From Giesbergeria sp. (lineage in GTDB: Bacteria > Pseudomonadota > Gammaproteobacteria > Burkholderiales > Burkholderiaceae_C): 64,000 nt of DNA. Of the stretch, positions 1 to 64,000 are shown piece after piece. The position numbers and the translations under genes are program-made. The first letter of the stretch is position 1. Every line of letters begins with the position of its first letter. Below the pieces are notes generated by a model. That model had not been told where the DNA came from. It was given only the letters and a program-made list of their open reading frames with translations, and did not search any database. The stretch lies in NCBI GenBank assembly GCA_017985015.1, contig JAGNYI010000002.1, forward strand, positions 62,001 to 126,000, given 5' to 3'.

Positions 1-195
1 GTAGGTGGTACGCGCTTCCACCGTGCCAATGCCGAACAGGGCGGGCGTGATGGCGCGCTGCCGGGCCGTGGCCACCGTGACGGCCACGGGAGCGAGCGGC
101 CCCGAGCGCAGCACCACGTAGATGAACAGGGCGAGGAGCGGCACCACCACAGCCAGCAGGGCCAGGGTGCGGCGTTGCAGGGGAAGTCGGCTCAT
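1..195 (-). CDS. RND efflux periplasmic adaptor (HlyD/membrane-fusion family), N-terminal part only
   Basis: The gene starts at 195 on the minus strand and runs off the left edge, so only about 65 residues are visible. They show a basic start, one hydrophobic segment (about residues 11-27) and then a beta-rich stretch with VTVATARQRAITP and GIGTVEAR. That is the usual beginning of adaptor proteins linking an inner-membrane RND pump to an outer-membrane channel. Its ATG overlaps the TGA of the upstream TetR gene (ATGA), so the two are probably co-transcribed and the pump is under TetR control. The substrate cannot be told. Confidence 0.7.
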   Translation of the reverse strand, partial: MSRLPLQRRTLALLAVVVPLLALFIYVVLRSGPLAPVAVTVATARQRAITPALFGIGTVEARTTY

Positions 196-800
196 GGTGC
201 TCTCCGGATGCCGCGCTGGTAAATGGCAAAGACGCGCGGCGCATCGCGGCGAATGCGCTCCACGTCGCCCGACAGCATGGACTGCATGACCAGGCCTTGG
301 ATGGTGCCGATGAACAGCGTGGCGGCGGCTTCGGGGTCCAGGGTGGGGTCGATCTCACCGCCCGCCTTGCCCTGTGCAAAGAGCTGCTGCAAACGCTCGC
401 CGTAGCGCGCCAGCAGCGTGCGCACCATGCGCCGAGGCAGGCTGTCGCCGGCGCGCTGGAGTTCACCAAACATCATGCGGGGCACGCCCGGATGCTCAGC
501 GACAAAGCCCGCGTGCGCCAGAAACATGGCTTCCAGCGCAGCCAGCGGAGTGGGAGCGTGCTGCGCGGCCCGCTCGACACGGGCCAGCAACTGTTCTGCC
601 ACCCATTCCATGACGGCCTGCAGGATCGCGTCCTTGGAGGGGAAGTGCCGGAACAGCGCCCCTTGCGTCAGGTGCATGTGGCCGGCAATCGCTGCAGTGG
701 TGATGTCGCTCGGGTTCTGGGTGGCGGCCAGTTGAATGACGGCCTCCACGGTGGCGGCGCGACGCTCGTCGGCAGGCAGGTATTTGGAAGCAGTAGACAC
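192..800 (-). CDS. TetR/AcrR-family transcriptional repressor
   Basis: The N-terminal helix-turn-helix reads ITTAAIAGHMHLTQGALFRH followed by FPSKDAIL, the classic TetR DNA-binding signature. The C-terminal half is an all-helical ligand-binding domain. I chose the GTG at 800 (about 202 aa) because it gives a normal-length N-terminus; an upstream start at 875 would add 25 residues without homology and would run through the likely operator. It overlaps the efflux adaptor gene by ATGA. It probably represses itself and the pump, with release by a pump substrate. Start choice is less certain than family. Confidence 0.85.
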   Translation of the reverse strand: MSTASKYLPADERRAATVEAVIQLAATQNPSDITTAAIAGHMHLTQGALFRHFPSKDAILQAVMEWVAEQLLARVERAAQHAPTPLAALEAMFLAHAGFVAEHPGVPRMMFGELQRAGDSLPRRMVRTLLARYGERLQQLFAQGKAGGEIDPTLDPEAAATLFIGTIQGLVMQSMLSGDVERIRRDAPRVFAIYQRGIRRAP

Positions 801-814
801 GGCAGATTCTGAAA

Positions 815-838
815 GTAAGTAATTGATTACTATCTTAC
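815..838. promoter_or_regulatory. Candidate TetR operator (inverted repeat)
   Basis: A perfect 6-bp inverted repeat, AGTAAT-TG-ATTACT, lies at 818-831. It is flanked by a second pair, GTAAG (815-819) and CTTAC (834-838). It sits just upstream of the repressor start and is AT-rich in a GC-rich setting. Its size and position match autoregulatory operators of TetR-controlled RND pumps. Binding is inferred. Confidence 0.5.
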
Positions 839-1059
839 AGAAGATGCCTGAGTCTTGGCAAGGCGTAAAAGTCAAGCACAGGCGGGGTAAGGGCTTTGGA
901 CTGGGCTTTCGGAATGGCAGGCGAAGGTTTGTGGCTCAAGACAGATCCAAGCCGACCCTCTCGCGTGGGTTTGCCCTTGCACCAAAAGCGTGCCTCTCTA
1001 GAATGGCTCCGCTGCGCGCAAGCGGCTCAGCGCTCCTGGCAACCTATGAAAGGCGTGGC

Positions 1060-2247
1060 ATGGCCCGTTACGTGAACCGCAGCGCCTGGGCGCAGCGGCT
1101 CCTCGGAGCCGACCAGCACATGCGCATCCGTGTTGCCATGACGGGGGTGTCGGCGCTGCTTTCGATGGTGTGCGGCGGACTCGTCATCCTGTTGGCCTAC
1201 GCGGGCTTTGCGCGCGTCGATTTGAGTCTGCTCTGGATCGGCACCCTCGTGCTGTTCAATCTCGGGGTGCTGGTGTGCATCCGCACCGGCTGGACCCAGC
1301 GTCTGGACGATCCGGCGCTCACGCAACTGCAGATTCGCTATGCCATCCTGAGCAACGCCGCGGGCTATGCGCTGCTTGGCGAGGCGCGCGGAATTACGCC
1401 GGTCATTCTTTCGCTGGTGCTGATGTTTGGCATCTTCAACCTGAGTGCCCGCCAGATGCTGGCCAACCTGCTGCTGTCGCTGCTGTGCTTCGGTATCGCG
1501 ATGGCCGTGGTCTTCTGGACCAATGCGCCCGGCCACAACGCAGTGCTGGAGTTGGCCTACGGCGTCATGGTGGTCCTTGTGCTGCTCGGGAGCACCTTTG
1601 TCGGCCTGCGCATCCAGCATGTGCGAGAGCGGCTCAAGCGGCAAAAGCACGCGCTGGGCGCGGCGCTGCAGCGCATCAACCACCTGGCCACGCACGACGA
1701 CTTGACCGGCCTGGTCAACCGCCGACGCATGACCGAACTGCTGACGGTGGAACGCGAACGCTGCGAGCGAAGCGGGCGCCCACTGGTGCTGGCGCTGCTG
1801 GATCTGGATCTGTTCAAGCGAATCAACGACCAGCACGGTCATGCGGTCGGCGACGCCGCGCTGTGTGCGTTCGCTCAGGAGGTTGAAAAAAATCTGCGCA
1901 GTACCGACGTGCTGGCGCGCTGGGGCGGCGAGGAATTTCTTTTGTTGATGCCGGAGACGTCCATCAAGGGCGCGTTGGCGCTGCTCGAACGTGTGCGCGG
2001 CGACGTCGCGGGTTTGTGCTTGGAGACCGCCATGGGGTCGATCCGCATCACGGTCTCGGCCGGGTTGGCCGCCGGTCGCCGGGGCCAGACTCTGGAGCAG
2101 GTGCTGGAACAAGCCGACGAGGCGCTCTACCAAGCCAAGGAGCAGGGCCGCGACCGGGTGGTGCTGCATGCCGGCAGCCACTGGGCCGAACTCATGGCAT
2201 GGCCGGACGACACGCTGGCAGCAAGCGAGCCGCAAGCGGCTCGCTAA
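1060..2247 (+). CDS. Membrane-bound diguanylate cyclase (GGDEF domain)
   Basis: About 395 aa. The N-terminal ~190 residues contain five or six hydrophobic segments forming an unclassified membrane sensor. They are followed by a GGDEF domain with an intact active site GGEEF at residues 289-293 and an inhibitory I-site RSTD at 280-283. It should make c-di-GMP with product inhibition. The ATG at 1060 is chosen because upstream codons in the same frame look non-coding. It is divergent from the TetR gene, and a palindromic repeat follows its stop. The sensed signal is unknown. Confidence 0.88.
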   Translation: MARYVNRSAWAQRLLGADQHMRIRVAMTGVSALLSMVCGGLVILLAYAGFARVDLSLLWIGTLVLFNLGVLVCIRTGWTQRLDDPALTQLQIRYAILSNAAGYALLGEARGITPVILSLVLMFGIFNLSARQMLANLLLSLLCFGIAMAVVFWTNAPGHNAVLELAYGVMVVLVLLGSTFVGLRIQHVRERLKRQKHALGAALQRINHLATHDDLTGLVNRRRMTELLTVERERCERSGRPLVLALLDLDLFKRINDQHGHAVGDAALCAFAQEVEKNLRSTDVLARWGGEEFLLLMPETSIKGALALLERVRGDVAGLCLETAMGSIRITVSAGLAAGRRGQTLEQVLEQADEALYQAKEQGRDRVVLHAGSHWAELMAWPDDTLAASEPQAAR

Positions 2248-2272
2248 GCCAATAAAAGTTTAGGAGTTTTTG

Positions 2273-2308
2273 GCCGCCAGCGCTTATGCAATAAGCGCTA
2301 GTAGCTAT
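2273..2308 (+). repeat. Short palindromic intergenic repeat, copy 1
   Basis: The core AGCGCTTAT-GCA-ATAAGCGCT (2279-2299) is a perfect 9-bp inverted repeat. One side is flanked by GCCGCC and the other by AGCTAT. It lies between convergent genes (diguanylate cyclase and acyl-CoA dehydrogenase). Ten further relatives occur in this window; orientation is given by the GCCTC-to-AGCTAT direction. Confidence 0.85.
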
Positions 2309-2322
2309 GAAAGTAGGAGTAT

Positions 2323-3615
2323 TCAGCGCACACGCGGTGCCGCCAGCATCTGCTCGGGTGTCGTGAACCAGTCGCTGCTCTGGCCCATGCGGCCACGCGC
2401 CTGTGCCAGTTCGTGCCGCGCCACGCTGCGCAAATGCACCTCGTCCGGCCCGTCCATCAGGTGCAAGGCGCGGCCCCAGCTCCAGAACTGCGCCAGCGGC
2501 GTGTCGGGCGAGAGCCCCATGGCACCAAACACCTGCATGGCGCGGTCCACCACGCGCGTCTGCAGCCGCGCGGCCACCACCTTGATGGCAGCGACCTGGG
2601 CGCGCGTGGCCGCCGCGTCTGCGGCGCTCCCCTGATCGAGCAGCCAGGCCGTGCGCAGCACCAGCAAGCGGGCCTGGTCGATCTCGATGCGCGACTCGGC
2701 CAGCCAGTCCTGCACATTCGAAAAATCCGACTCGTAGCGGCCGAACATCTGGCGCTCCAGCGTGCGCTCTGCTGCCAGCTGCAACGCCAGCTCGCACTGG
2801 CCGATGCTGCGCATGCAGTGGTGCACGCGGCCGGGACCGAGCCGGGCCTGCGCCATCGCAAAGCCCGCGCCCCATTCGCCCAGCAAGGAGCTCCCGGGTA
2901 CGCGCACGCCCTGCAGCAGGATTTCGCAATGTCCTTCTGGCGCGTGGTGGTGCAGCACAGAAATGTTGCGCAGCACTTGCACGCCCGGTGCATCGCGCGG
3001 CACCAGCACCATGCTGTGGCGCTGGTGCATGCTGGCTTGTTCCTCGTCACCGCTCGCATTGCGGCACATCACGATCAGCAGCCGGCATTGCGGGTGCGCC
3101 GCCCCGGTGATGAACCATTTGCGGCCACTCAGCACCAGATCTTCGCCGTCCCGCTGCACGGTGGTCTGCAGATTCGTCGGGTCCGACGAGGCCACGTCGG
3201 GCTCGCTCATGGCAAAGGCCGAGCGGATGCGTCCGCCTAGCAACGGATCGAGCCATTCGCTGCGCTGCTCCGCCGACGAAAAGCGGTGCAGCAATTCGAT
3301 GTTGCCGGTGTCGGGCGCGCTGCAGTTGAAGACCTCGGCCGCCCAGGGCAGGCGCCCCATGCATTCGGCCAATGGTGCGTAGTCCAGGTTGGACAGACGC
3401 GTTCCGGGCTCCTCCTCGCGCAGGCCGGGAAGGAACAGGTTCCAAAGGCCTTCCTCGCGGGCCAGCGTCTTCAGGTCATCGAGAAACGGCGGCGGATAGC
3501 TGCCTGCCTGCACGGCCGCGTGCCACGCCGCGTTGTGCGGCAGGACGTAGCGCTGCAGGAAGCAATCCATGCGACGAAGCATGTCTTGCGCGCGGGAGGA
3601 AGGTGCGAAGTCCAT
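2323..3615 (-). CDS. Acyl-CoA dehydrogenase family protein
   Basis: 430 aa FAD-dependent flavoprotein fold. Family signatures are AFAMSEPDVASSDPTN (FAD/substrate loop), GRKWFITGA and, near the C-terminus, MDGPDEVHLRSVAR. It resembles the ACAD10/11-like branch that acts on long or branched acyl-CoAs more than the short-chain enzymes. It would oxidise an acyl-CoA to the enoyl-CoA, passing electrons to ETF. It stands alone, reading in the same direction as the heme A synthase gene 31 bp upstream. The exact substrate cannot be assigned. Confidence 0.85.
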   Translation of the reverse strand: MDFAPSSRAQDMLRRMDCFLQRYVLPHNAAWHAAVQAGSYPPPFLDDLKTLAREEGLWNLFLPGLREEEPGTRLSNLDYAPLAECMGRLPWAAEVFNCSAPDTGNIELLHRFSSAEQRSEWLDPLLGGRIRSAFAMSEPDVASSDPTNLQTTVQRDGEDLVLSGRKWFITGAAHPQCRLLIVMCRNASGDEEQASMHQRHSMVLVPRDAPGVQVLRNISVLHHHAPEGHCEILLQGVRVPGSSLLGEWGAGFAMAQARLGPGRVHHCMRSIGQCELALQLAAERTLERQMFGRYESDFSNVQDWLAESRIEIDQARLLVLRTAWLLDQGSAADAAATRAQVAAIKVVAARLQTRVVDRAMQVFGAMGLSPDTPLAQFWSWGRALHLMDGPDEVHLRSVARHELAQARGRMGQSSDWFTTPEQMLAAPRVR

Positions 3616-3646
3616 GGGCCATTGTGCTCAGCGCCCCGCATGCGCG

Positions 3647-4612
3647 TCACAACCCAGGTGACAGCGCCCTGGTGCCGGGCAGCAGCGTGGCCACTGCGGC
3701 CAGCAACAGTGCCGCGAGCAGGTTGTGTGCCAGCGCCACGCCCAGGGGGAGAGCGCCCAGTGCCAGAACGATCCCGACTTCGGTCTGCAGCGCCACCAGC
3801 GCGGCGAGTGCCGTGGCTGCCTTGCGGCGACCGGCACGCCAGGCAACCAGCGCGAGTGCGAGTACCGCCGCAAGCACTGCCAGCGCACCCAAACGGTGCA
3901 GCCATTGCACCCCCACGCCGCCAGCGTACTGCGACAGGCCGGCGCCCGCGCCGGGCACCTGCCAGGGGTCAAGCGCCTGCCAGTTCGCCGCTCCGGGACG
4001 GCAGCCAGGCAGCTGCGGGCAGCTCAGGCCGGCGTAGCCCGCGCTGATCAGTCCACCCAGCGCCATTTGCAGCAGCAGCAGTACCAGCGCCGCCCACGCC
4101 CAGCGCCCCAGTGGCGGGCCGGTGGGCGCCTGGCGCGGTGAAGGGCGCAGCGCCAGGCGCACACAAACGGCGAACAACACCAGGCCGCCCAACAGATTTC
4201 CCAACGTGACCGCCGGCACGCGCGAACCGGAAGTGAACGGCCCCAGCACTGCGAGGAAGAGCACCAGGCCCAGCGCGAGCAGGATCTGGCGCCCTTCGCT
4301 GTCCGCACGGGGTCGGGGAATCCACGCCAGCGCCGTCATGCCCAGCAGCAACACCAGCAAGGACGAAGCGGTCACCCGGTGCACGGCGCGTGCCCCGCGC
4401 TGGGCTGGGCCAGCGGCCTCTGGCGGCGATTCGCCGAGAGCAGCGCGTCCATGGCAGGCTGGCCAGGGCGTGCAACCCAAGCCCGCATTCGACTGGCGCA
4501 GAAACGCGCTCAGGCTGATCACCACCAGCACCAGCGCCGCACACAGCCAGGCGGCACGGCGCAGCAGACTTCGGCGCTTGGCCGAACTCATCGACGGGAT
4601 AGGGGAATGCAT
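3647..4612 (-). CDS. ctaA: Heme A synthase (COX15/CtaA family)
   Basis: About 321 aa with eight predicted membrane segments. Two cysteine pairs typical of the family are visible: CTPWPACHG near the N-terminus and CPQLPGC in the middle. Candidate heme-ligand histidines are in AVHRVTAS, WLHRLGAL and ALAHNLL. It converts heme O to heme A. The ATG at 4612 has GAAGAG about 6 bases upstream. It is divergent from the heme-copper locus, which also carries ctaB, so the complex encoded there probably needs heme O or A. It could instead serve a remote aa3 oxidase. Confidence 0.85.
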   Translation of the reverse strand: MHSPIPSMSSAKRRSLLRRAAWLCAALVLVVISLSAFLRQSNAGLGCTPWPACHGRAALGESPPEAAGPAQRGARAVHRVTASSLLVLLLGMTALAWIPRPRADSEGRQILLALGLVLFLAVLGPFTSGSRVPAVTLGNLLGGLVLFAVCVRLALRPSPRQAPTGPPLGRWAWAALVLLLLQMALGGLISAGYAGLSCPQLPGCRPGAANWQALDPWQVPGAGAGLSQYAGGVGVQWLHRLGALAVLAAVLALALVAWRAGRRKAATALAALVALQTEVGIVLALGALPLGVALAHNLLAALLLAAVATLLPGTRALSPGL

Positions 4613-4707
4613 CTTGCGCTCTTCAAGAAAAGCGGCCATTCTGCTGACCGAGAGAGTGGAAAGGGCGCGACGCTACTGGTTTCCCCTAGCGTTGTTGGCG
4701 GCGGAGC

Positions 4708-4721
4708 TTGTCGTAGATCAA
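4708..4721 (+). promoter_or_regulatory. FNR/DNR-like binding site upstream of the heme-copper locus
   Basis: TTGTC-GTAG-ATCAA matches 8 of 10 positions of the FNR/Anr/Dnr consensus TTGAT-N4-ATCAA, with a perfect right half. It lies in the divergent region between ctaA and the small membrane gene, about 62 bp upstream of the latter's ATG. That would suit oxygen- or NO-responsive activation. No strong sigma-70 boxes are evident. Confidence 0.45.
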
Positions 4722-4783
4722 TTTTACGATGGAGGCAAACCCGAAAATCGTTTGCATCTTTAGGTAACCGAGGAGATACCCCC

Positions 4784-4939
4784 ATGGAACACCATGACGA
4801 CGAGAACGAGAAGGTTCCGATGATCCAGCAGCTACTGGACAACCCTTTCCTGCTGCTGTTTATCGGGGTGATGGTCCCGATGATCGTTTACTCCCTCTGG
4901 GGAGTGATCGAAATCTTGACCATTCCGCTGGCCAAGTGA
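4784..4939 (+). CDS. Small single-span membrane protein, possible oxidase accessory subunit
   Basis: 51 aa with an acidic N-terminus (MEHHDDENEK) and one transmembrane helix (about residues 20-45). A clear ribosome site, GAGGAG, lies 9 bases before the ATG. It ends 13 bp before the CuA subunit gene. Position and shape resemble the small extra helix (subunit IIa) found with B-family ba3-type oxidases, but I see no decisive sequence motif. It is likely a structural subunit of the downstream complex. Confidence 0.6.
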   Translation: MEHHDDENEKVPMIQQLLDNPFLLLFIGVMVPMIVYSLWGVIEILTIPLAK

Positions 4940-4952
4940 AGGAGCACCGCAC

Positions 4953-5492
4953 ATGAGCGCAATCCTTCCCCCCGCAGAGCGCCTTTGGTGGAAACACCCT
5001 CTCGACCGCGTCGAAGGCGTCTGGATCGCCATTGCCTTTGCCTGGTGCATGGTGATGTTCTTCATGATGGTTGGCTGGCATATCTACGGCAAGCAAAACC
5101 TCTCCACGGAAACCTACAAAACCACGCCCGAAAAGTTTTCTGCCAAGGCACAGGCCATGGTGGACAAATACACCGTGCGCACCGAAACCGACCAGAACAT
5201 TCCGGTGGTGCACCCGCCTGAGGGAAGCGATATTTACCTCGTTGCCCGCCTCTGGGCCTGGTGGCCCATTCTGGAGCTGGAAAAAGACAAAACCTACAAG
5301 TTGCACTTGACCTCTATGGACTACAACCACGGCTTCTCTCTGCAGCCCACCAACATCAACATCCAGGTGGTGCCTGGTTATGAGCACGTGATCAAGGTCA
5401 CGCCCAACCAGTCGGGCCAGTTCTCGATTGTGTGCAATGAGTTTTGCGGCATCAACCACCACACGATGGTGGGGCGCCTCTACGTCAAATAG
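4953..5492 (+). CDS. Heme-copper reductase subunit II with CuA site
   Basis: 179 aa. One N-terminal transmembrane helix (about 24-45) anchors a periplasmic cupredoxin domain. The CuA ligands are complete: H126 (MDYNHGF), C161, E163, C165, H169 and M172 (CNEFCGINHHTM). It takes electrons from a periplasmic cytochrome or copper protein and passes them to subunit I. The single anchor and short length match B-family (ba3-like) and sNOR-type subunit II rather than the long aa3 type. GGAGC precedes the ATG. Confidence 0.9.
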   Translation: MSAILPPAERLWWKHPLDRVEGVWIAIAFAWCMVMFFMMVGWHIYGKQNLSTETYKTTPEKFSAKAQAMVDKYTVRTETDQNIPVVHPPEGSDIYLVARLWAWWPILELEKDKTYKLHLTSMDYNHGFSLQPTNINIQVVPGYEHVIKVTPNQSGQFSIVCNEFCGINHHTMVGRLYVK

Positions 5493-5507
5493 CAGGAGCA
5501 CACACCC

Positions 5508-7235
5508 ATGGCCGCAACTTCTGCCGCGCTTGCCTCAGGCAACGCCACCACCTACCGTACCTGCCCGCGTTCGGGCCTGCAGTTCGAGCGCAGCGCCGAA
5601 CGTCTGATGATCTTCAATGCGGTGACTGCCGTCGTCGCGTTGCTGGTCGGCGGCATCCTCGCCATTGGCGTGGTGCTGACCCGCTGGCCCGCCGTCCACT
5701 GGCTGGCCGCCGACACCTTCTACATGGTGCTCACCGCCCACGGCATCGACATGCTCATCTTCTGGATGATTTTCTTTGAAGTCGCGGTGCTGTATTTCTG
5801 TTCGTCCACGCTGCTGCGCTGTCGAATCGCCACGCCCAAGATCGCATGGATCGCCTACGCGCTGATGGTGGTCGGCGCCCTCATGAACAACATCGACGTG
5901 TTCCGCGGCGGCTCCAGCGTGATGATGACGTCTTATGTGCCCATGATGGCTACGCCCTGGTTCTATCTGGGGCTGATTCTGTTTGCTGTCGGCGCGCTCA
6001 TCGCCTGCTTCGTGTTTTTCGGCACCCTGGTGGTGGCCAAACGCGACAAGACCTACCAGGGCTCGGTGCCACTCGTGACCTTTGGCGCCATCGTCGCGGC
6101 CATCATTGCGGTGTTCACCATCGTCTCGGGCGCCATCATCCTGATTCCTACTTTCTTCTTGGCCATAGGATGGATCAAAGAGGTGGACCCGCTGATTTAC
6201 CGCACCATCTGGTGGGCGTTCGGTCACTCGTCGCAGCAAATTAACGTGGCCGCGCACATTTCGATCTGGTACGCAGTGGCGGCCATCGTGTTCGGTGCCA
6301 AGCCGATGTCTGAGCGCGTCAGCCGCGGCGCCTTCCTGCTCTACATCTTCTTCCTGCAGCTCGCCAGCGCCCATCACCTGCTGGCCGACCCCGGCGTGAG
6401 CACCGAGTGGAAAGTCGTCAACACCAGCTACTTCATGTACTTCGCGGTGCTGGCGTCGATGATTCACGGCCTGACGATCCCGGGCGCAATCGAAGTTGCA
6501 CAGCGCGCCAAAGGCTACAACAAGGGCCTCTTCGAGTGGCTGCGCAAAGCGCCCTGGGGCAACCCCACGTTCTCTGGCATGTTCATCTCCCTCATTGGGT
6601 TTGGTTTCCTCGGCGGCATTTCGGGCGTGATGATGGGCACGGAACAGCTCAACCTGATCATCCACAACACGATCTACGTGCCAGGGCACTTCCATGCCAC
6701 GGTGGTGGTGGGTACAACGCTGACGTTCATGGCGTTCACCTACTTCCTGATTCCTGTGCTGTTCAAGCGCGAAGTCATCTCCCCGGGCCTGGCCAAAATC
6801 CAGCCCTACCTGTTCGGCTTCTCGATGTACTTTTTCTGTCTGGTGATGATGGGGGCCGGCACGCTGGGCGTCTCGCGCCGGCATTGGGACATGGCCTTCG
6901 GCGGCGCCGCTATGGCATACGAATGGCCGGGAGCTGCCTATCTAATGATGGGATTGGTGGGCATCGGCGGTATCGCAGCCATCACCGGTGGTGCGCTGTA
7001 CATCTACCTCACCGTCGGATCGATCCTGTGGGGCAAGAAGCTCGACGCTGGCGTCCCGAACCCGCGCTTTACGCCTATCCCGCCAACGGCACCCAGCGCG
7101 GCCGCTCAAGTGTACGGCTCCGCCGGATTTGCCGCGCCGGGCACGTTTGTGCTGGCCATGGTGTTCCTGCTGGCCTTCATCTTGTACTACTTCATCAACT
7201 GGAAGTACCTGGCACAGCTGTGGGGCATGTCCTGA
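5508..7235 (+). CDS. Heme-copper catalytic subunit I, B-family-like with Tyr-to-Gln substitution (sNOR-like)
   Basis: 575 aa, 12 or more membrane helices. Heme and copper ligands are present: H78 (low-spin heme), H240, H289 and H290 (CuB), H394 and H396 (VPGHFHA). The B-family signature HHLLADPG is clear. The helix VI motif HPxxY, whose tyrosine is cross-linked to a CuB histidine in O2 reductases, reads HSSQQ (240-244), so the tyrosine is glutamine. Loss of that tyrosine is a hallmark of NO-reducing members of the superfamily such as the NorY of ammonia oxidisers. I therefore favour NO reductase over oxidase, but activity is unproven. A CtaB and SenC follow, as senC does in norSY clusters. 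Confidence 0.8.
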   Translation: MAATSAALASGNATTYRTCPRSGLQFERSAERLMIFNAVTAVVALLVGGILAIGVVLTRWPAVHWLAADTFYMVLTAHGIDMLIFWMIFFEVAVLYFCSSTLLRCRIATPKIAWIAYALMVVGALMNNIDVFRGGSSVMMTSYVPMMATPWFYLGLILFAVGALIACFVFFGTLVVAKRDKTYQGSVPLVTFGAIVAAIIAVFTIVSGAIILIPTFFLAIGWIKEVDPLIYRTIWWAFGHSSQQINVAAHISIWYAVAAIVFGAKPMSERVSRGAFLLYIFFLQLASAHHLLADPGVSTEWKVVNTSYFMYFAVLASMIHGLTIPGAIEVAQRAKGYNKGLFEWLRKAPWGNPTFSGMFISLIGFGFLGGISGVMMGTEQLNLIIHNTIYVPGHFHATVVVGTTLTFMAFTYFLIPVLFKREVISPGLAKIQPYLFGFSMYFFCLVMMGAGTLGVSRRHWDMAFGGAAMAYEWPGAAYLMMGLVGIGGIAAITGGALYIYLTVGSILWGKKLDAGVPNPRFTPIPPTAPSAAAQVYGSAGFAAPGTFVLAMVFLLAFILYYFINWKYLAQLWGMS

Positions 7236-7250
7236 CCGAGAGACAGCACC

Positions 7251-8150
7251 ATGACTACCGACACGCTCGAACCTATCCGAAGCCGGGCCGCGCAACGTAC
7301 GCGGGATGTCGTCTCGCTGTTCAAGCTGCGCATTGGCTCGCTCATCATGGTCACTGCATTGGTGGGCATGGTGGTGACGCCTGGGCCGGCGCCCAGCTGG
7401 ATTGAGGTGCTGGTGTTGGCGCTGTCGGTGCTGGTCGCTTCGGCCAGCGCGGGCGCCTTCAACCAGTATGTCGAGCACCAGAGCGACCAGCTGATGGCGC
7501 GCACGCGCCGGCGCGCCTTTGTTACCGGCGCACTGCCGCACCACCCCGCGTGGCTGGTGTTGATGGGCGCCATGCTCGCGGGTGCCGTCGCGGCAGCGTG
7601 GCTAGTGCTCAACGGTGCGGCAGCGCTGTACGTGTTTCTGGGTGCGTTCTTTTATGCCTTTGTGTACACCGTATGGCTCAAGCGCCGCAGTGCGATGAAT
7701 ATCGTCATCGGCGGTCTGGCCGGCAGCTTCGCCGTGCTCGCGGGCGCGGCCGCTGTCGATCCGACGCTTGGACCGCTGCCCTTGCTGCTGGCCTTGGTGC
7801 TCTTTCTGTGGACGCCGCCGCATTTCTGGGCCTTGGCGATTGCCAACCGCGCCGACTATGCGCAGGCGGGCGTACCCATGCTGCCGGTGGTGGTGGGCAA
7901 CGAGCGTGCCGCGCGCATCGTCTTTGGCAGTACCGTCGCGTTGCTGGTGGCTTCGCTGTTGCCGGCATTCTGGGGCGCGGGCCCGGTGTATTTCATCGGC
8001 GCCTTGGGTGGTGGCTTGCATTTCGTGCACAAGGCCTGGGTGCTGTCGCGCGAAGTGACCCGTGCGCACGCCATGTCGGCCTTCTTTGCTTCGCTGGTAC
8101 AACTGAGCACATTGCTGGTGGCGGCTTGCGTGGACGGCCTGGTCCGCTAA
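7251..8150 (+). CDS. ctaB: Protoheme IX farnesyltransferase (heme O synthase)
   Basis: 299 aa UbiA-superfamily prenyltransferase with about nine membrane helices. It has the family motifs YTVWLKRRSAMNIVIGG and TPPHFWALAI...DYAQAGVPMLP. The first metal-binding motif, normally N-x3-D-x3-D, reads NQYVEHQSD, so the first aspartate is glutamate. It would attach a farnesyl chain to heme b for the neighbouring catalytic subunit. It lies 15 bp downstream of subunit I, and ctaA is divergent at the locus start. Confidence 0.85.
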   Translation: MTTDTLEPIRSRAAQRTRDVVSLFKLRIGSLIMVTALVGMVVTPGPAPSWIEVLVLALSVLVASASAGAFNQYVEHQSDQLMARTRRRAFVTGALPHHPAWLVLMGAMLAGAVAAAWLVLNGAAALYVFLGAFFYAFVYTVWLKRRSAMNIVIGGLAGSFAVLAGAAAVDPTLGPLPLLLALVLFLWTPPHFWALAIANRADYAQAGVPMLPVVVGNERAARIVFGSTVALLVASLLPAFWGAGPVYFIGALGGGLHFVHKAWVLSREVTRAHAMSAFFASLVQLSTLLVAACVDGLVR

Positions 8151-8162
8151 GCGAGCTTGCAC

Positions 8163-9014
8163 ATGTCCTGCCTTCGCCCCTTTGCTGCGCTGCTGTTGGC
8201 GTGGGCGATGGGGCTGGGCTCCCTGCCCGCCGCAGCGAGCGATGCCACTGACGGCAGGCCCGTTCTCGATAAGACAATCGCCTTGCGTGCCAGCCAGGAT
8301 GCGGTGGGTCGGGAACTTGGCGAGCACCTGTTTCGTGATCGCTCGGGCCGCACGGTAGCCCTGTCGAGCTACCGTGGCAAGCCGTTGTTGGTTAGCTTTA
8401 TCTATACCGGTTGTTTCCAGATCTGCCCCGGCACCACACGCGCCTTGCAGCAAGCGGTGGAGGCGCTCCAAAAAAGCGTCGGGCCAGGGCAGTTCAATGT
8501 GGTGAGCATTGGCTTCAACCAGCCGGAGGACTCCCCTGGCGCGCTCAAGGCGTTTGCCGCCCAATTCCATATCAATTCGGACAACTGGGAATTTCTCAGC
8601 CCACGCGGGGCCGATGTGCCCGCCTTGACGCGCGATTTCGGTTTTCTGTATGAGCCTACACCGGCGGGTTTTGACCACGTGCTGCAACTGAGTCTGGTGG
8701 ATTCGCGGGGCCGGATCGTGCGCCAGATTTATGGCGAACAACTCAATGCTGCCGATCTGGGCGAGCCGCTGCGTTTGTTGCTGGCGGGTTCGCCGGTGGC
8801 CCATGAACGGGTGCTGGAAGGCCTGTTCGAGCGCGTTCGCTTGGTGTGCACGGTGTACGACGCGAAAACCGGCAACTACCGTGTCGACTACACCCTGCCG
8901 ATCCAGATTGCCGGTGGACTGACCTTTTTTGTGGTGATGATGGTGTTCTTTTTCCGAGAGTGGCGCGCGACGCGGCCGCGCGCACGCCAGCGTCAGTATC
9001 CGCGTGGCCGCTAA
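8163..9014 (+). CDS. SCO1/SenC-family copper chaperone with C-terminal membrane anchor
   Basis: About 283 aa. A signal peptide (LLLAWAMGLGSLPAAAS) precedes a thioredoxin-like SCO domain. The copper ligands are C84 and C88 (YTGCFQICPG) and H172 (GFDHVLQL). These proteins metallate or reduce the CuA site. Unusually, the domain is followed by a C-terminal transmembrane helix (about 252-272, ending FFFREW), so the protein is held to the membrane at its tail. The ATG at 8163 is chosen over a TTG two codons upstream. It is the senC of this locus. Confidence 0.88.
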   Translation: MSCLRPFAALLLAWAMGLGSLPAAASDATDGRPVLDKTIALRASQDAVGRELGEHLFRDRSGRTVALSSYRGKPLLVSFIYTGCFQICPGTTRALQQAVEALQKSVGPGQFNVVSIGFNQPEDSPGALKAFAAQFHINSDNWEFLSPRGADVPALTRDFGFLYEPTPAGFDHVLQLSLVDSRGRIVRQIYGEQLNAADLGEPLRLLLAGSPVAHERVLEGLFERVRLVCTVYDAKTGNYRVDYTLPIQIAGGLTFFVVMMVFFFREWRATRPRARQRQYPRGR

Positions 9015-9026
9015 GGTCTGGCGCCC

Positions 9027-10694
9027 GTGGCTGTCTTGACCCACCGGTCCTCCGCATCTGCGCCGCCGCACATTGCCGCGCGTCTGTGGCGCGCGCTCGA
9101 ACATGGCTTTGACGCGCTGGTCGGAGCGGGCGGCAATCCACTCAAGCAGCTCGGTGCTTTGGGTTTTCTGCTCTTGTGGCTGCTGGTGGGCAGCGGCGCG
9201 GTGCTCTACGCGGTGCTCGACACTTCGGCCAGCGGCGCCTACCAATCCATTGAGGCGCTTTCGCGCGAGCAGTGGCGCTGGGGAAGTCTTCTGCGTGGAT
9301 TGCACCGCTACGCCGCCGACGCCATGGTGTTGGTGGTGCTTGCCCACGTCGTGCGCGAATGGATGCTGGGGCGTTTTCGCAGCTTTCGCGCGGCCTCGTG
9401 GCTGACCGGTGTGCCCCTGCTGCTGCTGCTGTTCGTCAGTGCCATCGGTGGTTTTTGGCTCAACTGGGACCGGCTCGGGCAGTTTTCTGCCACCGCGACT
9501 GCCGAATGGCTCGATGCGCTGCCCGGTCTGGCCTCGCCTCTGGCCCGCAATTTCCTGAGCGGCACCCAATTGAACGATCGCCTGTTCTCCCTGTTCGTGT
9601 TTGTGCACCTGGGCGTACCGCTCATGCTGGTGTTTGGTCTGTGGTTTCATGTGCAGCGCCTGAGCCGCGCGCAGGTGTTTCCGACGCGTGCGCTGGCCAC
9701 CGGTACCGGCCTGACTTTGCTGATCCTCGCCGCGATTCGGCCGGTGCGCAGCCAGGGTCCGGCCGATCTCGCCACCGTTCCCGCAACGCTGAACTACGAC
9801 TGGTTGCTGCTGTTCATTCATCCGCTGACAGCGGCCACTTCGGCAGCGATGGTGTGGGGCCTGCTGGTATTTTTCATCGCGCTGTTGCTGGCCCTGCCTT
9901 GGTTGGGCGCTTGGCGCGCGCGCGCGCAGCCGGTGGCGCTTCGCGCTGCTACGGGCGACGCGGTTGAAGCTGGAGCAGTCTTGCCTGCCACCTCGCATAC
10001 GCATTGGAGACCGGCCGCGCTCACACAGTTTGTGGCCGAGGTGGACCCGGACCATTGCAGCGGCTGCCGCCGCTGCGTGGAAGATTGCCCCTATGCCGCC
10101 ATCACCATGGTGCCGCACCCCAGCGGTCGCGTCGGCATGGAGCTGGCGCAGGTGCGCAGCGACCTGTGCGCGAGCTGCGGCATCTGTGTGGGCTCCTGCC
10201 CCTCGTCCACGCCGTTTCGCAGTGCCGAGGTGCTGCATACCGGGATCGACATGCCCCAGTGGCCCATCGATGCCCTGCGCCGGCAGATGCAAAGCGGCTT
10301 GGCCGCGCTGCCCGGACCCCGGCGCTACGTGGTGTTCGGCTGTGCCGAGGGCGCGGACTTGGGCCAGCTGTCCGCAGACGAGGTGCTTGCTTTGCCCCTG
10401 GTTTGCACCGGGCTGCTGCCACCATCTTTCATCGAATACGCGTTGCGCGCCGGTGCCGATGGCGTGCTGGTTGCAACGTGTCGCGAGGGGGGCTGTGCTT
10501 TCCGCCTGGGCGAACGCTGGACGCGTGAGCGCCTGCAGGGCCTGCGCGAGCCGCGTTTGCGCGCCAGCGTGTCAGCAAGCGGTTGGTCGCTGGTCGCTGC
10601 GGACCGCGGCGACGAAGCGGTTTTGGCTGCTGCCCTTCAGGCCCTGCGCTCGCGTACGGCAGAATCTTTTGAATATCCGGAGTCCACTGCATGA
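9027..10694 (+). CDS. Cytochrome b - 2x[4Fe-4S] ferredoxin - MvhD-like fusion
   Basis: 555 aa from a GTG start. Residues ~30-300 form a bc1-type cytochrome b N-terminal domain with two histidine pairs 14 residues apart (H93/H107, H194/H208), enough for two b hemes. Two ferredoxin motifs follow: C344-x2-C347-x2-C350-x3-C354P and C381-x2-C384-x2-C387-x3-C391P. The C-terminal ~120 residues resemble the MvhD/FrhD electron-transfer subunit (GADGVLVATCREGGC, cysteines 439, 460, 485, 490). It probably exchanges electrons between a cytoplasmic iron-sulfur partner and membrane hemes or quinone. The partner is unknown. Confidence 0.75.
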   Translation: MAVLTHRSSASAPPHIAARLWRALEHGFDALVGAGGNPLKQLGALGFLLLWLLVGSGAVLYAVLDTSASGAYQSIEALSREQWRWGSLLRGLHRYAADAMVLVVLAHVVREWMLGRFRSFRAASWLTGVPLLLLLFVSAIGGFWLNWDRLGQFSATATAEWLDALPGLASPLARNFLSGTQLNDRLFSLFVFVHLGVPLMLVFGLWFHVQRLSRAQVFPTRALATGTGLTLLILAAIRPVRSQGPADLATVPATLNYDWLLLFIHPLTAATSAAMVWGLLVFFIALLLALPWLGAWRARAQPVALRAATGDAVEAGAVLPATSHTHWRPAALTQFVAEVDPDHCSGCRRCVEDCPYAAITMVPHPSGRVGMELAQVRSDLCASCGICVGSCPSSTPFRSAEVLHTGIDMPQWPIDALRRQMQSGLAALPGPRRYVVFGCAEGADLGQLSADEVLALPLVCTGLLPPSFIEYALRAGADGVLVATCREGGCAFRLGERWTRERLQGLREPRLRASVSASGWSLVAADRGDEAVLAAALQALRSRTAESFEYPESTA

Positions 10695-11194
10695 AGCGTG
10701 TTTTCAATTGGGCGGGGCAAGCGCTGCTGTATGGCATTTTTGCTGCCTTTGTGGTTATTTTTTCCCAATGGCCGGCGTATGCGCCGCTGGCGCCGGAGGA
10801 GGCACTCATCAAGCTGAGCTTCGTGCACCACGGCCAGCGCGTCGCCGAATGCCGGCCTTACACCGCCGACGAACTGGCCAAACTGGCCCCCAACATGCGT
10901 GCCCCGCTCAAGTGCGGGCGCGAGCGCGCTCCGGTGACGATAGAGTTGGATATTGATGGGGCACTGGCGTATCGCTACACGGCCGCGCCGTCGGGACTCT
11001 CGCGCGACGGCGCATCCACGGTCTACAAGCGTCTGGAATTGCCGGCCGGCAAGCACCGGATTGCTGTGCGCATGCGCGACACCACGGCCACCAGCGGGTT
11101 TACCTACCAGCACGATGCGACGGTAGACCTGGTGCCGGCCCAGGTGCTGGTGATTGACTTTGATTCCGAGCGCGGAGAAATCGTCTTGCTATGA
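10691..11194 (+). CDS. Unknown membrane-anchored protein of the heme-copper locus
   Basis: 167 aa. One N-terminal hydrophobic helix (about 9-28) is followed by a soluble, probably periplasmic domain rich in beta strands. Two cysteines (AECRPY, PLKCGRE) could form a disulfide or bind a metal. I do not recognise the family; it resembles FixH/CcoH only in size and topology. Its ATG overlaps the previous stop and its stop overlaps the next ATG, so it is translated with its neighbours and is probably a subunit or assembly factor. Confidence 0.6.
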   Translation: MKRVFNWAGQALLYGIFAAFVVIFSQWPAYAPLAPEEALIKLSFVHHGQRVAECRPYTADELAKLAPNMRAPLKCGRERAPVTIELDIDGALAYRYTAAPSGLSRDGASTVYKRLELPAGKHRIAVRMRDTTATSGFTYQHDATVDLVPAQVLVIDFDSERGEIVLL

Positions 11195-12654
11195 GCGCCG
11201 TGGCTCCTTCGTCGCTTCCGTCCGCAAGCTTGCCAGCGAACCGTCCGCTGCCTGCGCAAGCCGCTGCCGATTATTCGCTGGCGGTGCCGCAAGACGCGCG
11301 CCGCGCTCTGGCGCGCGGCTGGCTCTGGTTGGGGCTGTTCGCCTTGGTGGGCTCGGGCCTGTTTTCCATCTTGCTCGTGCTCTCGCGCACCCCGGGCGTG
11401 AACCGCCTGCTGCCGGCGGCAGACTTCTTTCACACTTCGCTGGTGTTGCACGTGGATCTGTCGGTGCTGGTCTGGTTCATGGCCATGGCGGGCCTGCTCT
11501 GGAGCGTGCACGGCAGTGGCCGAGCGATGCGTTGGGCCTGGGCCGCGCTGTGGACCTGCGCTGCGGGCACCCTGGCAATGGCCGTTGCACCCTTCGTGGG
11601 TGCCGGCGAGCCCATCATGGCCAACTACATACCGGTGCTGAGTTCGCCGCTGTTCCTTGGCGGCTTGGTGGTATTCGGGCTGGGCGTGGGGGTGCTCGCG
11701 CTGCGCAGCCTGTTGGCGGCACCCCGGCTAGGCATGGCGTTTGGCGGGCGCGGTGCGCTGGGTTTTGGTCTCAACGCCGCTGCCGTGGCCACGGTGGTGG
11801 CATTGCTGGCGTTTGCCTGGTCGTTCGAGCAACTGTCTTTGTCGCTGACCGGCAAGGCCTATTACGAAATACTGTTCTGGGGGGGCGGTCACGCCTTGCA
11901 GTTCACCTGGACGCTGCTGATGCTGGTGGGCTGGCTGTGGCTGGCGAACGCCTGCGGCGCGCGGCTGCGGTTGAGCCCGCGCGTGACGCTCTTCATGTTC
12001 GCCCTGGCGCTGGCGGGCGTGTTTGTCACACCCTGGGCCTATCTGGCCCACGACATCAGCTCGGTGGAGCACCGCGCGCTGCTGACCTGGGCCATGCGCG
12101 CTGGAGGCGGTACGGCCATCGTGCCGGTCGCCCTGGCGGTGGTGGTGGCGCTGTACCGCCTGCCGCTGGCGCACGCCACACAGCACCCGCTGCGCGCCGC
12201 CCTGCTGGCCTCGATCCTGCTGTTTGGCGCGGGGGGCGTGATCGGCATCTTCATCAGCGGCAGCAACGTGCGCATTCCCGCGCATTACCACGGCTGCATT
12301 GTCGGCGTGACGCTGGCGCTGATGGGGCTGGTTTACCACCTGCTGCCTGCGCTCGGCTACGCAGCGCCCAAAGGTCGGTTGGCGGTGGCTCAACCCTGGG
12401 TGTACGGCCTGGGGCAGCTGATGCACATCGTCGGCCTGGTGTGGTCGGGTGGTTACGGGGTGCAGCGCAAGGTGGCGGGCGCCGAGCAGGTGCTGCGCTC
12501 GAACGCTGAAATCGCCGGCATGGGATTGATGGGGTTTGGCGGTTTGGTCGCCATCATCGGCGGCGTGTTGTTTATTGTCGTGACGGTTCGGGCAATGCGG
12601 ACAAAAGAGAGCGCGGGAACCCCCGTCGCCAATGAAATGGTGGTTCAGCAATGA
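11191..12654 (+). CDS. Degenerate heme-copper-oxidase-fold membrane protein lacking the CuB His-His pair
   Basis: 487 aa, about 12 membrane helices, cbb3/NOR-like subunit I fold. Heme ligands are preserved: H87 (HTSLVLHVDLSVL) and H365/H367 (IPAHYHGCIVG). H234 in helix VI (FWGGGHALQF) matches the first CuB histidine. The helix VII His-His is missing: the region reads PWAYLAHDISSVEH with isolated H287 and H294. There is no HPxxY tyrosine and no NOR-type glutamate. It may carry two hemes but an altered or absent third metal. It overlaps both neighbours by ATGA. Confidence 0.7.
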   Translation: MSAVAPSSLPSASLPANRPLPAQAAADYSLAVPQDARRALARGWLWLGLFALVGSGLFSILLVLSRTPGVNRLLPAADFFHTSLVLHVDLSVLVWFMAMAGLLWSVHGSGRAMRWAWAALWTCAAGTLAMAVAPFVGAGEPIMANYIPVLSSPLFLGGLVVFGLGVGVLALRSLLAAPRLGMAFGGRGALGFGLNAAAVATVVALLAFAWSFEQLSLSLTGKAYYEILFWGGGHALQFTWTLLMLVGWLWLANACGARLRLSPRVTLFMFALALAGVFVTPWAYLAHDISSVEHRALLTWAMRAGGGTAIVPVALAVVVALYRLPLAHATQHPLRAALLASILLFGAGGVIGIFISGSNVRIPAHYHGCIVGVTLALMGLVYHLLPALGYAAPKGRLAVAQPWVYGLGQLMHIVGLVWSGGYGVQRKVAGAEQVLRSNAEIAGMGLMGFGGLVAIIGGVLFIVVTVRAMRTKESAGTPVANEMVVQQ

Positions 12655-14578
12655 AAGTGATTCAGTCGGCCCTCCAGTGGCTCTTCATGCGCGTGGAGGA
12701 TTTGTTCAATCGCGCTTTTGGCGATCGCATCAATCCCTTGTACCACCTGGGATCGATCACTTTTTTCCTGTTCTGGATCGTCGGTGGCAGTGGCCTGTAC
12801 CTCTATGCCTTTTTTGAGACTGGGGTGACCGGCGCCTACGACTCGGTCCAGTCGCTGACGCACGGCCAGTGGTGGCTGGGAGGCATCCTGCGCAGCGTGC
12901 ACCGCTACGCGTCCGATGCCATGGTGCTCACCATGATGCTGCACATGCTGCGCTACTTCGCGTTCAACCTGTTCCATGGTTTTCGCTGGTTTTCCTGGGT
13001 CACCGGGGTGGCGCTGATCTGGCTGGTCTACGCCTCGGGCGTCAATGGATACATGCTTCCCTGGGACGCGCTGGCGCAGTACGTCACCGTCACCAGCTTC
13101 GAAATGCTCGACTGGCTGCCGCCGTTCAGCGGCACGCTGATGCGCAACTTTGTGTATGCCGACAGCGTCAGCGACCGATTCTTCTCGCTGCTCTCCTTCC
13201 TGCACATCGGTCTGCCGCTGGTGGTGCTGCTGCTCATGTGGATCCACGTGCAGCGTGTGCCCAAGGCGCGCACCACGCCCCCGCGCCCGGTAGTGATCGG
13301 CCTGGTCAGTACTTTGCTGGTCATGTCCCTGGCTGCGCCAGTGCTCAGCCAGGGGGGCGCGGCCAATCTGGCCAAGGCGGTCATGAGCGTGAAGCTCGAC
13401 TGGTTCCTGCTGGCGCTTTACCCGCTGCTCAGCCAGTGGCCCCTCGGCGAGGTGTGGGCGCTGGTTTCCGGCATTACGTTGGTGATGCTGCTCCTGCCTC
13501 TGTGGCCGCAGCGGCGAAGCACGGCGCAAGGCACGCTGCACGCTACGGTGCGCGGCGAAGGCGCAAGCGCCGCTGAATTCACGCTGCGTCCGGGGGAGAC
13601 GCTGCTGGACGCTGGCCTGCGCGCGGGTCTGGCGCTGCCCTATGAATGCCGCAATGGCGCCTGCGGTCTGTGTCTGTGCAGCCTGGAGCAGGGCACCGTG
13701 GAGCAGCGCCCGTACCAAAAGTCGGCCCTTTCTGACGCCCAGCTGGCGCGCGGCCTGGCGCTGATGTGCTGCGCCGTGCCCAATGGCGACGTGGTAATTG
13801 CCGTCGATGGCTTCACCGGTGCAAGCGCTACCGAGGTCCCGCAATACGAAGCACGCGTGGTGAACATGGAGCATCTGGCCGACGACGTGATGCGTCTGCG
13901 CCTGGAGCTGCCGGGCGCTGCGCGCCTGGCCTTCGAGGCCGGCCAGTACATCGATATCGTGCTGGAGGACGGCGAGCGCCGTGCTTTCTCGTTTGCCAAC
14001 TCTCCCCAGGACAACGCGCTGATTGAACTGCACGTGCGCCTGGTTCCAGGCGGGCGCTTTACGACCCACGTGTTCGAGGGCATGCAGGTCGGCGACACGA
14101 TCGTGTTTGAAGGTCCGCGCGGCCAGTTCACGCTGCGAGAAGGCACCCAGCCCATACTGTTCATTGCGGGCGCGACAGGCTTCGCGCCCATCAGGAGCAT
14201 CGTGCTGGACGCGTTTGCGCGCGGAATCACGCGTCCCATGCGGCTGTATTGGGGCGTGCGCCACAGCAAGGATTTGTACATGCTGGCGCTGTGCGAGGAG
14301 TGGCAGCGCCAGTACGCCAACTTCAGTGTGGTGCCGGTGGTGTCAGAGCCAGAGCCGGGCGATGGCTGGGAGGGGCGCATCGGTCTGGTACACGGTGCCA
14401 TGCTGGACGATTTCCCCGACCTCAGCGGCCACGAGGTCTATCTCTGCGGCTCGGTGCGCATGGTCGAGACAGCGATCCCGGCCTTCCTGGCGCAGGGTCT
14501 GGGCGAGGGATCGTGCTTCTCTGACGCGTTCGTTCCAGCGGCGCGGCCGGCATCGGCCGACACTTCAGAGCTTGGCGC

Positions 14579-14597
<19 letters not shown>
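12651..14597 (+). CDS. Cytochrome b - [2Fe-2S] ferredoxin - NAD(P)H:flavin reductase fusion
   Basis: 648 aa. Residues ~1-290 are a cytochrome b N-terminal domain paralogous to that of the fusion encoded at 9027, with histidine pairs H84/H98 and H185/H199. Residues ~295-390 are a plant-type ferredoxin (C333, C338, C341, then LMCCAVPNG). Residues ~390-630 are a ferredoxin-NADP reductase module: RAFSFANSP for [13 protein letters not shown] for NAD(P)H and LCGSVRMVE. Electrons could flow from NAD(P)H through FAD and [2Fe-2S] to b hemes, then to the neighbouring heme-copper-fold protein or quinone. Its 3' end overlaps convergent ubiD by 19 bp. Confidence 0.8.
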
Positions 14598-16672
<2,075 letters not shown>

Positions 16673-16785
16673 TCTTGTTCGGCTGAAACAGGGGCGGGAC
16701 AACTTCCCTTTCCCTTATTCCAATTCTGCCGGTGGCGTCGATCCGCAGGCGCTGGAGGAGCGTGGGCCGAGGGTGGGTTGTTTAA

Positions 16786-17370
16786 TTATTCTTCACCCGC
16801 CCAGCGCTGGGTGAGGGCGTGCGGCAGGCCGAGCAAGTCCAGCACCCGCGCCACGCTGGCATCCACGATGTCGGCCACGCTTTGCGGGCGCAGGTAGAAG
16901 GCGGGCATAGGCGGGCAGACGATGGCGCCCATCTCGGTCACGCTGACCATGTTGCGCAGATGGCCCAGGTGCAGTGGGGTCTCGCGCGCCATCAGGACCA
17001 GGCGGCGGCGTTCTTTCAGCACCACGTCGGCAGCGCGCGTGAGCAGGTTGTCCGACAGGCTGTGCGCCACCGAGGCCAGCGTGCGCATCGAGCAGGGCGC
17101 TACCACCATGCCGGCGCACTGAAACGATCCACTGGCAATGCTGGCGCCCACGTCGCGTGCGTCGTGCGCCTGGTGTGCCAGGGCTTCGACGGCGGGGCGC
17201 TCCAGGCCCAGTTCGTAGCGCAGCGTGCGCCAGCCGGCGTCCGAGACCACCAAATGCGATTCGGCGCCGGGGCATTCACGCAGTACCTGCAGCAGGCGCA
17301 CGCCATAGACCGCGCCGCTGGCACCCGAGATGCCGACGATGATGCGTTGGAGGGCGCTGGGAGGGTTCAT
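16786..17370 (-). CDS. ubiX: UbiX, flavin prenyltransferase
   Basis: About 194 aa. It attaches dimethylallyl to FMN to make the prenyl-FMN cofactor of UbiD. The N-terminus IIVGISGASGAVYGVRLL is the FMN-binding start, and APCSMRTLASVAHSLSDNL plus RETPLHLGHLRNM are family signatures. MNPPSAL at 17370 is the preferred start; an in-frame start at 17400 would add ten residues with no family support. It is encoded on the same strand as ubiD, separated from it by the oppositely oriented lipoprotein gene. Confidence 0.93.
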   Translation of the reverse strand: MNPPSALQRIIVGISGASGAVYGVRLLQVLRECPGAESHLVVSDAGWRTLRYELGLERPAVEALAHQAHDARDVGASIASGSFQCAGMVVAPCSMRTLASVAHSLSDNLLTRAADVVLKERRRLVLMARETPLHLGHLRNMVSVTEMGAIVCPPMPAFYLRPQSVADIVDASVARVLDLLGLPHALTQRWAGEE

Positions 17371-17432
17371 GGGGGGCAAGCTTAGGGCGATGCTGAACAA
17401 GTCACCGCGTGAGGGACTTGTTCAGCATTGTC

Positions 17433-17876
17433 TTATGCCAATCGCAGGGTTTGAGCGTTGCCAGCGGCCTGGTTCGCAGCATTGTGGGTCCGGGCGGCGG
17501 GAGCCAGTGGGTTGGCCAGCAGGTCGGTCTGGACCTGCTCCAGCACGGTGCCCGCCTGTGCGGGGTCAAAGTCTTCATGGCGGCGCTTTTTCACGCCGTA
17601 CTGCTGCAACTGGTAGTGCCGGTCGGCGGTGATGCCGTGGCGCGCCAGGCACCCTTGCACGCAGTTGAGCGGGCAACCGTCGAGCGCAATGATGGGGCGG
17701 CCTGAGCGCGCGGTGCGCACTAGGCTGGGAACGTCGCCACCGACACCGGCAATGCACGACATCTCGGCCACGCCAGCGCGGTCCAGGCGCAGGGCCACGT
17801 GGTTGGCCAATTGCGCGGCGCTGGAGCAGCCCGAGCAGGAATAGACCAGGGGCAACAAGTTGCGTTCGCTGTTCAT
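17433..17876 (-). CDS. DGC-domain putative zinc-binding protein
   Basis: 147 aa, cysteine-rich. Clusters are YSCSGCSSAAQ, MSCIAGVGGDVPS and DGCPLNCVQGCLA, the last being the DGC motif that names the family. The metal is unproven; iron-sulfur is possible. The start MNSERN at 17876 overlaps the ubiT stop by ATGA, so it is translated with the O2-independent ubiquinone genes and may help supply or protect metal for UbiU/UbiV or accept electrons. Role is inferred from linkage only. Confidence 0.75.
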   Translation of the reverse strand: MNSERNLLPLVYSCSGCSSAAQLANHVALRLDRAGVAEMSCIAGVGGDVPSLVRTARSGRPIIALDGCPLNCVQGCLARHGITADRHYQLQQYGVKKRRHEDFDPAQAGTVLEQVQTDLLANPLAPAARTHNAANQAAGNAQTLRLA

Positions 17877-18406
17877 GGCCGTGCACCGGGATAGAGCGGG
17901 TCGGCAGAGCGAGCGCCGGGGCGCAGCGCGGCCAGGCGCGAGAGCACATGGCGCGGCGTCCACTGCTGCAGATCAAGCACCGGCAGATCGAGCGCGTCGA
18001 GCGTGTTTTTCACCACCAGGCCCAGTTCGGTGTCGCCTTCCATGACCAGGCGGCGGTTGAAGAACAGCGTGTCCGGGTCTTGCTGGCGCTGCGCCAGCAG
18101 CAGAAAGTCGTGCGCGGAGGCGTTGATGCACAGGTCGGTCTCGCGCTGGCGCGGCCGGGCAGCAAAGGCGTTGCCCGTCCAGGTGAAATCCAAAGTGACG
18201 CGGGCGTCGCGCACCTGGATGCGCAGGCGCTTTCCGCGCAGCATCTCGCCCACATCGCTTGGAATTTGGCGCGCGACGCCCAGGTTCAGCGCCGTCACCA
18301 GCAAGAGCGAGCCCGGGTACGCGGGCAGCCGCCCGGTGAGCGCGGCCAGAGGCGTAGGCAGGGTGAAGGGGCGGGAAGTGGTGGTGGCGGAGGCGGGGGC
18401 GTTCAT
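17873..18406 (-). CDS. ubiT: UbiT, SCP2-domain lipid carrier of O2-independent ubiquinone synthesis
   Basis: 177 aa with a sterol-carrier-protein-2 domain (about residues 40-140; LNLGVARQIPSDVGEMLRGK, FNRRLVMEGDTELGLVVKN). Homologue of E. coli UbiT (YhbT), which binds polyprenyl intermediates for the anaerobic pathway. It is downstream of ubiU and ubiV on the same strand and overlaps the DGC-domain gene. A palindromic repeat separates it from ubiV. Confidence 0.85.
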   Translation of the reverse strand: MNAPASATTTSRPFTLPTPLAALTGRLPAYPGSLLLVTALNLGVARQIPSDVGEMLRGKRLRIQVRDARVTLDFTWTGNAFAARPRQRETDLCINASAHDFLLLAQRQQDPDTLFFNRRLVMEGDTELGLVVKNTLDALDLPVLDLQQWTPRHVLSRLAALRPGARSADPLYPGARP

Positions 18407-18444
18407 GGCATTCCTTGTGGGTGGGGTGCTCTGTTTTAATTTTG

Positions 18445-18480
18445 ATAGCTGCTAAAGCTTATGCAATAAGCGCTAGAGGC
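18445..18480 (-). repeat. Short palindromic intergenic repeat, copy 2
   Basis: It reads ATAGCTGCTAAAGCTTATG on the plus strand and continues CAATAAGCGCTAGAGGC. The right arm ATAAGCGCT is intact and the left arm has lost two bases. It lies between the co-directional genes ubiV and ubiT, so it may attenuate or protect the mRNA between them. Confidence 0.75.
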
Positions 18481-18519
18481 ACTTTTTACTTGTATTTTTT
18501 GAGTCGCATCGCTTGCCTG

Positions 18520-19437
18520 TCAGGCGGGCGCCAGCGCCTGTGTCTCCACCAGGTCCAGGCCGGGCTGGCCGTGCCAGTAGCCGTTGCAGCTCTGGTCGGG
18601 CACCAGGGGCTGGAGTTGGGCGCGGGCGTCGTGCGGTGCCAGCGCGCCGCGGCGCACGGCGTCGAACAGGGCGACGATCTCGCTCGTGTGCTGGGCCTGC
18701 GGGCTGATGCGGGCCACGGCGACACCCATGCGCTGCATGCGTGGCAGTTCGTCGATCAGGTTGTGCACGCGGGCCGATTGCGTCTGGATGCCGTTGAGCA
18801 CCAGAAAATCCTGGCTCTCGCGCGTCTTGAGCATCAGGCCGTCGGGGTGGTCCATGCAGGCGAACTGGCAGTCGTCCTTGGGCAGGTTGCGCTGGCGCGC
18901 GGTGAAGCACCGTGCAGAGAAAGCCAGCGGCATGCGGCCATAGGCGAACACTTCGGTCTGCAAGTTTTGTGGACCCGCCTCGATGAGGGCGGAAAGATCC
19001 TGGTGCTTCATCTCCAGCGGCGCCACCCAGCGCGTGGCGCCCAGCGAAGCCAGCCAGGTGAGCGAGGGCTGGTTGTAGATATTCAGGTGCAGGCCGCCAA
19101 CAAAGGGGCGCTGGCCCGCCAGGCGCTGCACTGCGCCCATGTCGTTGGCTTCGATGAGGTAATCAAGGTTGCTGGTGACCTTGTGCATGGCACTCACCTC
19201 GACGCCCGATTCGAGCAGCACCTGAGTCGACAGCACGGCCTCCTTGCCCGAATCGCGCATCAGGTCGGCGATGTCGATCCAGTCGGAAAACCGCAACTCG
19301 TGGCGGCGCGAGCACACGGTTTCGCCCAGGTAGACGATGTCCACGGGCGAGGCGGCGATGGCCTCGTAGAAGTCGAAGATGGTCTGGCGCGGCCAGTAGT
19401 ACTGCAGCGCGCCGAGCGAGAGTTTCAAGGAAGACAT
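18520..19437 (-). CDS. ubiV: UbiV, U32-family O2-independent ubiquinone hydroxylase subunit
   Basis: About 305 aa peptidase-U32-like protein. With UbiU it forms a heterodimer that hydroxylates ubiquinone intermediates without oxygen, using prephenate as oxygen donor. Four [4Fe-4S] cysteines are recognisable: C42, C177, C190 and C194 (DDCQFACMDH). MSSLKLS at 19437 has GGAAA upstream and starts 5 bp after the ubiU stop, so the two are tightly coupled. Confidence 0.88.
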   Translation of the reverse strand: MSSLKLSLGALQYYWPRQTIFDFYEAIAASPVDIVYLGETVCSRRHELRFSDWIDIADLMRDSGKEAVLSTQVLLESGVEVSAMHKVTSNLDYLIEANDMGAVQRLAGQRPFVGGLHLNIYNQPSLTWLASLGATRWVAPLEMKHQDLSALIEAGPQNLQTEVFAYGRMPLAFSARCFTARQRNLPKDDCQFACMDHPDGLMLKTRESQDFLVLNGIQTQSARVHNLIDELPRMQRMGVAVARISPQAQHTSEIVALFDAVRRGALAPHDARAQLQPLVPDQSCNGYWHGQPGLDLVETQALAPA

Positions 19438-19442
19438 CGTTG

Positions 19443-20504
19443 TTATTTCCATGGCCGGTGGTAGGCGCCCAGGGTGTGCTGCTGGCCTTCGGCGACCTGG
19501 TCGAGACTGGCCATCCAGGCGGTCTTGGGGGCGTAGCGCAAGGGGTCGGCCAGGCAGTTGTCGATGGCCTCGCGCCAGACCTTGGTGACCTGGGCGGTGT
19601 AGGCGGGGCTGCGCTGGCGCCCTTCGATCTTCACGGCACGCACGCCGATCTTCATCAACTCGGGCAACAGTTCCAGGGTGTTCAGGCTGGTCGGCTCTTC
19701 GATGGCGTAGTAGTTTTTGTCTTCGGCCACGTCAAAGCGCCCCTTGCACAGCGTCGGGTAGCCGGCGTTCTCGCCGGGGGCGTAGCGGTCGATCAGCACG
19801 CCGTTCAGGCGCGATTCGAGGCCCTTGGGCGTTTCTTGCCAGCGCACGGACTTGGGCGGCGAGCACACGCCGTGCGTGTTGGGCGACTCGCCCGTCACAT
19901 ACGACGACAGGGCACAGCGCCCCTCCACCATCACGCACAGGCTGCCAAAACCGAAGACTTCGATTTCCACCGGGGTACGGTCGATCACACGCCGCACCTG
20001 CTCCATCGACAGCACGCGCGGCAGCACGGCGCGCACGACGCCGAACTGCTCGCGGTAGAAGTTGATGGCGTCGGCACTGGTGGCCGAGCCCTGCACCGAC
20101 AGGTGCAGGCGCAGCTTGGGGTGGTGCTGCGCGGCGTATTGCATCAGGCCCGGGTCGGCCAGGATGACGGCGTCCACGCCCAGGTCCACGGCTTTGTCCA
20201 CTGCCGCGCGCCAGGGCGCGGGGTTGGCGGCCTGCGGGTAGGTGTTGAGCGCCATGAACACCTTGCAGCCCTTGGCGTGGGCGTAGGCAATGCCGCTGGC
20301 AATGGCCGCTTCGTCAAAGTTCAGGCCGGCGAAGTTGCGCGCGTTGGTGGCGTCGCGCAGGCCCAGGTAGACGCAACTGGCGCCGTTGTCTACCGCAGCC
20401 TTGAGGGCCGGCAGGCTGCCTGCGGGGCAGACCAGTTCAAAGGGGAGCAGTGCGGGTGCAGGCGCTGCGGCTTCGGGGGTGGGTGTGAGTGTGGGGGCGT
20501 GCAT
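19443..20504 (-). CDS. ubiU: UbiU, U32-family O2-independent ubiquinone hydroxylase subunit
   Basis: About 353 aa. U32 domain starting FELVCPAGSLPALKAAVDNG. The [4Fe-4S] cysteines are C190, C197, C214 and C253 (GSLCVMVEGRC, GVCSPP, TLCKGRF), matching the E. coli pattern. It is first in ubiU-ubiV-(repeat)-ubiT-DGC. MHAPTLTP at 20504 is preferred to a start at 20570 that would add a non-homologous stretch. I found no convincing FNR box in the 185-bp region upstream. Confidence 0.88.
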   Translation of the reverse strand: MHAPTLTPTPEAAAPAPALLPFELVCPAGSLPALKAAVDNGASCVYLGLRDATNARNFAGLNFDEAAIASGIAYAHAKGCKVFMALNTYPQAANPAPWRAAVDKAVDLGVDAVILADPGLMQYAAQHHPKLRLHLSVQGSATSADAINFYREQFGVVRAVLPRVLSMEQVRRVIDRTPVEIEVFGFGSLCVMVEGRCALSSYVTGESPNTHGVCSPPKSVRWQETPKGLESRLNGVLIDRYAPGENAGYPTLCKGRFDVAEDKNYYAIEEPTSLNTLELLPELMKIGVRAVKIEGRQRSPAYTAQVTKVWREAIDNCLADPLRYAPKTAWMASLDQVAEGQQHTLGAYHRPWK

Positions 20505-20689
20505 GCGAAGACCAGGAGAAAAGCGCGAGCGCCGCAGGGGGCAGGCGGCTGCGCAATAGCGCGCAACCATACGCGTGACCGACGCGCTGTGCGCTGACCT
20601 TTGTCAAGACAGCGCCACAATCGAAGCCGCCCCTCGGCGCCCACGCGACTGCTAAGGACCGCCGCGGCCCCGCACAATAACGACCCCCT

Positions 20690-21874
20690 ATGAAGAAAAA
20701 TCTTTGGCTGCTCGCCCTGTGCCAGGGCCTCCTCTCGACCAACAACGTGGTCTTCATCGCCATCAATGGGCTCGTGGGCCTGCAACTGGCGCCGTTTGGC
20801 TGGATGGCGACGCTGCCGGTCATGGGCTACGTGGTGGGCGGCGCGCTCTCGACACCATTGGTCGCGGCCAGCCAGGCGCGCTGGGGGCGGCGCGGCTCGT
20901 TCCAGCTCGGGCTGGTGGTCGCCTTTCTATCGGCAGCGCTGTGCGCCTGGGCGGCTTTCAGTGCCAACTTCTGGCTGCTGTGCGCCGCCACGGTGATTGC
21001 TGGTTACTACAACGCCAACGGCCAGTTGTACCGGTTTGCCGCAGCCGAGCTGACCGCGCCGGCGTTTCGTGAAAAGGCCGTGTCGCTGGTGCTGGCCGGT
21101 GGTTTGCTGGGCGCCGTGGCCGGGCCGAACCTTGCGAGCGGCACGCGCAACCTGTTCCCGGTGCCATTTGCCGGTGCCTACCTTGCGCTGATGCTGGTGG
21201 CCTTGTTGGCCATGGTCTGCATGGCTGGGGTGCATTTTGAGTCGCTTCCCGCGCCCGCGCCGGGTGCGGCAGCGCCGCCAGCCGGGCGTCCGGTGAGCGC
21301 GTTGCTGCGCCAGCCCGCTTTTGCGGTGGCGATGCTGGGCGCGGCGCTGGGCTACGGCGTGATGAACCTGTTGATGGCGGCCACGCCGCTGGCCATGCAG
21401 GTCTGCGGTTTTGGTTTTGACTCGGCCGCGCTGGTGCTCGAATGGCACGTGATTGGCATGTTTGCGCCGGGGTTTTTCACCGGCCACCTCATCAAACGGA
21501 TGGGCACGCTGCCGGTCATGCTTCTGGGCGTCCTGCTGAATCTGGCGTGTGTGGGCATTGCGCTGTCGGGGCAGGAGATTGCCCACTTCACGGCCGCGCT
21601 GTTCCTGCTCGGCGTGGGCTGGAATTTCCTGTTCACCGGCAGCACCACGCTGGCGATTACTGCCTACCGGCCCGAGGAAAAAGACCGTGCGCAGGGCGCG
21701 ATCAACTTCTTTGTTTTTGCCACCATGGCGGGCACCTCGCTGGCCTCGGGCGCCCTGGTGACCACCAGCGGCTGGAACTGGCTGAACCTGGCGTCTCTGC
21801 CGCCCCTGCTGCTCACCGGCGGGGCGCTGCTGTGGCTGATGGCGCGCCAGCGCGGCGTGCCTCAGCCGGGATAA
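20690..21874 (+). CDS. MFS transporter, substrate unknown
   Basis: 394 aa, 12 predicted membrane helices in two halves joined by a proline/alanine-rich loop near residue 200. The loop between helices 2 and 3 reads SQARWGRRGSF, the degenerate MFS signature. Substrate cannot be told. It is divergent from ubiU, and a palindromic repeat lies after its stop. Confidence 0.8.
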   Translation: MKKNLWLLALCQGLLSTNNVVFIAINGLVGLQLAPFGWMATLPVMGYVVGGALSTPLVAASQARWGRRGSFQLGLVVAFLSAALCAWAAFSANFWLLCAATVIAGYYNANGQLYRFAAAELTAPAFREKAVSLVLAGGLLGAVAGPNLASGTRNLFPVPFAGAYLALMLVALLAMVCMAGVHFESLPAPAPGAAAPPAGRPVSALLRQPAFAVAMLGAALGYGVMNLLMAATPLAMQVCGFGFDSAALVLEWHVIGMFAPGFFTGHLIKRMGTLPVMLLGVLLNLACVGIALSGQEIAHFTAALFLLGVGWNFLFTGSTTLAITAYRPEEKDRAQGAINFFVFATMAGTSLASGALVTTSGWNWLNLASLPPLLLTGGALLWLMARQRGVPQPG

Positions 21875-21889
21875 ATACTCTCTTTTTTG

Positions 21890-21924
21890 TAGCTATAAAC
21901 GCTTGATTCATAAGCGCTAGAGGC
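21890..21924 (-). repeat. Short palindromic intergenic repeat, copy 3
   Basis: TAGCTATAAACGCTTGATTC is followed by ATAAGCGCTAGAGGC. The arms CGCTT and AAGCG pair around GATTCAT. It lies between convergent genes (MFS transporter and hydrolase), a typical terminator position. Confidence 0.75.
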
Positions 21925-21940
21925 TATTTTCACTAAAAAA

Positions 21941-22813
21941 TCAGCGTGCGCTCGGCAGTGGGAAGCGCTGCACCAGCCAGCGTTGCATCTGTGCAAAAAC
22001 GGGCGCCGCCCATTCCGGCGTTTCATTGAAAATTTCATGAAAGGCGCCGTCCACGCATTGCGACTGCACCAGGGCCGCTGGCGCCGCAGCCGCAAAGGCA
22101 GCGCTGCCGGCAGGCCGCACCAAACGGTCGGCGCCTGCCCACAGCAGCAGGGTGGGCACGCTCCAGTGCGCGGCGCGCGCCAGCGTCGCCGGGCCGGCGT
22201 CGGCGATGAAGCGCCCCAGGCGCGCGCTGATGCGGTCATGGCACAGCGGGTCGGCCTGGTAGGCGGCCACCACGGCCGGATCGTGCGATAGCGCTTGCAC
22301 GTCCAGCCCATTGCCTACGCGCAAATTGGGAGCCAGGCGCGGCAGGGTCGCCAGCAGCAGCTTTTGAAAACCGGACAGCCCGGTATCCAGGGCGGGGGAG
22401 GAAAGCACCAGTGCATCCACGGGCCGCAGGTGCAGCGAGACAAAGCGCGCTGCCACCAGTCCGCCCAGGCTGTGGCCGAGCAGCACCAGCGGTTCTCCAT
22501 CGGCCATGCGCTTGCGCGTCGCATCCACCAGGTCGGCCAGGTCGTCGAGCAGCCGCGTGTCGCGGTTCAAGCCGCCGCGCGGTCCGGCAGAGCGGCCGTG
22601 GCCGTACTGGTCGTAGGCGCGCACCGCAAAACCCCAGGCGTTGAGGTGCCGCGCCACGTGGCCGTAGCGCGCAGCGTGCTCGCCCAGGCCGTGCACCAGC
22701 AGCACGGTACCGCGGCGCGGGCTGCCTTCGGGCAGCGGCCAGTCGTGGAGTGCGAGGTTTTCGCCGTCGCTGGCAGTGAAAGGGAGCATGGTGGCGGCGG
22801 GGAAGTCAAACAT
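21941..22813 (-). CDS. Alpha/beta hydrolase, monoacylglycerol lipase/lysophospholipase type
   Basis: About 290 aa. Oxyanion region VLLVHGLGEHAARY, nucleophile elbow GHSLGG, acid residue in LLLWAGADRLV, and the catalytic histidine in DGAFHEIFNE. This arrangement is typical of the serine-aminopeptidase S33/monoglyceride-lipase group. It would hydrolyse lipid esters in the cytoplasm; no signal peptide is seen. MFDFPAA at 22813 is chosen as start. The 199 bases upstream, to the next gene, show nothing recognisable. Confidence 0.85.
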   Translation of the reverse strand: MFDFPAATMLPFTASDGENLALHDWPLPEGSPRRGTVLLVHGLGEHAARYGHVARHLNAWGFAVRAYDQYGHGRSAGPRGGLNRDTRLLDDLADLVDATRKRMADGEPLVLLGHSLGGLVAARFVSLHLRPVDALVLSSPALDTGLSGFQKLLLATLPRLAPNLRVGNGLDVQALSHDPAVVAAYQADPLCHDRISARLGRFIADAGPATLARAAHWSVPTLLLWAGADRLVRPAGSAAFAAAAPAALVQSQCVDGAFHEIFNETPEWAAPVFAQMQRWLVQRFPLPSAR

Positions 22814-23012
22814 GGGGGCTCGCAAGCAGCACAGGCCGGCCGCAGCGGCAGCGGAGGTTCCGCATGATAGGGGTTCTCGCCGATGCTGGCGCAGGCTCCA
22901 TCAGAACGAGGCAGGTCCGCGCTTTGTCAGCCAGCGGCTGATGGCCGGGCCGGTGGCCAGCGCTGGCGCGTTCTTGGTCAGCAGGACGCCCACAGTTTCT
23001 CCGACGGATGTT

Positions 23013-24473
23013 TCAGGGCATGGCAGCTATGACCTGCGCCACCGCAGCGGTGAGCCGCTTGGCGTAGGGCACGTGCAGGAACTCGTTCGGGCCGTGGGCG
23101 TTGCTACGCGGCCCGAGCACGCCGCAGACCATCATCTGCGCCTTGGGGAAGCCCTTGCTCAGCATGCCCATCAGCGGAATCGTGCCGCCCTGGCCGATGT
23201 GGCCGCAGGAGGCGCCGAAGTGCGCCTGGCTGGCGGCGTTCAAGGCATTTTCGAACCAGGGCGCGGTGGCCGGTGCGTTCCAGCCATTGGCGCCGCTGGC
23301 GCTCTGCCAGGTGACCTTGGCCTGGTAGGGAGCGTTGTCTTCCAGCAGGGCTTTCATTTCCTGCACGCACTGCGCGGCGTCCACCAGCGGGGGCAGGCGC
23401 AGGCTCAGTTTGAAGGCCGTGTAAGGGCGCAGCACGTTGCCGGCGTCCTGCAGGGCGGGGAAGCCTTCGGCGCCCGTCACGCTCAGCGTGGGCTCCCAGG
23501 TGCGCTTGAGCAGGGCTTGCACCGGGTCTTGCGTGGTGGGCAGCGCAAAGGCGCTGCTGCCGCCGCAGTCGTAGTGCGCCCAGGGAAAGCGCTGCGTGAT
23601 CTCCTGGCCCAGGATGGCTGCCGTGGCGCGCGCCTGCGCCAGGCGCTCTGCGGGAACTTCGCAGTGGAAGCTCGCCGGCAGCAACCGGCCCGTGGCGCTG
23701 TCTTCCAGCCGGTCAAGGACCTGGCGCATGACGCGAAACGACGACGGCACCAGGCCCGAAGCGTCGCCCGAGTGCACGCCTTCGGTCAGGATTTCGACCT
23801 TGAGCGTGCCGGCCACCATGCCGCGCAGGCTGGTTGTGAGCCAGAGCTGGTCGTAATTGCCCGCGCCGGAGTCGAGGCAGACCACCAGAGCGACGTCGCC
23901 GAGGCGGGTTTTCAGCGCATCGATATAGGGCAGCAGATCGCGCGAGCCGCTTTCCTCGCTGGTCTCGATCAGGCCGACGATGCGCGGGTGCGCCACGCCC
24001 TGGCGCTTGAGTTCCTGCACTGCGGCAATGCTGGCGTAGACGGCGTAGCCGTCGTCGGCGCCGCCGCGCCCGTAGAGCTTGCCGTCCTCGTACTTGGGCG
24101 TCCAGGGGCCCAGGTCGGCACGCCAGCCGGAAAATTCGGGCTGCTTGTCCAGGTGGCCGTACATCAGCACCGTCTGGCTGGACGCAGCCTGCGTGGCCGC
24201 AATTTCGAAAAACAGCACGGGTGTGCGGCCCGGCAGGCGCACCACTTCCAGATTCAGGCCTTCCATCTTCTGCGCCTGGACCCAGTCGGCCGCGCTCTGC
24301 ACCACAGCGTCAAGCAGGCCCTGCTGCTCCCAGTCGGGCGCGAACATGGGCGACTTGGCCGGCACGCGAATGTAGTCGGTGATCTGTGGAACGATCTGAT
24401 CGTCCCAGACCTGGCTGAGATGTGCGAGCGCCCTATCGGGCTGCAACTGGGTGGGGGCAATGCGCGCATTCAT
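23013..24473 (-). CDS. M20-family metallopeptidase
   Basis: 486 aa di-zinc aminoacylase/dipeptidase fold. Zinc ligands and the base are visible: VLMYGHLDKQ (His), GRGGADDGYAV (bridging Asp), ETSEESGSRD (catalytic and ligand Glu), CLDSGAGNYD (Asp), and CGHIGQGGTIP near the end (His). A dimerisation lid occupies about residues 215-360. It probably cleaves dipeptides or N-acyl amino acids. The ATG at 24473 has AAGGAG upstream. Confidence 0.88.
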   Translation of the reverse strand: MNARIAPTQLQPDRALAHLSQVWDDQIVPQITDYIRVPAKSPMFAPDWEQQGLLDAVVQSAADWVQAQKMEGLNLEVVRLPGRTPVLFFEIAATQAASSQTVLMYGHLDKQPEFSGWRADLGPWTPKYEDGKLYGRGGADDGYAVYASIAAVQELKRQGVAHPRIVGLIETSEESGSRDLLPYIDALKTRLGDVALVVCLDSGAGNYDQLWLTTSLRGMVAGTLKVEILTEGVHSGDASGLVPSSFRVMRQVLDRLEDSATGRLLPASFHCEVPAERLAQARATAAILGQEITQRFPWAHYDCGGSSAFALPTTQDPVQALLKRTWEPTLSVTGAEGFPALQDAGNVLRPYTAFKLSLRLPPLVDAAQCVQEMKALLEDNAPYQAKVTWQSASGANGWNAPATAPWFENALNAASQAHFGASCGHIGQGGTIPLMGMLSKGFPKAQMMVCGVLGPRSNAHGPNEFLHVPYAKRLTAAVAQVIAAMP

Positions 24474-24569
24474 TTTGGACTCCTTGGGGCGGGGATCAAG
24501 GCAATGGGCAGGCGGCCATTGCACCACAGGCTTGGCTGTGTTGCTGCGAGCGCACTCGCTGCTCGGCCT

Positions 24570-25778
24570 CTATGACAGCGAGGCAGGAAATGTCTCCGGG
24601 TGGGAGCCTTCCCCATTCGCGCGCGGCAGCACGGGGGTTTCTTCGACCCGATTGCGGCCGGAATGCTTGGCGTCGTAGAGCGCGCTGTCGGCGGCGTGGA
24701 TCAGCACGTCCCAGCTGTCACCGGGCTCCAGCAGGCCACCGAACACGCCAATGCTGACGGTCTGCGCTATCTGCTGGCCCTCGTGGACAAAGGCGTGTGC
24801 CGCCACGGCTTTGCAGAGCTCGGTGGCAAGGCGGCGCGCGCCGAGCAGCGTGGTTTCGGGTAGCACAACAAGGAATTCTTCGCCGCCATACCGGCCCACG
24901 ATGTCCTGCGAGCGGATGCGCTGGTGCAGCACTGCCGCCAGGCTGCGCAGCACGGCGTCGCCCGCCAGGTGGCCATAGCTGTCATTGACGCGCTTGAAAT
25001 GGTCCAGATCGATCATCATCAGCGCCAGCGGCGTGCGGGTTCGAATCGCGCGGCCCACGTCCCGGTCCAGCGCGGCAATGATGGAACGCCGGTTGGCGAT
25101 CCCGGTGAGGGCGTCGCACGCCGCGAGGATGCGGTTGGCGTCGTCGGCACGCTCTTTGGTCATGAAGATGAACCCGAGCGAGGCCACCAGAAGCATCACC
25201 AAGGTGCCTAGATACGTGGCCGTCTGAATGGCCCCGCCCTGCAGCAGTTGTTGCGATGCCTCAGTATTCAAGACGCCGCCCGCGGCGCGCAGCGCCATGA
25301 GGCCGACTTCGATGCCCATGCCCGCCATCACCAGGCGCGCTCCGCGGCCCACGGTTTCGCGCCGCCGGCGAAACAAGGCCATCACTACGGCGATGGCTTG
25401 CAAGGCATACATGGCGCCGCTGATGGCTACGCGCGCTCCGTAGTGGTCCAGTTGTGTCGCCAGGGCGGCCAACAGCAAGGCCGGCGGTGCCAGCAACAAA
25501 ACCCAGCGCGGAGATTTCTCATAGAAGCGCAGCACCGCTGCGAGAAGCAGCGACAGGGCCAAGGAGATCAGCGCATTGCCCGCAAGAATGGAGAGGCGAT
25601 CGTCAATCTGGCCGCGCAGTGCCAGCAGCAGGTAACCGGCTGCATGCACGGCCAGGGCTCCCGCCCACAGCTGCAGTCCCTCGCGCCGCATACCCCAGCC
25701 CACCACCACCATCACGCCCGCCATCGACAATGAGGCCAGCAGGTTGGTGGCCATCAGGGTGGGGACGTCGGCTTGCAT
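24570..25778 (-). CDS. Membrane-bound diguanylate cyclase (GGDEF domain)
   Basis: 402 aa. Six or seven hydrophobic segments up to residue ~205 form a membrane sensor. The GGDEF domain has active site GGEEF at 298-302 and I-site RSQD at 289-292, both intact, so it should synthesise c-di-GMP under product control. Topology resembles the cyclase at 1060, but the sensor sequences differ. It is transcribed in the same direction as the downstream M20 gene with a 96-bp gap. Confidence 0.88.
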   Translation of the reverse strand: MQADVPTLMATNLLASLSMAGVMVVVGWGMRREGLQLWAGALAVHAAGYLLLALRGQIDDRLSILAGNALISLALSLLLAAVLRFYEKSPRWVLLLAPPALLLAALATQLDHYGARVAISGAMYALQAIAVVMALFRRRRETVGRGARLVMAGMGIEVGLMALRAAGGVLNTEASQQLLQGGAIQTATYLGTLVMLLVASLGFIFMTKERADDANRILAACDALTGIANRRSIIAALDRDVGRAIRTRTPLALMMIDLDHFKRVNDSYGHLAGDAVLRSLAAVLHQRIRSQDIVGRYGGEEFLVVLPETTLLGARRLATELCKAVAAHAFVHEGQQIAQTVSIGVFGGLLEPGDSWDVLIHAADSALYDAKHSGRNRVEETPVLPRANGEGSHPETFPASLS

Positions 25779-25839
25779 GAGAAAAGTTCGTGGCTCGGGC
25801 TTTCAGTATGGCTTCAAATGGGCCTGCATGCCATTCCGG

Positions 25840-27858
25840 TCATGCCCGGGAGTCCTCGTCCTCGTGCCGGTCTGGCGCCGACAAGCCAGGCAGCCGGGTG
25901 GGTGCAGGCAATGCTGAGCCGCGCGTCTGCGCATCGGCCAGCTTGAATACCTGCACTGCGCCCGCCAGGCGCTCGGCCTGGTCGCGCAGGCTTTGCGCGG
26001 CTGCGGCGGATTGCTCTACCAGCGCAGCGTTTTGCTGCGTCATCTGGTCGAGCTGGTTGACAGCGATGTTGACCTGGCCAATGCCGTCCGACTGCTCGGC
26101 AGCCGCTGCCGTGATCTCGCCAATGATGTCGCCCACGCGTTGTACCGAGCCGACGATCTCCTCCATGGTGGCGCCCGCGTTCTGTACCTGGCGGGCGCCG
26201 GCCTCCGCTTTTTCCACCGAGGCGCCAATCAGGGCCTTGATTTCCTTGGCGGCGTCGGCGCTGCGTCCGGCGAGGCTGCGCACTTCGGTGGCCACGACGG
26301 CGAACCCGCGTCCCTGTTCGCCCGCGCGGGCGGCTTCCACGGCGGCGTTCAGCGCCAGGATATTGGTCTGAAAGGCAATGCCATCGATCACGCCAATGAT
26401 GTCTGAAATGCGGCGTGAACTCTGGTTGATCTCGCCCATTGTGGCGACCACCTGGCCTACTGCACGCCCGCCCCGCGCGGCCACTTCGCCAGCCGAGCCT
26501 GCCAGCTGGTTCGCCTGCCGCGCCGCGTCGGCCGACTGGCGCACGGTGGCGGTGAGTTGTTCCATGCTCTGGGCGGTGGTCTGCAGGCTGCTGGCGGCCT
26601 GTTCGGTCCGGGTGGACAGGTCCTGGTTGCCGGTGGCAATCTCGAGGCTGGCATTGGTGATGCTGTCGACCGCAGTGCGCACCTCTTGCAGCATGGCCTG
26701 GTAGCGCAGGCGCATGCGCTCGACCTCCTGCACCAGCGCTCCAATCTCATCGCGCCGCGTGGTGTGGAACGCCTGGGTCAGATCCCCCTGCGAGACTCGC
26801 GTAATGGCGTCCGTCAGTTCGCGCAGTGGCCGCGCCACGCCGCGCCGCAGCATGATCAGCAAGCCGGCGGCCAGCAGGACGACCGCCAGTGCCATCAAGC
26901 CCCACACCGCGATGAGGACCGGGCGTTGGCCCGCCATGGCCTCGGCATCGGGGACTTCCGCCACCACCCAGAGGCCTGCGCCCTCGGTCTTGCGCAGCAG
27001 GGCCCAGGGATCGCGTTCGCCATTGCCCAGCACGCTGCTGGCGTGGCGCACGAAACCGTCGGGGGCGGCCGCGAGCGCCTCAAAGAAAGGCTGCGCCTGC
27101 GGAAAAGCCTCAAACACCTTCTTGCCCGCAGCGCTGGGGTGGGCCAGAAACACCGCCTGGTCCAGGCCGCCGCGCGGATCGATCACGTAGGCTGCGCCAT
27201 GCTCAAAGAAGTGGGTTTGCGCCACCTGCTTTTGCTGCATCTGTTCCATCACACCGACGTCATTGCCAATGAAGAGCAGGGCGATGGTTTTCTTTTCGGC
27301 GTTCAGAACCGGCAAGTAGTAGCCCATGTAGGGTTTTCCGGCCACCATGCTGCGACCTATCCAAGGCTGCCCCGCCAACACCGCCGTCAAGGCTGGCCCG
27401 GCAGGGATCGTCGTGGACGGTTCACGCCCCCCCTGCGCGTCCTTGACGGAACTGGTGATGCTTTGAAATCCCTCGCCCTTGCGCACATAGACCCGGGCCA
27501 CGCCGCCGGTTTCGTTGGCGAAACGGTCGACGGAGCCGTGGTCGTCGTTGACCAGAGCGCCGAAGCTGCGCAACTCGCCGCTGGCGTCGTCCAGCGTCAT
27601 GGCGGTGTCGAAGTAGCGTTGAAAACCCTTCATGGTGCGTTGCACCAATTCGCGGTTGGTGGCGTCCGCGGCGGCCAGGGCATTGGCCACACTTTGCGTC
27701 GTGTCGCCAACGCTTTGCACCACCTGCGCGCGCGTGCTGCGTTCGGTCAACAGGGAGATTGCGGTGCCGACGAGCACCAGAACCAGAGCCACCAAGGCAA
27801 TGGCCAGGCCGGTGATCCGCCGTGCCACGGAACGGTTGTTGGACGGGGAAGCATGCAT
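25840..27858 (-). CDS. Methyl-accepting chemotaxis protein with periplasmic Cache-type sensor
   Basis: About 672 aa. First membrane helix at ~13-35, then a ~280-residue periplasmic domain with Cache features ([30 protein letters not shown]), second helix near 320, HAMP domain ([20 protein letters not shown]) and the signalling hairpin with tip [20 protein letters not shown]. It detects a small extracellular ligand and signals to CheA. The start at 27858 has AGGA at a good distance. The C-terminal tail is acidic without a clear CheR-binding pentapeptide. Confidence 0.9.
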
Positions 27859-27982
27859 GAACATTTCCTGCGCAAGGAGGGCCAAGGAGGACCGACTGTA
27901 AGCCCACGCCCCGTTACATTGCTTAACGAATTTCCCTTACGCAGTCTTGCGTAGCGCCTGCACCGGTTTGGGGCGGGGCGGC

Positions 27983-29089
27983 TCAGTCGACCAGTACCGG
28001 CACGCGCGGCGCCAGGGCGCACATGAGCTCGTAGCCCACGGTGCCCGCCGCCTGCGCGACTTCGTCGATGGCGAGCACGGCGCCGCTGGAGGCGCGGCCC
28101 CAGAGCGTGACTTGCGTGCCAAAGCCTGGCTCGCCCCCCGCTGCGAACACGGGCTCCAGATCGACGGTCACCATGTCCATGCTGACGCGCCCCACCAGCC
28201 GGGTGCGCACGCCGTCCACCAGCACCGGCGTGCCGGTGTCGGCGTGGCGCGGGTAGCCGTCGGCATAGCCGCAGGCGGCGATGCCAATGCGCATCGGCGC
28301 CTCGGCCCGAAAGCGCGAACCGTAGCCGACGCTGTCGCCTGCGTGCAACTGCTGCACGGCCAGCAACCGGGTGGACAGCGTCATCGTGGGCGCAAGTTCC
28401 CAGGTGGCCGCGCTGTGTTCGGGAAAATCGGGTGCACTGCCGTAGAGCGCAATGCCGGCGCGAACCCAGTCGCCGCGCACCTGGGCATCGGCGGCGTGGC
28501 GCAGGATGGCGGCGCTGTTGCAGACACTGCGCTCGCCTGGCAAATCCTGCGTCGCGGAGCAGAACACCTGCCATTGGTGGGCGATGCCGCGTGGGCCGTC
28601 GGCGTCGGAGAAATGCGTCATGTGCGAAATTTCGTCCACTTGCGTCAGTGCGTTCAGGCGTGCCCAGGCGCTGCGATAGCGTTCGGGCGTGAACCCCAGC
28701 CGGTTCATTCCGGAGTTGAGCTTGAGAAAGACACGTTGCGGTTGCTGCGTCTTGTGCGCTGCCAGCATGTCGATCTGCTCGTCGCAGTGCACCGCGTGCC
28801 AGAGCGAGAGGCGCGAGCACAGTTCCAGGTCGCGCGCCTCGAACACGCCTTCGAGCAGCAGGATCGGGCCGCGCCAGCCCAGGTGCCGCACCCGCTCGGC
28901 CTCGGCAAGATCGAGCAGAGCAAAGCCGTCGGCCGCGCGCAGCGCGTCAAACACCCGCTCGATGCCGTGGCCGTAAGCGTTGGCCTTGACGACAGCCCAC
29001 ACCCGCGCGTCGGGTGCGGCGCGGCGTGCGCGCTCCAGATTGGCGGTGAGAGCAGCAGTGTGGATGTGGGCGCAAATGGGACGGGGCAT
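27983..29089 (-). CDS. alr: Alanine racemase
   Basis: 368 aa PLP enzyme converting L- to D-alanine for peptidoglycan. The PLP lysine is K35 in [10 protein letters not shown] and the catalytic tyrosine is Y256 in [16 protein letters not shown] at 29089 is the family-like start; an upstream in-frame ATG would add 11 residues. It is divergent from lplT. It could be the catabolic DadX type, but no dadA is adjacent. Confidence 0.93.
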
Positions 29090-29254
29090 GGCGGACAGGC
29101 GCGTGGGTCTGGCAGAGGGCATGATTCTGGCACTGCGCCTCCCATGGGCCGGGCCATCATTACAAAAGGCTGCGTGATATAACCGCCGCTTCTTTGCCCG
29201 GCGACCCGATCACCCCTGGTCATCCTGCTGTTTGATGACCCTCTCTGCCACTCG

Positions 29255-30559
29255 ATGAAGCGCGGTTTCTACACCATCATGTCGGCGCAGTTTTTCAGCT
29301 CGCTGGCCGACAACGCACTTTTCGTCGCCGCGGTGGAGCTGCTGCGTACCGGAGGCTCGCCCGAATGGCAGCGGGCCGCGCTGGTGCCGATGTTCGCGCT
29401 GTTCTATGTGGTGCTGGCGCCTTTCGTGGGCGCATTCGCAGACGCCTTGCCCAAGGGGCGGGTGATGTTCATCAGCAATGCCATCAAGATTGTCGGCTGC
29501 ATGATGATGCTGTTCGGCTCGCATCCGCTGATCGCCTATGCGGTGGTGGGCCTGGGCGCCGCAGCGTACTCGCCGGCCAAGTACGGCATCCTCACCGAGC
29601 TGCTGCCGGCCTCGCAACTGGTCAAGGCCAATGGCTGGATCGAGGGGCTCACCATTGGCTCCATCATTCTGGGCGTGCTGCTGGGCGGGCAATTGGTGGG
29701 TCGCAAACTCTCGGCCTGGCTATTGAGTTTTGATTTCCCGCTGCTCGATACGGGGGTGGGCACAGCGGCCGAGGCGGCAATTGCTGCCCTGATTGCGGTG
29801 TACGCCATTGCTGCCTGGTTCAACCTGCGCATTCCGCACACCGGCGTCGAGATGCGGCCGCTGCGCGGCACGCCGCAGTCGAGCGTGCTGGGCAGCGCGC
29901 TCACGTTGCTGCCCGACTTCTGGGCCTGCAACGCCCGTCTGTGGCGCGATCGGCTGGGCCAGATCTCGCTGTCCACCACCACGCTGTTCTGGGGCGCGGG
30001 GGGCAACCTCAAATTCATCGTCCTGGCCTGGGCCGCCGTGGCGCTGGGGTACGACACCACGCAGGCATCGGCACTGACGGGCGTCGTGGCCATTGGTACC
30101 GCAGCAGGCGCGGTGCTGGCGTCGATGCGCATGCGCCTGGAGGTGGCCACCAAGGTCATCCCGCTGGGCATTGCGATGGGGCTGCTGCTGATCTTGATGG
30201 TGTTCATCAGCAATATCTGGGTGGCGATCCCCTTCCTCATCGTGCTCGGCGGCCTGGGAGGTTTTCTTGTCGTGCCGATGAATGCGCTGCTGCAGCACCG
30301 GGGCCACAACCTCATGGGGTCTGGTCGCTCGATTGCCGTGCAGAACTTCAACGAGCAGGCGGCCATTTTGGGGCTGGGGGCGTTCTACAGCCTCTCGCTC
30401 AAGCTCGGCCTGTCGGTGTTTGGTGCGATCACCGTGTTTGGCGTGGTGGTGGCAGGCACCATGTGGCTGATTCGGCGCTGGCACTGCTACAACTGCCGCC
30501 ACCATACCGAAGAGATCGAGCACCTGCTGCAGATCGCGCGGCAGGACACGCACCGCTGA
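29255..30559 (+). CDS. lplT: Lysophospholipid transporter LplT
   Basis: 434 aa MFS protein. The N-terminus MKRGFYTIMSAQFFSSLADN is highly typical of LplT, which flips lysophosphatidylethanolamine across the inner membrane for re-acylation. Further support comes from SPAKYGILTELLPASQLVKA and GRSIAVQNFNEQAAI. A histidine/cysteine-rich tail (WHCYNCRHH) near the C-terminus is also seen in betaproteobacterial members. The acyltransferase partner (Aas) is not adjacent. Confidence 0.9.
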   Translation: MKRGFYTIMSAQFFSSLADNALFVAAVELLRTGGSPEWQRAALVPMFALFYVVLAPFVGAFADALPKGRVMFISNAIKIVGCMMMLFGSHPLIAYAVVGLGAAAYSPAKYGILTELLPASQLVKANGWIEGLTIGSIILGVLLGGQLVGRKLSAWLLSFDFPLLDTGVGTAAEAAIAALIAVYAIAAWFNLRIPHTGVEMRPLRGTPQSSVLGSALTLLPDFWACNARLWRDRLGQISLSTTTLFWGAGGNLKFIVLAWAAVALGYDTTQASALTGVVAIGTAAGAVLASMRMRLEVATKVIPLGIAMGLLLILMVFISNIWVAIPFLIVLGGLGGFLVVPMNALLQHRGHNLMGSGRSIAVQNFNEQAAILGLGAFYSLSLKLGLSVFGAITVFGVVVAGTMWLIRRWHCYNCRHHTEEIEHLLQIARQDTHR

Positions 30560-30611
30560 CGCTTGCGGCCCTTGCGGCCCTTTCCGGCATCTTTGAAATT
30601 CTATGATTTTC

Positions 30612-30647
30612 ATAGCTGAAAACGTTGATGCAGCAAGCGCTAGAGCC
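30612..30647 (-). repeat. Short palindromic intergenic repeat, copy 4 (degenerate)
   Basis: ATAGCTGAAAACGTTGATGC is followed by AGCAAGCGCTAGAGCC. It keeps the AGCT and AAGCGCTAGAG ends, but the left arm is mutated, so the hairpin is weak. It lies between the co-directional genes lplT and the EamA transporter. Confidence 0.6.
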
Positions 30648-30664
30648 CATTTTTATCTCAATTG

Positions 30665-31552
30665 ATGTCTTCCACCCTGCCCGTACTGGCCCTGCTGTTC
30701 AATGCCTTTGTCTGGGGCGTTTCCTGGTGGCCGTTGCGCACGCTGCAGGTGGCGGGCTTGCATCCGCTGTGGGCCACGGCGCTGGTGTATCTGGCGGCGC
30801 TGGCCTGCCTTACCCTGCTGATGCCTGCCAGCGCGCTCAGCTTTTTGCGCACGCCCAAGCTGTGGTTGCTGGCGGTCGCGGCCGGGCTGACCAACATCTG
30901 CTTCAACTGGGCGGTAACCTTGGGCGACGTGGTGCGGGTGGTTCTGCTTTTCTATCTGATGCCTGCGTGGTCCGTGCTGCTGGCCTGGTGGCTGCTCGAC
31001 GAGCGGCCGACGCCGCTGGCGCTGCTGCGCCTGCTGCTGGTCTTTGCCGGCGTGGTGCTCGTGGTGCTGCCGCCCGGTGCGCCGCTTGCGCGACTGGCCA
31101 GTGGCTTGTCGTGGATCGACCTGCTGGCGGTGGCCGGGGGTTTTTGCTTTGCGCTGACCAACGTGTTCCTGCGCCGCTTCAACCAGACACCCGAGCGCGA
31201 CCGCATGCTGGCCATGTTCAGCGGGGGCTTCGTGATCGCGACGGCAGGGGCACTCGCCGCCACCGCCTGGGGCCTGGCGAACCCACCGCCCGCACCGGCG
31301 GCCGGCTGGCTTCTGGTTGCAGCCGGCCTGGCGCTGGCCTTTGTGGCGGGCAACCTGGGTTTGCAGTACGGCGCGGCGCGGCTGGCTGCCGGGACGACGG
31401 CGCTGGTCATGCTGAGCGAAGTGCTGTTTGCGAGCGTGTCTTCGGTGCTGCTGGACGCGGCGAACCTGGCGCCGCGCATGCTGATGGGCGGGGCGCTGAT
31501 CGTTCTGGCGGCGCTGCTGGCGCTGTGGCCCAGGCGCAGTCCCGGCAAGTAA
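30665..31552 (+). CDS. EamA/DMT-superfamily transporter
   Basis: 295 aa with ten predicted helices in two EamA repeats (about residues 5-135 and 145-290). Helix starts such as FNAFVWGVSWWPL and WIDLLAVAGGFCFALTN fit the RhaT/YdcZ-like drug/metabolite group. The ATG at 30665 is used. Substrate unknown; many relatives export amino acids or metabolites. Confidence 0.8.
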   Translation: MSSTLPVLALLFNAFVWGVSWWPLRTLQVAGLHPLWATALVYLAALACLTLLMPASALSFLRTPKLWLLAVAAGLTNICFNWAVTLGDVVRVVLLFYLMPAWSVLLAWWLLDERPTPLALLRLLLVFAGVVLVVLPPGAPLARLASGLSWIDLLAVAGGFCFALTNVFLRRFNQTPERDRMLAMFSGGFVIATAGALAATAWGLANPPPAPAAGWLLVAAGLALAFVAGNLGLQYGAARLAAGTTALVMLSEVLFASVSSVLLDAANLAPRMLMGGALIVLAALLALWPRRSPGK

Positions 31553-31598
31553 GCGCTGACGCGGCTACCATGGCCCGTCCCTTCTAAAAAAGCACACC

Positions 31599-32090
31599 AT
31601 GCCCCAAACCCTCTACGACTTTGAAGCCCTGCAGACGGACGGCAGCAGCGTGCCGCTTTCGAATTACCGGGGCCAGGTCCTGCTGATCGTCAACACGGCC
31701 AGCGCCTGCGGCTTCACACCGCAGTTTGCCGGGCTGGAGGCGCTGCACGAGCAGTACGGGGCGCGCGGCCTGGTGGTGCTGGGGTTTCCTTGCAATCAGT
31801 TTGGCAGCCAGGACCCTGGCAGCAACGAAGAGATCGCCAGTTTTTGCCAGCTCAACTACGGCGTGAGCTTCCCCGTCATGGCCAAGATTGATGTCAATGG
31901 CGCCGACGCCAGCCCGCTGTACCGCTGGCTGGCCGCCGAGGCGCCAGGGCTGCTGGGAAGCAAGGCGATCAAATGGAACTTCACCAAGTTTCTGGTGGGG
32001 CGCGACGGCCAGGTGATCCGCCGCTATGCACCGCAGGAAGCGCCGGCCAACCTGGCCGGCGATATTGAAGCCGCGCTCGCCGCTGCCTGA
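31599..32090 (+). CDS. Glutathione peroxidase-family thiol peroxidase (BtuE-like)
   Basis: 163 aa. Catalytic residues of the cysteine-type GPx family are present: C37 (NTASACGFT), Q71 (FPCNQFGSQ), W126 and N127 (KWNFTKFLV). It reduces hydroperoxides with thioredoxin or glutathione. It is cytoplasmic, with no signal peptide. It stands 19 bp before the corA gene, possibly co-transcribed. Confidence 0.92.
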   Translation: MPQTLYDFEALQTDGSSVPLSNYRGQVLLIVNTASACGFTPQFAGLEALHEQYGARGLVVLGFPCNQFGSQDPGSNEEIASFCQLNYGVSFPVMAKIDVNGADASPLYRWLAAEAPGLLGSKAIKWNFTKFLVGRDGQVIRRYAPQEAPANLAGDIEAALAAA

Positions 32091-32109
32091 GCCTGCCGAC
32101 AGCGCTCGC

Positions 32110-33075
32110 ATGCTCATCAATTGCGTTGCCTACGAACACGGCCACAAGCTGGCCGACATTGGTACCGGCGACATTGCCCATTGGCTGGCGCGCCCCGATG
32201 CCTTCGTCTGGGTTGCGCTGCTCGATCCGAGCGCCGAGGAGCTGGCGCAGATGCAGCGCGAATTTGGTCTGCACGAGCTGGCGGTGGAAGATGCGCTCAA
32301 GGGCCACCAGCGCCCGAAGATCGAAGAGTACGGCGACATGGTGTTCGTGGTGCTGCACCTCGTGGAGCCGACGGCGGATGCGCTCTCGGTGGGCGAGGTC
32401 GCGGTGTTTGTCGGCAAGAACTTCGTGCTGTCGGCGCGCAGCCGCTGCAGCCAGGGTTTCCTGGGCGTGCGCGAGCGCTGCGAGCGCGAGCCGCTTTTGC
32501 TGGAACGCGGCTCGGGTTTTGTGCTGTACGCGCTGATGGACGCAGTGGTGGACCGCTACTTTCCCATCATCGAATTGCTCGAAGCGGAGCTCGAAGGGAT
32601 CGAGGAGCACATCTTCGCCCCCGGTTCGGCACGCGGCAATATCGAGCGCCTCTACGAGCTCAAGCACCGCACGGCCGTGCTGCGCCACGCGGTGGCGCCC
32701 CTGCTGGAGATGCTCAACAAGCTGCATGGCGGGCGCGTGCCGGCCGTGTTCATCAGCACGCAGGAGTATTTCCGCGACGTGCACGACCACCTGGCGCGCA
32801 TCAACGGCTCCATTGACACCATCCGCGACACCATCGGTACGGCCATTCAGGTGAACCTGTCGATGGTCGCGATCGAAGAGTCGGAAACCACCAAGCGCCT
32901 GGCGGCCTGGGCGGCCATCTTTGCCGTCTCCACCGCCATGGCCGGCATCTGGGGCATGAACTTCGAGGTCATGCCCGAACTCAAGTGGCGCTACGGCTAC
33001 CCGGCGGCCCTGGGCGCCATCGTCTGCGCGGCGCTGTTGTTGTACCGGCGGTTTCGCAAGGTCGGCTGGCTGTAG
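32110..33075 (+). CDS. corA: CorA-family magnesium/divalent cation transporter
   Basis: 321 aa. The long N-terminal cytoplasmic funnel is followed by two C-terminal helices. The selectivity motif GMN is at 282-284 (GIWGMNFEVMPEL), and a basic C-terminus (RRFRKVGWL) follows. ATG at 32110. It forms a pentameric channel in the inner membrane. The gene is convergent with a chemoreceptor, separated by a palindromic repeat. Confidence 0.92.
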   Translation: MLINCVAYEHGHKLADIGTGDIAHWLARPDAFVWVALLDPSAEELAQMQREFGLHELAVEDALKGHQRPKIEEYGDMVFVVLHLVEPTADALSVGEVAVFVGKNFVLSARSRCSQGFLGVRERCEREPLLLERGSGFVLYALMDAVVDRYFPIIELLEAELEGIEEHIFAPGSARGNIERLYELKHRTAVLRHAVAPLLEMLNKLHGGRVPAVFISTQEYFRDVHDHLARINGSIDTIRDTIGTAIQVNLSMVAIEESETTKRLAAWAAIFAVSTAMAGIWGMNFEVMPELKWRYGYPAALGAIVCAALLLYRRFRKVGWL

Positions 33076-33166
33076 CGTTCCAGGCGGTGTCTGTGATTGC
33101 GTGCGCTGGTACCCCTGCGCACCGAATCGTGGGCCGCGTGTCGCATGGGAAATACTAGCCAAAAGA

Positions 33167-33202
33167 GGCTCTAGCGCTTTATGGGCAAGCGTTTGAAGCT
33201 AT
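33167..33202 (+). repeat. Short palindromic intergenic repeat, copy 5, supplying a stop codon
   Basis: GGCTCTAGCGCTTTATGGGC is followed by AAGCGTTTGAAGCTAT. The AGCTAT end overlaps the chemoreceptor 3' end: the chemoreceptor stop TAG (33201-33199) is the complement of CTA within AGCTAT. It lies between convergent corA and the chemoreceptor. Confidence 0.75.
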
Positions 33203-34878
33203 GCTTTTTGAAAAGAGTTCGTTGAAGCTCGGGAAGTCGTTGCCAAGGCGTGCGAGCGCGCTGCAGCTGGAGTCCGGGTGGGCGTGGGCAACCGCCGGGG
33301 CGACGCGGCGGCCGTGCCGCTGGCGGGGGTGTGATCGCGCGGCAGCGTGAATACCGAGATGGTCTGCACCTGGCCCTGGGCTTGGTCTTCAAGGCTGCGC
33401 GCGGCGGCCGACAGTTCTTCCACCAGCGCGGCATTCTGCTGGGTGGTCTGGTCCAGGTGCTGCACCGCCTCGCCGATTTGCCCCATGCCGCTGCTTTGCT
33501 CTGCGGTGGCAGCGCTGATATCGGTCATGAGGGTGGTCACGCGCTGGATGGCGGTGACGGCTTCTTGTATGGTGTTGCCGGCCGTGTTTACCAGTTCGGT
33601 GCCCTTGCCCACGCGCTCCACGCTGGAGCTGATGAGGGCTTTGATCTCCTTGGCCGCATCGGCCGAACGCTTGGCCAAGGCCCGCACCTCGGTGGCCACG
33701 ACGGCAAACCCTCGGCCCTGTTCACCGGCCCGTGCGGCTTCCACCGCGGCGTTGAGCGCCAGGATGTTGGTCTGGAAGGCAATGCCGTCGATGACGCCAA
33801 TGATGTCGGAGATCTTGCCCGAGGACGTATGGATCTCGTGCATGGTGCTGACCACCTGGCCCATGACCTCGCCGCCCTTGACGGCCACCGCGCTGGCGCT
33901 GGCAGACAACTGCTGTGCCTGGCGGGCGTTGTCGGCGTTCTGGTGCACCGTGGCGTTGAGCTGCTCCATGGCGGCAGCCGTCTGTTCCAGGGCGCTGGCC
34001 TGCTGCTCGGTGCGGCTGGCCAGGTCGTGGTTGCCCGACGATATTTGCTCCGACGCACTGGCCAGGCTTTCACCGCCGTCGCGGATGTGGGTGACGATAC
34101 CAGTCAGTTGCTGCTGCATGGCGCCCAGCGCATGCAGTACCTGGGCGGCTTCGTCCTTGCCCTGCACGGTGACCGTATGGGTCAGGTCGCCCTGGGCGAT
34201 GGTCTCGGCCACCGCGATGGCTTGTCCCAGCGAGCGGGAAATGCCGCGCACCAGGGCGGCTGCGAACAGGGCGGCAAACAGCAGGCCCGCAACCATCGAT
34301 GCGATAGCGGTCGTGCGGATCCTGGTGTAGCGCGCATCAGCGGCTTCGGCGGCCTTGCGCGCGGCCTCAAACTGGATGGCAATCAGACCCTTGATCGCTT
34401 CGCCCACCGGTGCATACAGGGGGCGAATCTTTTCGACCACGGCACGTTGCGCGGCAGGCATATCGTTGGCCTTGAGCGCAGCCACGGTGACCAGGAGTCC
34501 CTCTTGCACAAAGCGCTTGCGGTCTTCTGTGAAACGCTGGGCCAGTGCTGCTTCTTCCGGGCTGTGTGTGCGCGCAAGGTAGCCATCCCACAGGCGGGTG
34601 ATGGCCGCGATGTTGCGCTCCACGTCGGCGGTGCTCGATGCAATCGTGGCAGCGTCCGGTGTCACTTGTGCCACCGCCAATGCCAGTCGGTTGCGCAGCA
34701 ACAGGGCCTCGATCTGGTGCACCTCGGACGTTGTCACCAGGTTGTCCTGGTACAGGGAGCGCAGCGCATGGTTGGTTTGGGTCAGGCCCCACAGGCCCAG
34801 GCCTCCAATGCCCAGCAGCAGCAGAGACATCAGGCCGCCAAGGGCTGCGACACGGGTGGAGATCTTGAAACGGTTCAT
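33199..34878 (-). CDS. Methyl-accepting chemotaxis protein with four-helix-bundle sensor
   Basis: 559 aa. Membrane helix ~10-32, a ~150-residue periplasmic four-helix-bundle (4HB_MCP-like) domain, second helix ~190-210, HAMP ([19 protein letters not shown]) and a signalling hairpin with tip [20 protein letters not shown]. The C-terminal tail is proline/threonine-rich and ends NSFQKA, the last codons and stop being inside a palindromic repeat. Its ATG overlaps the stop of the upstream GGDEF-EAL gene, whose sensor is similar. Confidence 0.9.
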
Positions 34879-37148
34879 GAAAACTCGCTTGGGTTGAGGG
34901 GCGCTGCAATGGCCGTTGCAAAAAGGGAAATTGGGGTGGGGCGCTGGGCCAGCCAGGCCTCGAATGCGCTCAGCGGCTGCGGGCGAGCGAACAGGAAGCC
35001 CTGGAAGACCGTGCAGTCGAGCCGCTGCAGCGCATGGCGTTGCGCCGGGGTTTCGACGCCCTCGGCGATCACACTCAAGCCAAGGTTGCGGGCCATGCCG
35101 ATGATGGTCTGGACGATGGCGGCATCGCCCGGTTCAGTGACGATGTCCTGCACAAAGCTGCGGTCGATCTTGAGCTGGTGCAGCGGCAGGTGCCGCAGGT
35201 GCGCCAGCGAGGAGTAGCCCGTGCCAAAGTCGTCCAGCGCAAAGCGCACCCCATGGCGGCGCAGGGCCTGCATCTTGGTCACGGTATCGGCAATGTCGTC
35301 GAGCACCAGGCTCTCGGTGAGCTCCAGCACCAGGCGGGTGGGGGGCGCGCCCGACTGCTGCAGGGTCTGGCATACCTGGTGCACAAAATCGGGTTGGCGG
35401 AACTGTCGCGCGCTGACATTGACGGCCAGATCCAGGTGCTGGTTCTGGGGCTCCCCAGCCCAGGCCCCGAGTTGCACGCAGGCCTGCTGCAGCACCCACT
35501 CTCCAATCGGCAGGATGAGTCCGGAAGCTTCCGCAATAGGAATGAACTGTGCAGGTGGCACATGACCGTACGCGGGGTGTTCCCAGCGCAGCAGCACTTC
35601 GGCCCCCAGCGCGTGGCCGTCGTGGTCGACTTGCGCCTGGAAATGCAGGGCCAGCTGGCCTTCGTCGATGGCATCGCGCAGGGCGGTTTCCAGGGCTGCA
35701 CGGGTTTCCAGATCCGCCTGCAAGGCGGGGTCGAACATGCGGTAGCTGTTGCGGCCGGCATATTTGGCCTGGTACATGGCCGTGTCAGCACGTTTGAGCA
35801 GTTCATGGATGCTCGCGTCCTTGTGCCGGAACAGGCAGATGCCGATGCTTGCGCTGCCGTGGTGCACCTGCTCCTTCAAGAGGCAGGGTCGGGCGGTTGC
35901 GGCCAGCAGCTGGCGCGCTAGCGCCTCGGTCTGTGCCAGGGCCTCGGCTTCGTCGGCGGGCAGGTGATCCATCAGCACGACGAATTCGTCGCCGCCAATG
36001 CGCGCTACCGAGTGGGGCGCCAACACCGTCCCGCGCAGACGCTGCGCGATTTCCACGAGGTATTGGTCGCCCACCTCGTGACCCAGGGTGTCGTTGACGA
36101 TCTTGAAATTGTCCAGGTCCAGCAGCAGCAAAGCCCGGTGTTCTTCATCTGCACTGCTGGCGTCCAGCGCCGCCTGGATGCGCTCGCGCAGCAGGTGGCG
36201 GTTGGGCAGACGGGTCAAAGGGTCGAAGTAGGCCAGCTGGTGAATCGCCTGCTCGTTGGCGAGCAGCCGCGACTGCATGGTGCGCAACTCCATCAGCAGG
36301 CTGCTGATCTCGTCGTCCCCCTGCACGACGATGGGCGAATTGAGCTGCCCTGCGGCAATCTTGCGGAACACCGCGCGGGCTTGCCGCAGGGGGCGAACAA
36401 TGGAGCGAATCAACATGGTGCCCAGGAACCCGAGCAATGCCATGGATGCCAACAGCGCACCTATCGCCCATTGGCGCATCTGCGCGTAGCGTTGCACGCC
36501 CGTCTCGTAGGTGGTGTGGGCCTGTTCGAACTGCAGGTCAATCAAGGCCTGGATGTCCGGGCTGTCGCGCTCATATACCTTGCGCGCCGCGTCGGCCAGG
36601 CGCAGGGCTTCGGTGTAGTCCAGGCCGCGCAGAGCGGCTATTGCGGGTTTTATGGCATCTTCCCGGTACCCGGTGCGCTGCTGCGTAAAGCGTTCCGCCA
36701 ACAGGGCTTCCTGGGGCCCCTTGGGCGCAGCGCTATAAGAGGTCCACAGCTGGTCGATGGAGTGCATGTTGCTTTCCATGGCCTCTGCCGCTCTGCGTGC
36801 GCCTTCCGGTTGCAGGGTGGTGCGTGCGCAGACCCCGGCTGGCGCGGATTGGGCCAGCGCCCTTTGCAACTGCAACTGGTTGGACAGCATCAGGTGGGCA
36901 ATCTGCCCCAGACTTCGCACCGGGGCCATGCGCTCCTCGTACACCGTGCGCAGGCTTTCGTTGGCCGCCGCCAGCCCCCGGATGCCCATGGCCGCCAGCA
37001 GGGCGCTGATCGTTGCCGCCAGCACCATCAAGACTGCCAGGCGCGTGCCGATGCGGAAATGCGAAAACAGGCTGTACCCCATGCCCTGCGGTGAGCCGGG
37101 CGCAGGCGGCCACGGCGCGGCATCGTGCGCAAGCGGAGCACCGGTCAT
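34875..37148 (-). CDS. GGDEF-EAL c-di-GMP phosphodiesterase/cyclase with four-helix-bundle sensor
   Basis: About 757 aa if started at 37148 (MTGAPLAH); starts at 37163 or 37082 are possible. A periplasmic four-helix-bundle sensor between two helices resembles the one in the downstream chemoreceptor. A HAMP-like linker, a GGDEF domain with intact IGGDEFVVL and an EAL domain with the EVLLRW form of the EAL motif plus [13 protein letters not shown] follow. It is likely a c-di-GMP hydrolase, with the GGDEF domain active or GTP-sensing. Its stop overlaps the chemoreceptor ATG. Confidence 0.88.
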
Positions 37149-37368
37149 TGCCTGGCCCTGCATGCACGCAGGTGCACGGTGGCTACGGGAAGGGTTGCAG
37201 AGGTACCGAACATTGGCTTGTGCCCACGGGCGCAAGGCCGTGGCAGGGTGCGAGGCGTGTTCGGGGCCTCAAGGGCTCAGGCTGCGGGGCGGGGCAGACG
37301 TGAGCCAGAGTTGGAGATTCTGTTGTATGGGTTTGTAACTTTTAATCAGGGTAAGCCCTTGATTTGTG

Positions 37369-37998
37369 TCACGGTTTTGTCACCGTGTGCAAGCGGTCGC
37401 TGGTGTCGATCACTTCCTTTGCCAGCTCAGCCAGCTTGCGCCGCTGCGAGCGTGAAGCCGATCGCAACAGCTCGAACGCAGCGGTGCGCGGCAACCGGTA
37501 CTGCATCATGGTGATGCCGGTGGCCACGTTGATGCTGCGGTCACCATCAAGCGCCTCCTGCAGCTGGGCACGGGACTGGCGCAGCTGGTCAATTTCCTGG
37601 GCCCGCTGCAATGCGGCCTCTATGGTGGGTCGGATTTGCACCACGTCCATCGGCTTGACCAGGTAGCCCAGCGCGCCAAAACCCGAAGCACGCTCCACGT
37701 TCTGGGTGTCGCTGAAGGCGCTGAGCATGAGAAACGGAATGTGCTCCAGGTTGCGCAGGCGTTCGACCAGCTCCAGGCCGTCGCGCCCGGGCATGCGCAC
37801 ATCCACGATGGCGAGATCGGGGCGCAGCCCGCCGGTCAGCAGCGCTTCGGCATCGTCCACGGATTCAGCGGTGCTGACCTGGTAGCCCATGTCCCGCAGT
37901 CCACGGGAGAGGGTGACCAGGATGAGGCGGTCGTCGTCCACCAGCAGCAGATGGGCGGCCGCGGGTGCGGGTGTGGGAGCGGAGGCGGATACGTTCAT
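37369..37998 (-). CDS. Response regulator with ANTAR RNA-binding output domain
   Basis: 209 aa. Receiver domain (about 15-130) with acidic pocket VDDD, phospho-acceptor D66 (IVDVRMPG) and K115 (LVKPMD). The C-terminal ANTAR domain (about 135-200) has INVATGITMM and AFELLRSASRSQRRKLAELA. ANTAR proteins bind paired hairpins in RNA leaders and prevent termination. It is coupled by ATGA to the histidine kinase upstream, resembling EutV-EutW pairs rather than NasT-NasS. Target transcripts are unknown. Confidence 0.88.
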   Translation of the reverse strand: MNVSASAPTPAPAAAHLLLVDDDRLILVTLSRGLRDMGYQVSTAESVDDAEALLTGGLRPDLAIVDVRMPGRDGLELVERLRNLEHIPFLMLSAFSDTQNVERASGFGALGYLVKPMDVVQIRPTIEAALQRAQEIDQLRQSRAQLQEALDGDRSINVATGITMMQYRLPRTAAFELLRSASRSQRRKLAELAKEVIDTSDRLHTVTKP

Positions 37999-39896
37999 GG
38001 TGCTGGCGCTGATTCGAGGTGGATGACCGGCGGGGAAAATTCCAGGCGCAGCACGGCCCGATCGGACACCTGCGTGCGCGTCACCGTGGCGCCGTTGCGA
38101 GGCATGAGCGCCGATACCAGTCCCTGCCCGCCCTTGGAAGAGAGACGCGACTCAGGCCATTGCCCCGGGTTGGCGATGGTGATGTGCACATGGTCGGCCT
38201 GCGCGCCTTTGCGCAGCGTAACCTGAACATCCTGGTGTTCTTGGCCGCCATGCTTGACGGCATTGAGCAGCAGTTCGTTGAGTACCAGTGCCACGGGGAC
38301 GGCCTCGGCGGGGCTGATACGGCACGCTTGCCACGGCGTGGGAATGTCTACATGGATGGGGGTGTGCCAGAGCGATTCAATGCCTGCCGCCACGGCGCAG
38401 GTCAGTTCGCACAGCCGCACCCGGTCCGGATTGGCACGGCCTTGAAGGCCGTGAATGACGGAGATGCTGTGAATCTGCCCGATGACCTGGGTGATGGGCC
38501 CGTGCAGTTCCGGCTGATCGTGATCGAGCGTGCGCAGCATGCCCATGATGCCCTGCAAGTTGTTCTTGATGCGGTGGTGCACTTCCTGCACCAGCGTGTC
38601 ACGCAGCGCGAGTTCGATCTGGCGGCGCTGTGCCTCCTGCTCGTGCTGGCTGGTGATGTCGGTCATGGTCACCACATAGTGCGTGGTGCGCGCGTGCAAA
38701 TCCTTGACGGGGCTGAGCGTGATCCAGGCGGGGTAGACCTCGCCAGATTTGCGGCGCAGCCATTCCCGGCTTTGCAGCGCTTGGCGGGGGGTGAAGTCCA
38801 GGGGAGGGCGTGGCGTAGGGGTGTCGGGGATGGCGTCCGCCGAAGGTTGTAGAAAATCCGGGGTTTTGCCCAGTACCTCGGGCGCCTCATAGCCGGACAT
38901 GTGCAGGAACGACTGGTTGGCCTGAAGAATTACGGCGTGTTCATCGATGATGAGCATGCCCTCCTGGCATTCGAAGGCGATGCCAGCCACGCGCAGCGCG
39001 GCTTCCTGGCGCCGGCGCTCGGCGATGTAGGCCGCCAGCGACAGGCCCACCACCGCCAGGATCATCATGAACGACCAGTAACCAAAGCCGTGGCTGGCGG
39101 CGATGTCGCGGGCGAAGAAGCCGGTGCGCTGGTAGGTGCCCCACAGGGCCTGCAGTGCGATCACGCACAGCAATCCGGTTGTGGAGAGCAGGCCCAGGCG
39201 CACGCCCGACCAGCTCACGAACAGAAACATCCAGTAGACATTGGCCAGTGGGGCCAGCACCGGGTTTTGCGTGTTGCCGAAAATGGTTGCGGCGCAAGCC
39301 ATGGTCAGAAACCAGACCAGGACACCTTCGCCCATGCGGCGCAGGTGCTCCGGGAAGCGCAGTGTTCGCCGGTAGGACAGGGCCATGGGCGCGATCAGCA
39401 GGCTGCCCAGCGAGCACCCCAGCCACCAGTGCAGGAGATTCCCGGTCCAGGCGGAGGGGGCGATTTCTCCCGCCAGCAGCAACCCTGTGCTGGCTACCAG
39501 CGCGCCGGCACCGGCCCCGGCACCGCACACCCACAGCAGCACATGCTGAATGACCTTGAAGTTGGGATGGTCCACGTCAAAATCTGGCTGTCGCAGCAGC
39601 AGCACACAGGAGAGCCAGGCCGCTGTGACGGTGCCCAGCGCTGCGGCCAGCGCGGCCAGCGGTGCGTCGCCCGCCAGCAGGCTGCTGAGCAGGCTGCCGA
39701 TGAAGAGGGCAGGTGCCAGTTCCAGACCGCCGACAACCAGCAGCACCAAGGCCAGCCCGCTGGCCGGTTGCAGCAGTTGCTCCAGCCCCTGACCGGGCAA
39801 GGGCATGGCCGTGGCCTCGGCCAGTGCCATGTAGAACAGCACCGTGCCCGCCATGGCAAGCAGCGACGGTGGTGGGGGGCTTCGTTCGTGGATCAT
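37995..39896 (-). CDS. MASE1-PAS histidine kinase of the HisKA_2 type
   Basis: 633 aa. The N-terminal ~300 residues hold eight or more hydrophobic segments with MASE1-like sequence (LLQPASGLALVLLVVGGLEL). A PAS domain (about 305-420, AGIAFECQEGMLIIDEHA) precedes the dimerisation box VQEVHHRIKNNLQGIMGML, whose first histidine region is the likely phospho-site. A HATPase domain with ALVLNELLLNAVKHGG ends the protein. It phosphorylates the ANTAR regulator encoded next. Signal unknown. Confidence 0.88.
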   Translation of the reverse strand: MIHERSPPPPSLLAMAGTVLFYMALAEATAMPLPGQGLEQLLQPASGLALVLLVVGGLELAPALFIGSLLSSLLAGDAPLAALAAALGTVTAAWLSCVLLLRQPDFDVDHPNFKVIQHVLLWVCGAGAGAGALVASTGLLLAGEIAPSAWTGNLLHWWLGCSLGSLLIAPMALSYRRTLRFPEHLRRMGEGVLVWFLTMACAATIFGNTQNPVLAPLANVYWMFLFVSWSGVRLGLLSTTGLLCVIALQALWGTYQRTGFFARDIAASHGFGYWSFMMILAVVGLSLAAYIAERRRQEAALRVAGIAFECQEGMLIIDEHAVILQANQSFLHMSGYEAPEVLGKTPDFLQPSADAIPDTPTPRPPLDFTPRQALQSREWLRRKSGEVYPAWITLSPVKDLHARTTHYVVTMTDITSQHEQEAQRRQIELALRDTLVQEVHHRIKNNLQGIMGMLRTLDHDQPELHGPITQVIGQIHSISVIHGLQGRANPDRVRLCELTCAVAAGIESLWHTPIHVDIPTPWQACRISPAEAVPVALVLNELLLNAVKHGGQEHQDVQVTLRKGAQADHVHITIANPGQWPESRLSSKGGQGLVSALMPRNGATVTRTQVSDRAVLRLEFSPPVIHLESAPAP

Positions 39897-39919
39897 GGCG
39901 CCAAAATAATAGTCAAATT

Positions 39920-42576
<2,657 letters not shown>

Positions 42577-42614
42577 GTCTCGCGGGGACTTGGGCGCACT
42601 CCTAAAATGGGCGC

Positions 42615-42965
42615 ATGAGCGAACCCACCGCCGCCGCGCCCGGCTACTTTGCGCGCCACATTTTTTTCTGCCTCAATGAGCGGGCCAATGGTGAGGCCTG
42701 CTGCGCCCAGCACGGCGCCCAGGCGGCGTTCGAGCATTGCAAGTCGCGCGCCAAGGCGGCCGGCCTCACCGGCCCAGGCAAGGTGCGGGTGAATAAGTCG
42801 GGCTGCCTGGACCGCTGCGCCGCCGGACCGGTGGCGGTTGTCTATCCCGAAGGCGTTTGGTACAGCTATGTGGACCTGGCTGATATCGACGAGATCGTCG
42901 ATTCGCACCTGGTGCGCGGCGTGGTGGTCGAGCGTTTGCTCACGCCGCCGGAACTTGGGCGCTAG
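42615..42965 (+). CDS. Thioredoxin-like [2Fe-2S] ferredoxin
   Basis: 116 aa with the NuoE/thioredoxin-like ferredoxin fold. Cysteine pattern FFCLNERANGEACC...HC and NKSGCLDRCAAGP fits the family (first pair widely spaced, second pair C-x3-C), and the tail VYPEGVWYSYVDLADIDEIV is typical. It carries electrons in the cytoplasm; partner unknown. Confidence 0.85.
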   Translation: MSEPTAAAPGYFARHIFFCLNERANGEACCAQHGAQAAFEHCKSRAKAAGLTGPGKVRVNKSGCLDRCAAGPVAVVYPEGVWYSYVDLADIDEIVDSHLVRGVVVERLLTPPELGR

Positions 42966-43025
42966 GACGTAGTCCATTGCACTGGTGCATGCTCCGTACG
43001 CGCCTGAAAAATATGGGTTAAATTG

Positions 43026-43061
43026 GGCTCTATCGCTTATTGGATAAGCGATCATAGCTAT
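43026..43061 (+). repeat. Short palindromic intergenic repeat, copy 6
   Basis: Perfect 9-bp arms ATCGCTTAT (43032-43040) and ATAAGCGAT (43044-43052) around TGG. The flanks are GGCTCT and AGCTAT. Both arms carry the same change relative to the consensus (AGCGCT to ATCGCT), a compensatory pair that keeps the hairpin. It lies just upstream of the hydrolase start. Confidence 0.82.
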
Positions 43062-43076
43062 GAAAAGTATAGTATT

Positions 43077-43703
43077 TTGAACGCACAGACCGAGTCCCTG
43101 CACTTCGACGGAGCCGCCGGAACCATCGAAGCCCTGCGCGACGTGGCCGCCGAGCCGCGTGGCATCGCGGTCATCGCCCACCCGCACCCGCTGTTTGGCG
43201 GCACCATGAACAACAAGGTGGTGCAGACGCTGGCGCGCGCCTTTGTGCAAAGCGGTTTCACGGCGCTGCGCTTCAACTTCCGCGGCGTGGGGAGCAGTGC
43301 GGGCGTGTATGACGAAGGTCGCGGCGAGCTGGCCGACCTGCTCGCGCTGGTGCGCCAGGCGGCGCCTGAGGGGCCGATCGCACTGGCCGGTTTTTCCTTT
43401 GGCGCCTTCGTCACCAGCCACGCGCTGGCGCAGTTGTGGAGCGAGCGCGAGGTCTCGCATGCCATTCTGGTGGGGACGGCGGCCAGCCGCTTCGCCGTGG
43501 CACCGGTTCCGCCCGAGGCGCATGGCCGCAGCCTGGTGCTGCATGGCGAGAGCGACGACACCGTGCCGTTGGCCAGCGTGCTCGACTGGGCGCGTCCACA
43601 GTCCCTTCCCGTGACCGTGATTCCCGGGGTGGGCCATTTCTTTCACGGGCAATTGACGTTGCTCAAGCACCTGGTGGTCCGTCATCTGCAGACCACGGGC
43701 TGA
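43077..43703 (+). CDS. Alpha/beta hydrolase (dienelactone hydrolase-like)
   Basis: 208 aa. It has the family start AVIAHPHPLFGGTMNNKVV, the turn LRFNFRGVGSS, nucleophile GFSFGAF (Ser), acid in LVLHGESDDTVP and histidine in GVGHFFHG. I take the TTG at 43077 as start: an earlier in-frame TTG at 43023 would translate through a palindromic repeat. Substrate unknown; the group includes lipase-like esterases. Confidence 0.8.
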   Translation: MNAQTESLHFDGAAGTIEALRDVAAEPRGIAVIAHPHPLFGGTMNNKVVQTLARAFVQSGFTALRFNFRGVGSSAGVYDEGRGELADLLALVRQAAPEGPIALAGFSFGAFVTSHALAQLWSEREVSHAILVGTAASRFAVAPVPPEAHGRSLVLHGESDDTVPLASVLDWARPQSLPVTVIPGVGHFFHGQLTLLKHLVVRHLQTTG

Positions 43704-43784
43704 GGTCATTCTCCTGGGCGCCAGTGTTTGCTTGGTGCCAACCGCTTCTCGCTTCCTTCTCTACCGATCCATCCAAACAGTTAC

Positions 43785-44954
43785 ATGAACCGATTCCTTC
43801 GCGCCCTCCGCTCCCTCGTCGTTCCCACCCTAGCCCTGATTGCCACCAGCGGCGCCGTGGCCCAGGCGCCCCAGCCGCCCGAGATCGCCGCGCGCAATTA
43901 CCTGTTGATGGACTTTACGTCGGGACAGATTCTTGCGGCCAAGGACATCGATGCGCCCGTAGAGCAGGCGTCGCTGACCAAGCTCATGGCAGCCTATGTG
44001 GTGTTTGACGCGCTGCGCGCCAAGAAGGTCACGCTGGAGCAGAAACTGCCGGTGAGCGAGCGGGCTTGGAAAATGCCTGGTTCGCGCATGTTCATCGACC
44101 CCAAGATGCAGGTGTCGGTGGATGACCTGCTCAGCGGCATGATCATCCAGTCGGGCAACGACGCCACCATGGCGCTGGCGGAAGGCGTCGGCGGCACGGC
44201 CGAGCAGTTCGTCAAGATGATGAACGACCAGGCGGCGGCGATGGGCCTCAAGGGCTCAGCGTACAAAAACCCGGAAGGCCTGACCGAGCCCGGCCACACC
44301 ACCACGGCGCGCGACCTGGCGGTCATCACGGCGCATCTGCAGCACGATTTTCCCCAGTACATGCATTACTACTCGACCAAGCAGTACCGCTACCCCGGCA
44401 CCCCCGCGTCGAACAGCAACAACCGCAACCTGCTGCTGTACCGCGATCCCTCGGTGGATGGCATGAAGACCGGCCACACGGCTGCCGCAGGGTATTGCCT
44501 GGTGTCCACTGCCAAACGCGAGTTCCCCAACGTCGGCAGCCGGCGCCTGATCTCCATCGTGCTGGGTGCGGCGAGCGAGAATGCGCGTGCCAACGAAAGC
44601 CAGAAGCTGCTGAACTGGGGCTACACAGCGTTCGACGCAGTCAAGCTGTTCGACGCGGGCCAGGCTGTGGATACGCCGGCTGTCTGGAAGGGCACGCAAA
44701 ACAGCCTCAAGATCGGCAGTACCGACGCGATCGTCATCACGGTCCCCGCCGGCAGCGCCGGAAAAGTGACTACGCAGGTGGTGCGCCAGGATCCGCTGGT
44801 GGCGCCGTTCACCAAGGGTCAGGACGTGGGCAAGCTCAAGGTGATGGTGGGCGATCAGACGGTGCGCGAAGTGGCGCTGGTGGCTTTGGACGACGTGCCG
44901 CAGGCGGGCATCTTTGGCCGCGCCTGGGACGCCATGCGTCTGTGGATCAAGTAG
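43785..44954 (+). CDS. D-alanyl-D-alanine carboxypeptidase (penicillin-binding protein 5/6 type)
   Basis: 389 aa. A signal peptide (to about residue 26, ATSGAVAQA) precedes a serine peptidase domain with S63-LT-K66 (ASLTKL), S123-G-N125 and K228-T-G (GMKTGHT). A beta-rich PBP5 C-terminal domain (~285-375) and a short amphipathic anchor (RAWDAMRLWIK) follow. It trims the terminal D-Ala of peptidoglycan stem peptides in the periplasm. dacC/dacA would be the usual name. It precedes the str operon in the same direction. Confidence 0.92.
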   Translation: MNRFLRALRSLVVPTLALIATSGAVAQAPQPPEIAARNYLLMDFTSGQILAAKDIDAPVEQASLTKLMAAYVVFDALRAKKVTLEQKLPVSERAWKMPGSRMFIDPKMQVSVDDLLSGMIIQSGNDATMALAEGVGGTAEQFVKMMNDQAAAMGLKGSAYKNPEGLTEPGHTTTARDLAVITAHLQHDFPQYMHYYSTKQYRYPGTPASNSNNRNLLLYRDPSVDGMKTGHTAAAGYCLVSTAKREFPNVGSRRLISIVLGAASENARANESQKLLNWGYTAFDAVKLFDAGQAVDTPAVWKGTQNSLKIGSTDAIVITVPAGSAGKVTTQVVRQDPLVAPFTKGQDVGKLKVMVGDQTVREVALVALDDVPQAGIFGRAWDAMRLWIK

Positions 44955-44981
44955 CAGGTGCCCATGCGCCACGCGCTGCGC

Positions 44982-45010
44982 TTGCTTGGCGCAGTGTCAT
45001 CTGCTACATT
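44982..45010 (+). promoter_or_regulatory. Possible promoter of the str operon
   Basis: TTGCTT and TACATT are separated by 17 bp, about 104 bp upstream of rpsL. The match to consensus is partial (3/6 and 4/6), but spacing and position suit a sigma-70 promoter. Inference only. Confidence 0.35.
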
Positions 45011-45054
45011 TGAAGGCTTTTCGGAATTTCCGAGGGGAAACACGTTTTCGCTTA

Positions 45055-45086
45055 TCACGCTAGTTTCACGCTAGATTTCACGCTAG
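45055..45086 (+). repeat. Three tandem TCACGCTAG repeats in the rpsL leader
   Basis: TCACGCTAG occurs at 45055-45063, 45066-45074 and 45078-45086, separated by 2-3 bases (TT, ATT). The run ends 27 bp before the rpsL ATG, within the likely leader RNA. Possible roles are a regulatory RNA element or simple slippage; the purpose is unknown. Confidence 0.6.
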
Positions 45087-45113
45087 ATTTTACGTTTAGG
45101 GACGTCAGTATTC

Positions 45114-45491
45114 ATGCCAACCATTAACCAGCTCGTGCGTCACGGGCGCGAGGTCGAAAAGACCAAATCCAAAAGCCCGGCGATGGAAAACTCGCCGCAG
45201 CGCCGCGGTGTCTGCACCCGTGTGTACACCACCACTCCCAAGAAGCCTAACTCTGCTCTGCGCAAAGTTGCCAAGGTTCGTCTGACGAACGGTTTCGAAG
45301 TCATTTCCTACATTGGCGGCGAAGGCCACAACCTGCAAGAGCACAGCGTCGTGCTGGTGCGCGGCGGCCGTGTGAAGGACTTGCCCGGTGTGCGTTACCA
45401 CATCGTGCGCGGTTCGCTCGACCTGCAAGGCGTGAAAGATCGCAAGCAGTCGCGCTCCAAATACGGCGCCAAGAAGCCCAAGGCCAAATAA
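45114..45491 (+). CDS. rpsL: 30S ribosomal protein S12
   Basis: 125 aa, the usual length. It helps decode in the A site. K43 ([11 protein letters not shown]) and K88 ([11 protein letters not shown]), the common streptomycin-resistance positions, are both lysine, the susceptible wild-type state. It is first in rpsL-rpsG-fusA-tuf-rpsJ. Confidence 0.98.
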
Positions 45492-45658
45492 GCCCGGTTT
45501 CTGTTGGATCTATCGGTGTTTGCCGTGCCTTGGCGGGCTGTGCAAACGAAGTGACCCCAAACGCAAATGTCTTGCGCGGGTCGAGTAAGTGAGAGTTCTG
45601 TATGGCTCTCGCGGTGTTCTGAAAAGGGCGCCAACTGAAGCAAATATTGAGGTGAAAA

Positions 45659-46132
45659 ATGCCACGTCGTCGCGAAGTCCCCAAACGTGAAATCCTGCCG
45701 GACCCTAAATTCGGCAATGTAGAGCTGTCCAAATTCATGAACGTGATCATGGAAGGCGGCAAAAAGGCTGTGGCCGAACGCATCATTTACGGCGCGCTCG
45801 AACTTATCGAGAAGAAGCACCCCGACAAAGACCCGCTGGAAGCCTTCGTTGTTGCCATCAACAACGTCAAGCCCATGGTCGAAGTCAAGTCGCGCCGCGT
45901 CGGTGGCGCGAACTACCAGGTTCCTGTGGAAGTGCGCCCCGTGCGCCGTCTGGCGCTGTCGATGCGCTGGATCAAGGAGGCCGCCCGCAAGCGCGGCGAG
46001 AAGTCCATGGCACAGCGTCTGGCCAATGAGTTGCTGGAAGCCACGGAAGGCCGTGGCGGCGCCATGAAGAAGCGTGACGAGGTGCACCGCATGGCCGAAG
46101 CCAATAAGGCCTTCAGCCACTTCCGCTTCTAA
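45659..46132 (+). CDS. rpsG: 30S ribosomal protein S7
   Basis: 157 aa, starting [20 protein letters not shown], with [16 protein letters not shown] in the middle. Primary 16S rRNA-binding protein of the 30S head. The gap to rpsL is 167 bp, longer than usual, and S7 is the classic translational repressor of the str operon, so a control site may lie there. Confidence 0.98.
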
Positions 46133-46159
46133 GTTTCGTCTCCCTGTTCCGAAGGCTGG

Positions 46160-46193
46160 AAGCCCGACCCGCCCATTTGTGGCAGGCGGGCTT
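46160..46193. terminator. Weak hairpin between rpsG and fusA
   Basis: AAGCCCG (46160-46166) pairs with CGGGCTT (46187-46193), with partly complementary GC-rich sequence inside. Only three Ts follow. It could attenuate between rpsG and fusA but is not a full terminator. Confidence 0.35.
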
Positions 46194-46216
46194 TATGCCG
46201 TTAACGAAAGCAAATC

Positions 46217-48319
<2,103 letters not shown>

Positions 48320-48325
48320 GGTCTT

Positions 48326-48356
48326 GGGGTCAGAGCAGCTCCGCTGCTCTGACCCC
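48326..48356. repeat. Perfect 14-bp inverted repeat after fusA
   Basis: GGGGTCAGAGCAGC (48326-48339), loop TCC, then GCTGCTCTGACCCC (48343-48356). It begins 7 bp after the fusA stop and has no T-tract. It may be an RNA 3'-end stabiliser, an attenuator between fusA and tuf, or a member of another repeat family. Confidence 0.75.
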
Positions 48357-48427
48357 TCTGACTGGGTGGGAGTCCAATCAGCGCTGCTGCTCGGCTCCCC
48401 CTTACTAGGTGAATTTTTGATAAAAAT

Positions 48428-48464
48428 GGCCTCTAGCGCTTATATGGAAAGCGTTAGCAGCTAT
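48428..48464 (+). repeat. Short palindromic intergenic repeat, copy 7
   Basis: GGCCTCTAGCGCTTATATGG is followed by AAAGCGTTAGCAGCTAT. Arms AACGCTT-like and AAGCGTT pair imperfectly. It lies between fusA and tuf inside the str operon, 130 bp upstream of the tuf start. Confidence 0.75.
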
Positions 48465-48593
48465 TGATTGGATAGCAAATCGTTTTTTGCAATCTGCGAT
48501 CCGGTGCCGTCCCGTTGTCCTGTGCGGGGCGACCAAGCAACCGGGTGCAGACGTTAAACCCATACACAGGCATCGCTCTTTGGAGAATTGGAA

Positions 48594-49784
<1,191 letters not shown>

Positions 49785-49810
49785 ACCTTAAGCACACACA
49801 GGAACTTGCC

Positions 49811-50122
49811 ATGTCCAAGCAAAAAATCCGCATCCGCCTCAAGGCGTTCGATTACAAGCTGATCGACCAGTCCGCAGCGGAAATCGTTGACACTGCCAAG
49901 CGCACTGGTGCGATCGTCAAAGGCCCCGTGCCCCTGCCGACACGCATGAAGCGTTTTGACATCCTGCGTTCACCGCACGTCAACAAGACCAGCCGCGACC
50001 AGCTCGAAATCCGCACGCACCAGCGCCTGATGGATATCGTCGACCCGACCGACAAGACGGTGGATGCGCTGATGAAGCTCGATCTGCCCGCAGGCGTGGA
50101 CGTCGAAATCAAGCTGCAGTAA
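49811..50122 (+). CDS. rpsJ: 30S ribosomal protein S10
   Basis: 103 aa (also NusE, used in transcription antitermination). Starts [20 protein letters not shown]. It lies 26 bp after tuf and is followed by a hairpin and a strong promoter, so it appears to be the last gene of the str transcript rather than the first of the S10 transcript. Confidence 0.98.
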
Positions 50123-50133
50123 TCCAGCGCTGT

Positions 50134-50154
50134 CAGCCCCGTGCCACGGGGCTG
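50134..50154. terminator. Hairpin after rpsJ
   Basis: CAGCCCCGT (50134-50142), loop GCC, ACGGGGCTG (50146-50154). A perfect 9-bp GC-rich stem 11 bp past the rpsJ stop, without a clear T-tract. It probably ends or attenuates the tuf-rpsJ transcript just before the rplC promoter. Confidence 0.55.
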
Positions 50155-50172
50155 TGTACAAATAACGCGAAC

Positions 50173-50201
50173 TTGCCCCTCAAGGCAGTTCGCGTTATAA
50201 T
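50173..50201 (+). promoter_or_regulatory. Strong sigma-70 promoter for rplC and the S10 cluster
   Basis: TTGCCC (50173-50178), 17-bp spacer, perfect TATAAT (50196-50201). An imperfect inverted repeat, CGCGAACTTGCC and GGCAGTTCGCG (about 50166-50194), overlaps the -35 and spacer. A leader of roughly 140 bases precedes rplC. Confidence 0.75.
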
Positions 50202-50351
50202 TTGCGGCTTCGCCTTTTTTGTGCGCGTTTTTTATGCGTGCATTGATTTTAGGAGCGAAGTTTTATCAACCGTCTTTCATGCGCTCGGCAGTGTCCGGGT
50301 GCAACGCAGTGGCCAATTGCAGTCGCAGCGGTGAGAGTTTTGGAGCAAAAA

Positions 50352-51026
50352 ATGAGTCTGAGCAACTCCCTCGGGTTGCTGGGCCGCAAGGTTGGCATGA
50401 TGCGTCTGTTCACCGACGAAGGGGATGCAATCCCCGTCACGGTGGTGGACGTGTCGAACAACCGCGTAACCCAGGTTAAAACCCAAGAGAACGATGGCTA
50501 CGTGGCCCTGCAGGTCACGTTTGGTGCGCGCCGGGCCTCCCGCGTCACCAAGCCCGCCGCGGGTCACCTTGCCAAGGCAGGTGTTGAAGCCGGCGAAATC
50601 ATCCAGGAATTCCGCGTTACCGCAGACGTCGCCGGCAAATATGCCGCTGGCGCCACGGTGCCCGTGGCGGACCTGTTCACCGTAGGCCAGAAGGTCGATG
50701 TGCAAGGTACTTCGATTGGTAAGGGCTTCGCCGGCACCATCAAGCGCCACAACATGAAGTCGCAGCGCGCGTCGCACGGCAACAGCCGTTCGCACAACGT
50801 GCCTGGCTCTATCGGTATGGCGCAAGACCCGGGCCGCGTGTTTCCGGGCAAGCGCATGACCGGCCACATGGGTGACGAAACTGTCACCACCCAAAACCTC
50901 GACGTGGTTCGCATCGACGAAGCACGCCAATTGCTCTTGATCAAGGGCGCTGTTCCGGGCTCCAAGGGTGGGTTCGTGACGGTGCGTCCGGCCATCAAGG
51001 CTACCGCTTCCAAAGGAGCGAACTGA
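50352..51026 (+). CDS. rplC: 50S ribosomal protein L3
   Basis: 224 aa, [20 protein letters not shown]. Binds near the peptidyl-transferase centre. ATG at 50352 has TTTGGAGC upstream; an in-frame GTG 21 bases earlier is not used. Its stop TGA shares a base with the rplD ATG (TGATG). Confidence 0.97.
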
Positions 51027-51646
51027 TGCAGCTCGAACTCCTTAATGACCAAGGCCAGGGCGCGAGCAAGCTCGACGTTCCCGAGACCGTGTTTGGTCGC
51101 GCATACAACGAAGATCTGGTGCACCAGATCGTGGTCGCATACCGCGCCAACGGCCGCCAGGGCACCCGTGCCCAGAAGGACCGCGAGCAGGTTCACCACT
51201 CGACCAAGAAGCCTTTCAAGCAAAAGGGCACCGGCCGCGCACGCGCCGGTATGACTTCCTCGCCGTTGTGGCGCGGGGGCGGTCGGATTTTCCCGAACAT
51301 GCCTGACGAAAACTTCACGCAGAAAATCAACAAGAAGATGTACCGTGCCGGTATGGCTGCCATCTTCTCGCAGCTGGCGCGCGAAGGCCGTTTGGCTGTG
51401 GTTGATTCGCTGAAGCTCGATTCACCCAAGACCAAGGTGCTGGCCGACAAGTTCAAGGCCATGAACCTGCAGTCCGTGATGGTGATCGCCGACGAAGTCG
51501 ACGAAAACCTGTACCTGGCATCGCGCAATCTGGTGAACGTGTACGTGGTAGAGCCCCGTTACGCCGATCCCGTATCGCTGGTGCACTTCAAGAAGGTCAT
51601 CGTCACCAAGGCCGCGATCGACCAACTCAAGGAGATGTTCGCATGA
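51026..51646 (+). CDS. rplD: 50S ribosomal protein L4
   Basis: 206 aa. The long loop lining the exit tunnel is seen as [15 protein letters not shown]. In E. coli L4 represses its own operon through the leader; the leader upstream of rplC could do the same. Overlaps rplC by one base and rplW by four. Confidence 0.97.
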
Positions 51647-51957
51647 GCGCGCTCAAGTTTGACGAAGGCCGTCTGATGCAGGTTCTCGTGGCCCCCATCG
51701 TGTCCGAAAAGGCCACCATGGTTGCTGAGAAGTCCAATGCAGTGACGTTCAAGGTGCTGCAGAGTGCCACCAAGCACGAGATCAAAGCCGCTGTAGAACT
51801 GATGTTCAAGGTGGAAGTCAAGGGTGTCTCGGTCCTCAACACCAAAGGCAAGACCAAGAAGTTTGGCAAGACCATGGGCCGCCGCGACAACGTTCGCAAG
51901 GCTTATGTGACGCTCAAGCCCGGTCAAGAGCTGAACCTGTCCGGGGAGGCCGCGTAA
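51643..51957 (+). CDS. rplW: 50S ribosomal protein L23
   Basis: 104 aa. Sits at the tunnel exit and docks trigger factor and SRP. Typical stretches are [13 protein letters not shown] and [22 protein letters not shown] overlap with rplD; 3 bp before rplB. Confidence 0.97.
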
Positions 51958-51960
51958 ATC

Positions 51961-52785
51961 ATGGCTGTCATCAAGATGAAACCTACTTCGCCCGGCCAAC
52001 GTGCCGTGGTGAAGGTCACTCGCGATCACCTGCACAAGGGTGAGGGCTACGCGCCGCTGCTGGAGCCACAGTTCCAGAAGGCCGGTCGCAACAACAACGG
52101 TCACATCACGACGCGCCACAAGGGCGGTGGTCACAAGCACCACTACCGTGTCGTGGACTTCAAGCGCAACAAGGACGGCATCGCCGCCAAGGTTGAGCGC
52201 ATTGAATACGATCCGAACCGCACGGCCCACATCGCTCTGGTGTGCTATGCCGACGGCGAGCGCCGCTACATCATCGCTCCCCGTGGCCTGGAAGTCGGCA
52301 GCACGCTGATGTCCGGCTCCGAGGCGCCGATCCGCGCCGGCAACACGCTGCCGATCCGCAACATCCCGGTGGGCTCGACCATCCACTGCATCGAGCTCAA
52401 GCCCGGTGCCGGTGCGCAGATCGCCCGTTCGGCAGGTGCTTCGGCTACCTTGCTGGCCCGCGAAACCATGTACGCCCAGGTGCGCATGCGCTCGGGTGAA
52501 GTGCGCCGCATCAGCATTGAATGCCGCGCCACCATCGGTGAAGTGGCCAATGAAGAGCATAGCCTGCGCCAACTGGGCAAGGCCGGTGTCAAGCGCTGGA
52601 TGGGCATTCGCCCCACGGTGCGCGGCGTGGCCATGAATCCGGTCGATCACCCCCACGGTGGTGGTGAAGGCCGCACCGGCGAAGGCCGCCATGCAGTCGA
52701 CCCTTGGGGCAATCTGACCAAGGGTTATCGCACCCGCAACAACAAGCGCACGCAGAACATGATTGTTTCGCGTCGCAAAAAATAA
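51961..52785 (+). CDS. rplB: 50S ribosomal protein L2
   Basis: 274 aa. Needed for subunit joining and peptidyl transfer. The conserved C-terminal block [18 protein letters not shown] contains the functional histidine. Confidence 0.98.
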
Positions 52786-52795
52786 GGGATAGCCA

Positions 52796-53071
52796 ATGAC
52801 TCGCTCTCTCAAAAAAGGTCCGTTTGTTGACCACCATTTGTTGGCCAAGGTTGAAAAAGCCATCGCCACCAAGGACAAGAAGCCCGTCAAGACCTGGTCG
52901 CGCCGCTCCATGGTTCTTCCCGACTTCATCGGCCTGACGATTGCCGTACACAACGGCAAGCAGCACGTGCCGGTCTATATCACCGACCAGATGGTGGGCC
53001 ACAAGCTGGGCGAATTCGCCCTGACGCGCACCTTCAAGGGTCACCCCGCTGACAAAAAAGTCAAGAAATAA
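52796..53071 (+). CDS. rpsS: 30S ribosomal protein S19
   Basis: 91 aa, [20 protein letters not shown]. Head protein that contacts S13 and tRNA. Normal length and spacing between rplB and rplV. Confidence 0.98.
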
Positions 53072-53080
53072 GGAACGACC

Positions 53081-53413
53081 ATGTCTGAAACACGTGCAGT
53101 CCTCCGGGGCGTCCGTCTGTCGGTCGACAAAGGCCGTCTGGTCGCGGATCTGATCCGTGGCAAAAAGGTTGATCAGGCCCTGAACATCCTGAACTTCACG
53201 CAGAAAAAAGCTGCGGGAATCGTTCGCAAGGTTCTGGAATCGGCCATCGCCAACGCTGAGCACAACGACGGCGCCGACATCGACGAACTGAAGGTGAAAA
53301 CCATCTACGTCGAGCAAGGCACCTCGCTCAAGCGTTTCACCGCGCGCGCCAAAGGCCGCGGCAACCGCATCGTCAAGCCCACGTGCCATGTGTACGTGAC
53401 GGTTGGCAACTAA
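53081..53413 (+). CDS. rplV: 50S ribosomal protein L22
   Basis: 110 aa, [20 protein letters not shown]. Its beta-hairpin ([17 protein letters not shown]) lines the exit tunnel. No insertion is seen at the macrolide-resistance tip. Confidence 0.97.
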
Positions 53414-53428
53414 AGGGCTGGAAAGACT

Positions 53429-54322
53429 ATGGGACAAAAAATCCATCCTACCGGCTTTCGCCTTGCGGTCAGCCGCAACTGGTCCAGCCGCTGGTACGCA
53501 AGCAACCGCGACTTCGCCGGCATGCTGGCCGAAGACATCAAGGTGCGCGAGTACCTCAAGGCCAAGCTGAAGAATGCAGCTGTGTCGCGCATCTTGATCG
53601 AGCGCCCCGCCAAGAACGCCCGTATCACCATTTACTCGGCCCGTCCGGGCGTGGTGATCGGCAAGAAGGGCGAAGACATCGAGAACCTCAAGAAGGAACT
53701 CGCGATCCGTCTGGGCGTGCCGGTTGCAGTGAACATCGAAGAAGTGCGCAAGCCCGAAATCGATGCCAAGCTGATTGCTGACAGCATCACCCAGCAGCTC
53801 GAAAAGCGCATCCTGTTCCGTCGCGCCATGAAACGCGCCATGCAGAACGCCATGCGCCTGGGTGCCCTGGGCATCAAGATCATGTCGTCTGGACGTCTGA
53901 ACGGTATCGAAATCGCACGTTGCGAGTGGTACCGCGAAGGCCGCGTGCCACTTCATACGCTGCGCGCCGACATCGACTACGGCACCTCGGAAGCCAAGAC
54001 CACCTACGGCGTCATTGGCGTCAAGGTCTGGGTCTACAAGGGCGACACGCTGGGCCGGGGCGATCTGCCCGCCGTCGAGACGCCGCGTCCTGACGATGAG
54101 CGCCGTCCCCGTGGCCCTCGCCGTGATGGCCGCCCTGGTGGCGATCGCGGTCCAGGTGCGGGTCCCGGCCGTGGCGCACCGCGCCGCCCAGCCGCCACCA
54201 ACGTGGCGCCTGCCGACGGCAGCGACAAGCCCGCTGGCGCCGGTGGCGCCGAACCAACCGCCGTTAAGCGCGTTCGCAAAGTTGACGCGCCCGCTACAGC
54301 AGCGGACGGAAAAGGAGAATAA
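53429..54322 (+). CDS. rpsC: 30S ribosomal protein S3 with long C-terminal extension
   Basis: 297 aa; E. coli S3 is 233. The KH domain ([20 protein letters not shown]) and C-terminal domain are normal up to about residue 215. About 80 further residues, rich in Pro, Arg, Gly and Asp ([18 protein letters not shown] onward), form a low-complexity tail ending ATAADGKGE. Such tails occur in some betaproteobacteria. The tail is likely disordered and may touch mRNA or S10/S14. Confidence 0.96.
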
Positions 54323-54325
54323 AAC

Positions 54326-54742
54326 ATGCTGCAACCCGCTCGCCGCAAATACCGCAAGGAGCAGAAGGGCCGCAACACTGGCATCGCCACCCGGGGCAAC
54401 TCGGTCGCGTTCGGTGATTTCGGTCTCAAGTGCACCGATCGCGGCCGTCTGACGGCCCGCCAGATCGAGGCTGCTCGCCGCGCCATCTCCCGCCATGTCA
54501 AGCGTGGTGGCCGTATCTGGATCCGCGTGTTCCCGGACAAACCCATTTCCGCCAAACCCGCAGAAGTGCGCATGGGCAACGGTAAGGGCAACCCCGAGTT
54601 CTACGTGGCCGAAATCCAACCGGGCAAGATCGTTTTCGAGATCATCGGCGTACCCGAAGAACTCGCCCGCGAAGCCTTCCGGCTGGCGGCTGCCAAGCTC
54701 CCCCTGCGTACCACGTTCGTGGCACGCATGGTGGGCCAGTAA
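54326..54742 (+). CDS. rplP: 50S ribosomal protein L16
   Basis: 138 aa, [17 protein letters not shown]. Organises the A site of the 50S. The conserved arginine that some organisms hydroxylate lies in the block [24 protein letters not shown]. 3 bp after rpsC. Confidence 0.98.
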
Positions 54743-54759
54743 ATTCAGGAGAAACTGAT

Positions 54760-54954
54760 ATGAATACTGCTGAACTCCGCCAAAAAGACGTCGCTGGCAT
54801 CCAGGTCGAAATCAAGGCCCTGCAAAAGGCCCATTTCGGACTGCGCATGCAAAAAGCTACGCAACAACTGGGCAACACCGGCACGCTGCGCACCACGCGC
54901 CGTGACATCGCCCGCGCCAAAACCATCCTTGCTGAAAAGCAAGCCGCCAAGTAA
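54760..54954 (+). CDS. rpmC: 50S ribosomal protein L29
   Basis: 64 aa helical hairpin, [20 protein letters not shown]. Binds near the tunnel exit. AGGAGAAAC upstream. 9 bp before rpsQ. Confidence 0.96.
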
Positions 54955-54963
54955 GGAGCACAC

Positions 54964-55233
54964 ATGACGGAAGCTAAAAAATCCCTCAAGCGCACCTTGG
55001 TTGGCAAGGTGGTCAGCGACAAGCGTGAAAAGACCGTGACCGTGCTGATCGAGCGCCGTGTGAAGCACGAGCTCTACGGCAAGATCGTCGGCAAGTCGAG
55101 CAAGTACCACGCGCACGACGAAAACAACGAGTACAAGACGGGCGACGTGATTGAAATCACCGAAAGCCGTCCGCTCTCAAAGACCAAGAACTGGGTCGCT
55201 AGCCGCTTGGTAACCAAGGCTGCGCTGGTCTGA
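54964..55233 (+). CDS. rpsQ: 30S ribosomal protein S17
   Basis: 89 aa OB-fold protein ([20 protein letters not shown]). It is the last gene of the cluster: a strong terminator follows 36 bp later and rplN (L14) does not, so the spc operon has been separated from S10 here. Confidence 0.97.
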
Positions 55234-55268
55234 TCTGGCACAACTTTCTGCGCCTTTGGGCGCAGCGC

Positions 55269-55301
55269 AAAACGGCCCATTTTCTGGGCCGTTTTTTTTT
55301 T
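55269..55301 (+). terminator. Rho-independent terminator of the S10 cluster
   Basis: AAAACGGCCCA (55269-55279), loop TTTTC, TGGGCCGTTTT (55285-55295), continuing into a run of ten Ts (55292-55301). Textbook intrinsic terminator. Confidence 0.93.
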
Positions 55302-55344
55302 GCAAAGTCGAAACCGAGAACTGTGCCGGGCGCTATCAATTAAA

Positions 55345-55379
55345 GAGCGAAAATCTTATGCCTGATAAGCGATAGAGGC
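55345..55379 (-). repeat. Short palindromic intergenic repeat, copy 8 (degenerate)
   Basis: AGCGAAAATCTTATGCCTG is followed by ATAAGCGATAGAGGC. The right side is close to consensus; the left arm is partly lost. It lies between convergent rpsQ and the GNAT gene, after the rpsQ terminator. Confidence 0.65.
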
Positions 55380-55413
55380 GGAAAAATGCTCTATAAGCCG
55401 CTGACTCTTCTCG

Positions 55414-55905
55414 CTATACGATGTCCGCCTTGAGGTAATGCGCACCCGCGATGGGGTTGTGGTAATACGGAGGAATCTCCATGAAGCCCAATTCGTTGTA
55501 AAGCGCACGCGCCGATTCCATGTCGTCCAGCGTATCGAGAAGCACGCTGGTGTACCCAGCCTGGCGCGCGGCGTCGAGAATGCCCTCGCTCAGCTGCCGC
55601 CCCAGGCCAAAACTGCGAAAGGCCTTGCGTACGAACAGGCGCTTCATCTCTGCCGCGTTTGGGTAGTCGGTGCTGTCGATGGGACGCAGGGCACAGCAAC
55701 CGGCGGGCACGCCATCAACCAGTGCCAGCAGCAGAGCGCCTCTTGGGGGCGCGTACTCGCCAGGCAGCTCGGCAAGCTCTTCGCGAAAATTCTGAAAGCA
55801 CAGATCGACGGAGAGGCTGGCGGCATATTCCTCAAACAGCGTACGGACGATGACCAGCGCCTCTGGACCAGCGGGGTTGTGAATGATCACGGAAGGGGTC
55901 TGCAC
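55414..55905 (-). CDS. GNAT-family N-acetyltransferase
   Basis: 163 aa. Acetyl-CoA-binding motif A reads MKRLFVRKAFRSFGLGRQLS (pyrophosphate loop RSFGLG), followed by LLDTLDDMESARALYNELGF typical of motif B. Transfers acetyl from acetyl-CoA to an amine; substrate unknown. Confidence 0.87.
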   Translation of the reverse strand: MQTPSVIIHNPAGPEALVIVRTLFEEYAASLSVDLCFQNFREELAELPGEYAPPRGALLLALVDGVPAGCCALRPIDSTDYPNAAEMKRLFVRKAFRSFGLGRQLSEGILDAARQAGYTSVLLDTLDDMESARALYNELGFMEIPPYYHNPIAGAHYLKADIV

Positions 55906-55965
55906 AAGCGCGAGGGCCTCAAAACAACGGGGCCTGCAGTGTAGAACAAGGCGGTGAACCCCATT

Positions 55966-56625
55966 TCAGCCAAACCACTTTACCCCTGTGGCCACGACGC
56001 TGGCACACACAGCCCAGAGCGCCAGAGCCCGCAGTCGGCTGCGCCCATCGTCGCGCGACGCGGGCACTGCGCCGTCCATCCACTTGTCGCCCACCACCAT
56101 GGGAGGGACCAGAACTTTGCGCCGTACCACGGTGTAGTAGGCAATGGCAAGAACGTGCAGCAGCACCAGCCCGATCACGATCCACTTGCCCACCTCGGTA
56201 TGAAACCAGCTCGCCTGCTCGACGCGCTGTGACGACACCAGCGCGGTGAACGGGCCAGAAAATGCGATCTCGTCGTAGCTGAACAAGCCCGCGCTCGCCT
56301 GCAGTGCGAGGGCGATCAGCATGCCCAAAACAGACAGCGCTCCCAGCGGACTGTGCCCGGCCGGATCAGCGATGCGGCCGCGTGCGTACTGCCAGACGGT
56401 CGAGGGAGAAACCAGGAAGGAGCGAAACCGGGACCAATGCCCGCCCACCAGGCCCCAAACCAGACGGAACAGCAAGAGCGAGAGCACGGCCAGGCCGCTG
56501 CGCATGTGCCACACCATGGCATTGCCGCCAATGTTGGCCGTCACGACACTCATCACAACGAGCGCGGCGAGTGCCCAATGAAAAACGCGAGTGGGGAGAT
56601 CCCAGATGCGAACGGCTTGTTCCAT
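55966..56625 (-). CDS. Cytochrome b561
   Basis: 219 aa with four main membrane helices plus a C-terminal one. Heme b ligand histidines lie in RVFHWALA, VWHMRSGL, ASWFHTEVGKW and LLHVLAIAYY, the bacterial b561/Ni-hydrogenase b-type pattern. It would move electrons between quinone and a periplasmic cytochrome. It is divergent from the cytochrome c' gene, a common pairing. MEQAVRIWDLP at 56625 is the start. Confidence 0.88.
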   Translation of the reverse strand: MEQAVRIWDLPTRVFHWALAALVVMSVVTANIGGNAMVWHMRSGLAVLSLLLFRLVWGLVGGHWSRFRSFLVSPSTVWQYARGRIADPAGHSPLGALSVLGMLIALALQASAGLFSYDEIAFSGPFTALVSSQRVEQASWFHTEVGKWIVIGLVLLHVLAIAYYTVVRRKVLVPPMVVGDKWMDGAVPASRDDGRSRLRALALWAVCASVVATGVKWFG

Positions 56626-56780
56626 GGCAACGGAGCAGCGCCCATGCAAACCCCCGCCGGAGCGCTGGGCATGGCACGCGAATGCAAGAGTGAAAGACTC
56701 TGGCATTGTGGCGTGAATCTGCCGCTTGCTCAGCGCACGCGATACTTGTCCCTGTCGTACCTACTTCACCAAGGATGCCC

Positions 56781-57236
56781 ATGAAACCGTTTGCCGCTCT
56801 GGCCTTGTCCCTTGCAACGCTGAGCTTTGCGGCCCCGGCCGCAGCGCAGTTTGAATAACCTGAAGACGCAATCAAATACCGCCAGAGTGCCTTGTTTGTG
56901 ATGGGCCAGCATTTCGGTCGCATTGGCGCCATGGCCAACGGCAAGATCCCGTTCGACGCCAAAGTGGCCCAGGAAAACGCCGATGTCGTCGCCACCATGG
57001 CCAAACTGCCCTGGGCAGGGTTTGGACCCGGAACCGACAAGGGGCGCGAGACCAAGGCCAAGCCCGAAATCTGGGCCGAGCAGGGGAAGTTTCGCGAGCA
57101 CTCCGACAAGCTGGGCGCCGAGACGGTCAAACTGGCCGCCGCAGCCAAAACGGGCGACCTGGACAAGCTCAAATTCGCCTTTGGTGAAACCGCCAAGAGC
57201 TGCAAGGCCTGCCACGACAACTACCGCAACAAGTAA
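56781..57236 (+). pseudogene. Cytochrome c' gene interrupted by an in-frame TAA
   Basis: ATG at 56781 begins a signal peptide (MKPFAALALSLATLSFAAPA, then AAQFE). Codon 26 is TAA (56856-56858), then PEDAIKYRQSALFVMGQHFG and the full four-helix cytochrome c' continue to the heme site CKACHDNYR and stop at 57236. Relatives have a lysine where the stop is, so one base change (AAA to TAA) explains it. Translation could restart at 56892, but that product lacks the export signal. It may be a true pseudogene or a sequencing error. Cytochrome c' binds NO. Confidence 0.85.
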
Positions 57237-57246
57237 TTGCTATCGA

Positions 57247-57293
57247 AAAAAGAGCTGCTAGCGCTTACCTGATAAGCGCTAGCAGCTCTTTTT
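57247..57293. repeat. Short palindromic intergenic repeat, copy 9 (perfect 21-bp arms)
   Basis: Left arm AAAAAGAGCTGCTAGCGCTT plus A (57247-57267), loop CCTGA, right arm TAAGCGCTAGCAGCTCTTTT plus T (57273-57293). This is the most symmetric copy, with AGCTGCT flanks on both sides. T-runs at both ends make it a likely bidirectional terminator between convergent cytochrome c' and tlpA-like genes. Confidence 0.9.
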
Positions 57294-57313
57294 GCCTGAA
57301 AAATGAAGCGCGC

Positions 57314-57817
57314 TCAGGTTTCTGCGAGGAGTGACTCGATCAGCCGGTGCAGCTCGTCAAACTTCGGCGGACCGACATAGGTCTTGACGATCTCGCCCCG
57401 CTTGTTGACCAGATAGGTGGTGGGTGTGAGCTGGACATCGCCCCACGCCTTGGCAATCGCCCCGGTGTTGTCGAGCGCCACCTGAAAGGGGAGCTTGCGT
57501 GTTTCCACGAAATTCACGACGTAGCTGGGCGGGTCGTAGCTCATCGCGACGGCCAGCGTGTCAAAGCCTTGGGCGTGGTATTTCTGGTGCGTCGCGATCA
57601 GTTCGGGCATTTCGGCCACACAGGTGGTACAGCTGGTAGCCCAAAAATTCACCAGCGTCACTTTGCCGCGCAGATCTTCTGTGCTGCGTTTGCTGGCATC
57701 GAGCAAAACGAAGGTCGACTGCGGCGCAGCGGTAGGCGCTGTCCCCAGGAACAGCCACGCGCCCACTGCAGCAAACGCCGCAATAGCCACGGCGGCCCAA
57801 ACCCTTTTCGTACCCAT
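57314..57817 (-). CDS. TlpA/ResA-like periplasmic thioredoxin
   Basis: 167 aa. N-terminal signal anchor (VWAAVAIAAFAAVGAWLFL), then a thioredoxin fold with active site C63-TT-C66 (NFWATSCTTCVAEMPEL) and cis-proline region TPTTYLVNKRGEI. It reduces disulfides outside the cytoplasm, often for cytochrome c maturation or copper sites. MGTKRVW at 57817 is the start. Confidence 0.87.
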   Translation of the reverse strand: MGTKRVWAAVAIAAFAAVGAWLFLGTAPTAAPQSTFVLLDASKRSTEDLRGKVTLVNFWATSCTTCVAEMPELIATHQKYHAQGFDTLAVAMSYDPPSYVVNFVETRKLPFQVALDNTGAIAKAWGDVQLTPTTYLVNKRGEIVKTYVGPPKFDELHRLIESLLAET

Positions 57818-57972
57818 GACGTTTCCCGCTAGAAGAAGACAGAAAGTGAGTGATTGTGCGACATCTGCCGCGCAACGGGTGTCAGAGCTGCGCTTGGCCC
57901 CATTGGTTCCCAGGTTTGCCTCGTTCGCCGTGCGGGCGCTGTGGCTCTGCGCCACGTGCCCATAATCGGGCC

Positions 57973-58506
57973 ATGCGTACCGTCCTTTCCATCGCCACCG
58001 GCCTGTTTCTCGCGCTTCTGACCGCATGCAGCCCGGCGCTGGAATGGCGGATGTTGCCTTTGCCGGAACTGGGTCTGGAAGCAAGCCTGCCCTGCAAACC
58101 CGAGCGCGCGCAGCGCAATGTGGATTTGGCTGGCCAGACGGTCGAAATCACCATGCAAGGCTGCGAGGCAGCTGGCAACACCTTTGCCGTCGCGTGCGCT
58201 GCACTGGACCAGCCGTCCAGTGCAGGGGCCGCGCTGGCGCATTGGCGCGCGGCGGTGCTGGCGGCTGCGCAGGCAAAGGATGCGCAGGACAAGCCGTTTC
58301 AGCCGGACGGTTCGCTGGGTCTGCCCCAATCCGTGCGCACCCGCGCAACCGGCGTGCTGCCCACCGGCGGCGCCATGCACATGGAAGCTGCATGGTTCGC
58401 ACGCGTCCAGCAGAACTCGGTGCATGTTTGCCACGCCATGGTCTATGGGAGCGAGCTACCGCGCGCGACCGCCGACGTGTTTTTCGAGGCCCTGGTACTG
58501 CGGTGA
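57973..58506 (+). CDS. Hypothetical lipoprotein
   Basis: 177 aa. Lipobox LLTAC (cysteine 19) after a short signal. Three pairs of further cysteines (LPCKPE, MQGCEA, AVACAA, VHVCHA) suggest disulfides. I do not recognise the domain. Its TGA overlaps the GTG of the next gene (GTGA), so it is translated with the MFS transporter. Divergent from the TlpA-like gene. Confidence 0.7.
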   Translation: MRTVLSIATGLFLALLTACSPALEWRMLPLPELGLEASLPCKPERAQRNVDLAGQTVEITMQGCEAAGNTFAVACAALDQPSSAGAALAHWRAAVLAAAQAKDAQDKPFQPDGSLGLPQSVRTRATGVLPTGGAMHMEAAWFARVQQNSVHVCHAMVYGSELPRATADVFFEALVLR

Positions 58507-59726
58507 GCGTATTGGGGCGCCGCGCGGCGGTGTGGGTTTTTTTACCGTTCGCCGCAGCTTATTTCCTCGCTGCACTGCTGCGCGCCGTGACGGCCACGCT
58601 GGCGCCCACGCTGGCCGAGGCTTTCTCACTTGGCGCGGCCGATCTGGGCTTGCTGTCTGGTGGGTACTTTCTTGGGTTTGCCATCACACAGCTGCCTTTG
58701 GGCCACTGGCTGGATCGCCACGGGCCGCGCAGGGTACTGCTGTCCTTTTTGGGCATGGCCGTGCTCGGGTGCGGGGTGTTTGCGCTAGCCACTGGTTTCA
58801 CCGGCTTGCTGGTCGGGCGCGTGCTGTTTGGTGCGGGCGTCAGCGCCTGCCTGATGGCCCCGCTCACCGGTTTCCGCCGCTGGTACAGCCCCGCAGCGCA
58901 GTTGCGCGCCAATGCGTGGATGCTGATGACCGGCTCGCTGGGCATGGTGGCTTCAACGCTGCCCGTACAGTGGCTGCTTCCCGTGATGGGTTGGCGTGCG
59001 CTGTTCTGGGGCATTGCGGCAATGGTACTTTTGTCAGGCGCGTGGATCGCGTTGGCCGTGCCGGGCTGGAATCGCCCTTTGCCAGCAGCACAGTGGCTGC
59101 CGGCCGACCACGACACCTCTGGCTACGCCGTGGTATGGCGCCACCCCTACTTCCGCCGCGTGGCACCGATGGGTTTTTTCACTTACGGCGGCATGGTGGC
59201 GATGCAGACCCTCTGGGCGGGCCCCTGGATGCAGCGCGTGGCGCACTACAGCGAGCTGGAGGCTGCCACAGGGCTTTTCTGGATCAACGTGTCCATGCTG
59301 TGCACGTTTGGGGCCTGGGGGCTGCTCGGGCCGTGGATGGCGCGGCACCGTATTGACGTCAACCGGGTGATGGCCGGTGGCCTGCCTTTCTCGCTGTGCG
59401 TCCTGCTGGCCATTCTGGTGCTGGGCCCGCAGGCGGGCAGTGCCGCATGGGCGCTTTACTGCGTTTCGTGCACTGTCATGGCGCTGTCGCTGCCGGCGGT
59501 GGCTGCGGCCTTCGACGTCCGCGTGGCGGGACGGGCTCTGTCTGCCTACAACCTGGTGGTGTTTGGGGGCGTCTTTGTGCTGCAGTGGGGCATCGGACTC
59601 GCGGTCGATGGGTTCCTGGCCGCGGGCCTGGATGTGCTCGGGGCCTTCCGCGCCGCGCTGGGGCTGTATCTGCTGTGCAACCTGCTCGCCTGGCTGTGGT
59701 TTCTGCGCAAGCCGGCGCGGCCATAA
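58503..59726 (+). CDS. MFS transporter
   Basis: 407 aa from a GTG start, 12 helices. The loop 2-3 signature is LGHWLDRHGPRRV, a good MFS motif A. The family is near the CynX/NimT and nitrate/nitrite-like branches, but the substrate cannot be fixed. Translationally coupled to the lipoprotein gene upstream. Confidence 0.82.
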   Translation: MSVLGRRAAVWVFLPFAAAYFLAALLRAVTATLAPTLAEAFSLGAADLGLLSGGYFLGFAITQLPLGHWLDRHGPRRVLLSFLGMAVLGCGVFALATGFTGLLVGRVLFGAGVSACLMAPLTGFRRWYSPAAQLRANAWMLMTGSLGMVASTLPVQWLLPVMGWRALFWGIAAMVLLSGAWIALAVPGWNRPLPAAQWLPADHDTSGYAVVWRHPYFRRVAPMGFFTYGGMVAMQTLWAGPWMQRVAHYSELEAATGLFWINVSMLCTFGAWGLLGPWMARHRIDVNRVMAGGLPFSLCVLLAILVLGPQAGSAAWALYCVSCTVMALSLPAVAAAFDVRVAGRALSAYNLVVFGGVFVLQWGIGLAVDGFLAAGLDVLGAFRAALGLYLLCNLLAWLWFLRKPARP

Positions 59727-59757
59727 TGTTTCTGCTGCGCGCCCAGCTACCTTTTGC

Positions 59758-60207
59758 ATGAATACGCTCATTTTTCTTATCGCCCACGCACCGCTTGCGC
59801 ATGCCTTGCGCGAATGTGCGCTGCACGTGTTTGCCGATTGCGGTGACGACGTGCGCGCGCTCGATGTGCGGGCCGACGCAGCGCCGGAGCAAACGCTTGA
59901 AAGAGCGCGTGCCTTGCTGGAAGATTGCGCAGAGCGCCCGGTGCTGGTGCTGACCGATCTTTTTGGCGCCACGCCGTGCAATATGGCCCAGCGCCTGGTG
60001 GAAGGTCGTGCGGGCGCACGGCTGGTCACCGGAGTGAATCTCCCCATGCTCCTGCGCGCCGTCAGCTACCGCACCGAGACCCTGGACCTGCTGGTTCAAC
60101 GCGCCGTCGTCGGCGGCACGCAAGGCGTTATGCAAGTGGCCGTGCGCGCGCCCCAAAATCAAGTCCGTTCTATCCATGATCAAGACCCGCAAGACCATCA
60201 GCAATAA
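59758..60207 (+). CDS. PTS EIIA component, mannose family
   Basis: 149 aa. Phospho-acceptor H10 (MNTLIFLIAHAPLA) and FGATPCNMA are mannose-family IIA features. In betaproteobacteria this protein is often the only IIA beside HPr and EI, without a IIBCD permease, and acts in regulation. Its 3' end overlaps the HPr gene by 32 bp. Confidence 0.88.
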   Translation: MNTLIFLIAHAPLAHALRECALHVFADCGDDVRALDVRADAAPEQTLERARALLEDCAERPVLVLTDLFGATPCNMAQRLVEGRAGARLVTGVNLPMLLRAVSYRTETLDLLVQRAVVGGTQGVMQVAVRAPQNQVRSIHDQDPQDHQQ

Positions 60208-60445
60208 GCTCGGCCTGCACGCCCGCGCCTCCGCCAAGCTCACCAAAGTCGCAGCGAGTTTTCCCTGCGATGTGTGGATGAGCCGGGGCGAGCGGCGCAT
60301 CAACGCCAAAAGCATCATGGGGGTGATGATGCTGGCCGCCGGCATGGGCACCGACATCGACATTGAAACCGACGGTGCACAGGAGCAGGAGGCCATGGAC
60401 GCCTTGCTGGCACTGATCGAAGACAAATTCGGAGAGGGGCAGTGA
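60176..60445 (+). CDS. ptsH: Phosphocarrier protein HPr
   Basis: 89 aa. Phospho-histidine H15 (KLGLHARASA) and the regulatory serine S46 (INAKSIMGVMML) that HPr kinase would modify are both present. Relays phosphate from EI to the EIIA protein. Starts inside the EIIA gene. Confidence 0.95.
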   Translation: MIKTRKTISNKLGLHARASAKLTKVAASFPCDVWMSRGERRINAKSIMGVMMLAAGMGTDIDIETDGAQEQEAMDALLALIEDKFGEGQ

Positions 60446-60491
60446 CGACTCGATTCCACCCATCGCAGGCAGGCGAGCGCAGGCGCCGGGG

Positions 60492-62246
60492 ATGACGTTC
60501 TCCGTCCCTGGCCTGGCCGTCGCCCGAGGCATTGCCATTGGCCGCGCAGTGCTGGTGGGCTCCAGCCGCGTGGACGTAGCGCACTACTTCGTCGAGCCGC
60601 AGCAGGTGGACGACGAAATCGAACGCGTGCGCAGTGGGCGCAACGCCGTGATGCAGGAGCTGACCCGTCTGCAGGCCGAAATGCCGCCCGACGCTCCGCC
60701 CGAACTGGCCGCGTTGCTGGACGTGCACCTCATGCTGCTGCAGGACGAAATGCTGGTCTCGGGCGTCAAGCACTGGATCACCGAGCGTCTGTACAACGCA
60801 GAGTGGGCGCTGACCACGCAGCTCGAACTGATCGCGCGGCAGTTCGACGAAATGGAGGACGAGTACCTGCGCGAACGCAAGGCCGATTTGGAGCAGGTGG
60901 TCGATCGCATCCTTCGCTACATGAAGGGCGCCCCCAACCCCGTGGCGCCGCCGGCCGCCAGCCCGCGCCGCAAGACCCAGCAAGACCTGTTGCTGGACGA
61001 TAGCCTGGACGTTCCGCTGGTACTGGTGGCGCACGATCTCTCGCCTGCCGACATGCTGCAGTTCAAGAAAAGCGTCTTTGCGGGGTTTGTCACCGACGTG
61101 GGTGGCAAGACCTCGCACACCGCCATCGTCGCGCGCAGCATGGACATACCTGCCGTGGTGGGCGCGCGCGCGGCGAGCCAGTTGGTGCGCCAGGACGACT
61201 GGGTCATCATCGATGGCGACGCCGGGGTGGTGATCGTCGACCCCTCGCCCATCATCCTGGCCGAATATGGTTTTCGCCAGCGCCAGATTGAACTTGAGCG
61301 CGAACGCCTGGGCCGCTTGCGCCATACGCCGTGCGTGACGCTCGATGGCCAGAAGGTTGAGTTGCTCGCCAACATCGAACTGCCCGCGGATGGCGTCACC
61401 GCCATTGCGGTCGGTGCTGTGGGCGTAGGACTGTTTCGCACCGAATTCCTGTTCATGGGGCGCAGCGGCAAGCTGCCCGACGAAGAAGAGCAATACCTCG
61501 CCTACCGCGAGGCGGTAGATGCCATGCAGGGCTTGCCCGTTACCATTCGTACCCTCGACATCGGCGCCGACAAGCCGCTGGACCGGGCACGCAAGGACGA
61601 TTCGCTCAATCCTGCGCTGGGGTTGCGCGCCATCCGCTGGAGCCTGGCCGATCCGGCCATGTTCCGCACGCAGATTCGCGCGGTGCTCCGCGCCGCCGCG
61701 CATGGCCGCGTGAACATGATGTTTCCCATGCTGGTGAATGCCGAAGAAATTCGTCAGACGCTGGCCCATGTGCGTCTCGCCCAGGCAGAGCTCGATGACC
61801 GCGGGGCGGTGTATGGCGCGGTGCGCTTGGGCGCCATGATCGAGGTGCCTGCCGCGGCGCTCACCGTGCGCATGTTTTTGCGCCATTTCGATTTTTTGTC
61901 GATCGGCACCAACGACTTAATTCAGTACACCCTGGCCATTGATCGTGCCGACGAGGCTGTCGCCGATCTGTATGACCCCATGCACCCGGCGGTGCTTGCG
62001 CTGGTGGCGGGCGTCATCGCCGAATGTCGGGCGCAGGGCAAGAGCGTCTCGGTGTGCGGCGAGATGGCGGGAGACCTGACCCTCACAAAGCTGCTGCTGG
62101 GGCTGGGATTGCGCAGCTTCTCCATGCACCCGGCGCAAATCCTTGCCATCAAGCAAGAGGTGCTGCGGGCCGACACGCGCAAGCTCGCGCTGTGGGCCCA
62201 GGAGGTGCTGGAGAGTGGAGGCTCGGCGCGCTTGTGTGGGCCATGA
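60492..62246 (+). CDS. ptsI: PTS enzyme I
   Basis: 584 aa. The active histidine is H209 in GGKTSHTAIVARSMDIPAV; the PEP-binding C-terminal barrel has FRTEFLFMGR, SIGTNDLIQYT and VCGEMAGD. Transfers phosphate from PEP to HPr. Last gene of EIIA-HPr-EI; a palindromic repeat follows directly. Confidence 0.95.
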   Translation: MTFSVPGLAVARGIAIGRAVLVGSSRVDVAHYFVEPQQVDDEIERVRSGRNAVMQELTRLQAEMPPDAPPELAALLDVHLMLLQDEMLVSGVKHWITERLYNAEWALTTQLELIARQFDEMEDEYLRERKADLEQVVDRILRYMKGAPNPVAPPAASPRRKTQQDLLLDDSLDVPLVLVAHDLSPADMLQFKKSVFAGFVTDVGGKTSHTAIVARSMDIPAVVGARAASQLVRQDDWVIIDGDAGVVIVDPSPIILAEYGFRQRQIELERERLGRLRHTPCVTLDGQKVELLANIELPADGVTAIAVGAVGVGLFRTEFLFMGRSGKLPDEEEQYLAYREAVDAMQGLPVTIRTLDIGADKPLDRARKDDSLNPALGLRAIRWSLADPAMFRTQIRAVLRAAAHGRVNMMFPMLVNAEEIRQTLAHVRLAQAELDDRGAVYGAVRLGAMIEVPAAALTVRMFLRHFDFLSIGTNDLIQYTLAIDRADEAVADLYDPMHPAVLALVAGVIAECRAQGKSVSVCGEMAGDLTLTKLLLGLGLRSFSMHPAQILAIKQEVLRADTRKLALWAQEVLESGGSARLCGP

Positions 62247-62261
62247 AACGCTATAAAAATA

Positions 62262-62297
62262 ATAGCTATATATTATTGCCCAATAAGCGCTAGAGGC
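62262..62297 (-). repeat. Short palindromic intergenic repeat, copy 10
   Basis: ATAGCTATATATTATTGCCC is followed by AATAAGCGCTAGAGGC. The right half is consensus; the left arm is mostly lost. It lies between convergent ptsI and lipA. Confidence 0.7.
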
Positions 62298-62410
62298 TTA
62301 AAACTACAAGAATTTTCAGTGGCGACCAGTGGTGTGGCTCAGGCGGAGTGGGTTTTGTTACTTGCCTGCCTGCCAGGCCGGCGCGGTGCCACGGCGCGCC
62401 GCGTTCGCCG

Positions 62411-63391
62411 TTACACGCCTGCGGCGTGCGCCTGCTGATCGGCGTGGTAGCTCGATCGCACCATCGGACCCACAGCGGCGTGCGAGAAACCCATGGCGTA
62501 GGCAGCTTCTTCAATCTGCTTGAACTGCTCGGGGTGAACGTAGCGGCGCACGGGCAGGTGGCTGCTGCTGGGCGCCAGGTACTGGCCCACCGTCAGCATG
62601 CTCACGCCGTGCGCGCGCAGATCGCGCATCACTTCCAGAATTTCCTCGTCGGTTTCGCCCAGGCCCACCATGATGCCGCTCTTGGTGGGCACGTCCGGAT
62701 ACCGGGCCTTGAACTTCTTGAGCAGGTTCAGCGAGAACTGGTAGTCGCTTCCCGGACGTGCTTCCTTGTATAGACGTGGCGCGGTTTCCAGATTGTGGTT
62801 CATCACATCGGGCAATCCGGCTTTGAGGATGTCCAGCGCACGTTCGTCACGCCCGCGAAAATCCGGGGTGAGAATTTCGATCTGCGTGCTGGGCGAGAGT
62901 GCGCGAATGTTCTGGATGCACTCCACAAAATGCCCGGCGCCACCGTCGCGCAGATCATCCCGGTCCACGCTGGTGATCACCGCGTACTTCAAGCGCAGCG
63001 CGGCAATGGTGCGAGCAAGGTTCAGCGGCTCATCCTTGTCGAGCGCGTCGGGCCTGCCATGTCCCACGTCGCAGAACGGGCAGCGGCGCGTGCACTTGTC
63101 GCCCATGATCATGAACGTGGCGGTGCCGTTGCCAAAGCATTCGCCGATGTTCGGGCAACTGGCCTCTTCGCACACGGTGTGCAGCTTGTGCTCGCGCAGG
63201 ATGCTCTTGATCTCGTAGAAGCGTGTGCTGGGCGAGCCCGCCTTGACGCGAATCCATTCGGGCTTTTTCAGCACCGGGCCTTGTTCCACCTTGACTGGAA
63301 TGCGCGAGAGCTTGGCGGCAGCTTTTTGCTTGGCAAGCGGGTTGTATTCGGCGCTCGATTGCGCTTCGCGGACGACGTCGGTGGTGCTCAT
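62411..63391 (-). CDS. lipA: Lipoyl synthase
   Basis: 326 aa radical-SAM enzyme inserting two sulfurs into octanoyl groups. Auxiliary cluster cysteines are in [15 protein letters not shown] cluster cysteines in [11 protein letters not shown], and the conserved RSSY is near the end. It lies 15 bp downstream of lipB on the same strand. Confidence 0.97.
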
Positions 63392-63406
63392 GGTGGGGCT
63401 TCGGAT

Positions 63407-64000
63407 TCAGGGCGTCAGCCGCGCGATCAGGTGCTTGCTGAGCACATCTGCAGCCTCGTCCCAAGTGGTGTGGACCCCGATTGTAGAAAGGTCCACTGTG
63501 CGCAAACCCACGTAGCCGCATGGGTTGATACGTTCAAAGGGTTCCAGGTCCATCGCCACGTTGAGGGCGACTCCGTGCAGACTGCAATGCCGCGTGACCT
63601 TGATGCCCAGTGCCGAGATCTTGCCCAGGCCGGTGAAGTCGGGTCCGGGCATGGGCTCGCCAGGCTCCCGGTGGCGCGGCCGCTGAGCCAGGGCCTGATG
63701 GCTGGCCGGGTCATCGAGTCGCACATAGATGCCCGGCGCACCGGCCACGCGATGGCCAGTGATGCCGAAATGCGCCAGTGTGCGGATGACCGCCTCTTCT
63801 ACGCGGTAGACATATTCCTTGACGTAGTAGTCGGCACGCCGCAAGTCGATGAGCGGGTAGGCGACCACTTGGCCCGGCCCATGAAAAGTCACCTTGCCGC
63901 CCCGGTTGGTGGCCGTTACGGGGATGTCTCCGGTCTCCAGCAAATGCTCGGGTCGGGCAGAGATGCCCTGGGTGAATACCGGTGGGTGCTCACAAATCCA
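63407..64000 (-). CDS. lipB: Octanoyltransferase LipB, 3' part (start beyond window)
   Basis: About 197 C-terminal residues; the gene runs off the right edge at 64000 ([20 protein letters not shown] is visible at the edge). [32 protein letters not shown] and [11 protein letters not shown] are LipB signatures, and NPCG holds the catalytic cysteine. It moves octanoyl from ACP to lipoyl domains for LipA. Confidence 0.95.

What the first reader, a model, noticed from the sequence alone, without database searches (positions are those of the whole stretch)
3647..14597. Large non-canonical heme-copper respiratory locus, possibly an NO-reducing system
One locus combines ctaA (divergent), a tiny membrane subunit, CuA subunit II, subunit I without the catalytic tyrosine, ctaB, membrane-tailed SCO, a cytochrome b-ferredoxin-MvhD fusion, an unknown anchored protein, a second heme-copper-fold protein without a full CuB site, and a cytochrome b-[2Fe-2S]-FNR fusion. 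The last four are chained by ATGA overlaps. The subunit II-subunit I-SenC core recalls norSY-senC of ammonia oxidisers (established), but the two cytochrome b fusions and the degenerate heme-copper protein are additions I do not know from any described complex (inference).
Basis: partly seen in the sequence, partly recalled or inferred. Interest (0 to 1): 0.88.

Follow-up and report, generated by a model that had tools for sequence, protein, structure and literature searches.

The report
Nitric oxide reductase with disabled twin
A bacterial gene cluster encodes a heme-copper enzyme that lacks the tyrosine used by its oxygen-reducing relatives and is likely the nitric oxide reductase that lets its hosts denitrify without the usual one; with it goes a sister protein lacking two of three copper-binding histidines and heme proteins predicted to supply electrons.

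Summary
In detail: ten genes at 3647-14597, cofactor motifs intact, three ATGA overlaps. Subunit I has glutamine where B-family oxygen reductases have the active-site tyrosine (H240-x3-Q244). A published table lists Gln for eNOR and Asn for sNOR, so the nearest kind is eNOR, not norSY-senC. In a tree the Gln proteins form one clade (98/99) apart from Tyr oxidases. Function is inferred from genomes: in a 250-genome family sample 24 of 26 carriers have NirS (47 of 224 others); 13 of these 24 have no cNOR/qNOR match, whereas all 47 NirS genomes without the locus have one. The window's genome has NirS and NosZ and no cNOR/qNOR match. An FNR/DNR-type box precedes the operon in 54 of 64 stretches. 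dHCO is sister to the Gln clade, keeps both hemes' ligands and has lost two of three CuB histidines. Such a conserved module (dHCO, one or two cytochrome b fusions, an unknown protein) beside an eNOR-like core appears new in what I could search. NO activity and electron delivery are untested.

The parts
3647..4639 (-). ctaA, heme A synthase-like (COX15-CtaA), divergent
   Evidence: Pfam PF02628, 122.9 bits; best ctaA match on the opposite strand in 42 of 56 full loci, on the operon strand in 5
4708..4721 (.). FNR/DNR-type box TTGTCGTAGATCAA, 63-76 bases upstream of the operon's first ORF (8 of 10 consensus positions)
   Evidence: 54 of 64 upstream stretches (window and 63 loci) score >=8 of 10 somewhere in 320 bases; about 4.2 expected from mononucleotide shuffles; consensus recalled; the loci are related, so not 64 independent cases
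4784..4939 (+). 51-aa single-helix ORF, possible small subunit
   Evidence: found in 56 of 56 full loci; a small ORF also precedes II-I in Defluviimonas, Thermus and Thermomicrobium
4953..5492 (+). subunit II with CuA motif
   Evidence: Pfam COX2 26.8 bits; ligand pattern conserved in 65 rows
5508..7235 (+). subunit I, eNOR-like: CuB histidines kept, active-site Tyr replaced by Gln244
7251..8150 (+). ctaB, heme O synthase
   Evidence: TIGR01473 255.4 bits, over cut-off
8157..9014 (+). SCO1/SenC-type copper chaperone with C-terminal membrane segment
   Evidence: Pfam SCO1-SenC 50.2 bits
9027..10694 (+). cytochrome b (two hemes) - 2[4Fe-4S] - MvhD/FlpD fusion
   Evidence: Pfam; four heme His, eight [4Fe-4S] Cys and four MvhD Cys in 50 of 50 rows
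10691..11194 (+). 167-aa unknown protein: N-terminal helix plus beta-sandwich, two invariant Cys (54, 75)
   Evidence: no Pfam or NCBIfam match; model pLDDT 94.5; alignment of 51; 56 of 56 full loci
11191..12654 (+). dHCO, degenerate heme-copper paralogue: H87, H234, H365, H367 kept, two CuB His lost
12651..14597 (+). cytochrome b (two hemes) - [2Fe-2S] - FAD/NAD reductase fusion
   Evidence: Pfam; four heme His and four [2Fe-2S] Cys (333, 338, 341, 373) in 31 of 31 rows kept by length, of 56 ORFs with an FNR match

Best explanation
This locus encodes an eNOR-like heme-copper enzyme with glutamine in place of the oxygen-reductase tyrosine that likely serves as the respiratory nitric oxide reductase of NirS-type denitrifiers, together with a co-occurring module predicted to bring it electrons. 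Shown from sequence: subunit II has a CuA motif, subunit I keeps all heme and CuB histidines and has Gln at the tyrosine position, and ctaB, ctaA and SCO genes that could supply heme A/O and copper lie in the same cluster. Inferred: electrons reach CuA and the low-spin heme, and NO is reduced to N2O at the heme-CuB site. The second module is one or two bc1-like cytochrome b proteins, each with an input domain of cytoplasmic type (NAD(P)H-FAD-[2Fe-2S], or 2[4Fe-4S]-MvhD), an anchored beta-sandwich protein, and dHCO, a sister of the Gln clade that keeps the ligands of both hemes but not the CuB site. My commitment for the module (inferred, about 45%): a membrane heme relay that carries electrons from cytoplasmic NAD(P)H or ferredoxin-like donors through the b hemes and the dHCO hemes to the quinone pool or directly to the reductase.
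For: Family sample (250 genomes): subunit I in 26, dHCO in 27, all 26 shared. Order sample (120 genomes): the same 14 genomes have both. Pooled without the three genomes in both samples: 39 of 367 with I, 40 with dHCO, 39 with both. NirS in 24 of 26 I genomes against 47 of 224 others, p=6e-13; NirK shows no association (2 of 26 against 13 of 224, p=0.66). Of 24 NirS+I+ genomes 13 lack any cNOR/qNOR match at E<=1e-15; of 47 NirS+ genomes without I, 47 have one. A strong cNOR match (E<1e-100) is in 2 of 24 against 43 of 47 (at E<1e-40: 4 against 44). Order sample: any c/qNOR in 5 of 13 against 21 of 22; E<1e-100 in 2 of 13 against 17 of 22; E<1e-40 in 2 of 13 against 21 of 22. The window's genome has NirS, NosZ and no c/qNOR match; so does a same-genus genome of 3 contigs and 100% completeness (G225). 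NirS lies within 15.2 kb of subunit I in 15 of 39 genomes (places; distances). Upstream FNR/DNR-type box. Distant Gln homologues on Thermus plasmids lie near a gene annotated nirS or a NirK-like one (154 bits, under the cut-off of 296.3), an Rrf2 regulator and a short DUF542/RIC-type gene (under cut-off). Ardenticatena maritima's eNOR is in an operon with NirK (PMC4653789, passage), and an Ardenticatenales protein (P0342) falls in the Gln clade. For the relay: all heme and Fe-S ligands of the fusions are invariant in the rows kept; dHCO keeps both hemes' ligands; two divergent dHCO paralogues lie near a cytochrome with 11 CxxCH motifs.
Against: No activity was measured, and Gln in the site does not by itself exclude O2 reduction. 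The statistics come from related genomes and are not corrected for phylogeny. 11 of 24 NirS+I+ genomes also carry another NO reductase match, and one NirS genome (G312) has neither. G347 (87% complete) has the locus without NirS, and G186 (90% complete) has it without NirS or NirK but with a qNOR-type match. Thermus and Thermomicrobium homologues show no dHCO or cytochrome b fusion in the fetched stretches, and the Defluviimonas plasmid stretch has the MvhD-type fusion and unknown protein but no dHCO, so the module is not needed for every Gln enzyme. The direction and end point of electron flow in the module are guesses. P0342 was not checked to be the published Ardenticatena eNOR itself. In the first tree a very long Azospirillum branch also falls on the Gln side (95/86), and in the second the Gln clade has only 92/81 support.
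Confidence: 0.74

Rival explanations
1. Subunits I and II are a high-affinity B-type oxygen reductase used at low oxygen; the link to NirS only reflects micro-oxic life.
For: Closest solved structures by sequence are ba3 oxidases; sources name the protein cbb3-type oxidase; for Nitrosomonas europaea sNOR a high-affinity oxidase role was argued (PMC6967387, passages); an FNR-type box fits low oxygen as well as NO.
Against: The tyrosine is replaced by Gln in nearly all homologues looked at; the Gln proteins are a clade apart from Tyr oxidases; the locus stands in for cNOR, and the genome already has an aa3-like oxidase and CcoN.
Confidence: 0.15
2. The second module is a maturation factor, for example a reductase that loads copper or supports heme A synthesis for subunits I/II, not an electron-supply chain.
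For: It follows ctaB and SCO in the same direction, and dHCO was in 39 of 39 genomes with subunit I. Reductases that support copper loading of other oxidases are known to me from memory only.
Against: Thermus and Thermomicrobium Gln enzymes lack it in the stretches seen; two-heme cytochromes b with NAD and Fe-S domains, two in most loci, are more than such a reductase needs (inference); two divergent dHCO copies occur near multiheme cytochromes.
Confidence: 0.25
3. dHCO is an NO-binding sensor or gate: its open heme binds NO and controls electron entry or enzyme assembly.
For: It keeps the high-spin heme ligand H365 and H234 but not the CuB pair, which could leave an open heme without copper.
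Against: No signalling domain found in dHCO; no direct evidence of ligand binding.
Confidence: 0.12
4. The locus belongs to sNOR (norSY-senC) of ammonia oxidisers.
Against: Gln instead of the Asn listed for sNOR (Table A4 of PMC8756737). No sNOR sequence could be placed in the tree.
Confidence: 0.05

Closest known systems
eNOR (Gln-type, B-family-derived NO reductase; reported for Ardenticatena maritima, other Chloroflexi, some Gallionella, Zetaproteobacteria: passages)
   Same: Gln at the active-site tyrosine position; cupredoxin subunit II next to subunit I; clade that includes an Ardenticatenales protein
   Different: Adds a conserved module of dHCO, one or two cytochrome b fusions and an unknown protein. 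I found no description of it in the listings and passages searched; the main eNOR paper (PNAS 2024, recalled) is not held
sNOR (norSY-senC)
   Same: CuA subunit II, subunit I, SCO/SenC
   Different: Asn listed at the active site instead of Gln
ba3 B-family oxygen reductase
   Same: Closest solved structures by sequence; same heme and CuB histidines
   Different: Tyrosine replaced by Gln; separate clade
cNOR/qNOR
   Same: Inferred reaction; the locus takes their place in part of the NirS genomes
   Different: Subunit I is not C-family and lacks the site glutamate listed for c/qNOR
ExtP-type and bc1/b6-type cytochrome b
   Same: N-terminal four-histidine heme domain (NF040969 90.7 and 108.5 bits, both under its 290-bit cut-off)
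   Different: Fused to ferredoxin-MvhD or to [2Fe-2S]-FNR domains

Membership tests
eNOR | Gln at the active-site tyrosine position of subunit I | tested here: met
   Gln244; criterion from PMC8756737 Table A4
eNOR | Cupredoxin subunit II adjacent to subunit I | tested here: met
   criterion from PMC8756737
eNOR | Clusters with published eNOR sequences | tested here: inconclusive
eNOR | One proton channel | not tested
   Listed as one channel in Table A4; channel residues were not mapped
eNOR | NO reductase activity | not testable with these tools
   needs enzyme assay
sNOR (norSY-senC) | Asn at the active-site position | tested here: not met
   Gln244 against Asn in Table A4
B-family O2 reductase (ba3) | Active-site tyrosine four residues after the CuB histidine in helix 6 | tested here: not met
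   Gln in its place
B-family O2 reductase (ba3) | Groups with Tyr-type B-family oxidases | tested here: not met
   Separate clade, 98/99
bNOR (CuANOR) | Asn at the active-site position | tested here: not met
   Gln against Asn in Table A4
cNOR/qNOR | Glu at the active-site position, C-family | tested here: not met
   Gln against Glu in Table A4; apart from the C-family rows in the tree
Heme-copper superfamily (for dHCO) | Fold and heme axial histidines | tested here: met
Heme-copper superfamily (for dHCO) | Three-histidine CuB site | tested here: not met
   Only H234 of three; Ala283/Tyr284 in place of the pair

The most novel reading that the evidence does not exclude
An NO reductase powered from the cytoplasm: NAD(P)H- and ferredoxin-driven cytochromes b pass electrons through a heme-copper protein that has lost its copper site and become a pure heme relay to its catalytic sister, forming one membrane supercomplex that stands in for cNOR in denitrifiers of the order Burkholderiales.
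Probability: 0.28. Interest if true: 0.9.

Novelty: new variant of a known kind. Interest (0 to 1): 0.75.

Why it matters
A survey that looks only for norB/norZ would score this organism as a denitrifier with nirS and nosZ and no NO reductase. The locus is in 39 of 367 genomes sampled and is the only NO reductase candidate found in 13 of 71 NirS genomes of the family sample, so it bears on who is counted as an N2O producer. A copper-site-less heme-copper paralogue present in each of the 39 genomes with the enzyme is unusual, and the module raises a directly testable question: can an NO reductase be fed from NAD(P)H or ferredoxin through b hemes?
Full report
OBSERVATION. The last four are chained by three ATGA overlaps. 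The cofactor motifs of the two cytochrome b fusions are not decayed: in 50 rows of the MvhD-type protein all four heme histidines, all eight [4Fe-4S] cysteines and four MvhD cysteines are invariant; in 31 rows of the FNR-type protein (kept by length from 56 ORFs with an FNR match) the four heme histidines and four [2Fe-2S] cysteines are invariant.

SUBUNIT I. Aligned to solved ba3 oxidases it keeps the low-spin heme, high-spin heme and CuB histidines, but the sequence at the CuB histidine of helix 6 reads GHSSQQ where a Thermus ba3 reads GHPIVY. Table A4 of PMC8756737 (passage read) lists Tyr for oxygen reductases, Glu for cNOR/qNOR, Asn for sNOR and CuANOR, Gln for eNOR and Asp for gNOR. In a maximum-likelihood tree of 36 rows the 26 Gln proteins are one side of a branch (98/99) against the 7 Tyr-type B-family proteins; one very long Azospirillum branch falls on the Gln side. 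The Gln clade includes an Ardenticatenales protein; the eNOR of Ardenticatena maritima was reported in an operon with NirK (PMC4653789, passage), but I could not verify that the two are the same protein.

LINKAGE. To test linkage without bias I searched whole genomes independently with subunit I and with dHCO. In 250 genomes of the family, subunit I is in 26 and dHCO in 27; all 26 are shared. In 24 of the 26 the two lie on one contig; in the fragmented genomes G090 and G186 they are on different contigs, and G186's pieces fit the same gene order. One genome (G248) has a divergent dHCO (47%) alone. In 120 genomes of the order the same 14 have both, 13 on one contig and G279 split. Pooled without the three shared genomes: 39, 40 and 39 of 367. 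The content varies: of 56 full loci fetched through dHCO, 49 have both cytochrome b fusions, 4 only the FNR type and 3 only the MvhD type; the best ctaA match is on the opposite strand in 42 and on the operon strand in 5; in several loci the FNR-type gene precedes the unknown gene.

FUNCTION FROM GENOMES. NirS (strong cytochrome d1 match) is in 24 of 26 carriers and 47 of 224 other family genomes; a 25th carrier has NirK and the 26th, G186, neither. Of 71 NirS genomes 58 have a cNOR- or qNOR-type match and the remaining 13 all have this locus. A strong cNOR match (E<1e-100) is in 2 of 24 NirS carriers and 43 of 47 NirS non-carriers; at E<1e-40 it is 4 of 24 and 44 of 47. The order sample repeats this less perfectly: NirS in 13 of 14 carriers; any c/qNOR match in 5 of 13 against 21 of 22, with G312 having neither; E<1e-100 in 2 of 13 against 17 of 22; E<1e-40 in 2 of 13 against 21 of 22. 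The window's genome has NirS, NosZ (TIGR04244, 1009.6 bits, over its cut-off) and no cNOR/qNOR match; it is 95.6% complete, but a same-genus genome of three contigs and 100% completeness (G225) shows the same pattern. NosZ of this type is in 12 of the 24 NirS carriers. These tests are not corrected for shared ancestry, and 11 of 24 NirS carriers also have another NO reductase match. NirS lies within 15.2 kb of subunit I in 15 of 39 carriers (places; distances).

REGULATION AND NEIGHBOURS. A box with at least 8 of 10 matches to TTGAT-N4-ATCAA lies in the 320 bases upstream of the operon in 54 of 64 stretches against about 4.2 expected by mononucleotide shuffles; the window's is TTGTCGTAGATCAA at 4708-4721. 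Such a box fits FNR, ANR or DNR and does not tell oxygen from NO control. Among 85 stretches searched (the window, 80 loci, 4 plasmid loci), a Crp/Fnr-family gene is found in 19, an Rrf2 gene in 6 (the query scores best against the NsrR model but under its cut-off), NapA in 4, a cytochrome d1 gene in 16 (6 of them at 57% identity or more to the query, the query included), and the UbiU, UbiV and UbiT genes of O2-independent ubiquinone synthesis in 14, 14 and 15, weak matches included. Thermus plasmids carry small ORF, II and I of the Gln type near an annotated nirS or a NirK-like multicopper gene, an Rrf2 regulator and a short DUF542/RIC-type gene; the NirK-like and RIC-type matches are under the NCBIfam cut-offs.

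MECHANISM. Shown: gene content, conserved ligands, linkage, association with NirS, replacement of cNOR. Inferred: NO reduction to N2O by subunits I/II with electrons entering at CuA; heme A/O and copper supplied by ctaA, ctaB and SCO; the cytochrome b fusions taking electrons from NAD(P)H or ferredoxin-like donors; dHCO as heme relay. The end point (quinone, CuA or subunit I) is open. Thermus and Thermomicrobium homologues lack the module in the stretches seen, and the Defluviimonas plasmid has a part of it, so it looks like an addition to an older enzyme.

NOVELTY. The catalytic core fits a known kind, eNOR. The module, its constant company with the core in the genomes sampled, and a copper-site-less paralogue of the catalytic subunit were not described in any passage I read or listing I searched. 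The library holds open-licence papers only, and the main eNOR paper (recalled) could not be read, so earlier description cannot be excluded.

Noticed in passing
window 14579-20570 (-): ubiD, a flavoprotein gene likely ubiX, a DGC-domain gene, ubiT, ubiV and ubiU lie next to the locus: O2-independent ubiquinone synthesis beside a denitrification locus.
   Followed up: partly
window 16019-16672 (+): ORF with a collagen-like repeat (Pfam Collagen 54.6 bits) between and partly opposite ubiD and the ubiX-like gene; expression and role unknown.
   Followed up: no
   Followed up: partly
L113 15405-17921 (Defluviimonas plasmid): An alphaproteobacterial plasmid carries the core plus the MvhD-type fusion and a relative of the unknown protein, then a hemerythrin gene where dHCO would be.
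   Followed up: partly
L114 and L118 (Thermus plasmids): The Gln-type subunit I of Thermus reads HFK instead of HFH in helix 10, so one heme ligand seems replaced.
   Followed up: no
   Followed up: no
own genome G000:C71:51704-52942 (L003): A CcoN-like heme-copper protein (578-aa open frame) well under the CcoN cut-off (258.7 against 583.15 bits).
   Followed up: no
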